The notes below the pieces were generated by a model. That model saw only the letters and a list, made by a program, of their open reading frames with translations, made no database searches and had not been told where the DNA came from. The translations under genes and the position numbers were made by a program. This document shows positions 1 through 64,000 of a stretch of DNA of 64,000 nt, one piece after another; the stretch's first letter is position 1, and the number at the start of each line of letters is the position of its first letter. The stretch covers positions 6,112,905-6,176,904 of the forward strand of contig NZ_CP036291.1 of NCBI RefSeq assembly GCF_007750855.1, written 5' to 3'. The stretch comes from Pirellulimonas nuda. GTDB taxonomy: Bacteria > Planctomycetota > Planctomycetia > Pirellulales > Lacipirellulaceae.

Positions 1-1
1 G

Positions 2-280
2 GGGCTGCCGATGGTGGTGCTCGAGGCCATGGCCGCGGGGCTGCCGATCGTCGCCACCCGTTGCGAAGGGGTCTGCGAGGCGGTGTCCGACGGCCGCACG
101 GGGCTGCTGGTCGAGCCGGGCGACCCGGCGGCGCTGGCCGCGGCGATCAGCCGCATCACCTCCCGCGAGCTCAGCTACGCGGCGCTCAGCGCCGCGGCGA
201 TCGCCCGGCACGCGGAGCGGTTCTCCGATGTCGCGATGGCGCAGCAGGTAGCGGAAGTCTACCGCGAGATCCTCGGATAG
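2..280 (+). CDS. Glycosyltransferase family 4, C-terminal fragment
   Basis: The gene enters from the left edge, so only the last 92 or so residues are present. They contain the family 4 donor-binding signature [15 protein letters not shown], followed by a glycine-rich [12 protein letters not shown] loop and a terminal helix typical of GT-B retaining glycosyltransferases. Such enzymes transfer sugar from a nucleotide donor to surface glycans or lipids in the cytoplasm. Substrate cannot be read from this fragment. The internal ATG at 11 is not the true start because the frame stays open upstream of it. Confidence 0.85.
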
Positions 281-303
281 CCGCCGGTGCGTAAGCCGGC
301 GGC
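280..303. repeat. Short GC-rich palindrome after the glycosyltransferase
   Basis: An 8-bp perfect stem (GCCGCCGG / CCGGCGGC) with an 8-nt loop overlaps the stop codon. No T-tract follows, so it looks more like the REP-type hairpins elsewhere in the window than an intrinsic terminator. Confidence 0.4.
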
Positions 304-350
304 GATTAGGCGCTAGCGCGTATCGTTGGGGCTGCTTCGGGTGGCGCTGG

Positions 351-1238
351 TTATCTGGGCGCGGTTTGGGGGACCTGAGCCTGCGCCGGCGGCGCGGCCG
401 CGGCGTCGTCTTCGACGCGGGTCCACCCCCACGGGGTGCTGGGCTTGGCGAACAACTGGTTCCAGAGCTGGGTGACCCGGCTGTTGACCGTCATCTGCGA
501 GACGTCGAACACGTACGTCTCGCGGCTGCCGTCGGGGACGTTGATCTGGATGGCGGTCGGCATCAGCTTCTGGCGGTCGAGCATCACCTCAACCGAGCGG
601 TAGTTGGCGGCGTCGCGCTGCGTCTTGGGGACCGCCACCAGGCGGACCATCCCCTCGGGCGCCCGCGGGTCGATCCGCATCCAGTAGCGTTCTTTGAGCT
701 TCGCGGCGGGGGCGCCAAAGATGAACGGCAGCGGCCCGTCAACGATCCCCTGCCCACGCATCTCGGGCGGGATAGTGCGGACCACCAGCTTCTTGTCGTC
801 GTGCTTGTACTCGTACATCGCCTCGCCGTCGCACACCCAGTGCTGGCCCAGCGCATCGGCCTTGCTCTCGACGTACTTGCCGGTGGGGGACGACGTGTCG
901 CCCGGCGTCCGCGGGTCCCACTGCCAGACCTGCTGCTTCTCGACCTGGAAGCTCCCCTTGTCCGGCTTCTGGTAGCTGATCTTGCCCGACTCGTACTTGT
1001 AGGCCTTGTCGGGCGCGGGGCTGTAGATGTTGTAGACGTGCAGGTCGAACGGGCACTGGAAGGTGGTGACCTTGCTGCTCTCTTGCTCCCACTTGTCTAG
1101 CACCTGGTCGAGGTACGCCTGCTCGATCGTGTTGAGCTGGAACGGCGCGCCGGCCTGCGGCGCCTGGGCCTGCGCGAGGGCGGGGGCCGTTAACAGGAGT
1201 GTGCAGAGGATCGTGGCGCGGCGGGCGGTGGCTTCCAT
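351..1238 (-). CDS. Secreted planctomycete protein, TIGR03009-like
   Basis: This 295-residue protein starts at an ATG preceding a clear signal peptide (ATILCTLLLTAPALAQAQ). The mature part begins with a helix (AYLDQVLDKWEQESSKVTTF) and continues as beta-rich sequence containing DFLHVYN-like and KFVESKADA-like strands. I recognise this pattern as the planctomycete-expanded TIGR03009 family, which resembles the LolA/LolB lipoprotein-carrier fold. The function is unknown. The C-terminal tail is Ala/Pro/Gln-rich. The frame is open 168 codons further upstream, but that stretch has no signal peptide and overlaps the divergent gene, so I rejected the longer start. Confidence 0.75.
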   Translation of the reverse strand: MEATARRATILCTLLLTAPALAQAQAPQAGAPFQLNTIEQAYLDQVLDKWEQESSKVTTFQCPFDLHVYNIYSPAPDKAYKYESGKISYQKPDKGSFQVEKQQVWQWDPRTPGDTSSPTGKYVESKADALGQHWVCDGEAMYEYKHDDKKLVVRTIPPEMRGQGIVDGPLPFIFGAPAAKLKERYWMRIDPRAPEGMVRLVAVPKTQRDAANYRSVEVMLDRQKLMPTAIQINVPDGSRETYVFDVSQMTVNSRVTQLWNQLFAKPSTPWGWTRVEDDAAAAPPAQAQVPQTAPR

Positions 1239-1407
1239 GCGCTGGCTCGTCGAGGTTGGAGTGGGATTCGGCTGCGACTTATAGCACCGCCCCGGGCGGC
1301 CACCTACCCCGATCTGCCCCCCCAAGGGCGGGCCGTCTGCCGCTGACGCCGACGGCCAGCCCTTGCGGTCTTGACGCGCCCGGTGACTGTTGCGAGCATC
1401 CCGCGCG

Positions 1408-2262
1408 ATGAAGGGCCCCCTCTCCATGCGCCTGGGCGCGCTGCTGCTAGCACTCTCGCCGACGCTCGCGTCGGCGCAGTCCGCTACGTTCGTGTCCCGT
1501 GCCCCGCAGATTGGCGAGCAGTCGGAACAGCACACGCGGGTCGAGCTGGCGCTGAGCACCCGCGCCCGGCGGGGCGCCGAAGTGGTCGAAGAATCAGACG
1601 CTCGCGTGCGGCGAGAGCTGACCCGGGTCGTCACCGCCCGGCGCGTCGAAGACGGGCTGATGACCGCCGCCGACGTACGCTTTGGGGCGGTCTCACAGTC
1701 CGACGGCCCCGGGCCCGCGGTTGCCGAACCGATCGAGAACAAACGCTACCACTGCCAGCGCGTGGACGACGGCCTGCGCGTCACCACCCCCGACGGCCAA
1801 CTGCCGCGGATGGAAGAATACACGATCGTCGCCGCCAACATGGAAGCGCTCGGCCAACCCAACCCGCTCGCCGAGTACCTGGCGGGCAAGACCGTCGCGG
1901 TCGGCCAGCGCGTAGAGCTGCCCCCAGAGATCGCCGAGCGGATGCTCGGCATCGGCAAGCAGCTCGGCGCCGCGCAGCGGTTCGACCTCACGCTGCGGCG
2001 CATCGAAACGATCGCGGGCCGCGCGTGCGCGGTGTGCGACGCCGAGATCGAGGCCGCCTCGCACGAGCGCGGTCAGATGAGGCTGCTGGTCGCCGGCCCG
2101 TTGACGCTCGAGATCGAGGGCTGCCGGGCGGTGTCGGCCGACCTCACCGGCCCGATCGGCATCGCGGAGCCGCGTCTGGCGCCCGGAGGCACGCTGCAGG
2201 TGGAATCGACCGGCAAGCTGAGCGTGGCGCTTCGCAGCCGCTACCACGACACGGCGCGCTAG
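1408..2262 (+). CDS. Secreted protein of unknown function
   Basis: This is a 284-residue product starting with a signal peptide (MRLGALLLALSPTLASAQ, cleavage expected after ASA-Q). I do not recognise the mature domain. It has regular beta-strand-like spacing and two close cysteines in the pattern RACAVCDAE near residue 210. It is divergent from the TIGR03009-like gene and converges on the cyclase-like gene. A TTG six codons upstream is possible, but the ATG at 1408 or the one just before the hydrophobic core fits better. Confidence 0.6.
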   Translation: MKGPLSMRLGALLLALSPTLASAQSATFVSRAPQIGEQSEQHTRVELALSTRARRGAEVVEESDARVRRELTRVVTARRVEDGLMTAADVRFGAVSQSDGPGPAVAEPIENKRYHCQRVDDGLRVTTPDGQLPRMEEYTIVAANMEALGQPNPLAEYLAGKTVAVGQRVELPPEIAERMLGIGKQLGAAQRFDLTLRRIETIAGRACAVCDAEIEAASHERGQMRLLVAGPLTLEIEGCRAVSADLTGPIGIAEPRLAPGGTLQVESTGKLSVALRSRYHDTAR

Positions 2263-2298
2263 TAGCCCACGCGATCGCCCCGCGATTGGGGCCCCGCG

Positions 2299-3948
2299 CT
2301 ACTCGGGGAACTCGGTGGATACCGCCTTCGCGCCGTAGATGGGGAGGTAGCGGTAGTAGACCTCGAGCGTCATCGCCGCGAGGCTGGTCGTGTAAAGCCG
2401 GCCCGCACGGTCGTTGTGCCGGTCGGGGACGAACCAGCTCCCCTTGAGGTGCCCGCGCATTTCTTGCTGATTGACCAGTTGGTCACGCATCTTCTCGTTC
2501 CACGTGTCCCACATGGGGCCGCGTCCCTCGGTGTGCTGGAACAACACCTGCGAAGCGTAGTAGTTGTAGTAGTAGTCGTCCGCAGAGGGTCCCGCCTTCG
2601 CGATCCGCTTGGCGCCCGCGATCAGTCCGGGGTCGTCTTGCTTGACCCCCATGTACATGCGGCACAGCAGTCCCACCGACGTCATCGAGTTGGTTGTCCG
2701 CCCGTTGCCGGGGACGTACACGTAGCCGTTCTTCTTCTCGACCGAGTCGAGGAACTGGTTGGCGCGCTTGATGGTCGAGGCCGGGACGCTCAACTCGGCG
2801 AGGTGTCCGCTCTTGAGGGCCATGATCTGCCAGCCCACGACCGAGGTGTCGCCCGGCTCGCGCGGCTTGTAGCGCCAGCCCCCCCCTTTTTGGTCCTGGG
2901 CGTAGACGATGAAGTCGATCGCCCCCTGCGCCGGCGCCCGCAGGCTGCTGTCGTCAGACATCCCCAGCGCCTCGCAGAGCACGATCGAGGCCAGGCCGTG
3001 GCAATACATCACCGGGACGCCTGGGTCGCTCCACGAGGCGCCCACGTTCTCCGGCTTCCCCATCCGCACCAGCGCCGCCAGCCCGCGCTCGACAACGCGT
3101 TGATACTTCCCTTCCTCGTGGGTCTGACCCGCGCCCAGGAACGGCAACAGCGCCAGCGCCGTGGCCGCGCGTGCGCTCTGCGGGTAGGTGCCGGGGTTGC
3201 CGCAACGCCCCTGGCACGCGCCGGTGTTGTGGATCAGGCTCCAAGAGCCGTCTGGGCTCTGGTGCTCGGCGAGCCACTTCAGGGCGAGCCCCACGGCGGT
3301 CTCGCTGGCCTCGTTGCCCCCGCCGCGCCGCACCAATTGCTTGCGGGCCATCTGGCCCCGGCCGGTGGTGCCCGTGCCGTCGAACCCCTGCAGGTCGGTC
3401 GGCGTCGCGATCGGGGCGGTCGTCAATCCCAGGTCGGACAGCTCGACCGCGCTGGGCGCCTCGGTCAATTCGTTGAACTGCGACATGCTGACCTCGTCGG
3501 CCAGCACCTCGGTGTCGGGCTGCAGCTCCGTCAGCTCCTCGACCTCCATGTCGACCGGGTCGAGCAGGATGTCGTCGATGGAGTCGAGGTCCTCGACCTC
3601 GCCGAGCTGCGTCCCCAGCAGGTTCGTCTCGGGCTTGGGGAGCTGCGGCAGCAGCCACAGGCCGAACGCGATCAGGATGAGCATGTGAACCGCCAGGCTC
3701 ACCAGCCAGCTCGGGCTGCCCTGCAGCACATCGGCCCAAACGCCGCCGCGTTCTTCCGGCGCCGGTTCGTCGTCGGGGCCCTGGCCGGCGGGCCCGTCGC
3801 CCTGGGGACCGCCGCCCTGGGGCCCATCGCCCTTGGGCCCATCGCTGGGGGCCTCAGCGGAGGGATTCTCCCCGGCCGGCGCCGGCCCTGCCGCGCGCTC
3901 CGGGGGCTCGGGGCTCGTCGCTTCGGCGGGGTTGTCTTCTGTTCGCAT
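2299..3948 (-). CDS. Membrane-anchored prenyltransferase/squalene-cyclase-like repeat protein
   Basis: The 549-residue protein has three parts. A Pro/Gly/Glu-rich cytoplasmic N-terminus (first 60-70 residues) is followed by one membrane segment (SWLVSLAVHMLILIAFGLWL) and a strongly acidic linker. The extracytoplasmic domain carries alpha/alpha-barrel repeats of the terpenoid-cyclase superfamily, with the QW-like signature SPDGSWS and GGGWRYKPREPGDTSVVGW. No DxDD or DxDxE cyclase acid motif is evident, so enzymatic cyclisation is unlikely. Planctomycetes encode many such TM-plus-toroid proteins of unknown role. The ATG at 3948 is preferred to an upstream TTG at 3999. Confidence 0.7.
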   Translation of the reverse strand: MRTEDNPAEATSPEPPERAAGPAPAGENPSAEAPSDGPKGDGPQGGGPQGDGPAGQGPDDEPAPEERGGVWADVLQGSPSWLVSLAVHMLILIAFGLWLLPQLPKPETNLLGTQLGEVEDLDSIDDILLDPVDMEVEELTELQPDTEVLADEVSMSQFNELTEAPSAVELSDLGLTTAPIATPTDLQGFDGTGTTGRGQMARKQLVRRGGGNEASETAVGLALKWLAEHQSPDGSWSLIHNTGACQGRCGNPGTYPQSARAATALALLPFLGAGQTHEEGKYQRVVERGLAALVRMGKPENVGASWSDPGVPVMYCHGLASIVLCEALGMSDDSSLRAPAQGAIDFIVYAQDQKGGGWRYKPREPGDTSVVGWQIMALKSGHLAELSVPASTIKRANQFLDSVEKKNGYVYVPGNGRTTNSMTSVGLLCRMYMGVKQDDPGLIAGAKRIAKAGPSADDYYYNYYASQVLFQHTEGRGPMWDTWNEKMRDQLVNQQEMRGHLKGSWFVPDRHNDRAGRLYTTSLAAMTLEVYYRYLPIYGAKAVSTEFPE

Positions 3949-4146
3949 GCCGGTTTTGAGGTTCTCGGCGGCGTCGGCCGTCGGGGCGGCGCGGGTCAAG
4001 CGGCCGCAAGCGGTTTGGCCGCTATCTCCAGGTTAGCAGCCGCCGTGAGAGCCGGCCACTCTTGGGTTTCCGCTAGAAACACGATTTTTGCCGGCCCGCA
4101 GCGAACAACCCGGGTGTGCGATAGAACCACGGTAGAGCGCATCGTT

Positions 4147-4175
4147 TTGCCCAACCCTCAGAGCGGCCCTATAAT
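4147..4175 (+). promoter_or_regulatory. Sigma-70-type promoter for the NfeD gene
   Basis: A -35 element TTGCCC and a perfect -10 TATAAT are separated by 17 bp. Transcription would begin near 4182, giving a leader of about 60 nt before the ATG at 4242. This is one of the strongest promoter matches in the window. Confidence 0.75.
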
Positions 4176-4241
4176 TCGCGGCCGGCGCCCCCGATCGGGG
4201 TCGCCTTGCAAGGTCGAGCCCACGGAACGGAACCCAAGACC

Positions 4242-6527
4242 ATGAGCCACATCAAGCAACACGCCCGCCTCGCGGGGCCGGCGTCGCTCATCCTGTTGGC
4301 GGCGGCGACGCTTTGTGCTCAGCAGCAGCCCGAGGAAGCGCCGACGCCGGCGGTGATGGTGCGCGTGAGGCTGCCGATCGCCGGCGCCGCCGACCAGCTC
4401 TACCAAGGGGTCTTGCAGCGCGCCATCGACAAGCTTGCCAAAGAATCGGGCCCGGGCCGGCGCGGCGTGCTGGTGCTTTGGCTCGACCCGCAGACCCCCA
4501 AGCAGGGAGAGGCCCCCTTCGGCCAGGGCGCCGAGTTCGAGCGTGTGCTGGGGCTGGCGCGCTTCCTCGCCAGCGACAGCGCCCAGGGGGTCAAGACCGT
4601 GGCCTACATCCCCGAGACCATCAAGGGGCACGGCGTGCTGCTGGCGCTGGCCTGCGAAGAGATCGTGATGGCGCCCGACGCAGAGCTGGGCGAAGCAGGG
4701 ATCGACGAAGACCCGCGGCGGCCGATCGAGCGCGGCATCGAGAGCCTGTACGTGCAGATCGCAGACGCCCGCCGCACCGCGCCCGAAGCGATCGTGCGGG
4801 GCATGCTCGACCGACGCCTCGAGGTGCTGCGCGTCGAGACCGAAGACGGGCCGCGGTACGTCACCTCCGACGAGCTGCCGGGCCTCGAAGAAACCGAGAC
4901 CGTCGTCAGCAAGAAGGCGTTGTTTCTGGCCGGGACGCTCGGCTCGGTGACCGGTCGCGAGGCGTTCGAGTACGGCTTCGCGACGCTGGCCCCGGACCGA
5001 GAGTCGCTCGCCCGGGCGCTGAGGGTGCCCGCCGAGTCGCTGGAAGAAGACCAGACGCTCATCGATTCGTGGCGACCGGTGGTGATCGACATCCAAGGCC
5101 CGATCACCCGGCGGCTGGCCCGGCAGGTGCAAACGCTGATCGGCACAGAGCTCGAGCAGTCGCGCGTCAACTGGATCGCGCTGCGGATCAGCTCGGCCGG
5201 CGGCGACATTGCGGCCGGCGCAGAGCTGGCCAGCTCGCTGGCGGAGCTCGACAGCTCGCAGGTGCGCACCGTGGCCTACGTGCCGCGCGAGGCGCTGGGC
5301 CCCGCGGCGCTGGCGGCGCTGGCGTGCGATCAGTTGGTGATGCAGCCCGACGCGCAGATCGGCGGCGTGGACGCCGACCAGGCAGAGGGGCCGCAGCCGG
5401 GCCCCCCCCCGCGGCGCCCCGACCGGCGGCGTCCCGGGATGTTTGGCGGCCCGCAGGGGCCGGAGCAGGCCGCCCAGCAAGAGCAGTCGCTGCAGGCCGC
5501 GGTGGCGGCGGTCCGCCGCGGGCTGTCCAAGCGTACCGACCAACCCTGGTCGCTGCTGGCGGCCACGATCGACCCGAACCTCGCCGTCTACCGCTACACC
5601 AACCGCGAGTCGGGCCAGACGCGGCTGTTCTGCGAGGCCGAAGCGGCCGAACAGCCAGACGCCCCCCAGTGGATCCAGGGCGAGGCCATCACCACCCCGG
5701 GAAAGCCGCTGCGGCTAGACGCGGCGCGGGCGCAAGAGCTGGGGGTCGCCTGGCGGACGGTCGACACTTTTGACGGGCTGAAGCAGCTCTACGGCTTCCA
5801 GGGCGAGCTGCGCGTGGCGCGGCCCAACTGGGCGCTCGAGCTGGTGGAGGCGCTCGCCTCGCCTGGGCTGGCGGCGCTATTGCTGCTGGTGGCCTGCGTC
5901 GGCGCCTACATCGAGCTGCACTCCCCCGGCATGGGGATCGGCGGCTTCCTGGCCATCGTTGCGTTGTCGCTATTCTTCTGGAGCAAGTACCTAGACGGCA
6001 CCGCGCAGTGGCTGGAGGCGATGCTGCTGCTGATGGGCCTGTGCTTCATCCTGCTAGAGGTGTTCGTGCTGCCGGGGCTCGGCGTGTTTGGGCTGGGCGG
6101 GGGCGCCATGGTGCTAGCGGCGCTGGTGCTGATGAGCCAAACCTTCGTGCTGCCGCAGACCGCCAGCCAGCTCGCCGAGCTGCGGACCAGCATGGCCACG
6201 GTGGCGGGGGCGGGGCTGGGGACCATCATTGTGGCGTTCGCGCTGCGCAGCTACCTGCCGCAGTCGCCGCTGTTCCGCCGGATGCTGCTGCAGCCGCTGG
6301 CCGAGGAAGAGCTGGCAGAGATCGATCAACGCGAGCAGCAGGTGGACTACGCCTACCTGGTGGGCGCCACCGGCACGGCCGCCACCAACCTGATGCCTAC
6401 CGGCCGGGCCGAGATCGGCGGCGAGCTGGTCGACGTGATCGCCGACGGGCAGATCATCGACCGTGGCGCCAAGGTCGAGGTGGTCTCGGCCCGCGCCAAC
6501 CGGGTGCTGGTGCGGCGGGTAGGGTAG
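4242..6527 (+). CDS. Long NfeD family protein with two ClpP-like domains
   Basis: The 761-residue protein has a signal peptide (LAGPASLILLAAATLCA), two crotonase/ClpP-like modules, a polytopic membrane region (about residues 530-640) and a C-terminal NfeD OB-fold. Each ClpP-like module ends with the same hallmark (ALACEEIVMAPDAELG and ALACDQLVMQPDAQIG), so the protease-like domain is duplicated. The second carries an SSAGGD loop near residue 317, the expected nucleophile region. NfeD proteins are membrane serine proteases or scaffolds that act with flotillins or stomatins, and floA lies 0.9 kb downstream. A proline/arginine-rich insert sits around residues 385-405. The ATG at 4242 is chosen because it directly precedes the signal peptide. 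Confidence 0.85.
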   Translation: MSHIKQHARLAGPASLILLAAATLCAQQQPEEAPTPAVMVRVRLPIAGAADQLYQGVLQRAIDKLAKESGPGRRGVLVLWLDPQTPKQGEAPFGQGAEFERVLGLARFLASDSAQGVKTVAYIPETIKGHGVLLALACEEIVMAPDAELGEAGIDEDPRRPIERGIESLYVQIADARRTAPEAIVRGMLDRRLEVLRVETEDGPRYVTSDELPGLEETETVVSKKALFLAGTLGSVTGREAFEYGFATLAPDRESLARALRVPAESLEEDQTLIDSWRPVVIDIQGPITRRLARQVQTLIGTELEQSRVNWIALRISSAGGDIAAGAELASSLAELDSSQVRTVAYVPREALGPAALAALACDQLVMQPDAQIGGVDADQAEGPQPGPPPRRPDRRRPGMFGGPQGPEQAAQQEQSLQAAVAAVRRGLSKRTDQPWSLLAATIDPNLAVYRYTNRESGQTRLFCEAEAAEQPDAPQWIQGEAITTPGKPLRLDAARAQELGVAWRTVDTFDGLKQLYGFQGELRVARPNWALELVEALASPGLAALLLLVACVGAYIELHSPGMGIGGFLAIVALSLFFWSKYLDGTAQWLEAMLLLMGLCFILLEVFVLPGLGVFGLGGGAMVLAALVLMSQTFVLPQTASQLAELRTSMATVAGAGLGTIIVAFALRSYLPQSPLFRRMLLQPLAEEELAEIDQREQQVDYAYLVGATGTAATNLMPTGRAEIGGELVDVIADGQIIDRGAKVEVVSARANRVLVRRVG

Positions 6528-6628
6528 AATGGCGTGCGGAACGGGATGGCCGGATGGGGCCAGCGGTGGGCGGGCGCGGTTTTGCGGTCGCCGCCTCGTT
6601 CCTGGTCACCGAGGTCTAAGTTAAGCGC

Positions 6629-7210
6629 ATGAATGTTGTCGATCCCATGACGCTCGCCGTCGTGCTGGCCACGCTCGGCTTCTTGCTGGTCGTGGCGGAG
6701 GTGTTCTTCCCGTCGGGTGGGTTCCTCGGCTTTTTCTCGCTGGCGTCGCTGGCGGCCGCGGTGTACTACGCGCATCAATCGGGGGGCGCGGCGCGGAGCC
6801 TGCCGTTTGCCGGCGTTGTGGTGGTGCTGCTGCCGCTGGTGATCTGGGGGGCCTTCACTTGGCTGCCGCACACGCGTTTGGGCCGCCACCTGCTGGGCGA
6901 GCCGACCCGCCCCGAAGACGTAGCCGTAAACGACCCCCGCCGCGTGTTGCTGGGAAAAGTGGGCGTGGCCCGCAGCAAGATGCTCCCCAGCGGCGCCGTA
7001 GAGATCGACGGCCGGATGATCGACTGCATCACCCGCGGCCAGGCGATCGACCCGGGGCAGTACGTGAAGGTCGTAGAGGTGCGCGGCAACCGTGTGGTGG
7101 TCCGCCCCGCGGGCGAGGGGGAACGCCCGGGGCACGAGGACCCCGCCGACATGCTCGACCGCCCGATCGAGGACCTGGGGCTCGATTCGCTCGACGACCC
7201 CTTGGTGTAG
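6629..7210 (+). CDS. Short NfeD family membrane protein
   Basis: This 193-residue protein has hydrophobic segments in its first 85 residues (TLAVVLATLGFLLVVAEVFF, FAGVVVVLLPLVIWGAF) and then an NfeD OB-fold domain (VGVARSKMLPSGAVEIDG ... GNRVVV). The tail is acidic. It has no ClpP domain, so it corresponds to the short NfeD1a-like form. It lies 101 bp behind the long NfeD gene and ahead of floA, an arrangement typical of flotillin membrane-microdomain operons. Confidence 0.85.
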   Translation: MNVVDPMTLAVVLATLGFLLVVAEVFFPSGGFLGFFSLASLAAAVYYAHQSGGAARSLPFAGVVVVLLPLVIWGAFTWLPHTRLGRHLLGEPTRPEDVAVNDPRRVLLGKVGVARSKMLPSGAVEIDGRMIDCITRGQAIDPGQYVKVVEVRGNRVVVRPAGEGERPGHEDPADMLDRPIEDLGLDSLDDPLV

Positions 7211-7227
7211 ACAGAGATACCGCCCCC

Positions 7228-7309
7228 CTAGCCGACGGGCTCCGCCCCGTCGCCGACCGGAGTTGACGCTCAGTGAGGTGCACACGACGGGGCGGAGCCC
7301 GTCGGCTAG
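7228..7309. repeat. Perfect 25-bp inverted repeat, REP-like
   Basis: Arms at 7228-7252 and 7285-7309 are exact reverse complements (core GCCGACGGGCTCCGCCCCG), separated by 32 nt. It lies between the short NfeD gene and floA. A related half-site (CTAGCCGACGGGCGCCGC) occurs at 17821 next to another gene end, so this looks like a dispersed family. Confidence 0.8.
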
Positions 7310-7423
7310 TTGGTGGAATGCTTTGCTTTTGGGGTCGCACGCACTCCCCGCCAAGCTTGTTCCGCCGCCCACGCCGGCTTACAACAGAAGTACTCAATAC
7401 GCACCCGGGACCCTGCTCTGTCC

Positions 7424-8491
7424 ATGAATAACGCTCTGCTCACTACGATTCCATTCGCACAGGAAGGACGCGGAGGTCTGTTCGATAGCAACACCCTCAC
7501 CCTGGCGCTGCTGTTTCTGGCGTTGGTGGTGTTCTTGGTGGTGTTCGTGGTGCTGGCCAAGTTCTTCCGGCTGTGGATCCAGGCCTTCACCACCGGCGCC
7601 GGGATCGGGTTCCTCGACCTGATCCGCATGAGCCTGCGCCGCGTCAACCCAACGGTGATCGTCCGCAGCAAGATCATGGCCGTGCAGGCCGGGCTGACGG
7701 ACGACAAAGAACTAACCACCAAGGCCCTCGAGGCCCACGCCCTGTCGGGGGGGAACGTGCCGCTGGTGATCCGCTCGATGATCGCCGCCCGCAAGGCGAA
7801 GATCATCGACCTGTCGTTCCGCCGCGCCACGGCCATCGACCTGGCCGGCCGCAACGTGCTCGAGGCGGTGCAGACCAGCGTCTACCCCAAGGTGATCGAC
7901 TGCCCGGCCCGCAGCAGCAAGCGGCCCTCGCTCGACGCGGTCGCCAAGAACGGCATCCAGCTCAAGGTCAAGGCGCGGGTCACGGTGCGGGCGAACCTCG
8001 ACCAATTGGTCGGCGGCGCCACCGAGGAGACGATCGTGGCCCGCGTGGGCGAGGGGATCGTCAGCGCCATCGGGTCGGCCGACAGCCACAAGGACGTGCT
8101 CGAGAACCCGGACCGCATCTCGAAGACCGTGCTCGCCCGCCGGCTCGACTCGCAGACGGCCTTCGAGATCGTCTCGATCGACATCGCCGACATCGACGTC
8201 GGAGACAACATCGGCGCCCGCCTGCAGGCCGACCAGGCCGAGGCGGACACCCGCGTAGCCCGCGCCCAGGCCGAGGGTCGCAGGGCGATGGCCGTGTCTC
8301 AAGAGCAAGAGAACTTCGCCACCATCGAAGAGAACCGCGCGAAGCTGGTCGAGGCCGAGGCCGAGGTGCCCAAGGCGATGGCCGAGGCGTTTGGCACCGG
8401 GAAGCTGGGCATCCTAGACTACTACAAGCTGCGCAACGTGCAGGCAGACACCGACATGCGTCAGGCGATCGCCCTGAGCGGGAAACGTTGA
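7424..8491 (+). CDS. floA: Flotillin-like protein FloA
   Basis: The 355-residue protein has a membrane hairpin near residues 24-48 ([20 protein letters not shown]), an SPFH/band 7 domain and a C-terminal Glu/Ala-rich helix ([20 protein letters not shown]). Length and the [17 protein letters not shown] motif match bacterial FloA (YqfA), which organises functional membrane microdomains. It follows two NfeD genes, the usual partners. The ATG at 7424 is selected over an upstream in-frame start because the upstream sequence is REP-like repeat. It is probably in the same transcription unit as the NfeD genes, though the inverted repeat lies between. Confidence 0.93.
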
Positions 8492-8500
8492 ATCTAGTTG

Positions 8501-8733
8501 ACCACCGGCAGCACGGATGACGCGGATTTGAGATGGCCACGAAAGGGCACAAAGAAGCACAAGAAAGCAGATGAGTGCGTGTTGCAGCAGGATGGACACG
8601 GGTGGTTGACATTCGCAAGCGGGATCGGCAAAAGCTAGACCATCGAGACTAGGGCCCGTTGAATTTCGCTTGTGCCTTGTTCGTGGCCAACTTCGTATCT
8701 GTGCGATCCGTGCTATCCGTGGTGAAAGAAACG
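8501..8733. repeat. Short-word tract forming a degenerate inverted repeat
   Basis: The left arm (about 8501-8560) reads as degenerate 9-11 nt words, for example AGCACGGATGACGCGGAT and GGCCACGAAAGGGCACAA. The right arm (about 8670-8733) is its imperfect reverse complement (CGTGGCCAACTTCG, GATCCGTGCTATCCGTGG). About 110 bp of non-coding sequence lies between the arms. I see no ORF in it. Confidence 0.75.
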
Positions 8734-8747
8734 CCGAGCCATTACTC

Positions 8748-9470
8748 ATGACCACAACGCTGCTACCGCTGGCCGACGCCGATTGGCTCCGCGCCCTGGC
8801 GCCGCTGCTGCTGATCATTTTCTGGGTCGTGCGGCAGGTGTTCGAGGCGGCCAAGGGCGAGAAGCCACAGCCGCAACCGGGCGCCAAGAAGCCCCCCGTC
8901 CGGCCGACGCCCCCCGCAGCCGCCGCCGCGGGGCGGCCGCAAAACGACCTGCGCAGCGAGGTAGACGATTTCCTCCGCCGTACCGGCAGGGCGCCTGAGA
9001 ATAGGGGGCCGGAGAAGCGCCCCGCCGCTGCCCAGCCGGCCCGCCCGCCACGCCGGCCGCGGCTGGAACTGCTGGTCGAGGACACGCCCGAACCGCCGCG
9101 CCGCAAACGCCTGTCCGAGGACCAGCAGCAGCCCGCGTCGGCCCCCACGCCCACAGCGTTTGAGCACAAGGTCGACCCGCAACGCGCGGTGGGAGACCGG
9201 CTGAAGCACCTGGCAGAGTCGCAACTGGCCGAGAACGCCGCCCACATGGGAGACGACATCGCCCAGAGTGACGAGCGGCTTGAGGCCCGCCTGCACCAGA
9301 CGTTCGACCACCGGCTCGGCAAGCTGCAGTCCCGCGAGCAGGCGCCCGCGGCTGCCGTTGCGGGGCCGACCCCTGCCGAGCAGCTCTTCTCCATGCTCAG
9401 CACACCCAGCGGCATGCAGCAGGCGGTGCTGCTGAACGAGGTGCTCCGCCGCCCCGACTCGGCGCTATGA
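8748..9470 (+). CDS. Single-pass membrane protein with Pro/Ala-rich tail, unknown
   Basis: This 240-residue protein has one N-terminal membrane segment (ALAPLLLIIFWVVRQVF, about residues 15-31). A long proline- and arginine-rich disordered region follows, then a helical C-terminus that ends LLNEVLRRPDSAL. The ending TPAEQLFSMLSTPSGMQQAVLLNEVL resembles a short conserved element in planctomycete membrane proteins, but I cannot name a family. The ATG at 8748 directly follows the word-repeat arm. An fmdB-like gene follows 52 bp later. Confidence 0.65.
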   Translation: MTTTLLPLADADWLRALAPLLLIIFWVVRQVFEAAKGEKPQPQPGAKKPPVRPTPPAAAAAGRPQNDLRSEVDDFLRRTGRAPENRGPEKRPAAAQPARPPRRPRLELLVEDTPEPPRRKRLSEDQQQPASAPTPTAFEHKVDPQRAVGDRLKHLAESQLAENAAHMGDDIAQSDERLEARLHQTFDHRLGKLQSREQAPAAAVAGPTPAEQLFSMLSTPSGMQQAVLLNEVLRRPDSAL

Positions 9471-9522
9471 AACGTGTCGCGATGAACCACTTTTTGCGCC
9501 GCTCCGTAACGGGATAAACCAC

Positions 9523-9753
9523 ATGCCCCTGTTCGATTTCGTCTGCCGCGACTGTCAGGCCCAGTCGGAACAACTCGTGCGCCCGTCGGACCCGGACCCC
9601 ACCTGCCCCGGCTGCGGCAGCGGCAAGCTGATGAAGCTGCTGAGCGTGCCGGTGGCCCACGCGTCGGGCGGCGCCCGCAGTGAATCGGGGGGCAGTGCGA
9701 TGGGGGGCGGCGGCGGCTGCGGAGGGGGCTGCGCCTGCCACCCCCGCGGCTGA
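9523..9753 (+). CDS. FmdB-family zinc ribbon protein
   Basis: This 76-residue protein has two CxxC pairs (FVCRDC near residues 7-11 and TCPGCGS near 29-32) in the FmdB-type zinc-ribbon arrangement, starting MPLFDFVCRDC. Family members are small putative regulatory proteins. The C-terminus is glycine- and cysteine-rich (GGGGGCGGGCACH), another possible metal-binding tail that occurs in many FmdB proteins. Confidence 0.88.
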   Translation: MPLFDFVCRDCQAQSEQLVRPSDPDPTCPGCGSGKLMKLLSVPVAHASGGARSESGGSAMGGGGGCGGGCACHPRG

Positions 9754-9757
9754 GCAA

Positions 9758-9785
9758 GGCGAGCCGTCGGCGTAAGCCGCCGGAG
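9758..9785. repeat. Dispersed 28-bp GC-rich repeat, copy 1
   Basis: The sequence beginning GGCGAGCCGTCGGCG is found again at 30593-30620 with one mismatch in 28. Both copies lie a few bases after a stop codon (fmdB-like here, fabF there). This supports a REP-like extragenic family that inserts at gene ends. Confidence 0.75.
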
Positions 9786-9897
9786 CAGCCCAGCGAAAGC
9801 CGCCGTCAGCCAGGGCCGGCGGCTCGCCGCCGGGCTGCAATCCCTACAACCGGCCCGGAAAGCCATACCAGCCAACGGTTTACGCCGGGCGGAAAAA

Positions 9898-9927
9898 TTG
9901 ACAGCGATTTTCCTCGCTGAGTATACT
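9898..9927 (+). promoter_or_regulatory. Strong sigma-70-type promoter
   Basis: A perfect -35 TTGACA and a -10 TATACT are separated by 18 bp. Transcription would start near 9934, leaving a leader of about 160 nt before the membrane coiled-coil gene at 10098. It is the best -35 match I found in the window. Confidence 0.8.
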
Positions 9928-10097
9928 GAGGTTTCGCAGGGCGGTTCTTCGCCCCGCCCGGCCGCCACGACGGCGTCCGGCTTCTGTCAACGGAGTGGCG
10001 CCAAGGGGCCGCCCCGAACCGTTTCCAGCAACCAGAACCCTGGTCCTTCGCCCGTCGGTAGCATCTACCCGAGGGGCCGCGGGCCGCGGAGCACACG

Positions 10098-10940
10098 ATG
10101 AACTTTATTGGCAAGATCCTCGTCGTCGTCATCTTTGTGCTCTCGATCCTGTTCATGTTCGTGGGCATCCAGGTCTACGCGACCCACCGCAACTGGGAAG
10201 AGATCGCCAAGAAGCGCGAGAGCGAGCTGACGCAGTCCCGCTCCGACCTCGAGAACAAGATCGCCTCGTACAACCGGCTCGACGCCGAACTGCAGGGCGA
10301 GATCGAGGCCCGCAGCCAGCAGATCCGCAAGCTGGAGTCGGAACGGGAGCTGCTGGAATCGCGCAACGCCACGATCCAGCAGGCCCTGGACCAACGCAAC
10401 CAAGAGAACCGCGAAGCGATCGCCGCGCTCGACGCCACGCAGAAGAACAACGCCCGGCTCGTAGACGAGGTCGACGGGCTGCGGGGAGAGATCCGGCAGA
10501 CGCAGACCAACCGCGACGAGCTGTTCGTCAAGACGCTCGACGCCACCGAGGAGCTGCACGCGGTGCGGAACGACCTGGAGCTCGCCACCGAGCGGTCCCG
10601 CGACCTGCTGACCGACACCGCCCGCATGACCACCGTGATGAAGAACAACGGCCTCGACCCGGCGCTGCCGGTGGACGCCACCAAGCCGCGGGTCGACGGG
10701 TTCGTCAGCGCGACGGGCAAGCGGTCGGGCGAGCAGTTTGTCGAGCTGACCATCGGCTCCGACGACGGCCTCCGCGCCGGCCACACCGTTGAGGTGTTCC
10801 GCGAGGGCGGCAAGTACCTCGGCCGGGTTGAGATCACCAAGACCTACCCCGACCGCGCCGTGGGCAAGGTCGACAAGCGCTATCAGCAAGGCCCCATCCA
10901 GGAGAACGATCGTGTCGCTACCCGACTCGACCTTAGCTAG
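10098..10940 (+). CDS. Membrane-anchored coiled-coil protein, unknown
   Basis: The 280-residue protein has one N-terminal membrane segment (LVVVIFVLSILFMFVGIQVYA). A long coiled coil follows (about residues 35-175, rich in Glu, Arg, Gln with heptad spacing), then a C-terminal beta domain (VELTIGSDDGLRAGHTVEVF ... YLGRVEIT). The last part resembles the beta-barrel pattern SxDGLRxGHxxxVxR seen in MreC-like and efflux-adaptor-like proteins, but overall homology is unclear. It is driven by the strong promoter at 9898 and overlaps the next small gene, which suggests a coupled envelope pair. Confidence 0.75.
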   Translation: MNFIGKILVVVIFVLSILFMFVGIQVYATHRNWEEIAKKRESELTQSRSDLENKIASYNRLDAELQGEIEARSQQIRKLESERELLESRNATIQQALDQRNQENREAIAALDATQKNNARLVDEVDGLRGEIRQTQTNRDELFVKTLDATEELHAVRNDLELATERSRDLLTDTARMTTVMKNNGLDPALPVDATKPRVDGFVSATGKRSGEQFVELTIGSDDGLRAGHTVEVFREGGKYLGRVEITKTYPDRAVGKVDKRYQQGPIQENDRVATRLDLS

Positions 10941-11067
10941 CCCGCGGAGCGTCGTCCCGCAAAAGTCGCCCACCACCGTCTACACGGTGATGCTGGTGCT
11001 GTCGCTCCTGGCGGTAATCGTGGGGCTGGTGTTCCTGTACCTGGAATGGCAGCGCTACGCTCAGTAG
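10912..11067 (+). CDS. Small single-pass membrane protein overlapping the coiled-coil gene
   Basis: This 51-residue product starts at a GTG preceded by AGGAG eight bases upstream, inside the end of the preceding gene (29-nt overlap, other frame). It contains one membrane segment (VYTVMLVLSLLAVIVGLVFLYLEW). The overlap and good ribosome binding site support translational coupling with the coiled-coil protein, so the two may form one complex. No family recognised. Confidence 0.7.
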   Translation: MSLPDSTLASPRSVVPQKSPTTVYTVMLVLSLLAVIVGLVFLYLEWQRYAQ

Positions 11068-11083
11068 CGAAAAGAATACCCAG

Positions 11084-11173
11084 TGACCAAGCCCCAATGA
11101 CCAATACGCGTAGGCGATCGCCTACGCGTATTAGTCATTGGGGCTTGGTCATTTAGGCTTGGTCATTGGGGCT
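11084..11173. repeat. 68-bp near-perfect palindrome of TGACCAAGCCCCAATGAC words plus an extra copy
   Basis: The interval 11084-11151 is a palindrome with 33 of 34 positions paired, centred on GCGATCGC at 11117/11118. A further copy of TTGGTCATTGGGGCTT follows at 11158-11173. It separates two convergent genes and might serve as a bidirectional terminator, but it has no T-run. The same word occurs again at 32863-32918, so it is a dispersed element. Confidence 0.85.
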
Positions 11174-11236
11174 TCCAGCCGGGCAGGGCGCTGCGCCCCG
11201 GGCGCTTCGGGCTGCTCTGGCCCCGGGCGCTTCGGG

Positions 11237-11752
11237 CTACTCTGCCGAAGGCGCTTCGGGCTGGCGGCCGGCTAGCTCTCGGTCGAGGTCCAAGAGCGAC
11301 GCGCCGTCGTCGCCGATCAGCTTGAACTTGTGCACGATCTCGCGGAGCGTCTTTTCTTCTTCGACCTGCTCGCGGATAAACCACTCGAGTTCCACCAGCG
11401 CGGCAAACGCCTTCTCGTGGAACGCCAGCTCGTAGAGCTTCTCGATCTGCACGGTGACGCCCTGTTCCTGCGCCAGCGCGCTGTTGAACACGTCCGCCAC
11501 GCTCTTGAACTCTTGGTTGGGCTGGGTGATCGGACGCAGGTTCACGCGGCCGCCGCGGGCGACCAGGAAGTCGTACAGCTTCATCGCGTGGGCGTTTTCT
11601 TCCTGGCTCTGGGCCCGCATCCAGGCCGCCGAACCGTGGAACTCTTGGTGGCTCAACCAGGCGCTCATGGCCAGGTAGCTGTACGAGGCGTGCAACTCGT
11701 TGCCAATCTGTTCGTTGATGGCGTCCTGCATGACGTCGGATAGGCTCGGCAT
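11237..11752 (-). CDS. ftnA: Bacterial non-haem ferritin
   Basis: The 171-residue protein has the ferritin four-helix ferroxidase residues: Glu19 and Tyr26 in NELHASYSYLAM, Glu52 and His55 in EENAHAM, and further acids in AQEQGVTVQIEKLYELA and LEWFIREQVEEE. It lacks the haem-binding Met of bacterioferritin, so it is FtnA-like. It stores iron as a 24-mer in the cytoplasm. The C-terminal tail (LAGRQPEAPSAE) is short and variable. It lies downstream of tRNA-Leu but behind that gene's terminator. Confidence 0.93.
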   Translation of the reverse strand: MPSLSDVMQDAINEQIGNELHASYSYLAMSAWLSHQEFHGSAAWMRAQSQEENAHAMKLYDFLVARGGRVNLRPITQPNQEFKSVADVFNSALAQEQGVTVQIEKLYELAFHEKAFAALVELEWFIREQVEEEKTLREIVHKFKLIGDDGASLLDLDRELAGRQPEAPSAE

Positions 11753-11784
11753 TGCGGCGCTGGGATTTGGGGTTTGGCCGGGGA

Positions 11785-11822
11785 TAAAACAGCAACAACC
11801 CGCTCAAAGAGCGGGTTGTTGC
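11785..11822 (-). terminator. Intrinsic terminator after tRNA-Leu
   Basis: A perfect 14-bp stem (GCAACAACCCGCTC / GAGCGGGTTGTTGC) with a 3-nt loop is followed on the minus strand by TGTTTTA. It sits 37 bp downstream of tRNA-Leu and just upstream of ferritin. Confidence 0.9.
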
Positions 11823-11858
11823 ACGACGCTCTGATGTTCCGGCCGCTCGAAAACGCAG

Positions 11859-11942
11859 TGGGCCCGACTGGAGTCGAACCAGCACGCCCTTGCGGGCACA
11901 AGGCCCTCAACCTTGCGCGTCTGCCAATTCCGCCACGGGCCC
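11859..11942 (-). tRNA. tRNA-Leu (anticodon GAG)
   Basis: The minus strand folds as a class II tRNA with acceptor GGGCCCG, an AATTGGCAGACGCGC D-arm, anticodon loop TTGAGGG (anticodon GAG), a long variable arm (GTGCCCGCAAGGGCGT) and a GGTTCGACTCC T-arm. The discriminator is A and CCA is not encoded. Confidence 0.96.
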
Positions 11943-11972
11943 TGGTTCGGCGGCTGGACACCAGCACCACAA

Positions 11973-12000
11973 AGCATAGCTTGAAGCGTCGGAGCGTCAA
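11973..12000 (-). promoter_or_regulatory. Promoter of tRNA-Leu
   Basis: On the minus strand TTGACG and TATGCT are separated by 16 bp, ending about 30 bp before the tRNA 5' end. Confidence 0.7.
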
Positions 12001-12061
12001 CCGAACGGGGCCCTATCGGGCGCCAGGTCCTCGGGAGGCCCCTCCGAGGCCCCTCCGGGGC

Positions 12062-12090
12062 GCGCCGACCTTAGGTCGGCCGCTATTGGG
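12062..12090. repeat. REP-like half element, GCGCCGACC family
   Basis: This 29-bp stretch matches each arm of the inverted repeat at 24730-24809 at 27 of 29 positions (ends GCTATTGGG). It contains its own short palindrome CCGACCTTAGGTCGG. Confidence 0.75.
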
Positions 12091-12110
12091 CCCCCACGTG
12101 GCCCCGAGAG

Positions 12111-12140
12111 CTAACACCCAACACCTAACAGCTAATACCT
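12111..12140. repeat. Short-word tract (AACACC/TAACAGC words) upstream of coaX
   Basis: CTAACACCCAACACCTAACA and following TAATACC are 6-9 nt degenerate tandem words, AT-richer than the surroundings. They end 5 bp before the coaX ATG, so they form its leader and leave no good ribosome binding site. Confidence 0.6.
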
Positions 12141-12144
12141 GCAG

Positions 12145-12930
12145 ATGATCGCCGTGGATGTAGGCAATAGCCGGGTCAAGCTCGGGCGGTTCGAAGGCGC
12201 CGCCGAGGGGCCGCTGCCAGAACCGGGGTGCGTTGCCTGGTGGCGCGCCGGCGAGGGGGCCGCGGCGTTCGAGCAGGTCTTCGGCCCCGAGGGGCCCCTG
12301 CGGGTCGCCCTGGCCGCGGTCAACACGGCTGCGGCCGCGGCGTTTATCGAGCAGGCCCGGGCCTGGGCCGACGGCCGGGGGCGGGCGATCTCCCTCCAGC
12401 AGATCGAGAACCGGGACGTGCCCATCGAGAACCGCACCGACGCCCCGGAGAAGGTGGGCATCGACCGCCTGCTGGCCGCGGCCGCGGCCAACCAGCAGCG
12501 GCGGCCCGGGGTGGGGGCGATCGTGGTCGACCTCGGCACGGCGATCACCGTCGACCTAGTGTCGCCCGACGGCGCCTTCGAGGGGGGCGCCATCCTGCCG
12601 GGGATCGCGCTGGCGGCCCGGGCCCTGGCGGCCGGCACCGACCGGCTACCCGACACGCCGTTCGACGAGCTTTCCGGCGCCCCCGACGCCGTGGGACGCA
12701 ACACCCAGGACGCCATCGGCGCCGGGCTGTTCTGGGGGGCGGTGGGCGCCATCCGTGAGGTCATCGCCCGGCAACGCGACCGCCTGGTCGCCCCCCCACA
12801 AGTCCTGCTCACCGGCGGCGCGGCGCCCTCGGTAGCGCGGCTGATCGGCGGGCCCGACTACGCGGTGCGCTACGTCCCCCACCTGGTGCTCGCGGGGATC
12901 GCGATCACCGTCGGCGGGCCGGGACGATGA
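12145..12930 (+). CDS. coaX: Type III pantothenate kinase
   Basis: This 261-residue protein belongs to the ASKHA fold. The phosphate 1 motif DVGNSRVKLG is at residues 4-13 and the phosphate 2-like DLGTAITVDLV near residue 128, with GGAILPGI following. CoaX phosphorylates pantothenate, the first step of coenzyme A synthesis, in the cytoplasm, usually requiring a monovalent cation. Length matches the family. Its stop overlaps the start of the MnmE-like gene by 4 nt (ATGA), indicating coupled translation. Confidence 0.93.
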   Translation: MIAVDVGNSRVKLGRFEGAAEGPLPEPGCVAWWRAGEGAAAFEQVFGPEGPLRVALAAVNTAAAAAFIEQARAWADGRGRAISLQQIENRDVPIENRTDAPEKVGIDRLLAAAAANQQRRPGVGAIVVDLGTAITVDLVSPDGAFEGGAILPGIALAARALAAGTDRLPDTPFDELSGAPDAVGRNTQDAIGAGLFWGAVGAIREVIARQRDRLVAPPQVLLTGGAAPSVARLIGGPDYAVRYVPHLVLAGIAITVGGPGR

Positions 12931-14054
12931 CCGCCGCCGGGGCGACCGCTGTGTGCGTGCTCACGCCCCCCGGCCGCGGCGCGGTAGCGGTGGTGGGGGT
13001 CGCGGGACCACGGGCCGCCGAAGCGGTCGACGCCTGTTTCTTGCCCGCTTCGGGGGTGAAGGTGAGCGACCAGCCCCCCGGTGCGATCCGCCTGGGCCGC
13101 TGGCTGGCGCGGGACGGCGAAGAGCTGATCGTGGTCCGGCGCCCGCCGGACGCGGTCGAGGTGCACTGCCACGGCGGCGACGCCGCCGTGCGGGGCGTGG
13201 TGCGGGCACTGGCAGCGGCCGGGTGCGTCGAGGCTGAGCCGACGCCCCAAGCGAGCCCACCCACGGCCGCCGCCGCGCTGGCCATGCTCGGCCAAGCGAC
13301 CACGCTGCGCGCCGCGGCCGTGCTGTGGGATCAAGCTGAGGGGGCGCTCGACCGGGCGCTGCGGGGGGTCCGCGACCGCCTCGACCGCGGCGAGTGCGAC
13401 GCGGCCGGCGCCGCGCTCGACCGGCTGCTGCGGCACGCCCCGGTCGGGCTCCACCTGGTCCACCCGTGGCGGGTGGTGATCGCGGGGTCGCCGAACGTCG
13501 GCAAGAGCAGCCTCGCGAACGCGCTGCTCGGCTACGAGCGGTCGGTGGTGTTCGACCAGCCGGGCACCACGCGCGACGTGGTGGCCAGCCGCACCGCCAT
13601 CGACGGCTGGCCTGTCGAGCTGAGCGACACCGCGGGGCTGCGCGACGCGACCGACGCCGTAGAGCGGGAAGGGGTGTCGCTGGCCATCGAGCGGCTGCGG
13701 CGGGCCGACGTGGTGATCGAGCTGTCGGAGGGGCCCGGCGAGGGCGGGGCAGGGGAGGGGGCCTGGTTCGATGCCGGCGCCAGCGGCGCCCGCCGGATCG
13801 CGGTCGCCAGCAAGTGCGACACGGGTCCGCCGCTCGCCGCGGAAGACCCACGCCTTGCGACCAGCGCCCGCACCGGGCAGGGGATCGACGCGCTCCTGCG
13901 GGCGATCGCCGGCGTGCTGCCGGCGGCGCCGCCGGCGGGCGAGGGGGCGCCGTTCGAGGCAGCGATGGTCGACCGTATCGACTCGGCGCGGCGGCGCTGC
14001 GGGGCGGGCGACCCCCAGGGCGCGCTGCGGCTGCTGGCGCCGCTGATCGATTGA
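12927..14054 (+). CDS. MnmE-like GTPase lacking the C-terminal Cys box
   Basis: The 375-residue protein has an N-terminal tetrahydrofolate-binding-like domain (TPPGRGAVAVVGVAG, then VEVHCHGG) and a helical part. The G domain has P-loop GSPNVGKSS near residue 186, TTRD switch, DTAGLRD G3 and SKCD as G4. MnmE modifies the wobble uridine of tRNAs with MnmG and is normally about 450 residues, ending in a C[ILV]GK motif that is required for catalysis. That ending is absent here: the protein stops LRLLAPLID. It may be a paralogue or a degenerate MnmE with a different role. Confidence 0.75.
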   Translation: MTAAGATAVCVLTPPGRGAVAVVGVAGPRAAEAVDACFLPASGVKVSDQPPGAIRLGRWLARDGEELIVVRRPPDAVEVHCHGGDAAVRGVVRALAAAGCVEAEPTPQASPPTAAAALAMLGQATTLRAAAVLWDQAEGALDRALRGVRDRLDRGECDAAGAALDRLLRHAPVGLHLVHPWRVVIAGSPNVGKSSLANALLGYERSVVFDQPGTTRDVVASRTAIDGWPVELSDTAGLRDATDAVEREGVSLAIERLRRADVVIELSEGPGEGGAGEGAWFDAGASGARRIAVASKCDTGPPLAAEDPRLATSARTGQGIDALLRAIAGVLPAAPPAGEGAPFEAAMVDRIDSARRRCGAGDPQGALRLLAPLID

Positions 14055-14182
14055 ATCCGCCGCGGCGGGGGCATCGCACGCAAGCACGCGGTCCGGTTGT
14101 GCCGATTATTCCGAACATGCCGGCCTATGCGCCGGGCCCAATCTCAGAGCCATCTGACCGAGCCGATCGCCGGAGCGAAACC

Positions 14183-14821
14183 ATGCAAGCACGGACCGCA
14201 TTGTCGTTGTTCTTCGCCCTGTGCGCCGCGGGCGCGGCGGCCCAGGGACCCCGGGGCGAGTACACGAACCGGCTGATCTGGGGCAACGAGGTGGCCGATT
14301 GGCGGAATTTTGTCGACACAACGGCGCAGCCCCGGCCGGGGTTGAGCGTGCGTGCAGCGACGCCCATGCCCGTGGGGGCCGCGGCCCTGCCGGCCGGCCC
14401 TGCCCCGCTTACCCGGCAGACGGAAAACGCGCTGAACTACTTCGGCAGCGCGCGGGCGCGGGCCACGCTGGCGCAGATCCCGCAGCCGCCGACCACCGCC
14501 ACGATGCAGGCCGCCCCGCCCCAACGCCGCGGGGGCTCGAAGCCCTTCGCCGGCGCCCCCGGCGCGTCGAGCTCGCCGGTGATCTCCCCGTACCTCAACC
14601 TCGACCGCTCCGAAGACGCGAGCCAACTGCCGAACTACTACACGTTCGTCCGGCCGCAGCTCGACCAGGAGTCGATCAACCAGAAGCAGCAGTACCAGCT
14701 CGGCAGGCTGCAACAGCAGGTGAAGCAGGCCTCGTACGTGAGCCCCGGCGGCGGCGCGGGCGCCCCCGGCACCGGCCACACCACCCGGTTCGGCAACACC
14801 GGCCGCTACTACCAGAAGTAA
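14183..14821 (+). CDS. Secreted planctomycete protein of unknown function
   Basis: This 212-residue product has a signal peptide (ALSLFFALCAAGAAAQ) and a low-complexity Ala/Pro/Gln-rich mature part. That part has the recognisable stretches RLIWGNEVADWRNFVD and SPYLNLDR followed by PNYYTFVRPQ. The SPYLNL ... NYY element recurs in planctomycete secreted proteins as I know them, but no function is assigned. It lies convergent to the polysaccharide export gene. Confidence 0.55.
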   Translation: MQARTALSLFFALCAAGAAAQGPRGEYTNRLIWGNEVADWRNFVDTTAQPRPGLSVRAATPMPVGAAALPAGPAPLTRQTENALNYFGSARARATLAQIPQPPTTATMQAAPPQRRGGSKPFAGAPGASSSPVISPYLNLDRSEDASQLPNYYTFVRPQLDQESINQKQQYQLGRLQQQVKQASYVSPGGGAGAPGTGHTTRFGNTGRYYQK

Positions 14822-14848
14822 CGCGTCCGCCCGCGGTTGCGACGTGCG

Positions 14849-16099
14849 CTACAGCACGCTGCCCGAGGCGAAGTCGACCCCGAACACGATCTCGCGCGGG
14901 AACGCGGCGTAGACGCCGCGGGTGAAGACCTGCTCGATCAGGTCGTCCACGATCTGGATCGGCGACTTGGGGACCAGCACCACGTCGGAGTCGTTCAGCC
15001 AGATGTCGTCCGCCGGCACGGGGCGCCGCCCGTACAGGGCGCCGCGGACGTCAACCATGGTCGCCATCAGCCGCCAGTCGTCGCCGCGGCGGAACACCAC
15101 CACCTGGCGGAGGTTGCCGCCGAGCCGCGAACCCTCGGCCAGGGCGATCGCCTGCACGACCGAGGTGGGCCCCTCCAGCGTGAACCGGCCCGGGCGGGTC
15201 ACCTGGCCCAAGACGTAGATGAAGCGGGGCGCCCGCGTGAGCAGCGCCACGGTCACCTCGACCCCCGGCACAATGTTGGCGTACCGCGCGTCGACCTCCA
15301 TCTTGGCCTCGTCCGGGGTGAGCCCCTGGATGTAGATGCTCCCCAGGCCCGGCACCTGGATCGTGCCGTCCGGCGAGACCGTGAGCGTGATCCGCAGGCC
15401 CCCCACGCTTCCCGCGCGGCTGTCGACCGTGGCCACCAGGTCTTCCAGCTTGGTGTTCACCTTCACCGGCGTGACGGTGATCGCGGGCACCTTGTACCAC
15501 TCTTCGTAGCGCTTCCCGATGTCGTCCTGCAACGCCTCGACGGTGCGGCTGGCGGCGGGCACCCGGTTCACCAGCGGCAGCGTGATCATGCCGTCGGGCT
15601 GCACCTCGACGATGCGGTCGAGCCGGTCGTCCGCGGCGCCGAGGCTGCCGGGCTCGTTCGCTGAGGGGTTCGAGCCGGCCGTGAGCGACTCGACACGCAC
15701 CTGGTCTCCAACCTGCAGGTGGTAGGCGTGCCGGAAGATCTCGCGCGTCCGCAGGTAGAACAGCGAGAGCTGATCGCCGACGCGGATGCGGTACTCCGGC
15801 ACGTGCGGCAGGCGGGCGTGGCCGACGTACTCGCCCTGGGCGTAGCGCTGCCAATCTCCGCAGCTCCGCGAGGCCCAGCTCAGCTCGCCGGCGCCATTGG
15901 ACGCGGCGCTATCGACCGACCAGATGGGGTTGGGCGCCGCCGGGCTGGTCGGCTGGCACTGGCAGCAGGCCGCTTGGCACTTGGCGACCGCGGGGGCGAG
16001 CCGCTCGGCGTGCTGAGCGTGACCCCCGGCCAGCGCGAAGCAGGCCGCCATGAGCAGCGGTAGCGCGATTCGGGCGGGCAGGGTGCGGGTCTTCGCCAT
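14849..16099 (-). CDS. Polysaccharide biosynthesis/export protein (Wza-like)
   Basis: The 416-residue protein has a signal peptide and a Cys-rich segment (CQAACCQCQP). An N-terminal poly_export domain follows (YRIRVGDQLSLFY ... VEVQPDGMITLPLVNRVPA), then a second strand set (LTVSPDGTIQVPGLGSIYIQGLTPDEA) and SLBB-like modules (FIYVLGQVTRPGRFTLEG). Wza-type proteins form the outer-membrane channel for capsule or exopolysaccharide. The repeated DG.I..P.....V motif supports the call. The upstream TPR gene is 41 bp away on the same strand, so the two are probably one operon. Confidence 0.88.
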   Translation of the reverse strand: MAKTRTLPARIALPLLMAACFALAGGHAQHAERLAPAVAKCQAACCQCQPTSPAAPNPIWSVDSAASNGAGELSWASRSCGDWQRYAQGEYVGHARLPHVPEYRIRVGDQLSLFYLRTREIFRHAYHLQVGDQVRVESLTAGSNPSANEPGSLGAADDRLDRIVEVQPDGMITLPLVNRVPAASRTVEALQDDIGKRYEEWYKVPAITVTPVKVNTKLEDLVATVDSRAGSVGGLRITLTVSPDGTIQVPGLGSIYIQGLTPDEAKMEVDARYANIVPGVEVTVALLTRAPRFIYVLGQVTRPGRFTLEGPTSVVQAIALAEGSRLGGNLRQVVVFRRGDDWRLMATMVDVRGALYGRRPVPADDIWLNDSDVVLVPKSPIQIVDDLIEQVFTRGVYAAFPREIVFGVDFASGSVL

Positions 16100-16140
16100 G
16101 GAGATCGGGGGGTGCTACGGGTCGGTAAGCGAGGGCGGAA

Positions 16141-17622
16141 CTAACGGACGATGGTCGACGGCCCGGCGGGGGCGCCGTCGCCCCAACCCAGCGCGCTGCG
16201 GATCGGCCCGGGGCTGCCCGCGGGCCGCGCCGGCGCCGCGGGGGACTGCTGCGCCATGGCGGCGGCCCCTTCGGGCGAGCCGGGCCCGGGCGAGCTGGGC
16301 GTGGTCGCCTGGAACTGCGCCGGGTCGACCCACTGCACGCCACGGCTGCGGGCGAACTCCCCCGTCGACTTCTCCGCGGCCGCTAGCTGGTCGGCCCGCG
16401 CCTGTGCGGCCAGCGCCTGCTCCGGCCGGCCGAGCGACCGCTCGACCACGGCCAGGTTGCGGAAGATGTTGCTGTCGGGGTTGTGGGGCACCGCTGCGGC
16501 CAGCGCCCGGTACGACTCGTCGTAGTGGCCCGACCGCGCCAGGTGGACCCCCACCTCGTTCGCCGCCATGTAGTTTCCGGCGTGGGCGATCGTCGCGGCG
16601 CGGAAGTACGACAGGCTCTGTGCCGCGGCGGCCGGCTGGCCCTCGCGTTCGGCGAGCCTGGCGTAGGTCTTGCCGAGGCCGTACAGCGCCATCGACCCGG
16701 CCTGCTCGCCCGCCACGGCGCCGCCGAGCTTGGCCTCGCCGTAGCGGTGGTACATGGCGGCCGCCTCGTGCGGGAGCGTGGCGCTGCGTGCGGCCGGGTC
16801 CAACGCTTCAAGCAGCGGCGTGTGGTGCGACTGGGCGACCTGCGACACGTCCACGGGCCCTCCCCCCACGGCACGCGCGGTGGCGAAGTCTTCCGACTCT
16901 TCGAGCGCCAGCAGGCCCTCCTCGAGCGCCGTGCTGTGGCGGGTCGTCTGCTCCGCGGCGTCCTTGGCGGACGCGATCTTGCGCAGCACGCCGAGGAACT
17001 TCTCACGGGCCGCGAACAGGGCGCCGCTCTTGCCTAGCTGGAAGCCCTGCTGCACCTTGGGGGCGAGCGACCGGCTCAGCTCGCGCGACACAGGCGTGTA
17101 GGCCAGCGCCTCGGCGGTCGAAACCCGCATCGCGAACGACGCCTCGTCCTCGGCGATCCACGCCGGCGCGTCCTCCGTAACCGCCTCGGGGGCCAGCACG
17201 GGGGGGGCCGGTTCTGGCGTCCTCAACGTCAGCCGCGGGGGAGCGAAGCGGAACTCAGACGCCCCCGCGTGCGGCAGCGTCACCTCAGCCAACTCGGCCC
17301 GCTCGGCGGATGGGGGTTCCGCCGGCGCGGGCTTCGTCGGTGGGGGTTCGGCGACGGATGACGCGAACGGGTTGGCCAGCAGCCCCTGCCGAGAAGCCGC
17401 CTGGGGGTAGGCGTCGACATACGACGGCGCCGGGAGTGCAAGCTCGGCCACGGGGGTGAACGAGCCCTGGGGATCGCTCGGGGGCTCGACCGTTCCGGCC
17501 GGACGCAGCCAGCCGGCCGTGACGATCATCGTCGGAGCGAGGCACGCAAGGCCGATGCGGACGACCACCGCCCCGGGACGGGGCGGGTCGATGCGGGGCG
17601 GTGGTGCGCCAACAGCTTCCAT
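16141..17622 (-). CDS. TPR-containing envelope protein
   Basis: This 493-residue protein starts at the ATG that precedes a membrane segment (AVVVRIGLACLAPTMIVTAGWL). A Pro/Ala-rich region follows, then alpha-helical TPR-like repeats (EVGVHLARSGHYDESYRALA, NLAVVERSLGRPEQALAAQA) and a Pro/Ser-rich C-terminus. Placement directly upstream of a Wza-like export gene suggests a role in surface polysaccharide secretion or its regulation, but this is inference. An in-frame extension of 66 codons upstream lacks coding character and is rejected. Confidence 0.7.
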   Translation of the reverse strand: MEAVGAPPPRIDPPRPGAVVVRIGLACLAPTMIVTAGWLRPAGTVEPPSDPQGSFTPVAELALPAPSYVDAYPQAASRQGLLANPFASSVAEPPPTKPAPAEPPSAERAELAEVTLPHAGASEFRFAPPRLTLRTPEPAPPVLAPEAVTEDAPAWIAEDEASFAMRVSTAEALAYTPVSRELSRSLAPKVQQGFQLGKSGALFAAREKFLGVLRKIASAKDAAEQTTRHSTALEEGLLALEESEDFATARAVGGGPVDVSQVAQSHHTPLLEALDPAARSATLPHEAAAMYHRYGEAKLGGAVAGEQAGSMALYGLGKTYARLAEREGQPAAAAQSLSYFRAATIAHAGNYMAANEVGVHLARSGHYDESYRALAAAVPHNPDSNIFRNLAVVERSLGRPEQALAAQARADQLAAAEKSTGEFARSRGVQWVDPAQFQATTPSSPGPGSPEGAAAMAQQSPAAPARPAGSPGPIRSALGWGDGAPAGPSTIVR

Positions 17623-17841
17623 GCCGGGGCGGGGGGGGCTCGAGGCGGCGTCTGCGGCGCTAACCGGCAGGACGGGGGGGCGGGCTTCCTTGCGTCGTCG
17701 GCGGCACAGCGGCCAACCAAGCACAAGGTTCGGCCAGCTCGGCGATCCGCTGACAGCAAAACCGCTGCCGGCCCTACAACCGGAACCCGGGTCGGAGCGG
17801 CCCCCACGAAAACAAGCCACTAGCCGACGGGCGCCGCTTGA

Positions 17842-18801
17842 TTAGAACAACCGCTTTTGGGGTTCTGGCGCCAGCGGTCGGGCGTCGTGGCCGCGCGCCA
17901 GCAACTGGTCGACGAATCCCCGTGGGCCGTGCGTCACGTAGATCCGCCGCGGCGCGACGCGCTCGACCGTTTCTAGAAGTTCGTTAAAGTCCGCGTGATC
18001 CGAGAACGGCAGCGCGTGATCCACCCCCAGCCGCGTGCGGGTCCTGGCGTCGATCGCCCAGCCGGTCAGCGCGATCGACACGGTCTCCCCCAATCCCCCC
18101 AGCCGCCAACCACGCTGGCCTCGCGGCAGCGTCATCACCACGTGTCCTTCCTCGGGCCGCCCAGCGTACGGCTTGACCCCCAGCTTTACCCCGCACGCCT
18201 CGTACACGCGGCTGGTGGCGTAGATCACGGGGTGTTGCTGCACAGGCCGGCCGTGGCGCACTAGCAGCGCCGCCACCTCCTGCGCCTTGCCCAGCGCGTA
18301 GGCGTGGATGACGGGCGTGCGGCCTTCCTTCACGGTCGCCTGGATCAGTTCCAAGAGCTGCGTCTCAACGTCGCCGCGGTCGGGGAACTGAAAGCGGGGG
18401 TGGCCGAACGTCGACTCGATCACCAAGGTGTCCGCCTGCGGCAGCGTCGCCGGCTCGGCGGTCAGCGACGGCCGGAGGCGGAAATCGCCCGTGTAGAGCA
18501 GCCGCTGGTCGTCCAGCTCCGCCAGCAACAGGGCCGACCCCAGGCAGTGCCCCGCCGGCAGCGCGGTCAGCCGGACCGGGCCCATCGTCCAGGGCTCGCC
18601 GTAGGGGGTTTCTCGCACCCGCATCCGGGGCCCGAGCCGGTGCTTGTACAACGCGGCGGTGGCGGGAGTCGCCCAGGCCACCTCGTGGCGCCCCACGTGG
18701 TCCATGTGCGCATGCGAAACAAAGCCCCGCGGCTGGCGCCGCCGCACATCGACCGCCAACCCGGCCCGGGTGATGAACAATCCGTCGTCGTAATGAAACA
18801 G
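17842..18801 (-). CDS. MBL-fold beta-CASP/exonuclease-like hydrolase, uncertain start
   Basis: About 319 residues carry the metallo-beta-lactamase signature SHAHMDHVG, a distal AGHCLGSA, then YTGDFRLRPSL, HAYALGKAQEV and a final PFSDHADFNELL. These are the motifs of the RNA-processing and ligase-associated exonuclease branch. The protein probably cleaves nucleic acid with two metal ions. There is no ATG, GTG or TTG at the beginning of the domain: the frame enters through repeat sequence at 18806, and a CTG at 18801 is the best formal start. The repeat may have displaced the original start region. Confidence 0.75.
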   Translation of the reverse strand: MFHYDDGLFITRAGLAVDVRRRQPRGFVSHAHMDHVGRHEVAWATPATAALYKHRLGPRMRVRETPYGEPWTMGPVRLTALPAGHCLGSALLLAELDDQRLLYTGDFRLRPSLTAEPATLPQADTLVIESTFGHPRFQFPDRGDVETQLLELIQATVKEGRTPVIHAYALGKAQEVAALLVRHGRPVQQHPVIYATSRVYEACGVKLGVKPYAGRPEEGHVVMTLPRGQRGWRLGGLGETVSIALTGWAIDARTRTRLGVDHALPFSDHADFNELLETVERVAPRRIYVTHGPRGFVDQLLARGHDARPLAPEPQKRLF

Positions 18802-18805
18802 GGGC

Positions 18806-19003
18806 GGTCCGCCTGCGGCGGAGGGGCTGGGGGTGGCGCGGCTGCGCCGCGGGGGCTGGGGACGCGCAAGCGATCGGGAGGGGTCTTTCGGATTGCCAGA
18901 TGCTAGCCGAAGATCGGGACGAACCGCAGCCCCACGCTTGCGCGTCCCCAGCCCCCAGCCCCTCCGCCGCAGGCGGACCACCACCAGCCCCGCGGCGCAG
19001 CCG
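18806..19003. repeat. Modular GC-rich inverted repeat between divergent genes
   Basis: The left arm (18806-18872) and right arm (about 18935-19003) share, in opposite orientation, the modules CGCTTGCGCGTCCCCAGCCC, CCTCCGCCGCAGGCGGACC and CCGCGGCGCAGCCGC. The order of modules differs between arms, so the element is mosaic rather than a simple palindrome. It fills the whole intergenic region between the MBL gene and uppP. Confidence 0.8.
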
Positions 19004-19011
19004 CCAGCCGT

Positions 19012-19812
19012 ATGTCGCTCCTGGAAGTCATCGTTCTGGCCGTTGTCCAAGGCCTCACGGAGTTCTTGCCGGTCAGTTCTTCTGGGCACTTGGTGGTGGC
19101 CAACGCCGTGCTGGAGGCGGCCGGCTACCCGCCGGCTCAGGACCTGCTGGAAGTCAGCATCACGCTGCACCTGGGGACGCTGCTGAGCGTGCTGGTGTGG
19201 TACCGGCGGGAGATCTTACGGCTGTTTACCGCGGACCGGCGCGTCGGCCTGCTGGTGCTGCTGGCGACCATCCCGGCCGCGATCGTGGGGGTCTGGATCA
19301 AGAAACTGGCGCCCCCGCAGGTCGAGGCCCAACTGACCGAAAACGTGCTGCTTGCCGGGTGCTTGTTCCCGGTCACCGCCCTGGTGCTGCTGGCGGCGTC
19401 CCGCCGGCGCGAGGGGGGCATCGACTACCCAGAGATTGGCTGGCGTAGCGCGCTGGCGGTGGGCGTCGCCCAGGCGGTCGCCATCCTGCCCGGCATCTCG
19501 CGGAGCGGCGCCACCATCGCCGCTGGGTTGGGTGTGGGGCTGCGGCGTGAGTCGGCCGCCACGTTTGCGTTCTTGCTGGCGATCCCGGCGATCGCCGGCG
19601 CCGGGCTGCTGGAGGGGATCGAGGCCTACAAGGAGGGGACCACCGGCACCCCCGCGTACGTCCTGGCCGCCGGTTTTGTGGTCTCGTTCGTCGTGGGCCT
19701 CGCGGCCCTGGCGGCGCTCATCCGCTTCGTGCGGAGCGGTCGCCTGGGGCTGTTCGCCTGGTACTTGATCCCGCTGGGGGTGGCGGTGGTGTGCTGGCGG
19801 TTGGCGGGGTGA
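19012..19812 (+). CDS. uppP: Undecaprenyl-diphosphatase
   Basis: This 266-residue integral membrane protein has the BacA/UppP signatures: GLTEFLPVSSSGHL at residues 14-27, with Glu17, Ser22-24 and His26, and PGISRSGAT near residues 161-169. It has seven to eight hydrophobic segments. It recycles the C55 lipid carrier for peptidoglycan and surface glycans. Length and topology match the family. The ATG at 19012 follows the repeat without a convincing ribosome binding site. Confidence 0.95.
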   Translation: MSLLEVIVLAVVQGLTEFLPVSSSGHLVVANAVLEAAGYPPAQDLLEVSITLHLGTLLSVLVWYRREILRLFTADRRVGLLVLLATIPAAIVGVWIKKLAPPQVEAQLTENVLLAGCLFPVTALVLLAASRRREGGIDYPEIGWRSALAVGVAQAVAILPGISRSGATIAAGLGVGLRRESAATFAFLLAIPAIAGAGLLEGIEAYKEGTTGTPAYVLAAGFVVSFVVGLAALAALIRFVRSGRLGLFAWYLIPLGVAVVCWRLAG

Positions 19813-19848
19813 GGCATCCGCCAAGCGCTGCGGGTACCGGCCGGCCGC

Positions 19849-22692
19849 TTACTTTGCCCCGAACAAGCCGTCGGCCAGGTCCGAGGTTCCGTACGCCTTG
19901 TCAGAGCCTACGTTTCCCTGCCGGGCGACGTAGCTGGCGAACGTAGCTGAGAGCACCCGGCGGATGTCGGGCGTCGTGAGCCGTTCCAACGCGTCGTCGA
20001 GCGACTCGCCCTCTTCGAGGTAGATGTTGCCCCAGACGTCGTAGCTGCCCCCGTCGATCCAAATCGCCTCGCCATTGGCTTCGAAACCAACCCGCGAAAG
20101 AGCCGGTCGGATCCAACGCGTGACGATGTCCTGTTCCTCCGGGAACGCGTTCCCACCGACGTTGATGCGGATCTGTTTCTCCTCCTGCATCTTCCTGCAC
20201 TCGGCGAAGGCGACGAGCTGCGTCGGGCCATCGACGACGGTGTAACCCGCCGCGGTCAGTTGCTTGGTGACCGCTTGTCGCACCTCGTCCACCGAGCCGT
20301 ACGCCTCGTCAACATCGATGCGGATCGACACCTCGTCCCCCGGCTTGGCGAGCAGGAGCGATTCGGGCGGCCCCAGCGACTCGGCCATCGCCTGGACCTG
20401 TTCGTCGGGCAGCACGGTTGAACCGAGGAAAGTCGCTCCCTCACTCTTGGAGCTTGGGATAAACCACATCCGCCCACTCGCCACGGTCGTCGTGGGGGCG
20501 AAGAATCGTGCGTCGGCCGTGTACTCCCACAAGAGGACACGTCGCAGCGGGTCGAAGACATGCTTGCCGTCCAGCAGCACAAAGTCCCCGACCCACTCGA
20601 TGCTCGAGCTGAATCCGATCCCGGAGTGCCAGAGCTCGCTCACCATCTCGCCGGTGGCCATGTCCCAGGTAGCGAGCGCGCCGTCCCGGAGCACAGCCAT
20701 GTGTTTCAGATCGCTGCTGAACGCGATTTGACGCAAGTTGTTGACGCTATGGAAATACGCTCGCTCGCCCTTGTTGGCCTCAACCGAGCCGACAACGCGG
20801 CCCTCCGAGAGATCGAACACCGTGATCTTTTCATCGGAACCAATCGCCAACAGCCGGTGCTGGGGGCCGATAATCACGTGCGGGATTTGGACGCCCAGCG
20901 CGATCTCGTACTCAGCGACCGCGGCAGCCCCGAGCTTCCACACGGTGCAGACGCACCCGCGACTCGACACCGTCAGCACGCGATTGCCGGGGAGGAACCA
21001 GGCGTAGTCAACATCGCGGGCTCTGTCTTGGCCTCGGCCGGAGGGGTAGGGCTCCCACTCGATAACCGGCTGAAGGTCGGTGGCCGTCATCCGCTGGACG
21101 TACACCTTCGAGCCCGCCCCGCTCCCGTCGGACTTCATCAGCACCACCGCCCGATCGGCAAGGGCGTCCAGCACCTTGGTTCCGGGAGGGCCGGCGACGA
21201 GCGGCGTGACGCGGCCTCCGGGGGGGTCGACCATGTGCAAGAACGGCTGGGGGGCGCCCCCCACGCCGCCTTTCTGCCGGCTGACAATCACCCGTTTGCC
21301 GTCGAGCGACACAAATATCGAAGCGCGTTCGAAGAAGCGCTGCGAGCCGGGGATCGCCGCCAGATCGACCGTGGGGTAGGACTCGCGTTCGCCCAACGGC
21401 GGCGATGACGGGGGCGGGTCGAACCGCCACTCGCGGAGCCCCGACTTGTCAAACGGCCTGACATTGCGGCGGTCGACCGCCAGCACCTTCGCCTCCCGCT
21501 CCACCGGCCCAAGGCCGGCAGGCCCAGCGCCGCCGGTCGCCCCCGACGCAACGCCCGCCAGGTAGTTCTGGTCGGCCTCGCACAGTTTCGCGACGGGCAC
21601 GTTGATGGCGTCGCCGCTCTGCTTGCGGAGCGTGACCACCCCGTCCGCTTCGGAAACAAAAGTGGCGGTGACCGAGAAGCGGCCCGAGGCGTCGCTCCAC
21701 TGGCGCGGCTCGGCGGCCCCGCCACCCCCGCCGACCCCTGGCGCCGGGCCCGTCGCGCGGCGGAGGTAGCCCTCCGGCGCTACGATTCTCAGTTGCGAGC
21801 GTCGCTCTAGCTGAGTCTTCAGCGCGCGGCTGGAGACCGCCGCGGCGAGCCGCTCGAGGTCGTCGACCGCCACCATCGTGTTTTTAAACTTTGGCTCGGC
21901 TTCCACGACCCCGCGGTACCACTTGCCGGCGATGCTGATCTCCACGCGATCGCCTACGCCGAACTTGTCTTCGCCCTCGCCGCCGCCGCCGAGCCCCCGG
22001 TCCCCGAACCCCCCGTCGCCGAACCCTCCGTTGCCGACCCCCCCGTCGAAGCCCCTCCCGAAGCCGCCAAACCCCCGCCCCGCGAGGCCCATCCCGCGAG
22101 GCCCGTCTTGGCTGAAGAGTTCATCGACAACGTCGCTTCTTCCAACGGCTTGCGCGCGGGCCTCCAGGGCTTCTTTGGTGATCTCTTCGGGCTGGATGCG
22201 AACCTTGACGTAACGCTCGCGATTGTTCCGTTCGAGTACGCGCCCGTAGTCGATCGCGGCGCAGAAGACCTCGAAGTCGGAAACCGGCGCGACGCGTGTC
22301 CCCACCCGGCCGTTGATGCTGACGGTGCGGGTGCTGGTGATTTGGTCGGGGGCGGCGAGTTTCACCAGCGCCGTGACGAGCTGCGTCACGTCCGGCTCTC
22401 CGCCAGCCTTGTTGCTCTTGCCAAAAAAAACGTCCGCGCCCGCGTTGGCGCTGAACCAGTCAGTGCCCAATTGGAGCTCCTTGATAAGCCCATCGACGAT
22501 CGCACTATCGTCGACTTCTTTCTTCTCGGCGGCGCCGCGCGGCGCCATGACGATGAACTCGACGACGGCCGAGTCGTCCTGGGCCTCGGCGGCAGTCGGC
22601 GCTCCAACCAGGCTTGCCAGCGCAAGCAGCAAGGCAATGCAGCTCGTGGCGGGGCGAAGCGTCGGGCGACCCCACGCGATGCAAGAGTCCAT
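19849..22692 (-). CDS. Large secreted SHD1-domain, WD-like protein
   Basis: The 947-residue protein has a signal peptide (SCIALLLALASLVGAPTAAEA). A segment with conserved VGTRVAP and CAAIDYGRV precedes a glycine/Phe-rich low-complexity stretch (residues about 205-245). Then come an SLA1-homology-1 (SHD1) domain around residues 330-380 (RQWSDASGRFSVTATFV ... LCEADQNYL) and propeller-like repeats (about 590-760) with LLAIGSDEKITVFDLSEG. SHD1 domains are abundant in planctomycete secreted proteins and of unknown function. The last 150 residues form a separate alpha/beta domain. Confidence 0.75.
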   Translation of the reverse strand: MDSCIAWGRPTLRPATSCIALLLALASLVGAPTAAEAQDDSAVVEFIVMAPRGAAEKKEVDDSAIVDGLIKELQLGTDWFSANAGADVFFGKSNKAGGEPDVTQLVTALVKLAAPDQITSTRTVSINGRVGTRVAPVSDFEVFCAAIDYGRVLERNNRERYVKVRIQPEEITKEALEARAQAVGRSDVVDELFSQDGPRGMGLAGRGFGGFGRGFDGGVGNGGFGDGGFGDRGLGGGGEGEDKFGVGDRVEISIAGKWYRGVVEAEPKFKNTMVAVDDLERLAAAVSSRALKTQLERRSQLRIVAPEGYLRRATGPAPGVGGGGGAAEPRQWSDASGRFSVTATFVSEADGVVTLRKQSGDAINVPVAKLCEADQNYLAGVASGATGGAGPAGLGPVEREAKVLAVDRRNVRPFDKSGLREWRFDPPPSSPPLGERESYPTVDLAAIPGSQRFFERASIFVSLDGKRVIVSRQKGGVGGAPQPFLHMVDPPGGRVTPLVAGPPGTKVLDALADRAVVLMKSDGSGAGSKVYVQRMTATDLQPVIEWEPYPSGRGQDRARDVDYAWFLPGNRVLTVSSRGCVCTVWKLGAAAVAEYEIALGVQIPHVIIGPQHRLLAIGSDEKITVFDLSEGRVVGSVEANKGERAYFHSVNNLRQIAFSSDLKHMAVLRDGALATWDMATGEMVSELWHSGIGFSSSIEWVGDFVLLDGKHVFDPLRRVLLWEYTADARFFAPTTTVASGRMWFIPSSKSEGATFLGSTVLPDEQVQAMAESLGPPESLLLAKPGDEVSIRIDVDEAYGSVDEVRQAVTKQLTAAGYTVVDGPTQLVAFAECRKMQEEKQIRINVGGNAFPEEQDIVTRWIRPALSRVGFEANGEAIWIDGGSYDVWGNIYLEEGESLDDALERLTTPDIRRVLSATFASYVARQGNVGSDKAYGTSDLADGLFGAK

Positions 22693-22791
22693 ATTGCTCT
22701 CCGGTCTCGGAACAAAGCTCTGTCGAATTCAGACGCTCGTTCCCTGCAATATAGCCAACCGCGCAGGCCGGTGGGACACGAAGCGAGGCGA

Positions 22792-22820
22792 TTGCTCCTC
22801 GGAACCACGCCCCCTACACT
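22792..22820 (+). promoter_or_regulatory. Probable promoter of sufU-sufS
   Basis: TTGCTC and TACACT are spaced by 17 bp, about 125 bp upstream of the sufU start, in the region divergent from the SHD1 gene. Confidence 0.5.
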
Positions 22821-22946
22821 GAAAAGTGAGAGCCCCCCCCAAGCGTCGGCGCCCATCAACTACCCGCCCTCGACTGCGAACCCCCGAGGCTGGCCCCCGT
22901 AGCCCCGCCCCGCCTTGCACCCAACCCGCTCAACCACCCAGCCCGG

Positions 22947-23330
22947 ATGCCCTCCGAAGAAGAGTTTTATCAGGAACACATCCTCGACCACTACGAGGAC
23001 CCCTTCCACCGCGGCGACCTGCCCGGCGCGACCCACGCGCACGAGGACAAGAACCCGCTGTGCGGCGACCTGGTGCGCGTGGCGCTGAAGATCTCTCCCG
23101 AGGGGAAGATCGAAGACTGCTGGTTCACCGGCGACGGCTGCGTGATCAGCCAGGCCTCGGCCTCGATGCTGCTCGAGGAGATCCAGGGCAAGACAACCGA
23201 AGAGCTCAAGGCCTTCGGCGCACCCGAGATGCTCAAGCTCTACGGCCCCAGGCTCACGCCCAACCGGCAGAAGTGCTGCCTGCTAAGCTGGCGCGCATTG
23301 CAGTCGGCGGTCCACTCGCCGGTGGAGTGA
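22947..23330 (+). CDS. sufU: Fe-S cluster scaffold/sulfur-transfer protein SufU
   Basis: The 127-residue protein has the NifU/IscU-type fold with Cys39 (LCGD), Asp63 and Cys65 (GDGCVIS) and Cys110-Cys111 (RQKCCLLSW). This matches SufU of the SUF system, which binds zinc and accepts sulfur from SufS. The enlarged insert typical of SufU is visible between the second and third cysteine sites. The partner sufS follows on the same strand, with a REP-like hairpin between. Confidence 0.93.
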   Translation: MPSEEEFYQEHILDHYEDPFHRGDLPGATHAHEDKNPLCGDLVRVALKISPEGKIEDCWFTGDGCVISQASASMLLEEIQGKTTEELKAFGAPEMLKLYGPRLTPNRQKCCLLSWRALQSAVHSPVE

Positions 23331-23337
23331 ACGCCGG

Positions 23338-23404
23338 GGAGCCGGAAGCGTCAGCGTCCGGAGGTTTCTCGCGCTCGACTCCGGGCGCTGACGCTTTCGG
23401 CTCC
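23338..23404. repeat. REP-like inverted repeat between sufU and sufS
   Basis: Arms at 23338-23362 and 23380-23404 (core GCCGGAAGCGTCAGCG) are reverse complements at 23 of 25 positions with a 17-nt spacer. From memory this core is common in Pirellulales genomes. The hairpin starts 8 bases after the sufU stop. Confidence 0.85.
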
Positions 23405-23445
23405 ATGGTTCATCCTCCAGATCCCGCTTTCTAATCCAAGCTCCT

Positions 23446-24705
23446 ATGCTCCCCGCATCGCTCCGCGACGACTTCCCCATCCTGCAGCAGTCGGTGCACG
23501 GGGACCGCCCGCTGGTGTTCCTGGATAACGCCGCCAGCACGCAGCGCAGCCGCCAAGTGATGGACGCCGTGCGTCGGCTTGAGGAGCACGACTACGCGAA
23601 TGTCCATCGCGGCATCCACACGCTCAGCGAACGCAGCACCGACGCCTACGAGGCGGCGCGAGAGAAAGTACGGGCCTTCATCAACGCCGAGTCGGCCGAC
23701 GAGATCGTCTTCACCCAGGGGACGACCGCGTCGATCAACCTAGTGGCGCGTAGCTGGGGAGAGGCCAACCTGAAGCCCGGCGACGAGATCTTGCTGACGC
23801 TGATGGAGCACCACTCCAACCTCGTCCCCTGGTTCCAGGCCGCCGAGCGGACCGGCGCCGTGGTCCGGCAGATCCCCATCACCGACGACGGCCTGCTCGA
23901 CCTCTCGGGCCTCGACTCGCTGCTGACCCGGCGCACCAAGCTGGTCGCCGTGGCGAGCGTCTCGAACACGCTCGGCACCATCAACCCGGTGGCCGAGATC
24001 ATCCGCCGCGCCCACGCCGTGGGCGCCCTGGTGCTGGTAGACGCCGCCCAGAGCGTGCCGCACATGGCGACCGACGTGCGGGCGCTCGACGTCGATTTCT
24101 TGGCGTTCAGCGGCCACAAGATGACGGGCCCGTCGGGCATCGGCGTGCTGTACGGAAAGCGATCGTTGCTCGAGGCGATGCCGGCCTTCTTGGGGGGTGG
24201 CAGCATGATCGACCGCGTGTACGCAGACCGCTTCACCCCGGCGCCTATCCCCACACGCTTCGAGGCCGGAACGCCGCCGATCTCGGGCGCCATCGGCCTG
24301 GGCGCCGCGATCGACTACCTGCAAGCGATCGGGATGGACGCGATCCAGCAGCACGAGCACCGGCTGGTCGAGCACGCCTGGCGCCGGCTCGGCGAGGTCG
24401 AGGGGCTCACGCGGCTTGGCCCGCCGCCGGAGCAGCGTGCGGGGCTGGTGGGCTTCACGCTCGACAGGCCGCACGCGCACGACATCGCCCAACTCTTGGA
24501 CGAGCAGGGGGTCGCCGTCCGGGCGGGCCACCACTGCACACAGCCGCTGCACGACCGGCTGGGGATCTCGGCCAGCACACGCGCCAGCTTCTACCTCTAC
24601 AACACGCTGGAAGAGGTCGACGTGCTGGTCGACGCGCTGGCGGCCATCCGCGAACGCTTCCGCCCCCGCGGCCGCAAACGCGCGGCGCGAGTGGCAGAGA
24701 AGTGA
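23446..24705 (+). CDS. sufS: Cysteine desulfurase SufS
   Basis: This 419-residue aminotransferase class V enzyme has the PLP-binding lysine in SGHKMTGPSGIGVLYGK (Lys near 225) and the catalytic cysteine in RAGHHCTQPLHDRLG (near 364). It takes sulfur from L-cysteine for Fe-S cluster assembly and hands it to SufU. Residues FLDNAASTQRSRQVMD near the start are typical. Only sufU and sufS are clustered here; sufB, C and D must lie elsewhere. Confidence 0.95.
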   Translation: MLPASLRDDFPILQQSVHGDRPLVFLDNAASTQRSRQVMDAVRRLEEHDYANVHRGIHTLSERSTDAYEAAREKVRAFINAESADEIVFTQGTTASINLVARSWGEANLKPGDEILLTLMEHHSNLVPWFQAAERTGAVVRQIPITDDGLLDLSGLDSLLTRRTKLVAVASVSNTLGTINPVAEIIRRAHAVGALVLVDAAQSVPHMATDVRALDVDFLAFSGHKMTGPSGIGVLYGKRSLLEAMPAFLGGGSMIDRVYADRFTPAPIPTRFEAGTPPISGAIGLGAAIDYLQAIGMDAIQQHEHRLVEHAWRRLGEVEGLTRLGPPPEQRAGLVGFTLDRPHAHDIAQLLDEQGVAVRAGHHCTQPLHDRLGISASTRASFYLYNTLEEVDVLVDALAAIRERFRPRGRKRAARVAEK

Positions 24706-24729
24706 GCACGCGGGTCACGAGCAGGGACC

Positions 24730-24809
24730 CCCAATAGCCGCCGACCTACGGTCGGCGCGGGCCCGCTAGCAGTTCTGAACGCGCCGACCGTAGGTCGGCG
24801 GCTATTGGG
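24730..24809. repeat. Perfect 29-bp inverted repeat, GCGCCGACC family
   Basis: Arms 24730-24758 and 24781-24809 are exact reverse complements with a 22-nt loop. A 27/29 match to a single arm occurs at 12062-12090. It lies downstream of sufS and could terminate transcription, but no T-run follows. Confidence 0.9.
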
Positions 24810-24935
24810 CGCGATGGTAGCAGCAGCCACGCGCTCGCAAAATCTTTGGGAACTCTCCCCGCCCCGCGCTCGTCAGACCCGTTGGCGGCCCGATCCCGGG
24901 GCCGATTCTCTCCCCCTTTTCCGTAGAGGCACGCC

Positions 24936-26303
24936 ATGCGTTCGACGATCTGGGCGCTCGCCCTGGTCGGCTGCTGGGCAGCAGCCGTCACCCTCACCAG
25001 CGAGTTATCGGGCGCCGAGGAAACAGCGCCCGCGGCGGTCGCGCCCTCCCCGGGGGCGATAGCGCCCGCCGAGCAGCGCCCCGCCGAACCGGCCAAAGAG
25101 GCCGCGAACGAAACAACCAAGCCCTCGGCGCCGATCGTCGCCAAGCCGGTCGCCGACTTCGTGCAGCAAGGGGTCGAGTGGCTGGTCAAGGCGCAGCACA
25201 ACGACGGCGGCTGGGGGGGCGGCTCGCACGCGGCCCAGAACGTCCTCGACCCGCACGCCGTGCCCACCGACCCGGCCACCACGGCCTTCAGCCTGCTGGC
25301 GTTGCTGCGGGCCGGGCACACGCCGGCCGAGGGAGACCACTACCCGCAGGTCCGCAAGGGTCTTACGTACCTGGTTGACGCCGTCGAGAAGGCCGACGAA
25401 GAGGGCCCGCTGATCACCAAGATCGAGGGAACCCAGCCACAAACCAAGCTCGGCCGGCAGGTCGATACGGCGCTGGCGGCCCAGTACCTGGCGCGCGTCC
25501 TGCCAATGCTGGCCGAGGACGACGCCCTCCGGCCGCGGGTCGACGCGGCGCTCGACAAGTGCCTGATCAAGCTGCAGCAGTCGCAGCAAGCAGACGGCAG
25601 CTGGGGGGGCGGCGGCGGCTGGGCGCCCGTGCTGCAATCGTCGCTCGGTTGCTCCGCGATGCAGCTCGCCAAAGGGGTTGGCAAGAAGGTGGACGAGCAA
25701 GTGCTCGACCGCGCGGTGAGGTACCAGAACGGCAACGTTGATGAAAAGTCGGGCCGCGCAGACGCCAGCGACGCGGCGGGAGTCGAGCTGTACGCCTTCA
25801 ACGGCGCCTTCCGCGGCAACGCGGCCGGCGCGCGGGTGGCGCAAGACTTCTTTTCCAAAGCGGTCAGCGACGGGCGGCTCGAGGCGGACGCCCAGATCAG
25901 CGAAGAGACGCTCGTCGAGGCGGGCGCCGCGCCGCAAGAAGCGGTCCGGCTCAGCGCGTCGTTCCGGCAGAACCAGGCCCAGATCGATCGGCTTGGGGAC
26001 GAGACGCTCCTCAAGGGCTTCGGCAACAACGGCGGCGAGGAGTTCCTCAGCTACCTGATGACCAGCGAGTCGCTGGTCATCGCCGGCGGCGACAAGTTCA
26101 ACCACTGGAACGACAAGATGCACGGCCGGCTCCAGAAGGTACAGAACGGCGACGGCAGTTGGTCGGGCCACCACTGCATCAGCAGCCCCGTGTTCTGCAC
26201 CGCCGCGGTGGTGCAGTGCCTCACGACCGACCGCGACGCAGAGTTCCTCGTGTCGATGGCCAAGGCGAACGACGCCTCCAAGCTGTCGCAGGCCGGCAAA
26301 TGA
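24936..26303 (+). CDS. Secreted terpenoid-cyclase-fold protein A
   Basis: The 455-residue protein has a signal peptide and an Ala/Pro linker. Alpha/alpha-toroid repeats follow, containing the QW-like elements AQHNDGGWGGG, SQQADGSWGGGGGW and QNGDGSWSGHHC. The pattern belongs to the prenyltransferase/squalene-cyclase superfamily. No canonical catalytic acid motif is seen, so a binding or structural role is more likely. The following homologous gene begins inside its stop codon (ATGA), giving a coupled pair. Confidence 0.75.
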   Translation: MRSTIWALALVGCWAAAVTLTSELSGAEETAPAAVAPSPGAIAPAEQRPAEPAKEAANETTKPSAPIVAKPVADFVQQGVEWLVKAQHNDGGWGGGSHAAQNVLDPHAVPTDPATTAFSLLALLRAGHTPAEGDHYPQVRKGLTYLVDAVEKADEEGPLITKIEGTQPQTKLGRQVDTALAAQYLARVLPMLAEDDALRPRVDAALDKCLIKLQQSQQADGSWGGGGGWAPVLQSSLGCSAMQLAKGVGKKVDEQVLDRAVRYQNGNVDEKSGRADASDAAGVELYAFNGAFRGNAAGARVAQDFFSKAVSDGRLEADAQISEETLVEAGAAPQEAVRLSASFRQNQAQIDRLGDETLLKGFGNNGGEEFLSYLMTSESLVIAGGDKFNHWNDKMHGRLQKVQNGDGSWSGHHCISSPVFCTAAVVQCLTTDRDAEFLVSMAKANDASKLSQAGK

Positions 26304-27460
26304 CGCGGCCGATCGCCCGAACGCTGTCGCTTGCCCTGCTGCTGGCCGGCTGCCTCGCGGCGCCGGCGGCCGCGGGCGGCGAGGACCCCGCGGAGGCCCC
26401 GCTCCGGCGGGCCGCGGGGTTCCTCTGGTCGCAGCAGCAGGCGGACGGGTCGTGGCGTAGCCAGAACTACGGCGTCATGCGGTCGGGCCAGGCCTTCACG
26501 CCGTTCGTGCTGCACACGCTGTTGGGCGTCCCCGAGGAGGTCTGCCCGCGTCCCGCCGGCGGGGTCGACAAGGCGCTGGCGTTCATCCGCGGCCGGGTAG
26601 CGGCCGACGGGTCGCTGGGGCACGCCGACCCAGACGTGGTTGAGTATCCCGTCTACAGCACCGCCTACGGCCTGTTGTGCCTGTTGAAGGGGGGCAGAAC
26701 CCCGCTCGCCGATGGGGACGCAGAGCTGGTCGCTCGGATGGCGGGCTTCCTGGCCGAGGCCCAGTTTCGCCCCGAGAACGGCTTCGGGCCCGACCATCCC
26801 GCCTTGGGGGGCTGGGGGTTCGACGCCCCGCTGGCGCCCGGCGAGCCGGGGCACATGGACCTGGCCCACACCCGGCGGGCCCTCGAGGCGCTCGCCGCGG
26901 CAGGCCCGCCGGCCGCCGGCCCGCTGGCCGAGCGGTTCCTGGCGCGGGTGCAGCACCTGCCTGACCAGGCCGGGCTCAACCCACCGGGGTTCGACGGGGG
27001 CTTCTTCTTCTCGAGCGTCGTCGCCGCCGCCAACAAGGGCCGTCACGCCGAGGCGCCCCACCAAGCGGGCTACCGCAGCTACGCCACCGCTACCTGCGAC
27101 GGCGTGCTGGCGTTGTTGGCGGCGGGGGCGCCGCCGGAGGATGACCGCGTAGAGGCGGCACGGCAGTGGCTGCTGGGCCACCCCCGGCTCGATTACCCCC
27201 AGGGTGTCCCTACCGACCACCCCGAGCCCTGGGGAGAGGCGATCTCGCTCTACCACCGAGCCGTGCGGGCCGAGGCCTACGTGGCCCTGGGCTGGCCGAG
27301 GGGCTGGCAGGCCGAGATGGCGGCGCAGATCGCCGCACAGCAGCGGCCCGACGGGTCTGTCGTCAATCTGACGAGCCCGCTGATGAAGGAAGACGACCCC
27401 TTGTTGGGGACTTCGCTGGCGTCGATTGCCCTCACGCACGCCCTGAGCCCGCGACGATAG
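26300..27460 (+). CDS. Terpenoid-cyclase-fold lipoprotein B
   Basis: The 386-residue protein starts with a lipoprotein signal peptide (LSLALLLAGC, lipobox LAGC with Cys18). The toroid repeats are SQQQADGSWRSQNYG, RVAADGSLG, GGWGF and AQQRPDGSVVN. It overlaps the preceding gene by 4 nt, so the two cyclase-fold proteins are made together, one secreted and one lipid-anchored. Function unknown. Confidence 0.75.
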   Translation: MTRPIARTLSLALLLAGCLAAPAAAGGEDPAEAPLRRAAGFLWSQQQADGSWRSQNYGVMRSGQAFTPFVLHTLLGVPEEVCPRPAGGVDKALAFIRGRVAADGSLGHADPDVVEYPVYSTAYGLLCLLKGGRTPLADGDAELVARMAGFLAEAQFRPENGFGPDHPALGGWGFDAPLAPGEPGHMDLAHTRRALEALAAAGPPAAGPLAERFLARVQHLPDQAGLNPPGFDGGFFFSSVVAAANKGRHAEAPHQAGYRSYATATCDGVLALLAAGAPPEDDRVEAARQWLLGHPRLDYPQGVPTDHPEPWGEAISLYHRAVRAEAYVALGWPRGWQAEMAAQIAAQQRPDGSVVNLTSPLMKEDDPLLGTSLASIALTHALSPRR

Positions 27461-27551
27461 ACCTCCGAGGAACCGGACGCTCGGGGGCCACTTCCGCGGG
27501 GGCGGGGCCCCTTAGCCGGGGCGCCGAACGTCGGAATGCAGGCCGAAGCCG

Positions 27552-27580
27552 TTGTGGCGGGGCGCCACCGGCGTTATAAT
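27552..27580 (+). promoter_or_regulatory. Promoter of the FabZ/ACP/FabF cluster
   Basis: TTGTGG and a perfect TATAAT are separated by 17 bp. Transcription would start near 27587, leaving a leader of about 105 nt. Confidence 0.75.
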
Positions 27581-27690
27581 CCGCATCGCTAAGATTCCCC
27601 AGGTACCCTATCCCTCCACAGTTTGGGCCCGACGCAAGGTCGACTCAAGCCGAAGGGGGGTCTGTCACGATCGCAGTGTAGGCGTGCGGC

Positions 27691-28185
27691 ATGCGTTTTT
27701 GTTTGCTAGACGTAATTGAAAGGATCGAGGGCGATCGCCGACTCGTGGCGGTCAAGAACGTCTCTTACAGCGAAGAGTACCTGCAGGACCACTTTCCGGA
27801 GTTCCCGGTCCTGCCGGGCGTGTTCATGCTGGAGGCCGCGACCCAGGCTTCGGCCTGGCTGCTGCGGATCTCGAGCGACTACGCCCACAGCGTAATCAAC
27901 CTGAAAGAAGCAAAAAACGTGAAGTACGCCGGGTTTGTGACGCCCGGCAACCGCCTTCGAGTCGAAGTAGAGGTCATCAAACGCGACGAGCGTCTGGTGA
28001 CGTTAAAAGTGAACGGTTCGGTCGACGGAGCTCCGACGCTGAGCGGTCGGCTGGTGCTGGAACAATACAATTTGGGAGACGCCGACCCGGAGATGGCCGA
28101 AGTAGACGCCCGGATGCGGCTGTTCCTGCAGAAGTGGGAGAAGGCGATCTACCGCAGGCCAAAAGTGGCCTCGAGCGCCGCTTAA
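27691..28185 (+). CDS. FabZ-like hot-dog dehydratase 1
   Basis: This 164-residue hot-dog fold protein has the FabZ active-site signature DHFPEFPVLPGVFMLEAATQ, with His of HFP and Glu of the central helix both present. It would dehydrate 3-hydroxyacyl-ACP. It is longer than usual by a C-terminal helix (MRLFLQKWEKAIYRR). It heads a four-gene cluster with an ACP, a second dehydratase-like protein and a ketosynthase, on one strand with short gaps. Confidence 0.82.
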   Translation: MRFCLLDVIERIEGDRRLVAVKNVSYSEEYLQDHFPEFPVLPGVFMLEAATQASAWLLRISSDYAHSVINLKEAKNVKYAGFVTPGNRLRVEVEVIKRDERLVTLKVNGSVDGAPTLSGRLVLEQYNLGDADPEMAEVDARMRLFLQKWEKAIYRRPKVASSAA

Positions 28186-28274
28186 CAACCAGCTTGGTAA
28201 ACCGTGTGCGGGCACAGGCCTCCACGGGAATCTAATAGTTCAAGAGTACATCGTTACCAGAAGCGAGAAGAGAC

Positions 28275-28664
28275 ATGGCCTCTGAAGAAGAAGTGTTCGC
28301 GAAAGTCCAAGAGGCCCTTGTCGAAGCACTGGGGGTAGAAGAGGACGAGGTCACCCCGGAAGCCAAGCTTCAGGCCGACCTCGACGCCGAAAGCATCGAC
28401 TTCTTGGACATCGTCTTCCGCCTGGAGAAGGCGTTTAACATCAAGATCGAGCGTGGCGAGCTGTTCCCCGAGGACATCCTCACCAACACCGAGTACGTGA
28501 CCGATGGCCGCGTGAACGCCGAGGGCATCGTCAAGCTGAAGCAAAGGATGCCCTTCGCCGACCTCACGGCGTTCGAGGCCGACCCGCTGGTGCAGAACAT
28601 CGGCAAGCACCTGACGGTGGGCGACCTTTGCAACTTTGTGAAGTTCAAGCTCGATCAGGCCTAA
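28275..28664 (+). CDS. Acyl carrier protein with C-terminal extension
   Basis: The 129-residue protein has the phosphopantetheine site DAESIDFLDIVFRLE (Ser near residue 41) after a helix rich in acids. Ordinary ACPs are about 80 residues. Here a further 45 residues (GIVKLKQRMPFADLTAFEADP ... TVGDLCNFVKFKL) follow the site domain, including a second terminal helix. It is probably dedicated to the neighbouring dehydratases and ketosynthase rather than to general fatty acid synthesis. Confidence 0.88.
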   Translation: MASEEEVFAKVQEALVEALGVEEDEVTPEAKLQADLDAESIDFLDIVFRLEKAFNIKIERGELFPEDILTNTEYVTDGRVNAEGIVKLKQRMPFADLTAFEADPLVQNIGKHLTVGDLCNFVKFKLDQA

Positions 28665-28716
28665 CCAGCACGCTCCCTCCAGCCCGTAGCCCCCAATCAG
28701 CCGGGGCCAAAGCCTC

Positions 28717-29253
28717 ATGCGTTGGTTCTGGGTCGACCGGTTCACCGAGTACGTCGCGGGAGATCGCGCCGTTGCGCACAAGGGCGTGACGCTGAGCGAC
28801 GAGTTCATCCACGATCACTGGGGCGGCTACCCGGTGATGCCCAACTCGTTGATCGCCGAAGGGATGGCGCAGACCTCCGGGCTGCTGGTGAGCGAGCTCT
28901 ACAAGTTCCAAGAGCTGGTGGTGCTGGCCAAGTTCACCAAGCTGGAGTTTGACGGGCTGGTGTTGCCGGGGCAGACGCTCAAGTACACCGCCCAGATCGG
29001 GGCCACCAAGGACATCGGCGCCCAGGCCACCGTGACCGCCCACGTGGGCGACCACCAGCAGGCGCACGCAGAGATCTTCTTCGCCAGGATGCACGCCGAC
29101 AGCGCCGGGCGAGAAGAAATGCCCGAGAAGCTGTTCGACGCAGACGACCTCTGCCACTGGCTCCACGTGACCGGGGTGTTTCGGGTCGGCGTGCACCAGG
29201 ACGGATCGCGGATGCACCCCTCCGAATACGGGCTTCCCGAGTACACCGGGTAA
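28717..29253 (+). CDS. FabA/FabZ-like hot-dog protein 2
   Basis: This 178-residue protein has the signature DHWGGYPVMPNSLIAEGMAQ, in which the catalytic His and Glu are kept but the usual HFP is HWG and PG is PN. This may be a divergent dehydratase with another chain length or a non-catalytic partner. It begins MRWFWVDRFTEYVAGDRA, a planctomycete-typical start, and lies between the ACP and FabF genes. Confidence 0.8.
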   Translation: MRWFWVDRFTEYVAGDRAVAHKGVTLSDEFIHDHWGGYPVMPNSLIAEGMAQTSGLLVSELYKFQELVVLAKFTKLEFDGLVLPGQTLKYTAQIGATKDIGAQATVTAHVGDHQQAHAEIFFARMHADSAGREEMPEKLFDADDLCHWLHVTGVFRVGVHQDGSRMHPSEYGLPEYTG

Positions 29254-29311
29254 GCGGGCGGCGGTACAATCGTGCTCCGGCCCCCCAACCCCCAACCCGC
29301 CGAGCCCCCCG

Positions 29312-30586
29312 ATGCGCAGAAGAGTTGTCGTTACCGGCGTCGGATGCGTCACCCCGCTAGGCCATAGCGTGCCCGAGCTGTGGGCCAACCTGTTGGCCGC
29401 CAAGAGCAGCGTCGGGACCACGTCGCTGTTCGACGCTAGCAACTTCCCGACCAAGATCTCCTCCGAGGTGCGCGACTGGTCGATCGGTTCGGTTGGCCTC
29501 GACGAGGCCGAGTGGGCGACCCGCGGCCGGCACACGCGGTTTGCCGTGGGCGCCGCCAAGCAGGCGATGGACGACTCCGGCGTCGCCGGCACGGTCGACC
29601 CCACGCGCATGGGGGTCTACCTGGGCGCGGGCGAGGGGCAGCAAGACTTTATGACCTTCAGCCGGATGATGGTCGCCGCGCTCACGCCAGACGGGCTCGA
29701 CCTGTCGGGCTTCGTGGCGGCGGGGCTGCGCGAGTTGGACCCCGAGATCGAGATCGAGCAGGAGCCCAACATGCCGGCCGCGTACGTCGCCGCGCAGTTC
29801 GACGCCCAGGGCCCCAACTTCAACTGCCTGACCGCCTGCGCCGCCAGCAGCCAGGCCGTGGGTGAGGCGACCGAGATCATCCGCCGGGGCGAGGCGGACG
29901 TGATGATCTCCGGCGGCGCCCACAGCATGATCCACCCGTTCGGCGTGACGGGCTTCAACCTGCTCACCGCGCTGAGCGAGCGCAACGCGGAGCCCCAACG
30001 CGCAAGCCGGCCCTTCGACCTGCACCGCGACGGCTTCGTGCTGGGCGAGGGGGGCGCCATGCTGGTGCTGGAAGAGTACGAGCACGCCAAGGCCCGCGGC
30101 GCTACGATCTACGGCGAGATCGCCGGCTACGGCACCACCGCCGACGCGTTCCGCATCACCGACACCCACCCGGAGGGGCGCGGCGCCATCTCGTGCATCA
30201 AGATGGCGCTCCGCGACGCGGGGCTGAACCCCGACGCGATCGACTACGTCAACGCCCACGGCACCAGCACCACGGTGAACGACCAGGTAGAGACGCTGGC
30301 GCTCAAGCAGACGCTGGGCGATCACGCCTACAAAACGCCGGTCTCTAGCACCAAGAGCATGATGGGCCACCTGATCGCCGCGGCGGGCGCCACGGAGCTG
30401 ATCATCGGCCTGATGGCGATCCGCGACAACGCGCTTCCGCCCACGATCAACTACGAAACGCCCGACCCCAAGTGCGACCTCGACTACATCCCCAACGAGG
30501 CCCGGCAGGCGCCCTGCAAGACGATCCTGTCCAACAGCTTCGGCTTCGGCGGGCAGAATATCTCGTTGATCGCCACGGCGGTGTAG
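29312..30586 (+). CDS. fabF: Beta-ketoacyl-ACP synthase II
   Basis: The 424-residue thiolase-fold condensing enzyme carries Cys near residue 176 (LTACAASSQAVG), His near 316 (VNAHGTSTTVND) and His near 352 (SSTKSMMGHLIAAAGATE), the Cys-His-His triad of KAS II. It elongates acyl-ACP with malonyl-ACP. It is the last gene of the dehydratase-ACP-dehydratase-ketosynthase cluster. It could serve the main fatty acid pathway or a dedicated lipid; the clustered second ACP favours the latter. Confidence 0.93.
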   Translation: MRRRVVVTGVGCVTPLGHSVPELWANLLAAKSSVGTTSLFDASNFPTKISSEVRDWSIGSVGLDEAEWATRGRHTRFAVGAAKQAMDDSGVAGTVDPTRMGVYLGAGEGQQDFMTFSRMMVAALTPDGLDLSGFVAAGLRELDPEIEIEQEPNMPAAYVAAQFDAQGPNFNCLTACAASSQAVGEATEIIRRGEADVMISGGAHSMIHPFGVTGFNLLTALSERNAEPQRASRPFDLHRDGFVLGEGGAMLVLEEYEHAKARGATIYGEIAGYGTTADAFRITDTHPEGRGAISCIKMALRDAGLNPDAIDYVNAHGTSTTVNDQVETLALKQTLGDHAYKTPVSSTKSMMGHLIAAAGATELIIGLMAIRDNALPPTINYETPDPKCDLDYIPNEARQAPCKTILSNSFGFGGQNISLIATAV

Positions 30587-30592
30587 CCCGCT

Positions 30593-30620
30593 GGCGAGCC
30601 GTCGGCGTCAGCCGCCGGAG
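30593..30620. repeat. Dispersed 28-bp GC-rich repeat, copy 2
   Basis: Matches the copy at 9758-9785 at 27 of 28 positions and lies directly after the fabF stop codon. Confidence 0.75.
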
Positions 30621-30705
30621 TTTCGAGGCGCTCTATAGCTTCTCTCGTCCCCCGCTCGGATTGGATTGCATAGCCGGCGCTGTCGAGACCGAGCAGAGTC
30701 GCGAG

Positions 30706-31038
30706 CTACCTCGACGCCTGCCCAATTGGGACTTCGCGGTAGCCCCCGGCGGGCGTTGATTCAACCGCGGCTAGTACTGTTTCGCAATGCGCCCGAATGC
30801 GGGGCCACGAAGCCGACAACAGCACAACAATGGCGACTTTGCGCTGCGTGAGGTTCTGCTGGTACTTGAGGTTCTGATCGGTGGTGATCATGCACTCGAA
30901 CCCGCTGGTTTCTGCCGCCGCGATGAGCTCTCCGTTGGAGAGTCGGGACCAGCCTAGTTCCGCGGCCGTCGCGACATCGTGACCCGAAAGAGCCAATCGC
31001 AGCGGGACGGGCGTTCCCTGATCGAAGAGGATCTTCAT
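30706..31038 (-). CDS. DUF5615 PIN-like toxin candidate
   Basis: The 110-residue protein begins MKILFDQGTPVPLRLALSGH and contains ECMITTDQNLKYQQN. These are the two acidic-residue blocks of the PIN-like DUF5615 family, which are thought to be ribonuclease toxins. It overlaps the upstream DUF433 gene by 4 nt, the usual antitoxin-toxin order. Local GC is lower than in neighbouring housekeeping genes, consistent with transfer. Confidence 0.8.
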   Translation of the reverse strand: MKILFDQGTPVPLRLALSGHDVATAAELGWSRLSNGELIAAAETSGFECMITTDQNLKYQQNLTQRKVAIVVLLSASWPRIRAHCETVLAAVESTPAGGYREVPIGQASR

Positions 31039-31265
31039 GACTCAGCGGTCACGCCCAAGCTGGCCGCAGCGTGGGCCAGCACATTCTCTGCCTGCTGGCG
31101 CGAGACCCCCGGGAACCAGTCGAGGAAGTCGCTAAGTGATGCCCCGTCTTCCAGATTCTCGAAGAGGCTCCGCACCGGGACACGAGTGCCGCGAAAAAGC
31201 CACTCGCCGCTCACCTTGTCGGGAATGCGTTCAACTTCTTTGCACGTGGACCAATCAATTGTCAT
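31035..31265 (-). CDS. DUF433 antitoxin candidate
   Basis: The 76-residue protein has the DUF433 pattern GEWLFRGTRVPVRSLFENLEDG followed by a helix-turn-helix-like DFLDWFPGVSRQQAENVLAHA. DUF433 proteins bind DNA and pair with DUF5615 toxins. Coupled to the toxin by an ATGA-type overlap. Confidence 0.82.
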   Translation of the reverse strand: MTIDWSTCKEVERIPDKVSGEWLFRGTRVPVRSLFENLEDGASLSDFLDWFPGVSRQQAENVLAHAAASLGVTAES

Positions 31266-31314
31266 AATTCCATTGTACCCGGACGGTAAAAGTCAGGGCA
31301 AACAGGATAGATTT

Positions 31315-31346
<32 letters not shown>

Positions 31347-31415
31347 CCGGTCTGCCGGAAATCGGTCAGCCAAGGTCCATGATTCACGAGGCGGAAATAG
31401 CACCGAGAGCGGTCG

Positions 31416-31778
31416 ATGAACGAATTGGGCGTCAATCAGCTATTCGAGTCTGAGGTGACTACCATCCGCGACCTTGCCTTGATCGAACTAGTTCGCGAAC
31501 TCCAAGTCAAGCCATATCTAGTCGAGCGTGACTGGGACTACGGCGCTCCGGGGCAGCGGTATTCGTGCTGGACGGTCTTGGAGCACCGCTCGTCAAACAC
31601 GGGTGTCGCCTATTGCGGCCAGGGGTTTGGCCCAACATTCCCATGGGGGCTAGTGTTTCTTAGCGGGCCACCCATGGGGATGGGCATGGATTGCAACTGG
31701 TACTCAAATCTGGGCGATGCGGTGCGAGAGAGCGTGGCTTGGCAGGGCGACAACCCACCGGGATACGAAGTTAACTAG
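31416..31778 (+). CDS. Small hypothetical protein
   Basis: This 120-residue acidic protein has a Gly- and aromatic-rich centre (YCGQGFGPTFPWGLVFLSGP, then GMGMDCNWYSNL). I do not recognise the family. Its lower GC and position beside a toxin-antitoxin pair suggest accessory DNA. It resembles small immunity-type or orphan proteins in general composition only. Convergent with obgE. Confidence 0.5.
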   Translation: MNELGVNQLFESEVTTIRDLALIELVRELQVKPYLVERDWDYGAPGQRYSCWTVLEHRSSNTGVAYCGQGFGPTFPWGLVFLSGPPMGMGMDCNWYSNLGDAVRESVAWQGDNPPGYEVN

Positions 31779-31799
31779 GTGGGTTCGCTCCACCGTCAA

Positions 31800-32795
31800 C
31801 TAGTCGGCGCTCGGATTGAGCCGCTCGTACGCCACCTCCAACAACCCCCGCAGCCCCTCGCCCGTCACGGACGAGAACAGCAGCACCGGCCGCCCCAGCT
31901 CGGCGGCGAGCGTGTCGCGGATCGCGGCCGCGGACGGCAGCTCCGCCTTGCTGACCGCGGCGATCTCCGGCCGGCTCGCGAGGTCGGAGTCGTGCTGCTC
32001 CAGCTCTGCGCGGATCGTGTGGTAGTTGGCGATCGGGTCGCTCTGGTCCATCGGCTCGGGCTCGATCAGGTGGATCAGCACCCGGCAACGCTCTACGTGC
32101 CGCAGGAACTCGTGCCCCAGGCCGGCGCCGTGGTGGGCGCCCTCGATCAGCCCCGGGATGTCGGCCAGAACCAATTGCCGCTCCGCGTCTACCTGGGCGA
32201 TCCCCAGGTTGGGGCTCTTGGTGGTGAACGGGTAGTCGGCGATCTCGGGCCTGGCGCGCGACACGCGGCTCAGCAGCGTGCTCTTGCCGGCGTTGGGCAT
32301 GCCCACCAGGCCGATGTCCGCGATCACCTTCAGCTCGAAGGTCAGCAGCCGCTGCTCTCCGGGGCTCCCGGGGGTGAACTGCCGCGGGGCTTGGTTGGTG
32401 GAAGACTTGAAGCGGGTGTTCCCCTTGCCCCCCTTGCCGCCGTGGGCGGCGACCACCGAGTCGCCCGCGGCGGTCAGGTCCTTGAGCACCACGTCGTGCT
32501 GCTCGTCCTTCACCACGGTGCCCGGGGGGACGTGGATGATCAGGTCCTTGGCGTTGGCGCCGTGGCAGTTGCTCCCCTTGCCGCCGACGCCGACCGAGGC
32601 CCGCCAGTGCTTGCGGTGGATCAACTCGCTGAGGCTGTCGACGCCGTCAACGGCTTGGACGATCACGCTGCCGCCGTCGCCGCCGTCGCCGCCGTCGGGC
32701 CCGCCGCGGGGGACGTACTTCTCACGCCGAAAGCTCATGCAGCCATCGCCGCCGCGGCCGGCTTGGACTTCAACAGTGACGCGATCGACGAACAT
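31800..32795 (-). CDS. obgE: GTPase ObgE/CgtA
   Basis: The 331-residue protein has the glycine-rich Obg fold (GGDGCMSFRREKYVPRGGPDGGDGGDGG) and a G domain with G1 GMPNAGKST, G3 DIPGLIEGAHHGAGLGHEFL and G5-like SSVTGEGL. It assists 50S ribosome assembly and stress signalling. The expected G4 NKxD is SKAE here. The C-terminal OCT domain is absent. rpmA lies upstream on the same strand; a word-repeat tract separates them. The ATG at 32795 (MFVDRVTVEV) matches the usual N-terminus. Confidence 0.93.
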   Translation of the reverse strand: MFVDRVTVEVQAGRGGDGCMSFRREKYVPRGGPDGGDGGDGGSVIVQAVDGVDSLSELIHRKHWRASVGVGGKGSNCHGANAKDLIIHVPPGTVVKDEQHDVVLKDLTAAGDSVVAAHGGKGGKGNTRFKSSTNQAPRQFTPGSPGEQRLLTFELKVIADIGLVGMPNAGKSTLLSRVSRARPEIADYPFTTKSPNLGIAQVDAERQLVLADIPGLIEGAHHGAGLGHEFLRHVERCRVLIHLIEPEPMDQSDPIANYHTIRAELEQHDSDLASRPEIAAVSKAELPSAAAIRDTLAAELGRPVLLFSSVTGEGLRGLLEVAYERLNPSAD

Positions 32796-32823
32796 CAGAA
32801 ACCTCGAGTGACGAATGACCCAG

Positions 32824-32935
32824 CCCAAGAGTTCAAGCCCAAGAGCTCAAGCCCAAAAGATCAAGCCCCAATAACCAAACGCCCTCCTTCAAGAAGGGCC
32901 CCTTGGTCATTGGGGCTTGGTCATTGAGTTTTGAA
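32824..32935. repeat. Short-word inverted repeat between rpmA and obgE
   Basis: The left half is a run of words such as TTCAAGCCCAAGAG and CTCAAGCCCAAAAG leading to AAGCCCCAATAACCAA (32863-32878). The right half (32903-32918) is its reverse complement, TTGGTCATTGGGGCTT, and continues into TTGGTCATTGAG. The same TTGGTCATTGGGG word makes the palindrome at 11084. Located inside what should be one ribosomal operon. Confidence 0.8.
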
Positions 32936-32986
32936 CTGCGTCGCTGTCTCGGCGCCTGCCTGCGGCCAACGAGCGACTGGCAGCAA

Positions 32987-33253
32987 CTACTTCGCGCCGG
33001 CCAACTCCGAGGCGTCAACCACGTTGATCCGCCGGCCTTCTTGGTCGAACTTCACGCGGCCCTCGACCAGCGCGAACAGCGTGTAATCGCGGCCCTGACC
33101 TACCCCCTTGCCGGGGCGCCACCGGGTGCCGAGCTGGCGGATCAGGATGCAGCCGGGTTGGACGGCCTCGCCGCCGAAGCGCTTTACGCCACGACGCTGT
33201 GCGTTGCTGTCCCGACCGTTGCGGCTAGAGCCTTGACCTTTCTTGTGTGCCAT
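32987..33253 (-). CDS. rpmA: 50S ribosomal protein L27
   Basis: The 88-residue protein starts [29 protein letters not shown], the L27 signature, with a basic N-terminus near the peptidyl transferase centre. In most bacteria rplU (L21) sits just upstream, but here the upstream neighbour is a secreted orphan gene on the same strand. obgE follows downstream as usual. Confidence 0.96.
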
Positions 33254-33316
33254 TGCGGGGCCTGAGTCGAATCGTGAGGGGTACGCAGATTTGGAAGGGT
33301 AATCGAGCCCCGAAAT

Positions 33317-34303
33317 CTACCTGTAGACCCACTGGTAAGCAACCCCTTCCTCCACCCCGTACTGCGACTCCCGCCCGGGGGGCGCCCCGAACCGCACCTC
33401 CGACTCGTGCTCCAAGAACTGGTCGCCCGGACGCCAAAAATTGAGCTGTAGCGTCTTGCGGAAGAACCGCCGCGCCGAGCCCGGGGCGTCGCGGGCCGTC
33501 ACGCCGGCCGGGTCCTCGACCCACCGGTACGCGTTGGTGAGCCCCTGAACGTAGATGCTGAAGTAGTCCGTTTCTGGGTCGATCCCCTCCCAGGTCGCCA
33601 CGCCCCACACCCAGGCCGCGGCGTCGTCGGGGCCGGTGGCGGGCGGCAGGGGCTTCTGGGAGATCGCGACGCTATCCAGCAGGTCTTGGCCGGGGGTTTC
33701 CCGGCGGCGGATCGGCTCGACGGCAGCGGGGATCACGCGGTCGAGGTACGCCCGGTAGAGCTTTCGGTCCGAGGCGTCGGTGTCGTGCCCTTGCAGCACG
33801 AAGTGGGGCAAAAAGCGGATCGGGCCGCCGGCGGTCACTTGGGCCTCGTACAGGCCGTCCTCAACGGGCTCTGGCGAGAGCTGCGTGCCCGGGTTCCGCA
33901 CCCGGTACACCAGGTACCACACCAGCTCGCGGCGGACGGCGCCGCCCGGCTGCGGGACATCGACGTAGATCATCCGCAACGGCTTGAACTCGAACTCTAG
34001 TTGCCAGATGGGCCGCTGAAACCACACCTCCTTCGCCTTCGACGACAGGGTGCGGGTACCCGGCAGGAAGTCGGGCGTCCAATTGAGCTTTGCGTCGGAG
34101 GCCAGCTCCAGCAGGTCGTGCTTGCTGGAGGTGTCGTCGGCCCGCAGGTCGAGGGGGATCGTGGTCAGCACGCCGGGGGCGAGCACCCGGGCCCGCGCCG
34201 ACGCCCCTTGGGCGCCTTGCGCCAACGCCAGCGAACCAGACGCCGCGACGATCAAAGCGGCGACGGCGAGCACCGCCAGGCGATTTGCGGTGGAATAATG
34301 CAT
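33317..34303 (-). CDS. Secreted planctomycete protein of unknown function
   Basis: The 328-residue protein has a signal peptide (LAVAALIVAASGSLALAQ). A beta-rich mature domain follows, with RRELVWYLVYRVRNPGTQLSP and FSIYVQGLTNAYRWVEDP. I recognise this combination (WYLVYRV ... YVQGLTNAY) from planctomycete genomes but know no function. Its stop lies 63 bp before rpmA. Confidence 0.6.
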   Translation of the reverse strand: MHYSTANRLAVLAVAALIVAASGSLALAQGAQGASARARVLAPGVLTTIPLDLRADDTSSKHDLLELASDAKLNWTPDFLPGTRTLSSKAKEVWFQRPIWQLEFEFKPLRMIYVDVPQPGGAVRRELVWYLVYRVRNPGTQLSPEPVEDGLYEAQVTAGGPIRFLPHFVLQGHDTDASDRKLYRAYLDRVIPAAVEPIRRRETPGQDLLDSVAISQKPLPPATGPDDAAAWVWGVATWEGIDPETDYFSIYVQGLTNAYRWVEDPAGVTARDAPGSARRFFRKTLQLNFWRPGDQFLEHESEVRFGAPPGRESQYGVEEGVAYQWVYR

Positions 34304-34502
34304 AGACGGTCTGCCCTGGCGGCCGCGGCTGGCGCGTGTCGGAGTAAAGTCGCTGTCCCTCTAGTCTATTTGGGCGCACTGCGATGCGAAAGCAGAAAGG
34401 GGCCGAGTTGAGCCGGTATTGCCGCCGCGGGGCGGTAGGGGTTGGGCCGGATACGCCGGCGGCGGCGCCTCCGCGTCGCCTCGGGCCGCTCGGTTGGGGC
34501 GC

Positions 34503-34539
34503 AAAAAAAGCCCGGCGAGCAGCGGGCTGCTCGCCGGGC
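34503..34539 (-). terminator. Intrinsic terminator of the EF-hand gene
   Basis: A 13-14-bp GC-rich stem (GCCCGGCGAGCAG / CTGCTCGCCGGGC) is followed on the minus strand by seven Ts. It starts about 25 bp after the stop codon. Confidence 0.93.
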
Positions 34540-34565
34540 GACTGACGCAATGAGCCGGGTAGGGC

Positions 34566-35111
34566 TCAGATCTCGTCCGCGGGGGCGGCTTCCGCGGCGG
34601 GAGCGGCGGGACGCGCGGGGCGTTCGCCACCGGCGCCACGGGTACGGCCTTCGCCGCGGGCGCCACGCTCGGTTGCGCCCGGGCCACCGGCGCCGGGACC
34701 GCCGGCGCCACGCAGTTCACGCATGCGCTCAGCAAACTTCGAGAACTCTGCCTTCGAGAGCGACCCGTTCTTGTCGGCGTCCAGCAGGGTGAACAGCCGG
34801 TCGAGGTCCATGGTCGGAGCGCCGCCGGCGCCCCGCATCCCGGCGCCGCCGCCTTGGGCGTCGCCTTGGCCACGCCCACCACGGGCCCCACGGGACTCCC
34901 GCGCCTTGGCCCGCTCTTCCTCGTTCAGCTCGCCGTCGCCGTCGGCGTCGAACTCCTCAATCATCCGCTGACGGGCCTCGGGATCGCGTTCGCCGCGTCC
35001 CCCCTGCCCTCCGCGTCCACCCTGGCCACCCTGGCCACCACCGGGCTGCGCCCACACGGACGGGGCGGCGGCGAGGGCCATCACTGCAAAGAACAACGTG
35101 ATTCGACTCAT
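34566..35111 (-). CDS. Secreted EF-hand protein
   Basis: This 181-residue protein has a signal peptide (LFFAVMALAAAPSVWAQ), a Gly/Gln/Arg-rich region and two EF-hands: EEFDADGDGELNEEE and TLLDADKNGSLSKAEF. A Gly/Arg/Ala-rich tail ends it. Such calcium-binding secreted proteins are common in planctomycetes. A GAGGAG ribosome binding site lies just ahead of the ATG at 35111, which fixes this start over an adjacent TTG. Confidence 0.85.
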   Translation of the reverse strand: MSRITLFFAVMALAAAPSVWAQPGGGQGGQGGRGGQGGRGERDPEARQRMIEEFDADGDGELNEEERAKARESRGARGGRGQGDAQGGGAGMRGAGGAPTMDLDRLFTLLDADKNGSLSKAEFSKFAERMRELRGAGGPGAGGPGATERGARGEGRTRGAGGERPARPAAPAAEAAPADEI

Positions 35112-35327
35112 CAAAGAACTCCTCTGTACGAAGGATAGGGGCGGCCACGCGAACCCGACCCCGGTCGATCGGGGTCTTTGGAGAAAAGAGGTTGCTGCCT
35201 ACAAGAATCAACCGCGCCCAGCCCCCCTGGTTCCGATTCATTGAAAAAAGTTGCAGGAGGCCGGCCCCAGGCCCCGCCGCCCGGAGGCCTCGCTCCGCGC
35301 CCTGCAAAACCGCTGCCATAACCTCCC

Positions 35328-35355
35328 TTGCGTGCTCTCGGCAGAGCGTTATATT
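35328..35355 (+). promoter_or_regulatory. Promoter of the tRNA-tuf cluster
   Basis: TTGCGT and TATATT are separated by 16 bp, 31 bp upstream of tRNA-Thr. Confidence 0.6.
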
Positions 35356-35386
35356 AACCGATTCGCATAAGCTTCCGGGCCCGAAG

Positions 35387-35459
35387 GCTAGCGTAGCTCA
35401 ATTGGCAGAGCAGCTGATTTGTAATCAGCAGGTTGGGGGTTCGATTCCCTTCGCTAGCT
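35387..35459 (+). tRNA. tRNA-Thr (anticodon TGT)
   Basis: Acceptor GCTAGCG pairs with CGCTAGC. The anticodon stem-loop CTGATTTGTAATCAG gives TGT. T-arm GGGGGTTCGATTCCC. First of a four-tRNA cluster before tuf. Confidence 0.96.
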
Positions 35460-35558
35460 CCTTGAGCCACGCCAGCCTTCCGCCCGGCAGCCGGTGCGGA
35501 GCGGCGTACGGCAGCAAAGCACCGGAGCCAGGCGAGAGTATCGGAACGAGGACATCGG

Positions 35559-35641
35559 GGAGGGTTACCGAAGCGGTCAAACGGGTCAGACTGTAAATCT
35601 GATGGCTCCGGCCTTCGTAGGTTCGAATCCTACACCCTCCA
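35559..35641 (+). tRNA. tRNA-Tyr (anticodon GTA)
   Basis: Class II tRNA: acceptor GGAGGGT pairs with ACCCTCC, the anticodon loop ACTGTAAAT gives GTA, and a long variable arm (ATGGCTCCGGCCTTC) precedes the T-arm TAGGTTCGAATCCTA. Confidence 0.95.
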
Positions 35642-36006
35642 CTGGCAGTTTCGGCCCACGGGCGGTATCGGCGAAAAAAAGAGCAACAACGGCAGCCCCT
35701 CTGCTCCGCGATTGGCGGGTTGAAACGGCAGGCGGGTTGGGTTGCTAGCGAACGGTGGGCCATGGCCCCACGTCGGACCATTGGCCTGGGCCGCCAAACA
35801 AGTCACCTTAGAGGGCGTGCTGGCTGTCGGCCGGCGAGATAGACAAAACAAGAAAGCGGCGGGGAATCGATCAACGCCTCGGCGGGCAACCACCGGGGCG
35901 GCGGCAGCGATTGCGGGCCAGGCGCCCTTCGGTGGGGCGCCTGTTAGCGATGCTGCCAGAGAGGCTCGGGAGAATTGACAGAGCCGCTCTTCGCGACCGG
36001 CCCAGT
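35642..36006. other. Intergenic stretch between tRNA-Tyr and tRNA-Gly
   Basis: This 365-bp segment has no ORF with coding character on either strand and no tRNA. It is less GC-rich than the rest (AAAAAAAGAGC, AACAAGAAAGC). It may be spacer of the tRNA transcript; I see nothing further. Confidence 0.5.
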
Positions 36007-36077
36007 GCGGGTGTAGCTCAATGGTAGAGCCACAGCCTTCCAAGCTGAAGACGAGGGTTCGATTCCCTTCACCCGCT
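36007..36077 (+). tRNA. tRNA-Gly (anticodon TCC)
   Basis: Acceptor GCGGGTG pairs with CACCCGC; anticodon stem-loop CAGCCTTCCAAGCTG (anticodon TCC); T-arm GAGGGTTCGATTCCCTT. Confidence 0.96.
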
Positions 36078-36087
36078 TAAGGAGCAG

Positions 36088-36174
36088 TAAGGTTTTAGGC
36101 GTTGGGCGTTAGGAAGAGAGGGTTCGGGTCGGAGGCCGAAGGCGATGACGACAACGACCTTAGGCCTAACGCCT
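36088..36174. repeat. Short-word inverted repeat between tRNA-Gly and tRNA-Thr
   Basis: TTTTAGGCGTTGGGCGTTAGG on the left and CCTTAGGCCTAACGCCT on the right are inverted copies of the word AGGCGTTAGG, flanking about 45 bp. It belongs to the same style of degenerate word tract as the elements at 12111 and 11084. Confidence 0.65.
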
Positions 36175-36179
36175 GCACC

Positions 36180-36252
<73 letters not shown>

Positions 36253-36338
36253 CTGGCAGTAAGTTGCGTAGTCGATAAGAGCACGTTCCGGACGATCCAC
36301 TTCCACCTTCGATTCTCAGAGAGTTTTCAGGGAGTACC

Positions 36339-37538
36339 ATGGCCAAGGACACTTTCGCGCGGACAAAGCCGCACGTCAACGTCGGCACGATCGGTCACAT
36401 TGACCACGGCAAGACGACCACCACCGGCGCGATCGTCGCCGTGCAGGCCGCCAAGGGCCTCGCCAAGGCGAAGTCCTACGCGGACATCGCCAAGGGGGGC
36501 ACCGTGCGCGACGCGACCAAAACGGTCACGATCGCCGCGGCCCACGTCGAGTACGAGACAGCGATCCGGCACTACGCCCACATCGACTGCCCGGGGCACG
36601 CCGACTTCGTCAAGAACATGATCACCGGCGCCGCTCAGATGGACGGCGCCATCCTGGTGGTCTCCGCGCCTGACGGCCCGATGCCGCAGACCCGCGAGCA
36701 CATCCTGCTGGCCCGCCAGGTCGGCGTGCCGCGGATCGTGGTCTACCTCAACAAGTGCGACCTGATCGACGACGAGGAGCTGCTGGAGCTCGTCGAGATG
36801 GAAGTCCGCGAGTTGCTGGAGAAGAACGGTTTCCCGGCCGACGAGATCCCGTTCGTCCGCGGCAACTCCAAGGCCGCCTACGACAACCCCTCCGACCCCG
36901 AAGCCTCGAAGTGCATCTCGGAACTGATGGACGCGATTGACTCGTACATCCCCGAGCCCACCCGCGAGATCGACAAGCCGTTCATGATGGCGATCGAAGA
37001 CGTCTTCTCGATCGAAGGCCGTGGCACCGTCGCCACCGGCCGTATCGAGCGCGGCTTGGTGAAGGTGGGCGACGAAGTAGAGATCGTCGGCCTCACCGAG
37101 AAGCCGGTGAAGACCACCTGCACCGGCGTCGAAGCGTTCAACAAGACGATGGACCAGGGTCAAGCGGGCGACAACGTCGGCTGCTTGCTCCGCGGTGTGA
37201 AGCGGGAGGACATCCAGCGCGGCCAGGTCCTGGCCAAGCCGGGATCGATCACCCCGCACACCAAGTTCGAGGGCGAGGTCTACGTGCTGAGCAAGGAAGA
37301 AGGGGGGCGTCACACGCCGTTCTTCAGCGGCTACAGCCCGCAGTTCTACTTCCGCACGACGGACGTCACCGGCTCCGCCAACCTGGCGGGCGACGCAGAA
37401 ATGTGCATGCCCGGCGACAACGCGAAGCTGGTGGTTGAGCTGAAGAAGCCGATCGCCATGGACGACGGCGTCCGCTTCGCTATCCGCGAGGGTGGCAAGA
37501 CGGTCGGCTCCGGCGTCGTGACCAAGATCCTTGAGTAG
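36339..37538 (+). CDS. tuf: Elongation factor Tu
   Basis: The 399-residue GTPase has P-loop [10 protein letters not shown]3 DCPGHAD, G4 NKCD, and the usual three domains ending in SGVVTKILE. It delivers aminoacyl-tRNA to the ribosome. The switch I region is unusual: the near-universal RGITINTxHVEYET reads [14 protein letters not shown] here, preserving the Mg-coordinating Thr but not Arg-Gly-Ile or Asn. A short insert ([11 protein letters not shown]) precedes it. It sits in the conserved tRNA-tuf-tRNA-secE-nusG order. Confidence 0.97.
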
Positions 37539-37579
37539 AGAGTCATGGGCGAGAAGTGACCGGAGAGCAAACAACGGTG

Positions 37580-37611
37580 AATGGTGGGCAGCGATCGGGC
37601 TGCCCACCATT
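37580..37611 (+). terminator. Hairpin after tuf
   Basis: A perfect 13-bp stem (AATGGTGGGCAGC / GCTGCCCACCATT) with a 6-nt loop lies 42 bp after the tuf stop and 30 bp before tRNA-Trp. It has no T-tract, so it may be a processing or partial-termination site. Confidence 0.6.
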
Positions 37612-37640
37612 TACAACTCTCCGGGCGCCGCTCGCCACTT

Positions 37641-37713
37641 AGGGGCGTAGCTCAATTGGCAGAGCACCGGTCTCCAAAACCGGGGGTTGTGAGTTCGAGT
37701 CCCACCGCCCCTG
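37641..37713 (+). tRNA. tRNA-Trp (anticodon CCA)
   Basis: Acceptor AGGGGCG pairs with CGCCCCT; anticodon stem-loop CCGGTCTCCAAAACCGG gives CCA. Placed between tuf and secE as in many bacteria. Confidence 0.96.
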
Positions 37714-37900
37714 CTTGCGGGAAGGCCCGCCGCCCAAGCGGCGGACCCCGGGCAAGTCGGCCGTGCCAGCGGCTAAGGAAGAAGCGAGGGCCTCGGGACT
37801 CCTGAGGCACACACGGCGCGTCAGACGTTTACGGGCGGCCCGCACGGCCAGTGCCGCGGGGCACGGATCGGTTCAACGAAACTTTCAGGCAGGGTCACGG

Positions 37901-38317
37901 GTGACCGCTTACTTGCAACAACTGTTCAGCTCCGGGCTCTACAAGCGGGCGCAGGGGAAGGTGGCGCGGCAAGCCACGTTCTACGCGCTGGCCATCGTGG
38001 TTGCCGCGGGCGCCTGGAGCCTGCACGGATCGCTCCGCACCTCCGACGACCTGGGGGTGCAGCGTGCTTCCACCCCGGTGGCGTTGTCGGTGTTGGCGTT
38101 GGGTTGCTGGGCCGCGTTCCGGCTGATCCAGCTCCCCAAGTTTGCGGACTTTCTGATCGCTGTCGAAGCGGAGATGAACAAGGTCTCGTGGCCAAGCCGC
38201 GCCTCGCTGTTCCGGGCCTCGGCGGTGGTGATCGCGGTGATCTTCCTGCTCGCCATGCTGCTGTTTGGATACGACGTGGCGTGGAAATGGCTTCTCGGAC
38301 TGATCCTCACCCGTTGA
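37901..38317 (+). CDS. secE: Preprotein translocase subunit SecE
   Basis: The 138-residue protein starts at a GTG. It has three hydrophobic segments (ATFYALAIVVAAGAW, PVALSVLALGCWAAF, SAVVIAVIFLLAMLLFGYDV) and the conserved EMNKVSWPSRASL motif before the last one. SecE clamps SecY in the inner membrane. The usual small form has one membrane segment; this three-segment length is closer to the E. coli type. The open frame upstream runs over the tRNA and is not coding. Confidence 0.9.
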   Translation: MTAYLQQLFSSGLYKRAQGKVARQATFYALAIVVAAGAWSLHGSLRTSDDLGVQRASTPVALSVLALGCWAAFRLIQLPKFADFLIAVEAEMNKVSWPSRASLFRASAVVIAVIFLLAMLLFGYDVAWKWLLGLILTR

Positions 38318-38374
38318 CCCGTTATTGAATTCTTCCACGCGACGCGCCCCGCGACGCCGCGTTGGCCCATCGGC

Positions 38375-39298
38375 TTGTTTACCCGTTACAGCACGTTGAA
38401 CGAACACCCCGAAAAGAACGACGACGCCCTGCCCGTTGACGACGGGTCGGCGACCCTGCGCGAAGCAGAGGCCGCCGGTCTGGACGAGACGGTGGCGGTC
38501 TCGACCGAGGTCGATTCCGAGGCGGTCGATTCCGACGCGGCCGCGAGCGGCGAAGGTTCCAACGAGGCGACCGAGCCAGACGGCGGGGCGGACGAAGTCA
38601 GTGGCGCCGAAGAAGACAGCGAGACAGAGGCAGACAGCGAGACAGAGGCAGGCAGCGGGCCCGAAGCAGGCAGCGGGCCCGAAGCAGACGACGCCGGCGA
38701 GACGCTGGTCGTCCGCACGGCGCCCACCGGGCCGATCGAGCTGATCGAGGACGACGACGAGCAGATCAACCTGGAGTGGTACATCCTCAAGGTGCAGAGC
38801 AACCGCGAGCGTTCGATCTCCGCGAGCCTGCAACGGAAGGTGGCCATCGAGGGGCTCGACCGGTTCTTCGGCGAGATCATGGTGCCGATCGAGAAGGTCA
38901 CCGAGTTCAAGGCAGGCAAGAAGAAGGTTGTTGAGCGGAAGCTGTGGCCGGGTTACATCGCCGTGCAGATGCACGTGTGCGACGAGACCTGGTTCGCGAT
39001 CCGCGAGACCTCCGGCATCGGCGACTTCACCGGCGCCAGCGGCAAGCCGACCCCGATGCAGCCGCACGAGATCGCGATGATCTTGCAGACGGAGGTCGAG
39101 GAGACCGGCGAGGAGCCCAAGCTGAACATCAAGTTCAACGTGGGCGACAAGGTGAAGGTCAAGGACGGCAACTTCGAGAGTTTCGAGGGAGAGGTCGACA
39201 CCATCGACGAGTCGAGCGGCAAGATCACCCTCATGCTGAGCATCTTCGGCCGCAGCACGCCGGTCGAGCTCGAATACTGGCAGGTCGAAGCGATCTAG
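38375..39298 (+). CDS. nusG: Transcription antitermination factor NusG with acidic N-terminal extension
   Basis: The 307-residue protein has a normal NusG core from about residue 130 ([16 protein letters not shown] ... KLWPGYIAV) with a C-terminal KOW domain ([19 protein letters not shown]). The first 120 or so residues are an Asp/Glu/Ser/Ala-rich disordered extension, containing four 18-bp tandem repeats. The only start in frame before it is a TTG. NusG links RNA polymerase with Rho and the ribosome. The acidic tail is lineage-specific; its role is unknown. Confidence 0.9.
38615..38686 (+). repeat. Four 18-bp tandem repeats inside nusG
   Basis: Two copies encoding DSETEA are followed by two encoding GSGPEA. 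Each pair is identical at the DNA level (for example GACAGCGAGACAGAGGCA), so these are recent duplications in the acidic extension and could vary in number between strains. Confidence 0.9.
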
Positions 39299-39358
39299 CC
39301 CGTCGCGTCCAGAACGTACACGCATCCCCTTTACGCACCCCCCCACGCACCGTCCGTC

Positions 39359-39784
39359 ATGGCCAAGCAACTCGTAGGACAAGCCAAGTTCCAGATCCCG
39401 GGCGGCCAGGCTACGCCGGCCCCGCCGGTCGGCACGGCGCTGGGCCGGTACGGCATCAACCTTGGCCAGTTCGTCCAAGCGTTCAACGACAAGACGCGCG
39501 AGGCGCAGGGGATGATGATCCCCGTGATCGTGAGCGTCTACAGCGACCGGTCGTTCGACTTCATCATGAAGAGCCCCCCCGCGGCGGTTCTGCTGAAGAA
39601 GACGGCCGGGCTGGCCAAGGGCTCGGGCGTGCCCAACAAGACCAAGGTGGGCAAGGTGAACCGGGCCCAGCTCGAGGAGATCGCCAACACCAAGATGGCC
39701 GACCTCAACGCCCGCGACCTCGATCACGCCGTGCGGATGATCGAGGGGACCGCCCGCAGCATGGGGTTGGTTGTCGAGGGTTAG
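39359..39784 (+). CDS. rplK: 50S ribosomal protein L11
   Basis: The 141-residue protein begins [29 protein letters not shown], with the proline-rich thiostrepton-site motif, and ends [10 protein letters not shown]. It binds 23S rRNA at the GTPase-associated centre. Length is standard. Confidence 0.97.
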
Positions 39785-39850
39785 CAGCGACACCGCCACG
39801 GACGCGCCGGGTCGGGGACGACCCGGCCCGCGATTACGATCCAACCCGTC

Positions 39851-39880
39851 ACGATTCACCACTCACTATTCACTACCGAC
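39851..39880. repeat. Short-word tract between rplK and rplA
   Basis: ACGATTCACCACTCACTATT and CACTACC are degenerate 7-9 nt words with consensus TCAC(C/T)A. The tract ends 8 bp before the rplA start, replacing an ordinary ribosome binding site region. No inverted partner was found nearby. Confidence 0.55.
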
Positions 39881-39888
39881 CACGTCCG

Positions 39889-40566
39889 ATGCCCACGCTC
39901 ACCAAACGAATGAAGTCGCTCACCGCCAAGCGGCCCGCCGAGGCGCTGCCGGTCGACAAAGCGGTCGCGGTCCTCAAGGGCTTCGACGGCACCAAGTTTG
40001 ATCAATCGGTCGAGGTGGCGATGCGGCTCGGGGTCGACGCGGCCCAGGCCGACCAGATCGTCCGCGGCTCGATCGTGCTCCCCAACGGCATCGGCAAGGT
40101 GCTGCGGGTAGTGGTGTTCGCTAAGGGCCCGATGGCCGACGCCGCCCGCGAGGCGGGCGCCGACGAGGTCGGCGACGACGACCTGGCCAAGCGGATCCAA
40201 GGGGGGTGGACCGACTTCGACGTCTGCATCGCCGCCCCGGACATGATGAAGCTGGTCGGCCCGTTGGGCCGGGTGCTCGGCCCCCGCGGCCTGATGCCGT
40301 CTCCCCGCGCCGGGACCGTGACCCCGGAGATCGCGCGGACGGTCGAAGAGTACAAGTCGGGCAAGGTTGAGTTCCGCAACGACAAGGGTGGCAACGTGCA
40401 GGCCATCGTCGGCAAGCTGAGCTTCGACGCCGCCAAGCTGACCGAGAACATCGACGCCTTCATCCAGAAGGTGATCTCCATGAAGCCCAACGCCGTGAAG
40501 GGCGTTTACGTGAAGGGGATCACGATCAGCGCCACGATGAGCCCCAGCGTGCGGATTTCGACTTAG
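39889..40566 (+). CDS. rplA: 50S ribosomal protein L1
   Basis: The 225-residue protein carries [19 protein letters not shown] at the start and [20 protein letters not shown], the L1 signature. It forms the L1 stalk and, in other bacteria, represses its own operon. The open frame extends far upstream into nusG, but the ATG at 39889 matches the family start. Confidence 0.96.
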
Positions 40567-40718
40567 CCAACGCCGGGCCGGCGGCGCGCCCACAGCAGCC
40601 CCGTCGCGCCGCCGACGGCAACCTATTTGCGATGACCTGTTTGCGACAGCAACCCGGATTTTGAGATCAGCTCCGTCGCGACTCACCAGTCTCCCAGCAC
40701 TAGCCACCTTCTGCTTCG

Positions 40719-41264
40719 ATGAGCAAGTTTGTCAAAGACCTGATGACCGACGACCTCCGTTCCCGTTGGAACGGCGTGGAGGAAGCGTTGTTGGTCAATG
40801 TTGTGGGCATGGAGGCCGAGGCTAGCGTGGCGTTGCGGAAGCAGCTCCGCGAGAAGCACATGCACCTGATGGTGGTAAAGAAGAGCCTCGCGCTCCGCGC
40901 CACCGAGGGGACGGCGCTCGCCGCGGCGTTCGAGGGCGCCGAGGGGGCGATGGCGTTGGTCTGGGGCGGAGACGATATCGTCTCGCTCGCGAAGGAAGTG
41001 ACCAGCATCGCCAAGGCGGACGTGTACAAGCCCTTCACGCCCCTGGGTGGGGTGCTGGACGGCGCGCACCTTTCCGCCGACGAGGTGCAGCAGGTCAGCA
41101 AGTGGCCGAGCCGGACGGAGCTGATCAGCATCGTGGCCGGCCAGATCATGAGCGTGCCGTCGCAAATCGCCAGCCAACTCACCGGTCCCGCGACGGATAT
41201 CGCGGCTCAGGTGAAGACGCTCATCGAGCGTCAAGAAGAAGGGGAGACGCCCGCCGCCCAGTAG
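40719..41264 (+). CDS. rplJ: 50S ribosomal protein L10
   Basis: The 181-residue protein has the L10 N-terminal RNA-binding domain (LLVNVVGMEAEASVALRKQL) and a C-terminal helix for L7/L12 dimers. The 152-bp leader is a likely place for L10-mediated autoregulation as in other bacteria, but I cannot trace the kink-turn by eye. It contains TCACCAGTCTCCCAGCACTA, resembling the word tract before rplA. Confidence 0.95.
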   Translation: MSKFVKDLMTDDLRSRWNGVEEALLVNVVGMEAEASVALRKQLREKHMHLMVVKKSLALRATEGTALAAAFEGAEGAMALVWGGDDIVSLAKEVTSIAKADVYKPFTPLGGVLDGAHLSADEVQQVSKWPSRTELISIVAGQIMSVPSQIASQLTGPATDIAAQVKTLIERQEEGETPAAQ

Positions 41265-41345
41265 CCCCAGACCCCGTCCACACCGACCGAGTTCAACGTA
41301 AAACCAGACCCAATCCACCACCCCTTCGCGTAGAGGAGCTTTACC

Positions 41346-41774
41346 ATGTCCGATGACGCCACGGCCGTTGCCGACGCGCCCGCCCAGTCCTTTTCTAAGG
41401 ACACCGAGAGCTGGGTCGAGAACCTGATGGGCAAGACCCTGAAGGAACTAATTGAAATCCGCGACTGCCTGAAGGCCAACGGCGTTGAGCCGGCCGCCGG
41501 CGGCGCGGTGATGATGGCCGGCCCCGCCGACGGCGGCGGCGGAGCGGCTGTTGCCGAAGAGCAGACCGAGTTCGACGTCATCCTTGAGAGCTTCGGCGAC
41601 AACAAGATCAGCGTGATCAAGGTCGTCCGCGGCGCCACGGGCCTGGGCCTCAAAGAGGCGAAGGACCTGGTCGAGGGCGCGCCCAAGCCGATCAAGGAAG
41701 GCGTGTCCAAAGAGGACGCCGAGAAGGTCAAGAAGGAACTGGAAGAAGCCGGCGCCAAGGTGTCGATCAAGTAG
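41346..41774 (+). CDS. rplL: 50S ribosomal protein L7/L12
   Basis: The 142-residue protein has an N-terminal dimerisation region ([17 protein letters not shown]), an Ala/Gly hinge and the C-terminal factor-binding domain ([32 protein letters not shown]). It is about 20 residues longer than usual at the N-terminus ([18 protein letters not shown]). Confidence 0.97.
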
Positions 41775-42073
41775 CGATCGACCCCCCGCCCGGCCTTGCG
41801 GGACGCCGGGCCCTTCCGACTGGTCGCTTTGGCGACAGGTCGGGGGGCCGGCCCCGCCCCGCGTTTTCCGGCCGTCGGCCGCCCCGCACCCCGCGGGGCC
41901 CGGCGGCGGGACCGATTCCGGTTCTTCCTCCAAGGTCCCGGATGAGCTTTCCCGTTCGTCTTGCCCCAGCCTGCTTCGGCCCGCGCGCCGAGCGCCAGGA
42001 GTGCGCGCCGCTCCGCGGCGCCCTTGGTGATTGCGCCGGTCTGATTCTTTCTACCCCGAGGGAGCAATAGCCC
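41775..42073. other. Leader region between rplL and rpoB
   Basis: This 299-bp GC-rich stretch has several possible short hairpins (for example CCGCACCCCGCGGGGCCCGG) but no coding ORF and no clear T-tract. In other bacteria this interval holds an attenuator and RNase III site; the position suggests the same here, unproven. Confidence 0.4.
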
Positions 42074-45790
<3,717 letters not shown>

Positions 45791-45908
45791 GTTGGCTGAC
45801 GGAAGGGGGATGGTGGGGATGTGCGTTCGGCGGTGCAACGGATTGCAAAGTGTAAACCTTCCTTCGCATTGATTGGGGACGTTGAATCGCGTTAAATCGA
45901 TTTGCACG

Positions 45909-46202
45909 ATGACCAATAGAACGATGCTGCTGTTGGCAAGCGTGCTGCTGGTATTTCTGAGCACACTCGGTTGGGCGTACGCCGTTGTTTACATTGGTTT
46001 GTGGGGATTTGTATTGGGTGATGACAGGTTGGCTCAGGTCAACACGATTGCGGTTGTTAGCGCGTCCGTGGCGTCGCTTGCCGCAGCAGCCACCTTTGCT
46101 GTCGTTGCCCGTACGAGGGATTATTCCGTTGATGAACTTGTTCGAACGGTTGCACTCGCTTGCACGGCCCTACTAGTAGTTGTGGGGCTGCTCTGGCAGT
46201 AG
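45909..46202 (+). CDS. Small polytopic membrane protein between rpoB and rpoC
   Basis: This 97-residue product has three or four hydrophobic segments (LLLASVLLVFLSTLGWAYAV, AVVSASVASLAAAATFAVVA, VALACTALLVVVGLLW). I recognise no family. Codon choice and GC are lower than those of rpoB and rpoC, so it is probably an inserted gene. The ATG at 45909 is preferred to a TTG 12 codons upstream. Confidence 0.5.
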   Translation: MTNRTMLLLASVLLVFLSTLGWAYAVVYIGLWGFVLGDDRLAQVNTIAVVSASVASLAAAATFAVVARTRDYSVDELVRTVALACTALLVVVGLLWQ

Positions 46203-46287
46203 CGATGACAGAGATGCGTCACACGCGGTTGATGGCGAAGACAGCTACAGGATTAACGAGGTAAGGAGAACGTGCCGGCGGGGCAAC

Positions 46288-46755
46288 GGATTGCAAATTG
46301 ATCATTGCAAATTGCAAATTTGACGGTCCCGGGCATGAACTCGATTGAGTTGGGAGATCGTCTGCTGGAGTTTGCTGCTCGCGCCGCGAAGGCGGCGTAG
46401 AGCTTGCCAGACAGTCGTCTCGGAAGGCACGTTGCGGGACAGTTGATCCGAAGTTGCACATCGCCCGCTGTGAACTACCAAGAGGCTTGTGCGGCGGAGA
46501 GTCGAAAAGACTTCCCCCACAAGCTTGGGATTTGTTTGAAAGAGATTCGCGAAACGAGGGGCTGGCTGCGGCTTGCGGTAAAGACCGAACTGCTTACGCA
46601 GGGTCGTCTAGATGAGTGATCGATGAATCTGAGCAACTTGCCCGCATCATCGGCCAATCGATAGCGACCGCCAAAGGAATCACCAAGAAGGACGGATAGG
46701 TCGATCCATCCTTCAATTTGCAATTTGCAATGACCAATTTGCAATTTGCAATCCT
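46288..46755 (+). mobile_element. Inverted-repeat element carrying a decayed four-helix-bundle gene
   Basis: The left tract (46288-46323) reads GGATTGCAAATTGATCATTG and then GCAAATTGCAAATTTG. The right tract (46713-46755) reads TCAATTTGCAATTTGCAATG and then ACCAATTTGCAATTTGCAAT. The right tract is the degenerate reverse complement of the left. They bracket the pseudogene at 46335-46699, giving a 468-bp unit with inverted ends, inserted just ahead of the rpoC ribosome binding site. A 15-bp direct copy of GCAACGGATTGCAAA occurs at 45835 and 46283. No transposase is present. Confidence 0.65.
46335..46699 (+). pseudogene. Four-helix-bundle protein (S23 / 23S rRNA-IVP family), disrupted
   Basis: Translated in frame from the ATG it gives MNSIELGDRLLEFAARAA followed by a TAG at 46398. 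The same frame continues with RLGRHVAGQLIRSCTSPAVN, YQEACAAESRKDFPHKLG and ICLKEIRETRGWLRL, typical of the four-helix-bundle family. It then reaches a TGA at 46617, and the conserved end QLARIIGQSIATAKGITK appears in a shifted frame up to 46699. So one nonsense mutation and one frameshift are present. Family members occur as intervening-sequence proteins in 23S rRNA genes and resemble the Avd accessory protein of diversity-generating retroelements. Confidence 0.85.
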
Positions 46756-46771
46756 TCCATAGGAGTGAAAG

Positions 46772-51112
<4,341 letters not shown>

Positions 51113-51149
51113 CGTCCTACGCGACGCGACAGCACTCCGAAACCTGCAA

Positions 51150-51180
51150 CGGGCCGGTCGCACAGCGACCGGCCCGTTTT
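51150..51180 (+). terminator. Intrinsic terminator after rpoC
   Basis: A perfect 12-bp stem (CGGGCCGGTCGC / GCGACCGGCCCG) with an ACA loop is followed by TTTT. It closes the rpo operon. Confidence 0.93.
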
Positions 51181-51317
51181 CGTTGGCCCCGTCCGCCGCC
51201 AGGGCGTAGCAGCGAGGCCGCTAGGACGGCTAGTGTGCTACGATGGACGGCGGGCTTTGACGCTGAGGATCGCTCCTGCCGGCGTTTGGACCAGCCTTGC
51301 CTCGAGGAGTTAATCTC

Positions 51318-52145
51318 ATGCCACGGGCGTTTGCCGTCGTCCTGTCGCTGGCTCTGGCCGCCTGCTGCGCACAAGGCCTGGCCCAACGACCCGCAGAGGT
51401 GCTGGAGCATTTTCACGTCGTGCCGCGGCTGAGCACGCTGCAGCTGACGGGGGGTTTTGCGGGGTACGACGCACGATACCGCCTGGCGGGCGAGTACGAC
51501 TTTTACCACAGCGCCGCCGGGTTCGGCGGCGCCGGCTTTCTGAACGCACAGGTGTACTGCTCGGTCGTGTCGCATGGCCCCGCCCCCGCCCGCGTGATCA
51601 ACGTCGACCAAGCCTTGAACCTCAGCGGGCTGGTCGGCGAGCTCCTGCCGCTCGGCGCCCCTTTCGACGTCTACCGGCTGACCGGCAGCACCGCGGAAGG
51701 CTCGTCGGTAGAACTGCTGGCCGCAATGATCGGGCCGTGGATGTACCTGCGGGGCGGCACGCAGCCCCCGGAAGGGGGCGCCGACTTCTTTGAGTATCAA
51801 CTGCGGGCCGTGGCGCGCTCGCAACCGTTTTACGACCTCAACGAGGACGGCGTGGTGGACGCGGCCGACTACACCGCGCTGCGCGACGGGGCCGCGGGGA
51901 GCGACCTTGCGGGCGCCGGCGGGTACGAGGCCTGGAGCGCGCAGTTCGGAGAAGCGGTCCCCGATTTCTCGGCGTACGACCCGATGATGGCTTTGGCCGC
52001 TTCCGCGGCCGGCCTGGCCGCCCCCGTTCCCGAAGCCGTGCCCGAGCCATCAACGCTGGGCCTAGCGGCGATCGTCGGCGCAGCGGGCTTGGGCCTCTTG
52101 TTGTTGCGGGGCCCGAGCCCGCTCGCCGGTTTCACAGCGCGCTAG
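51318..52145 (+). CDS. PEP-CTERM protein with single dockerin-type EF-hand
   Basis: This 275-residue protein has a signal peptide (ending LALAACCAQGLAQ, which also contains a possible LAAC lipobox) and a beta-rich body resembling planctomycete matrix proteins. One calcium-loop repeat follows (DLNEDGVVDAADYTALRD, near residue 175). A PEP-CTERM anchor ends it (VPEPSTLGLAAIVGAAGLGL, then LLR). PEP-CTERM proteins are processed by exosortases and displayed at the surface. A GAGGAGTTAATCTC leader precedes the ATG at 51318. Confidence 0.85.
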   Translation: MPRAFAVVLSLALAACCAQGLAQRPAEVLEHFHVVPRLSTLQLTGGFAGYDARYRLAGEYDFYHSAAGFGGAGFLNAQVYCSVVSHGPAPARVINVDQALNLSGLVGELLPLGAPFDVYRLTGSTAEGSSVELLAAMIGPWMYLRGGTQPPEGGADFFEYQLRAVARSQPFYDLNEDGVVDAADYTALRDGAAGSDLAGAGGYEAWSAQFGEAVPDFSAYDPMMALAASAAGLAAPVPEAVPEPSTLGLAAIVGAAGLGLLLLRGPSPLAGFTAR

Positions 52146-52507
52146 CCCGCTGGCGGCCCGCCCCGGGTGGCTCTCTACGCGAGCGGCGATTGCGCAAGAA
52201 TGCGCTCGCAAATAGCCACCCCCTCGCCGACAATCTAGGTCTGTTTCTGCGCGCGGCGGTCGAGGCGCCCGAAAGGGGCGCCGACTTTTGTCCGGGAGGT
52301 GTCCGATTGATGGGGAGTTTTGTCCGGCGACACGCCTCGGGAGTCGTCCGTTTCAACGATCCGGCAGGGGGCCACGCTGCCGCCACCCGAAAAACCAGGG
52401 GAAACGCCGGCCGAGGGGGGGTTTTGTCCGATTTTCTACCGCGGCAGACGCCGGACAAAAGGACAAAAGGTTTCGGCGCGGGCGGGCCCGCGGGCTGCCC
52501 GCTGGCG
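52146..52507. other. Intergenic region with TTTTGTCCG motifs
   Basis: This 362-bp stretch has no ORF with coding character. It contains CTTTTGTCCG (52285), GTTTTGTCCG twice (52318 and 52421), GTGTCCGATTG, and the inverted CCGGACAAAAGGACAAAAGG (52451). The recurrent TTTTGTCCG spacing is described as a finding. Confidence 0.5.
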
Positions 52508-54367
52508 TTAGCGGGAGCCGGGCTGCGGCGCCTCTGGCGACTTCGCCAAACGCAGGACCCAATGGGCCGCGGCAACCCCCACCAGCAGCAGCGATGCGGG
52601 CGAGGGCTCCGGAACCACGCCGCCGGTCAAGAGCGCCGGTCCGGTCCCGAAGTTGTTCTTCCAGAGCGTGTAGTCCTCCTGGTCGACGACGCCGCCGGAG
52701 CCGTTTCCAGCGAGCACCGAGCCGCCCTCTTGGGCGCCGAGGTTGTCGCGCCAGACGGTGTAGTCGGCCAGGTCGACGGCGCCGTCGCCGTTGAAGTCGC
52801 CCGGAACGCCGCCCACCGGCGCCCGCTGGCTTGCGCCGAGCTCGGCGGCGTCGGCGGGGACCGGGACGCCCCAAAAGTCGAGTCCGCCGTTGTTGGGCAT
52901 CACGATCCCTTGGCCGAAGTAGGGAGAGTTTTCGGCCAGGCGGTACCCGTCCAGCACGTGCCTGCCGAACTCCATGTCGACGTCGTAGGGCTCGGCGCCG
53001 GGGCCGGCCAAACGTGGGTTGTCGGTGAGCGGGTTCACCTCGGAGGTGGGGGGCGTGATGCGGAAGTAGACGTTGGTGTCGTAGACCACGTTCTGGCCGT
53101 TGTCTGCGTTGGCGCCGGCGGCCCCGGAGCCGCTGCTGTAGAAGATGTTGTTGTTGAACGTGGTGTTCAGCGGGGTCCGTTCGAGGTTCGGCCCGATCAG
53201 CTCGGGGGTGATGCCGCGGCTGAAGAAGTGGGTGTTGTTGTAGATCTTGACGTCGGTGGCGTCGGTCTCCCCTTCGAAGCCGTAGTGGTAGGCGCCGTGC
53301 AGGTCGTTGACGCTCAGGTTGTACCGGATGGTTACGTCGGTGAGCGGCTTCTTCATGACGCTCGCGAACCAGTGGTTGCCGTGGCTGTAGTTGTACTGGA
53401 TGACGGTGCCCTTGGACTTGTAGTCCGCATCGAAGCCGCCCCGGTCGTGGTCGCCCGGCTCGCCGACGTTGCCGTAGGCCTCGTTGTACTGGAACGTGAG
53501 GCCGATCGTCTTGAAGTTGAAGAAGCTGTTTCCGGTGCTGTGGCGGCTGCTGTTGGCCGACGTGTTGTACTCGTACACGGCGTGGTCGCTGTCGCGGGCG
53601 ATCACGGAGTTCCGGCCGGTGTTGCCGACCCAGTTGTGCGCCACGTAGAGGTTCTTGATGGCGTTGGCCCGCTGGTCGCCCTGGAAGTCTTGTGCGTCTT
53701 CGATGTCGGCGTCGTCGATATCGGTGCCGATGCCAACGCCGCCGATCTGATCGATGACGTTGTTGACGATCCGCACGTCGTTGTAGGTGGTGGCCCGGGA
53801 GCTGGTGGGCGAGTAGCCGTGCACGTGGATGCCGCCGCGCTTCTTGCCGGCGACGCCGCCGTTGATGTGGTGGACGTAGTTGTTGTTGAGGTAGATGTGG
53901 TTGTGGATCTTGCCGGTGTCTTCTCCCAGTACGTAGATCCCGAACAGGTCTGCGGACTGGTTGCCGCCGTTGTTGTTGGTGATTTCGAGGTCGCTTACTT
54001 CTACGTACTCGGAGTTAAAGAGCAGCAGGCCGGCCGACACGGTGGCGCCCGACCGCGTGGGGTGCGGGTGGATGACCCCCTGGTTGTTGAGCACCGGCCG
54101 GTTCCCCTCGCCGTAGGCGGAGATGGTGATCACGTTGCCGGCCGCGCCGGCGGTCTTCGGCGCAAACATGCCCGTGAAGCTCTTGCCCCGCTCGAAGAGG
54201 ATGTTGTCGCCCGGGGCGAACGTCGCGCCGCGGTAGGCGTCGAAATCGGCCTGCGACGAGATGAAGAAGTCGGCGCCCAAGGCCGCCGGGCCGCCGGCCG
54301 CCAGGGGCAGCAGCGCCCCAGCAACGAGCCCTGCCAGTCGAATCGAAGGAGAGAGTGTGTTGTGCAT
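52508..54367 (-). CDS. Secreted right-handed beta-helix protein with dockerin and PEP-CTERM
   Basis: The 619-residue protein has a signal peptide ([20 protein letters not shown]). A long right-handed beta-helix follows, rich in Asn stacks ([43 protein letters not shown]), as in pectate- and alginate-lyase-like or polysaccharide-binding proteins. Two dockerin-type EF-hands ([35 protein letters not shown]) and a PEP-CTERM anchor ([16 protein letters not shown]) end it. Catalytic residues cannot be assigned. It starts 13 bp after the upstream gene, so it is probably co-transcribed. Confidence 0.85.
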
Positions 54368-54380
54368 GCGATTTGAACCG

Positions 54381-56048
54381 TCAAGAGAGAGAGTCGTTGG
54401 CGCCGGCCGGGGAGCGATTGTGGCCGGCTCTTGCGACCGGAAGAAGAACCGCGCGGCGGCGCCCACCGGGGGCGACCGCGTAGAGCCCCGCCAATGCGGC
54501 GGCCAGCATGGCCCACACGCCGGGCGGCTCCGGGACCGCGGCGGCGGCTGGGCTAGCGGCGCCGGCGCCGCCGGGCAGGCCGAAGTTCGACCTCCAAACG
54601 TCGTACTCCGCGGTGGTCACGACGCCGTCGCCGTCGTAGGGGTCGGTGTTCGGCAGCGGGGCGGCCTGCCCAAGCCGGTCACGCCAGGTGGTGTAGTCGG
54701 CCAGATCGACGACGCCGTCCTGGTTGTAGTCGCCGTAGAGGTGCGGTATCAGCCTGACGGTGGTGATCTGGCCTTCGCCCTGAGCGCCCCCGAATTGCTG
54801 GGACACGTACGACAGGAAGAGGTATTTGGACCCGTCGTCGTCCACAAAGATATCGGTGTCGCCCAGCGACACGGGGTCTGCAAAATAAGTAGGGTCCGCG
54901 CCCGGGTGAGCGGCCTGTACCGCGGCGGCGAGCTCCTGTGGCGTCAGCACCACGTCGAACAGAACTTGCCCCACGCTGTCTCGCTTGACCGACCAGTTCT
55001 GGAAGTCGGGGTCGCTGATGTCGTACACGATCCGATAGATGCCGTCGAAGCGGTCCGACGGGTCCTCGCGGACGTAGAAGAACACCTCGAGGTCGTCCGG
55101 CGACAACAGGTTCACGCTGACGTGGTTCAGACGTTCGTCGTTGCCGTTGGACGTAACCCGGACGCCCGGGTTGGGGTTTCTTGGGTGGCTGGCGAACTCG
55201 GAGGAGGCCAGGAACGAAGCCCCCGGCGAGTAGTAGTCGTCCTGCACGGTCGAGGCGTCGTTGGTCCACAAGTCGCCGGGCGTGTTTTCACGGGTCCACG
55301 CCTCGCCGAAGGGGGCGGCGGCGGACGGCGCCCAGGGATCCAGCGGGTCGGGCGACGCGTTGATGATCGCCCGCTTCGCCACGGAGTACCACTCGCCGTT
55401 CTTCTGGAAGGCGCGCTGGTAGTCTTCGCCGATCCAGACGTCGCGCGTGAGGTTGTCCACCGTGACTGTTACTGGACCACGCCCGCTCTCCCCACCGGCC
55501 GTGAGGGGGTCGTTGAAGTTCAGGCCGGTCGAACTGGTCGTGACAAAGCTCTCGTGCCGCCGCGTGGCTCGTGTTCCTCCGGACGATGTTTCCGAGGGCT
55601 GATTCTGTCCGTGGAAGTACAGTATGATCCGCTGATTGGCGTCGTCGATGTGCACGTCGGGGGCGGCCGCGTGATCGTAGGTGTCGCGAGTAGGGTCTGC
55701 TTCTACGTCGAAAACGCCCCGGCGGCTCTGGCCATTGAACACGCCCCCCAGATCGAAATCGGTCCAAGGGCCGTCGAGCGACGCGGCCCACTTCATGCGG
55801 ATGTGCTGGCCGCCGTGGGTGCCGTAGTACATGTAGTAGTTTGCATCGGCGTCGGCCCGATCGGCCGGGGCGATCCAATCGGGCACGTGGATGACCGAGG
55901 GGAACGCGGTTTGGTTGTCGCCCGCAACGCGGGCGATCACCGCGCCCTGGCCGACAAGCTCAAAGTCGTAAATCGTGCCCGCTTCGACGGCGGCGCCATG
56001 CGCAAGGAGGATCGCTGCGCAGCAACCGGTGGCGGAGAACCTCGGCAT
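54381..56048 (-). CDS. Secreted propeller-type glycosidase-like protein with dockerin and PEP-CTERM
   Basis: The 555-residue protein has a five-bladed-propeller look, with [33 protein letters not shown] and [17 protein letters not shown]. This is the arrangement of GH43/GH117-like glycosidases acting on marine glycans. Two dockerin-like repeats follow ([39 protein letters not shown]), then a PEP-CTERM ([17 protein letters not shown]) and 20 unusual trailing residues after the RRR anchor. The family is inferred; I cannot confirm the catalytic acids. Confidence 0.75.
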
Positions 56049-56257
56049 GGTGATCGACGCGTCGCTGACGGGCGGGAGGAGTCGGACGTTCTAGACACTC
56101 GGCTCCGTCGGCCGCAGCGGGCCGCGGAGCGTCAATTGGAGGAGAGCCCATTAATTAGGGCGCGGCTCGGCCGATTTTGGACATCGACAGCAGAAAAAGC
56201 CCGGTTTTCTGGGAACGCGACGAAGGCAGGCCCGGCGCCAAACCAGCGCCACCCGGC

Positions 56258-57823
56258 TCACTCAAGCCAAGAGGGAACCCCTTCTGCCTTGAACTGGTCG
56301 ACCCGCGCGTCGTACATGTCGCGTGGGAAATGGTCTTTCCCGGGGGGCAGGGCGTCCTGCTTGGGGAGCCATTTGCGGTGCTCTTGGAGCACCTCGGCGT
56401 GCTGGGCCTGGTTGGCCAGGTTGTGGTGTTCGCCCGGGTCGACCCGGTGGTCGTACAGTTCCTCGGCGCCGTCCCGGTAGCGGGTGTACCGCCAGTCTTG
56501 GCTGCGGAGGGAATGGTTCTTGTAGTAGCGTGTGGTCAGCACGGGTTTGCCCCGTTCGGCGTTGGGGTCCTCGGTTAGCGGCGTGAGGTCAACGCCGTCG
56601 AGCCCCTGGTCGGGCAGGTCGCACAGCGACGCCAGGGTCGGGTAAATATCGATCAAGCTAACCGGGCGATTGTTGGAGAGGTTGGTATTCTTCTGACCGG
56701 GGTAAGAAAGGAACAACACCACCTTTGTCGACTCTTCCCACAACGCCTGCTTGCGCCAATGGCGTTTCTCGCCCAGGTGCTGACCGTGGTCCGAGCACAG
56801 CACCACGATCGTGTTCTCGGCGTAGGGGCTGCGCTTCAGGGCGTCGATCACCCGGCCGATCTCGTGGTCGACAAAGGTTGTGCACGCCAGGTAGGCGCGT
56901 ACAAGCTCCTTCCAATAGGTCGGGCTTAGGTCCAGCACTTCTCGATGGTCGCCGTCGGGCAGCGTGCCGTAGGCCATCGCCTTGCCGTACAGCGGGATGT
57001 CTGAGAACTCATCTTCCGGGATGTGTGGCAGTTCAATCGAGTCGAGGGGGTAGCGATCGAAGTACCGCTTCGGCGCCGTGTAGGGAACATGCGGCCTGAT
57101 GAAGCCGACCGCCATGAAGAAGGGCTTGTCGAAGTCTTGCCGAAGCTGCCTGACGGCCCAACCCGCGATTTGCTCGTCTGGCATTCCTTTGGGTGGGATC
57201 GCGTCTTCCTCCAGCGCTTCCCAGCTCAGCGAGTCGCCGCTGACCGAGTGGCCGTGCTTCAGGCGGATCGCTCCGCCGTCCTTCGGCCCGGGGCCAAACT
57301 TGCCCTTTGCGTGGGCCTCGTTCACAAAGCCGTACTTGGGGGAACGCGTCGTGTCCCAGTAGGGGTAGTCGAAGTCTTGGACCCCTTTGTGGAAGATCTT
57401 GCCCGCGGCCAGCGTGGTGTAGCCGTGCTTCCTGAAGAAGGTGGGCATCGGGAGCCGCCCGGCGAGCACTTCGTCGTACGACTTCTCGATCGTCCCCAGG
57501 CCGGTAGTGCCGAGCCAACCCGTGTTGGCGGGGTGCAGCCCCGTGAAGAGCGAGTGCCTGGAGGTGTTGCAGACCGGGGCGGAGCAATGGGCGTTGGTGA
57601 ACGCGGCGCCGCTGCGGAAGAGCTTGTCTAGGTTCGGGGTGTAGGCCTGCGGGTGCCCCTGCAGCGCTCCTGTCCAGTCGTTCAAGTCGTCGACCATGAT
57701 GAACAGAACATTCGGCTTGGTCGTCGACGCCGGTTGCGCGGGCGCCTGGGCGCACGCCGCGTTGTTCGCGGCGACCCATCCGGTCGCCAGGCAGCAGAGG
57801 ACGGCGCTTGTTCGCAGGCTCAT
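56258..57823 (-). CDS. Secreted sulfatase (iduronate-2-sulfatase-like, family S1)
   Basis: The 521-residue protein has a signal peptide, the metal site MVDDLNDW (Asp45, Asp46), and a sulfatase motif at residues 85-89 that reads CNTSR. CxPSR or CxASR is the normal formylglycine signature. Later come CSDHGQHLGEKRHW and the C-terminal domain typical of iduronate-2-sulfatase-like enzymes. It would remove sulfate esters from algal or animal glycans outside the cell. The ATG at 57823 is chosen for the signal peptide; the upstream extension is not coding-like. Confidence 0.92.
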   Translation of the reverse strand: MSLRTSAVLCCLATGWVAANNAACAQAPAQPASTTKPNVLFIMVDDLNDWTGALQGHPQAYTPNLDKLFRSGAAFTNAHCSAPVCNTSRHSLFTGLHPANTGWLGTTGLGTIEKSYDEVLAGRLPMPTFFRKHGYTTLAAGKIFHKGVQDFDYPYWDTTRSPKYGFVNEAHAKGKFGPGPKDGGAIRLKHGHSVSGDSLSWEALEEDAIPPKGMPDEQIAGWAVRQLRQDFDKPFFMAVGFIRPHVPYTAPKRYFDRYPLDSIELPHIPEDEFSDIPLYGKAMAYGTLPDGDHREVLDLSPTYWKELVRAYLACTTFVDHEIGRVIDALKRSPYAENTIVVLCSDHGQHLGEKRHWRKQALWEESTKVVLFLSYPGQKNTNLSNNRPVSLIDIYPTLASLCDLPDQGLDGVDLTPLTEDPNAERGKPVLTTRYYKNHSLRSQDWRYTRYRDGAEELYDHRVDPGEHHNLANQAQHAEVLQEHRKWLPKQDALPPGKDHFPRDMYDARVDQFKAEGVPSWLE

Positions 57824-57893
57824 CGCGTGTTCCTCAGGATCGTGTAGCAGCCGCCGTGGCCGGCGCTGCGATTGGCGTTCGTCGCCCCGTGCG

Positions 57894-58727
57894 TCACTTC
57901 CGGGCCGCGTCGCCGAGCGATTGCATCTCCGCGGCGTAGCGTCGGCCAAACTCGCGAAGGGCCTCCGCATCAAAGTGCGAGAAGTCCCCCTTGTGGCCGA
58001 GCCCCTCGGCGCTGACGCATGCCGTGTGCTCGACCAGACCCGGAACGCTCTGTTGCTGCTCGATCACCAAGTCGCTCCGCCCCTTCACGCCGACGCGGAA
58101 CTCGCCGATCTCGCCCAGCACAAACGGCAGCGTCGGCTGGCCGAGGTCGCTGCGCAGGTCGGCGATCAGCCGGGCCAGCCGTTGTGCGTAGGTGGACGCG
58201 GACTTCTCGCCACAATCCCCCTCCCCTTGGTGCCAAAGGATTCCGCGAAGGACGCCGTGCTGTTCTGCGTGCTTGGTTCGGGCGACGGCCGCTTCGTAGA
58301 GCTCGCCCCCCTTGCTCCATTGTTTTAATGAAGTCCCCCCCACGGCGCAGGGCACCAGCCCGATCGTGACGCTGGGATCGGACATCCGCATCTGCGTTGC
58401 AAAGTCGATGCCGAGGCCGACTCCGGCAATCTTTGGCTTGTCGAAGTGCAATGGGTGCGCCGCCTGTTTCCAGTGATTGTCGCTATCGAGCACGTACACG
58501 CCCGCGACAGGAAGCCGATCGCTGGGAGACATCTCTCCGCGGCCCGACATGTTCGATTGGCCGATCAACAGATAGAGATGAACGTTCTGCTTGGGAGCCG
58601 TCAGTTCGGAAACGGCGTCCGATGAGTCGGCGGCTATCGAGCGCTGCGGTGACGCGACAATCAGCACCAGCGCCAACACGCCACTTACCGCATGCGTGCG
58701 CCTCGACTTTTTGATTGTGTGCGTCAT
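57894..58727 (-). CDS. SGNH/SASA-type carbohydrate esterase
   Basis: This 277-residue protein has a signal peptide and the sialate-O-acetylesterase-type motif LLIGQSNMSGRG (Ser58 the nucleophile). It also has GLVPCAVGGTSLKQW and a C-terminal GDFSHFD supplying Asp and His. It is similar to carbohydrate esterase family 6, and would deacetylate secreted polysaccharide. It lies between the FecR gene (54 bp) and the sulfatase (70 bp) on the same strand. The ATG at 58727 is chosen over an earlier start. Confidence 0.87.
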   Translation of the reverse strand: MTHTIKKSRRTHAVSGVLALVLIVASPQRSIAADSSDAVSELTAPKQNVHLYLLIGQSNMSGRGEMSPSDRLPVAGVYVLDSDNHWKQAAHPLHFDKPKIAGVGLGIDFATQMRMSDPSVTIGLVPCAVGGTSLKQWSKGGELYEAAVARTKHAEQHGVLRGILWHQGEGDCGEKSASTYAQRLARLIADLRSDLGQPTLPFVLGEIGEFRVGVKGRSDLVIEQQQSVPGLVEHTACVSAEGLGHKGDFSHFDAEALREFGRRYAAEMQSLGDAARK

Positions 58728-58781
58728 GGCAGATGAGCGAGATTCGAAAAGTGAGAACCCGCCCATCGACAGGGCGGCAAG

Positions 58782-60335
58782 CTAGTACAACGGGGTCGCA
58801 GCGATACCGTACATGTTGAAGCCGTCGATGTCGGTCGGCCGCTCGACGCCGCCCAGCACGACTTCTGAGGGGACCTTCACCTCTCGCTTCCAGATCGAAA
58901 AAACGGTGTCGACGCTCTTGCCCTCGCCGGTCGCCAGGTGGCGTCGCCCTGTGCTGGTGGGGTGCCACCGCGAAGGGCCTTCATCGAGGCCGATGTCGTC
59001 GCCCGTGTCCACGAATCCGCCCTCGTGCAACCATTGCGGGATTGTGACCGCGTCGCTGAGGAAGACGAACAGCGTAATCGGCTTGGCGACATACAGCGTC
59101 ACCTCCAGGCGGTTACGCAGTTGCTTATCGTCGTTAAAGGGCATGATGTACTCGGCGCCCCGCAACTGGCGTGGGATGCCCCGGTCGTCGACGCCGTTCC
59201 ATTGGTGGTTGCGATCGACAAAGGCGGGGGCGTCCTCGTGCAAACCACCGCGTACGATCTTGTAGAACTTCTTGCTGTCCGAGTCGCGGATATTGTCCCG
59301 CACGTCGGAAATCAGCGGCGACACCGTGCTCCGCAAGCGGTGATCGGGCGACGACGTCGGGAAACGATCGCTCGGTACGGCGAACACGCGATGGAACTCC
59401 CCGTTGCTCCCCACACGTAGCGCCTCGCCCTGATTCAGGCGCTTAGTAATCGACGAAACCGCACGGCTCTCCGATCCATCGAGTGTCAGGTCCACGATCC
59501 CGCGAAAGACGGCGACCTCGGTTTCGCCCAGTTCGCTGATCGTGACGCCGAACTCCGTCCCCAGGTCGATCACACGCGCGCTGGGGGTCTCGATGGTGAA
59601 GCCACGCGCCTCTTCGCCCACCCGAGCGCCGATGGAGCCATGCTGGCTGTAAGCGCTGCCCGCGGTGAGGATCTTGAAGTGCGTCTGCCCCTCCAAGACC
59701 ACTTCGACGCCGGTGTCGAACAGCAACTCGACCTGACCGGCCATCAGGTCGAGCGTCTGGCCGGGACGCAGGCGGGAGAGCTCGGCGGGCGAGATCGAGT
59801 CCGCGGCCCACCGGACGTCGATCATGCGAGTGACGGTGGCCACAGCGGCGATCCCTGGTTGAACCGGGCCGCCGTCCTGGTTCACCTGCCGGACGACGCC
59901 CGCGGCGGTCGCTACCGGCGCCGCATCCCCGGCGGCTGCCAACCGATCGGCGTGCGGCCGATCGCCACCGGTTGCGAACCAGACGCCCACGCCTGCGATG
60001 ATCGCCGCAGCGCTAAAGCCCAGCAGCGCCGCCCAGGGAAGCACGCGATCTCGGCCCCCCGGTCGCCGCTCGGCCGTCGCGGCGCGCGACGCGAACGCCC
60101 CGTGCATGGCCTCGTTCATCGCCTCGTCGAGCAGGTCGAGCGGCTGATTGGCGTAGGACCAACGGAGGCTGGTCTGCTCTTGCATGTAGGCGACGTAAAT
60201 CTGCCGCACCGACTCGTCGCTCGCGAGCAGCGCGGCAAACTCGCGCCGCTGCGAAGCCGTGGCGGCGCCTTCCAGCTCGCTGGTCACGTAGTCGTGGACA
60301 CGACAGTAGCTTACCTCGTAGCGATTGCGGTTCAT
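58782..60335 (-). CDS. FecR-domain membrane protein (anti-sigma-type regulator)
   Basis: The 517-residue protein has an N-terminal helical part for contact with the sigma factor, a membrane segment near residues 97-120 (LLGFSAAAIIAGVGVWFATG) and an extracytoplasmic FecR domain (QTLDLMAGQVELLFDTGVEV). A large C-terminal domain of unknown type ends it (FVDRNHQWNGVDDRGIPRQL ... LEVTLYVAKPITLFVFLS). It overlaps the sigma gene by 4 nt. FecR domains pass a surface signal to the paired ECF sigma factor. Confidence 0.88.
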   Translation of the reverse strand: MNRNRYEVSYCRVHDYVTSELEGAATASQRREFAALLASDESVRQIYVAYMQEQTSLRWSYANQPLDLLDEAMNEAMHGAFASRAATAERRPGGRDRVLPWAALLGFSAAAIIAGVGVWFATGGDRPHADRLAAAGDAAPVATAAGVVRQVNQDGGPVQPGIAAVATVTRMIDVRWAADSISPAELSRLRPGQTLDLMAGQVELLFDTGVEVVLEGQTHFKILTAGSAYSQHGSIGARVGEEARGFTIETPSARVIDLGTEFGVTISELGETEVAVFRGIVDLTLDGSESRAVSSITKRLNQGEALRVGSNGEFHRVFAVPSDRFPTSSPDHRLRSTVSPLISDVRDNIRDSDSKKFYKIVRGGLHEDAPAFVDRNHQWNGVDDRGIPRQLRGAEYIMPFNDDKQLRNRLEVTLYVAKPITLFVFLSDAVTIPQWLHEGGFVDTGDDIGLDEGPSRWHPTSTGRRHLATGEGKSVDTVFSIWKREVKVPSEVVLGGVERPTDIDGFNMYGIAATPLY

Positions 60336-60907
60336 GCCGTTCCCTCCCGGTCCATGGTGTCCTGGATGCACTTGTGCAGGGCCAGGCGTACCCGTTGCAA
60401 CGCCTTGTAGACAGACTCTGTCGTGCGTTTCAATCTCTCGGCGACATCCTTCACCTTTGCCCCTTCGGCGTAGTACTGCGTAAGCAAATCGCGGTTCCGG
60501 CTGCTCAGCGACCCAATGCAATGGCCGAGCGCCTGGTGCCGCTCGTCGGCCGCCCCACCGCTGCAGGCATGCGTGTCAGCCACCAGGTCCACCAGCTCCT
60601 GGCTGTACACCAGCTTGCTCCGCGACGCCTGTTTCCTCCACGTAAGCACCTGGAAGTGGGCTACCCGCATCGCCCAGGCGGTGAAGTTGGTGCCTGGTTC
60701 GAAACGGTCCAGCTCGCTCCACAGCCGCACGTTGGTTTCTTGGGAAATCTCGTCCGCGTCGTGCCAGCTCGGCACCAGGCTTAGGATGTAGGCGTACACC
60801 CTGCGCTCGTTCTGCGCCAGCAGCCTGGCGAAGTCTTCGCGCCGCTGTTCCGCAGAAATCGGCTCATCGGAGTCTCGGTCGCGGCGGTGCGGTTGGGCTG
60901 GTGGCAT
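60332..60907 (-). CDS. ECF RNA polymerase sigma factor, planctomycete type
   Basis: The 191-residue protein has region 2 (EISQETNVRLWSELDRFEPG) with the -10-binding segment TNFTAWAMRVAHFQVLTWRK, and region 4 (LKRTTESVYKALQRVRLALH) for -35 recognition. The pattern matches the Rhodopirellula/Verrucomicrobium ECF family (TIGR02989-like), which is coupled to FecR proteins. It probably controls the downstream glycan genes. Confidence 0.93.
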   Translation of the reverse strand: MPPAQPHRRDRDSDEPISAEQRREDFARLLAQNERRVYAYILSLVPSWHDADEISQETNVRLWSELDRFEPGTNFTAWAMRVAHFQVLTWRKQASRSKLVYSQELVDLVADTHACSGGAADERHQALGHCIGSLSSRNRDLLTQYYAEGAKVKDVAERLKRTTESVYKALQRVRLALHKCIQDTMDREGTA

Positions 60908-61456
60908 GTCGCTGAAGAGGTCCGACGAAGAACTAGTGCGATCCCGCTAAACCGCTGCAGGAGAAGCATCTCCCTGCACAAGTAGGGCCTACAATGCGGG
61001 TTTCTGGACACGAATTCAAGTAGGCCGGCGACGCGCACACGAATCCCTCGGCCAAACAACCACGGGGAACCGCACGGCACGAGCCGCGGGTGGGGCTGCA
61101 TCCCGCTTGAAATAAGAATCATCTCGAACGCCCCTCTATCGGGCGATAGCGGGGGCACATTTGGCCCTTGAGTTGGCGGTGTACGCCCACTCCGACTGGG
61201 CGCCATAGAACGGGGCTGGAGGAATACTTCTCTGGATCCCCTCTTTTTCTTGTCCAATTTCCCCGAGCGCTCGCCCTGTCCTGAGTGGCGGCTGTTCTAA
61301 TGCCCTTCCGCACGTCCCAGCGCGGTCGGAAGTAGTCAGCGTCGCAACTCGTCCTTGGTCTTATTTGTCATCCTGCTCGCATTCCGCTGCGGATTCGGCG
61401 GCAGCTTGTAGGACGATGAGGCTCCTCCAAATCTCCTTGCGAAACCAAGAAATCTC
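60908..61456. other. Divergent control region between sigma gene and PEP-CTERM gene
   Basis: This 549-bp region has no ORF with coding character. It is less GC-rich than the coding parts. It should hold the promoters of the ECF operon (minus) and of the gene at 61457 (plus), but I found no clear sigma-70 boxes. One short imperfect hairpin (CTGCAGGAGA / TCTCCCTGCA) lies near 60955. Confidence 0.4.
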
Positions 61457-63868
61457 ATGGTTGAACTGTCCCAACAGAAACGACGTGGCGCGTCATTCGC
61501 AGTGCTCTTGCTCGCTGTTGTGGCGACGCCACAGGTGTCGCACGCCCAACTATTCGTCCAAATCAATGAAGACCCGAGTTTCTTCCCGGCGAGTGCAGAA
61601 ATAATCGCGGCCACCCCCGCGCAATCCACCTTCGGTGACGATGCTCCGACTTCTCTCGGGCAAAGCTTTACCGTCACCACAGGTTTTTCGCTCGAATCGA
61701 TCTTTCTGGCCTACGAGAACGACACCGCTTCCACGGGCGACAAGACGCTCACACTGTCGATCTTCCCGGTTGCCGACGTGAACGCCGCTGTCGGCTATGT
61801 CGATCCACCCGATCCCAACAGCTTCTTGCTGAGCGAGTCGGTCACGTTCCCGTATGTGGGCAACACCGACACAATTGCGGGTATCAAGCTGAGCACTCCG
61901 CTGGCGCTGAGCCCGGGCGGCTACATGCTCCATTTCTCCGGCACAACCAATCCCGGATGGGAGTGGCTCCGACCGCTCACTAGCGTCGGCAGCACCTATG
62001 CCGATGGAAGGGGCTACGAGAACGGGGATGAGAAAGACGCGAGCGGTATCGATTTCTCGCTCGCCCTATCTTCAGTTCCACTGGACGGACCGCCGATCGA
62101 CACCTTCTCCGTGCAGTCGGGCAGCCTGTTGGCAGCGACGACCTGGGACAACGGCCTCGCTCCGGTTGGCGTCGCTCCGAACCCGAACTACACCCACCAC
62201 GTCGTGAACGGGCACACGGTGACCGCCGACGGCTCGCAAACCTACAACGGTGCACAACTAAACGTAGACGATGGCGCCTTGAACTACACCGCTAGCTCCG
62301 TCCACCTTTCCTCCGTCACTGTGGCGGCCGGAGCTACCGTCACCGAAACCACCAACGGTGAATTCTTTCTCGGCGACATCAGCACCCAGCCGCTCGGTCG
62401 GATGGAGCTCAACGGCCACCTGACCATTACCGCCGAAAGTGGGGACGCGGCAATCGACATGACCATGGCCGGAAGCGGCACAGCGGAGGTGAACTTGGAC
62501 ACCGGCGGCACGCTCTTTCTTACCGACATGAGCGAGTTCGGCGGCCTGCTCCAGTTCAACGGCGTGGGGAACGAGGTGCTCTACGAGGGCCCCGCCGGGG
62601 GGGGCATGACCGTCGAAATGAACTCGACCGGAGACAATCGATTTGCGATGAGCCTGGCAAACAACGGCGCCATGAATCAGATCATCGTCAACGAGTCGGG
62701 AGAGATTGATCACCGATCGACAGGCGTCCGGCTGATGAACGTCGGGCAAATCACCGCGAACGCCAACGTCACGGTCGATCTGACGACGACGTTTGATGGC
62801 GATGAACGGCGGCTGTTTGCGCCGGACGGGCTGGGAGGATCGAGCAACATCACTGTCAACGGGACGGCGTCGAATCCAACGGATGGCGGCGAGGTGTCGT
62901 TGAATAGATTCGAGAACGACAACACGACGCCAGAAGGCAACAACGTTACGCACCTGCCGACCGACGGATTCACTGGCCAACTCATTGCAAACAACTTCGT
63001 CGACATCGAGATTCGGCGGCAACTCTCGGGTGGAGCAATTGTCGTGAACCAGAACGCCTTCTTGGAGGTTGGTCACAACGAGGTAGAAGATTTTCTCACC
63101 ACACGAGTCGGCGAAATCACGGTCAATAGCGGGGGCACGCTGGAAGTTGGCTTCGAGGATCTCAACGGCGGCGTAGTGGCGCACGTGCCGTATGATGTCC
63201 GGCTGACCACACGGCGGGGGCAATCGGGCGATCTTACCCTTCAAGCGGGCTCGACGACCGTCATGCAGATATCCGGCGTCGGCGCCGGCCAGTTCGATAC
63301 CATCACTGCGGAAGGAACCGTCACCCTCGGCGGCGAACTCAAGGTGCTCATTGATCCTGCACTGGCCGCCGGGACCACGCATGCCACCCAGGGCACTTAT
63401 GTGCCGACAGACGGCGACACGTTCGTGATTATCTCCGGCGGCGCCGAAACGCTGGCGGCCGACTACGACGGGAACGGCACGGTTGGCCAAGAGGACTACG
63501 CCTTGTGGGCAGAAACGTTTGGCAACGACGACTTCGACGTAACGGCCGATGGAAACCTGGACGGTGTTATCGACGCGGCAGACTACACGTCGTGGCGGGA
63601 CAGCCTTGGCGCCTCCGGCAGCGTGACAGGATCGATCATGGGCGATTTCAGCTCGATGGTGATCGACGATCCCACGAATCTGTTGGCCGGCTTCAGCGTC
63701 ACCCGGATGGTCACGCCGGGTCTGGGCGGCAACGTGACCTTGACGATCAACGCGATCCCGCTGGCGGCGGGGTCGAGTCAGGTCCCAGAGCCGTCTTCGA
63801 TTCTGCTGTGCGGCATCGTCGGTGTGGCTGCAAGCCGCCTGGCCGGTCGTCGGCGGCGGCGTACGTAG
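61457..63868 (+). CDS. Large PEP-CTERM protein with autotransporter-like beta repeats and dockerin pair
   Basis: The 803-residue protein has a signal peptide (AVLLLAVVATPQVSHAQ). An N-terminal jelly-roll-like module (PGGYMLHFSGTTNPGWEWL) is followed by long beta-solenoid repeats (TVAAGATVTETTNGEFFLG; GEITVNSGGTLEVGFEDLNG). Two dockerin-like loops (DYDGNGTVGQEDYALWAETF; DGNLDGVIDAADYTSWRDSL) and a PEP-CTERM anchor (VPEPSSILLCGIVGVAAS ... RRRRR) end it. The solenoid resembles autotransporter-associated beta strand repeats. It is probably a surface adhesin or matrix protein. Confidence 0.87.
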   Translation: MVELSQQKRRGASFAVLLLAVVATPQVSHAQLFVQINEDPSFFPASAEIIAATPAQSTFGDDAPTSLGQSFTVTTGFSLESIFLAYENDTASTGDKTLTLSIFPVADVNAAVGYVDPPDPNSFLLSESVTFPYVGNTDTIAGIKLSTPLALSPGGYMLHFSGTTNPGWEWLRPLTSVGSTYADGRGYENGDEKDASGIDFSLALSSVPLDGPPIDTFSVQSGSLLAATTWDNGLAPVGVAPNPNYTHHVVNGHTVTADGSQTYNGAQLNVDDGALNYTASSVHLSSVTVAAGATVTETTNGEFFLGDISTQPLGRMELNGHLTITAESGDAAIDMTMAGSGTAEVNLDTGGTLFLTDMSEFGGLLQFNGVGNEVLYEGPAGGGMTVEMNSTGDNRFAMSLANNGAMNQIIVNESGEIDHRSTGVRLMNVGQITANANVTVDLTTTFDGDERRLFAPDGLGGSSNITVNGTASNPTDGGEVSLNRFENDNTTPEGNNVTHLPTDGFTGQLIANNFVDIEIRRQLSGGAIVVNQNAFLEVGHNEVEDFLTTRVGEITVNSGGTLEVGFEDLNGGVVAHVPYDVRLTTRRGQSGDLTLQAGSTTVMQISGVGAGQFDTITAEGTVTLGGELKVLIDPALAAGTTHATQGTYVPTDGDTFVIISGGAETLAADYDGNGTVGQEDYALWAETFGNDDFDVTADGNLDGVIDAADYTSWRDSLGASGSVTGSIMGDFSSMVIDDPTNLLAGFSVTRMVTPGLGGNVTLTINAIPLAAGSSQVPEPSSILLCGIVGVAASRLAGRRRRRT

Positions 63869-64000
63869 GTTTAACGGGAGTGACGCGCGATCGGCTGCGT
63901 CGCGCGGGTTGACCTGCAGCTCTCCATTCACGCGACTTGTCTGGCTTCAAGCCATGGAAACACCAAGAACGGAGGTCCAGTTGATCCCTTCTGCCCATCG
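63869..64000. other. Right edge, no gene seen
   Basis: These 132 bases after the PEP-CTERM stop show no ORF with coding character and no clear terminator. Confidence 0.4.

Follow-up and report, generated by a model that had tools for sequence, protein, structure and literature searches.

A broken S23 gene between inverted tandem-word tracts in the rpoB-rpoC spacer of Pirellulimonas nuda, a probable dead copy of a minimal transposable element

The spacer between rpoB and rpoC of Pirellulimonas nuda contains what is probably a dead minimal transposable element, a unit of about 0.4 to 0.5 kb built from inverted tandem-word tracts and one S23 gene. Relatives of this unit move: at near-identical plasmid sites, arms and gene are either both there or both missing. 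The repeated word tracks the encoded S23 protein across genomes and phyla, and word ends that vary together with the protein suggest a new kind of mobile element.

The window, by which we mean the entire 64-kb stretch of DNA that was analysed, carries at 46288–46755 a 468-nt structure in which inverted tracts of a tandem 7-mer, ATTTGCA, enclose a broken 23S_rRNA_IVP/S23 gene (Table 1). The arms match over 31 nt (46290–46320 against 46715–46745, 97% complementary), and extra words reach 46752. All six copies of ATTGCAAATTG in the window fall in the element, where dinucleotide shuffles expect 0.01, and AATTTGCAATTTGCAA with up to two mismatches has 29 matches genome-wide, compared with 0 for the backwards-read pattern. 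Folded as RNA, the element pairs end-to-end through its arms at −195.6 kcal/mol (z −6.2). The gene scores 45 bits against PF05635 in the genome search (window 46365–46631), above the family cut-off, and its longest open piece scores 42.2 bits (E 1e-10). Its frame, opening with ATG at 46335, is broken by TAG at 46398–46400 and TGA at 46617–46619; similarity continues beyond the TGA in another frame and ends at the TAG at 46697–46699. The arms, the PF05635 match and the stop codons together confirm the initial annotation of inverted word tracts around a disrupted S23/IVP gene. That annotation also had the element splitting rpoB from rpoC, and it does lie between them, but it fills just the right half of a 981-nt spacer.

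Table 1. Features of the element and its neighbours, in window coordinates.
Feature	Position	Strand	Basis
Left arm, tandem word TTGCAAA (reverse complement of TTTGCAA), GATC interruption	46288..46320	+	Sequence
Decayed S23/IVP four-helix-bundle gene (PF05635)	46335..46699	+	Pfam, frame reading
Right arm, tandem word ATTTGCA, opposite orientation, GACC interruption	46714..46754	+	Sequence
RNA-folded stretch, 473 nt	46285..46757	+	Arms pair end to end
rpoB, upstream neighbour	42074..45790	+	Pfam
rpoC, downstream neighbour	46772..51112	+	Pfam

The left half of the spacer (45791–46287) is other material, including an apparent remnant of another word tract. We also observed there a 109-codon ORF (45873–46202) that encodes hydrophobic stretches and did not match any Pfam family significantly. 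A near-identical direct repeat, CGGCGGxGCAACGGATTGCAAA (45828–45849 and 46276–46297, 448 nt apart), flanks this half and could be the trace of an earlier duplication or another element end. Past the rpoB stop, GGAAGGGGGATGGTGGGGATG at 45801–45821 looks by eye like the word tracts of GxxExxY elements in the rpoB-rpoC spacers of G007, G009 and G010. In the approximately 0.4 kb between the window arms, where the S23 remnant was the only frame scanned with Pfam, there was no known transposase, and specifically no Y1 (RAYT) gene; the S23 remnant stands alone between the arms. Rfam gave no match at 45000–48000, and the element lies outside the 23S rRNA gene.

The same architecture recurs in this genome. 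All six of its PF05635 matches lie inside inverted repeats, each with a word of its own: GGGGCGA, AGCTTTC, GGGGGCT-like, GTGAGTG/GTGAATA, AGATGAT and ATTTGCA. The GGGGGCT-like copy (L003) has strong arms and no clear 7-nt period (score 15 for period 7, 16 for period 8). Copies lie between genes that we take, from flanking sequence, to be sucC and sucD, pyrH and tsf, and two oxidoreductase subunits. Many of the S23 elements that we read are located at such operon junctions, and insertion between adjacent operon genes should do little harm.

Across the taxonomic family, PF05635 is present in 37 of 43 genomes. We assembled 35 loci from the genome search and 80 more picked among the matches listed, mainly by score and with weak ones included, and used 113 of these 115 (L053 and L112 had short flanks). 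The initial annotation had proposed looking for inverted word flanks on other S23 family members, and we found them at 92 of the 113 loci (IR score of at least 13), as against 1 of 442 offset controls, which are stretches beside the same genes with coding status unchecked (medians 17 and 8). A second control, ordinary ORFs of 270–520 nt from 640 kb of the window genome, reached this score in 2 of 118 cases. The best flank period was 7 at 99 loci, 8 at nine and another value at five. The period-7 flank score was 27.6, compared with 7.8 (sd 1.8) for shuffles, and 95 of 113 loci exceeded the largest shuffle; the other periods from 4 to 11 were at or near background (period 8: 10.2 vs 8.2). The ends are in general not of the AATTTGCA type, and S23 subfamilies instead have their own 7-nt, sometimes 8-nt, words. 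Two S23 elements of G031 (L113 and L114) have a 6-nt word, TCGTAC, and at L113 the right word tract is translated as an E/Y-rich C-terminal tail.

To what extent words follow the protein can be quantified. Protein distance and word similarity were correlated over 159 of 206 loci (Mantel Spearman −0.36, with 0 of 999 permutations as extreme), a set of 12,219 pairs that omits 342 pairs sharing outer flanks as well as loci with short flanks, stop codons within the match or IR below 11. Mean word similarity was 0.47 at protein distances below 0.3 and 0.04 above 0.5, and S23 pairs inside one genome averaged 0.07. For a cross-phylum set, we queried named genomes with one AGC-word S23 protein, and kept 80 of 416 relatives, which belong to Chloroflexota, Planctomycetota, Cyanobacteriota, Nitrospirota, Acidobacteriota, Bacteroidota, several lines of proteobacteria and other groups. 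Five were dropped, and in the 75 with usable flanks the best period was 7 at 61 loci and 8 at five. The pattern [AG]GC-N4-[AG]GC was present in both arms at 51 of these 75 loci, whose proteins are 53–66% identical; offset controls had it in 2 of 281 cases. Among the family loci, it occurred at 12 of 15 of the matching protein cluster vs 18 of 84 outside it. An IR of at least 13 was found in just 40 of the 75; at some loci the right arm starts within the last part of the gene, a portion that the flank test removes. DNA of a Dehalococcoidia MAG and a Desulfobacteraceae MAG is 82.6% identical across 368 nt spanning the S23 gene. Note that similarity between MAGs of different phyla in some cases extends little beyond the gene, and that MAG contamination is possible.

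The evidence for movement comes from plasmids. With one S23 protein as query, tblastn matched 28 plasmid records, mostly cyanobacterial, and no phage record. Word arms were found in all 11 plasmid loci examined from these records (best period 7 in ten, 8 in one), and S23 neighbours include cas6-cas4, cas10-cmr3 and two ribonucleotide reductase subunits. Site 1 is filled in Trichormus variabilis and Scytonema and empty in Nostoc linckia and N. carneum, with 97–98% identity around it. The filled site reads AAAAAGTAAT, then the element, then TAATTAACAAA, and the empty site reads AAAAAGTAATTAACAAA, giving a 4–5 bp target duplication, (G)TAAT. The filled copies measure 424 and 410 nt, and their left arms differ by two words; the plasmid of Nostoc C052 has a truncated element remnant at this site.

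Site 2 is filled in three plasmids and empty in four; a fifth plasmid without S23 has a different ORF there. Its possible duplication, TTCTA, is itself word-like and reads TTCTG in one of the three filled copies. Site 3 is filled once, four plasmids have the exact empty junction GTAATG (an overlapping stop/start codon), and four more lack the element at diverged junctions; four of five letters are duplicated. Thus, the target duplication is clear at site 1 only and ambiguous at sites 2 and 3. Sites 2 and 3 are neighbouring junctions of one gene row, and the elements inserted in them have different words. At sites 4–6 (PCC 7003, Nostoc edaphicum and Aulosira), the element is missing in a relative and the junctions are too diverged to read; the cas10-cmr3 element of Picosynechococcus PCC 7003, for example, is missing from PCC 7002. 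This presence and absence of whole units in cyanobacterial plasmids, at the nucleotide level, supports the initial suggestion of a minimal mobile element.

The window copy itself is probably an old inherited insertion that is now dead. We located rpoC in 40 of the 43 family genomes and read 39 rpoB-rpoC spacers. Spacers without an S23 gene, which the initial annotation had proposed seeking in relatives, were found, with the gene in 3 of 39 only (the window genome, G015 and G023). Three others (G007, G009 and G010) have a GxxExxY-type PDDEXK_3 gene, and in several more we recognised by eye short word palindromes lacking a gene, or remnants; the remnant in G022 resembles a gene-less version of the G015 copy. 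The three rpoB-rpoC S23 genes cluster in a tree of 32 proteins with support 93/86, just under the program's 95 mark, and the window copy is therefore better read as an old insertion; we rejected a fresh jump. The window genus is represented by one genome, and the spacers of other genera are too diverged for a target duplication to be read. A sucC-sucD S23 element is likewise common to G000, G040 and G042, so some insertions are inherited, the rpoB-rpoC one probably being ancestral.

Copies without a gene are also found. Gene-less palindromes of the ATTTGCA word exist in the window genome. Those at L007, L008, L011, L013, L014, L018 and L022 all have the polarity of the window element, some of them with a decayed left arm, and the broken window copy is the only ATTTGCA-word S23 gene found in this genome. 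In a 704-kb sample of the genome, 112 inverted repeats passed the threshold and 14 had a periodic score of at least 18; a few of these 14 are probably chance in coding DNA, one encloses an intact GxxExxY gene, and others are gene-less palindromes of period 7 to 10. On the plasmid of Nostoc N6, a gene-less palindrome is nested in an S23 gene with the same word, and shows no clear target duplication. G031 has eight dispersed, internally deleted S23 copies (L344–L351) with nearly the same junction, in two slightly different forms. They sit within a larger palindromic unit whose flanks the copies also have in common, and a larger unit has therefore been amplified; we dropped them as clean proof of transposition.

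The GxxExxY nuclease (PF13366), which is unrelated to S23 and present in 39 of the 43 family genomes, is a second gene with word ends. Among 30 PF13366 loci, the best period was 9 in 14, 8 in 13, 10 in two and 11 in one, the word core is often CACGGAG-like, and 25 had an IR of at least 14, compared with 1 of 117 controls. GxxExxY (PDDEXK_3) genes within inverted words of period 8–9 were observed at L288:11856-12336 and L309–L338. This is a parallel element class with a known nuclease fold. GxxExxY numbers per genome track those of Y1 (rho 0.60; 0.54 with genome size allowed for, p 0.0002), which speaks for a role of Y1 in this class at least.

The best-surviving alternative, which we nonetheless consider unlikely, extends such a role to S23: the word palindromes would be MITE-like repeats moved by an unrelated host transposase (e.g. 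Y1/HUH), with S23 as cargo or regulator. Y1_Tnp occurs in 42 of the 43 family genomes, gene-less palindromes are common, and the other word-ended class follows Y1 number. Three of the six S23-free genomes have no Y1 or one weak match (G033, G008 and G017), but the other three (G013, G030 and G032) have 7, 7 and 2 matches. The number of S23 genes shows a weak relation to Y1 (rho 0.32, p 0.04) that disappears with genome size allowed for (rho 0.15, p 0.33), leaving a Y1 dependence of S23 unsupported. Furthermore, the words change with the S23 protein, which makes one host enzyme a poor explanation, and site 1 has a target duplication, whereas Y1 elements are not known to leave one.

A second alternative is that S23, as a structural relative of Avd, helps a reverse transcriptase of the host or of a retroelement copy the folded element RNA into new sites. 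The resemblance to Avd noted in the initial annotation holds at the level of fold: Foldseek placed S23 structures first and then DGR Avd and the DGR ribonucleoprotein (TM about 0.8, E 0.006 and above), with no resemblance to a recombinase. The end-to-end fold of the element RNA also agrees with this alternative. Against it, RVT_1 is missing from 14 of the 37 family genomes that carry S23, 11 of these 14 have at least three S23 matches, and the correlation between S23 and RVT_1 (rho 0.36, p 0.02) drops to 0.03 with genome size allowed for. The profile behind these counts may miss some reverse transcriptase families, and some assemblies are incomplete. No reverse transcriptase is present at the window locus, both RVT_1 matches of the genome being more than 400 kb from the element (the nearest at C1:5743798-5744421). 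As presence counts do not support a dependence of S23 on reverse transcriptase, we regard this alternative as improbable. Finally, the data can hardly be explained by ordinary small operon genes whose hairpins formed on the spot and serve in regulation or RNase III processing, even though some copies occupy the same site in several genera. This reading is already contradicted by the filled and empty plasmid sites with flanks 97–98% identical, by two junctions of one operon hit by differently worded elements, and by identical words in unrelated contexts across phyla; it would require the empty sites to be deletions restoring the original sequence exactly.

Returning to the transposable element, our best guess is that S23 recognises its own words. 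We propose that the protein would bind the word arms of its own element in folded form, either as RNA or as single-stranded DNA, and would cause an insertion accompanied by a short target duplication. Each word would then act as an address readable solely by the matching S23 subfamily, and palindromes without a gene would be non-autonomous copies that depend on S23 supplied in trans. Catalysis might be performed by S23 itself or by a recruited host enzyme; the element encodes no known recombinase. Six polar residues of S23 (Q, R, S, N, E and E) are near-invariant, each in 153 to 159 of 159 proteins, a set chosen by similarity, which favours conserved positions. This putative Q-R-S-N-E...E catalytic set, alongside words that vary, fits a shared activity plus variable recognition. 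A solved S23 relative from Xanthomonas forms five four-helix bundles, according to the title of the paper. On this view, 23S rRNA intervening sequences would represent insertions of this element into rRNA, and the window copy would be an old insertion between rpoB and rpoC whose reading frame is lost.

We also offer, more tentatively and as somewhat less than probable, a joint reading in which S23/IVP is a new kind of mobilisation protein and GxxExxY nucleases (8–9 nt words) are likewise. The two would form one word-ended element class, which would account at once for heptanucleotide repeats, for rRNA intervening sequences and for the 'orphan' S23 genes of cas operons. Each S23 would read a 7-nt word (8 in some clades) on its own half-kilobase element and on gene-less copies, and would insert these elements between operon genes and into rRNA across bacterial phyla. 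If true, a single cause would underlie four things that are generally considered separately: free-standing S23 genes, stray small genes in core operons, heptanucleotide repeats and rRNA intervening sequences. A protein-word code that can be tested, and of which nature supplies many variants, would exist in a fold common to DGR Avd, and the system might transpose without a known recombinase.

Several known systems resemble parts of this picture. Among the matches listed in a search of the open literature, which mostly does not cover subscription papers, we found no paper joining S23 genes, tandem word ends and mobility. The 23S rRNA intervening sequences share with the window element the S23 gene family, a size of about 0.4 kb and terminal inverted repeats, whereas the window copy lies outside rRNA. 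In Coxiella burnetii, the intervening sequence with its S23 ORF has a 28-bp terminal stem, and an origin by transposition is mentioned as a hypothesis; the parts of that account available to us do not mention tandem words, a word-protein link or a target duplication (PMC4990558). In our data, an S23 copy on an Azospirillum lipoferum plasmid lies inside bacterial LSU rRNA (RF02541) and has arms with best period 7. It is a single case, and BLAST with its own 23S revealed no 23S insertion among the examined loci besides L170.

The heptameric repeats of Xanthomonas and Nostoc are mostly intergenic tandem 7-mers, often in inverted pairs (70 in Xcc, 75 in Xac), and resemble the window element in these respects; the excerpts of the study that we consulted draw no link to S23, and treat the repeats as quadruplex-forming and generally away from mobile elements (PMC4692102). 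The Xanthomonas repeats are positionally stable between two relatives, with 90% between the same ORFs (PMC4692102, as excerpted), which counts against the mobile-element reading. Beggiatoaceae have TAACTGA heptamers, as far as the excerpt indicates (PMC4679880). Genes for 23S_rRNA_IVP have been noted in cas loci (18, one between cmr3 and cmr2) and are listed, in the part of the paper at hand, as a CRISPR-Cas-associated function (PMC3936711); two cas-locus S23 genes examined here, Pseudanabaena cas6-cas4 and Picosynechococcus PCC 7003 cas10-cmr3, have word arms. In Flavobacterium columnare, a four-helix-bundle gene between guanylate kinase and nicotinate-nucleotide adenylyltransferase appears, in the section seen, under phage elements (PMC5524665).

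DGR Avd (4dwl, 8ub7) has the same fold as S23, whereas the window element has no reverse transcriptase within 400 kb. The STRR repeats of cyanobacteria are comparable heptameric repeats. Parallels in organisation are REP/RAYT and MITE systems, which have short palindromes, gene-bearing and gene-less copies, and a palindrome sequence tied to the protein subfamily. In S23 elements, there is no match to Y1 or another known transposase between the arms, and the ends are tandem 7- or 8-nt words. The window element fits a MITE in structure, being short with inverted ends and no transposase, and presence and absence are known for its relatives only.
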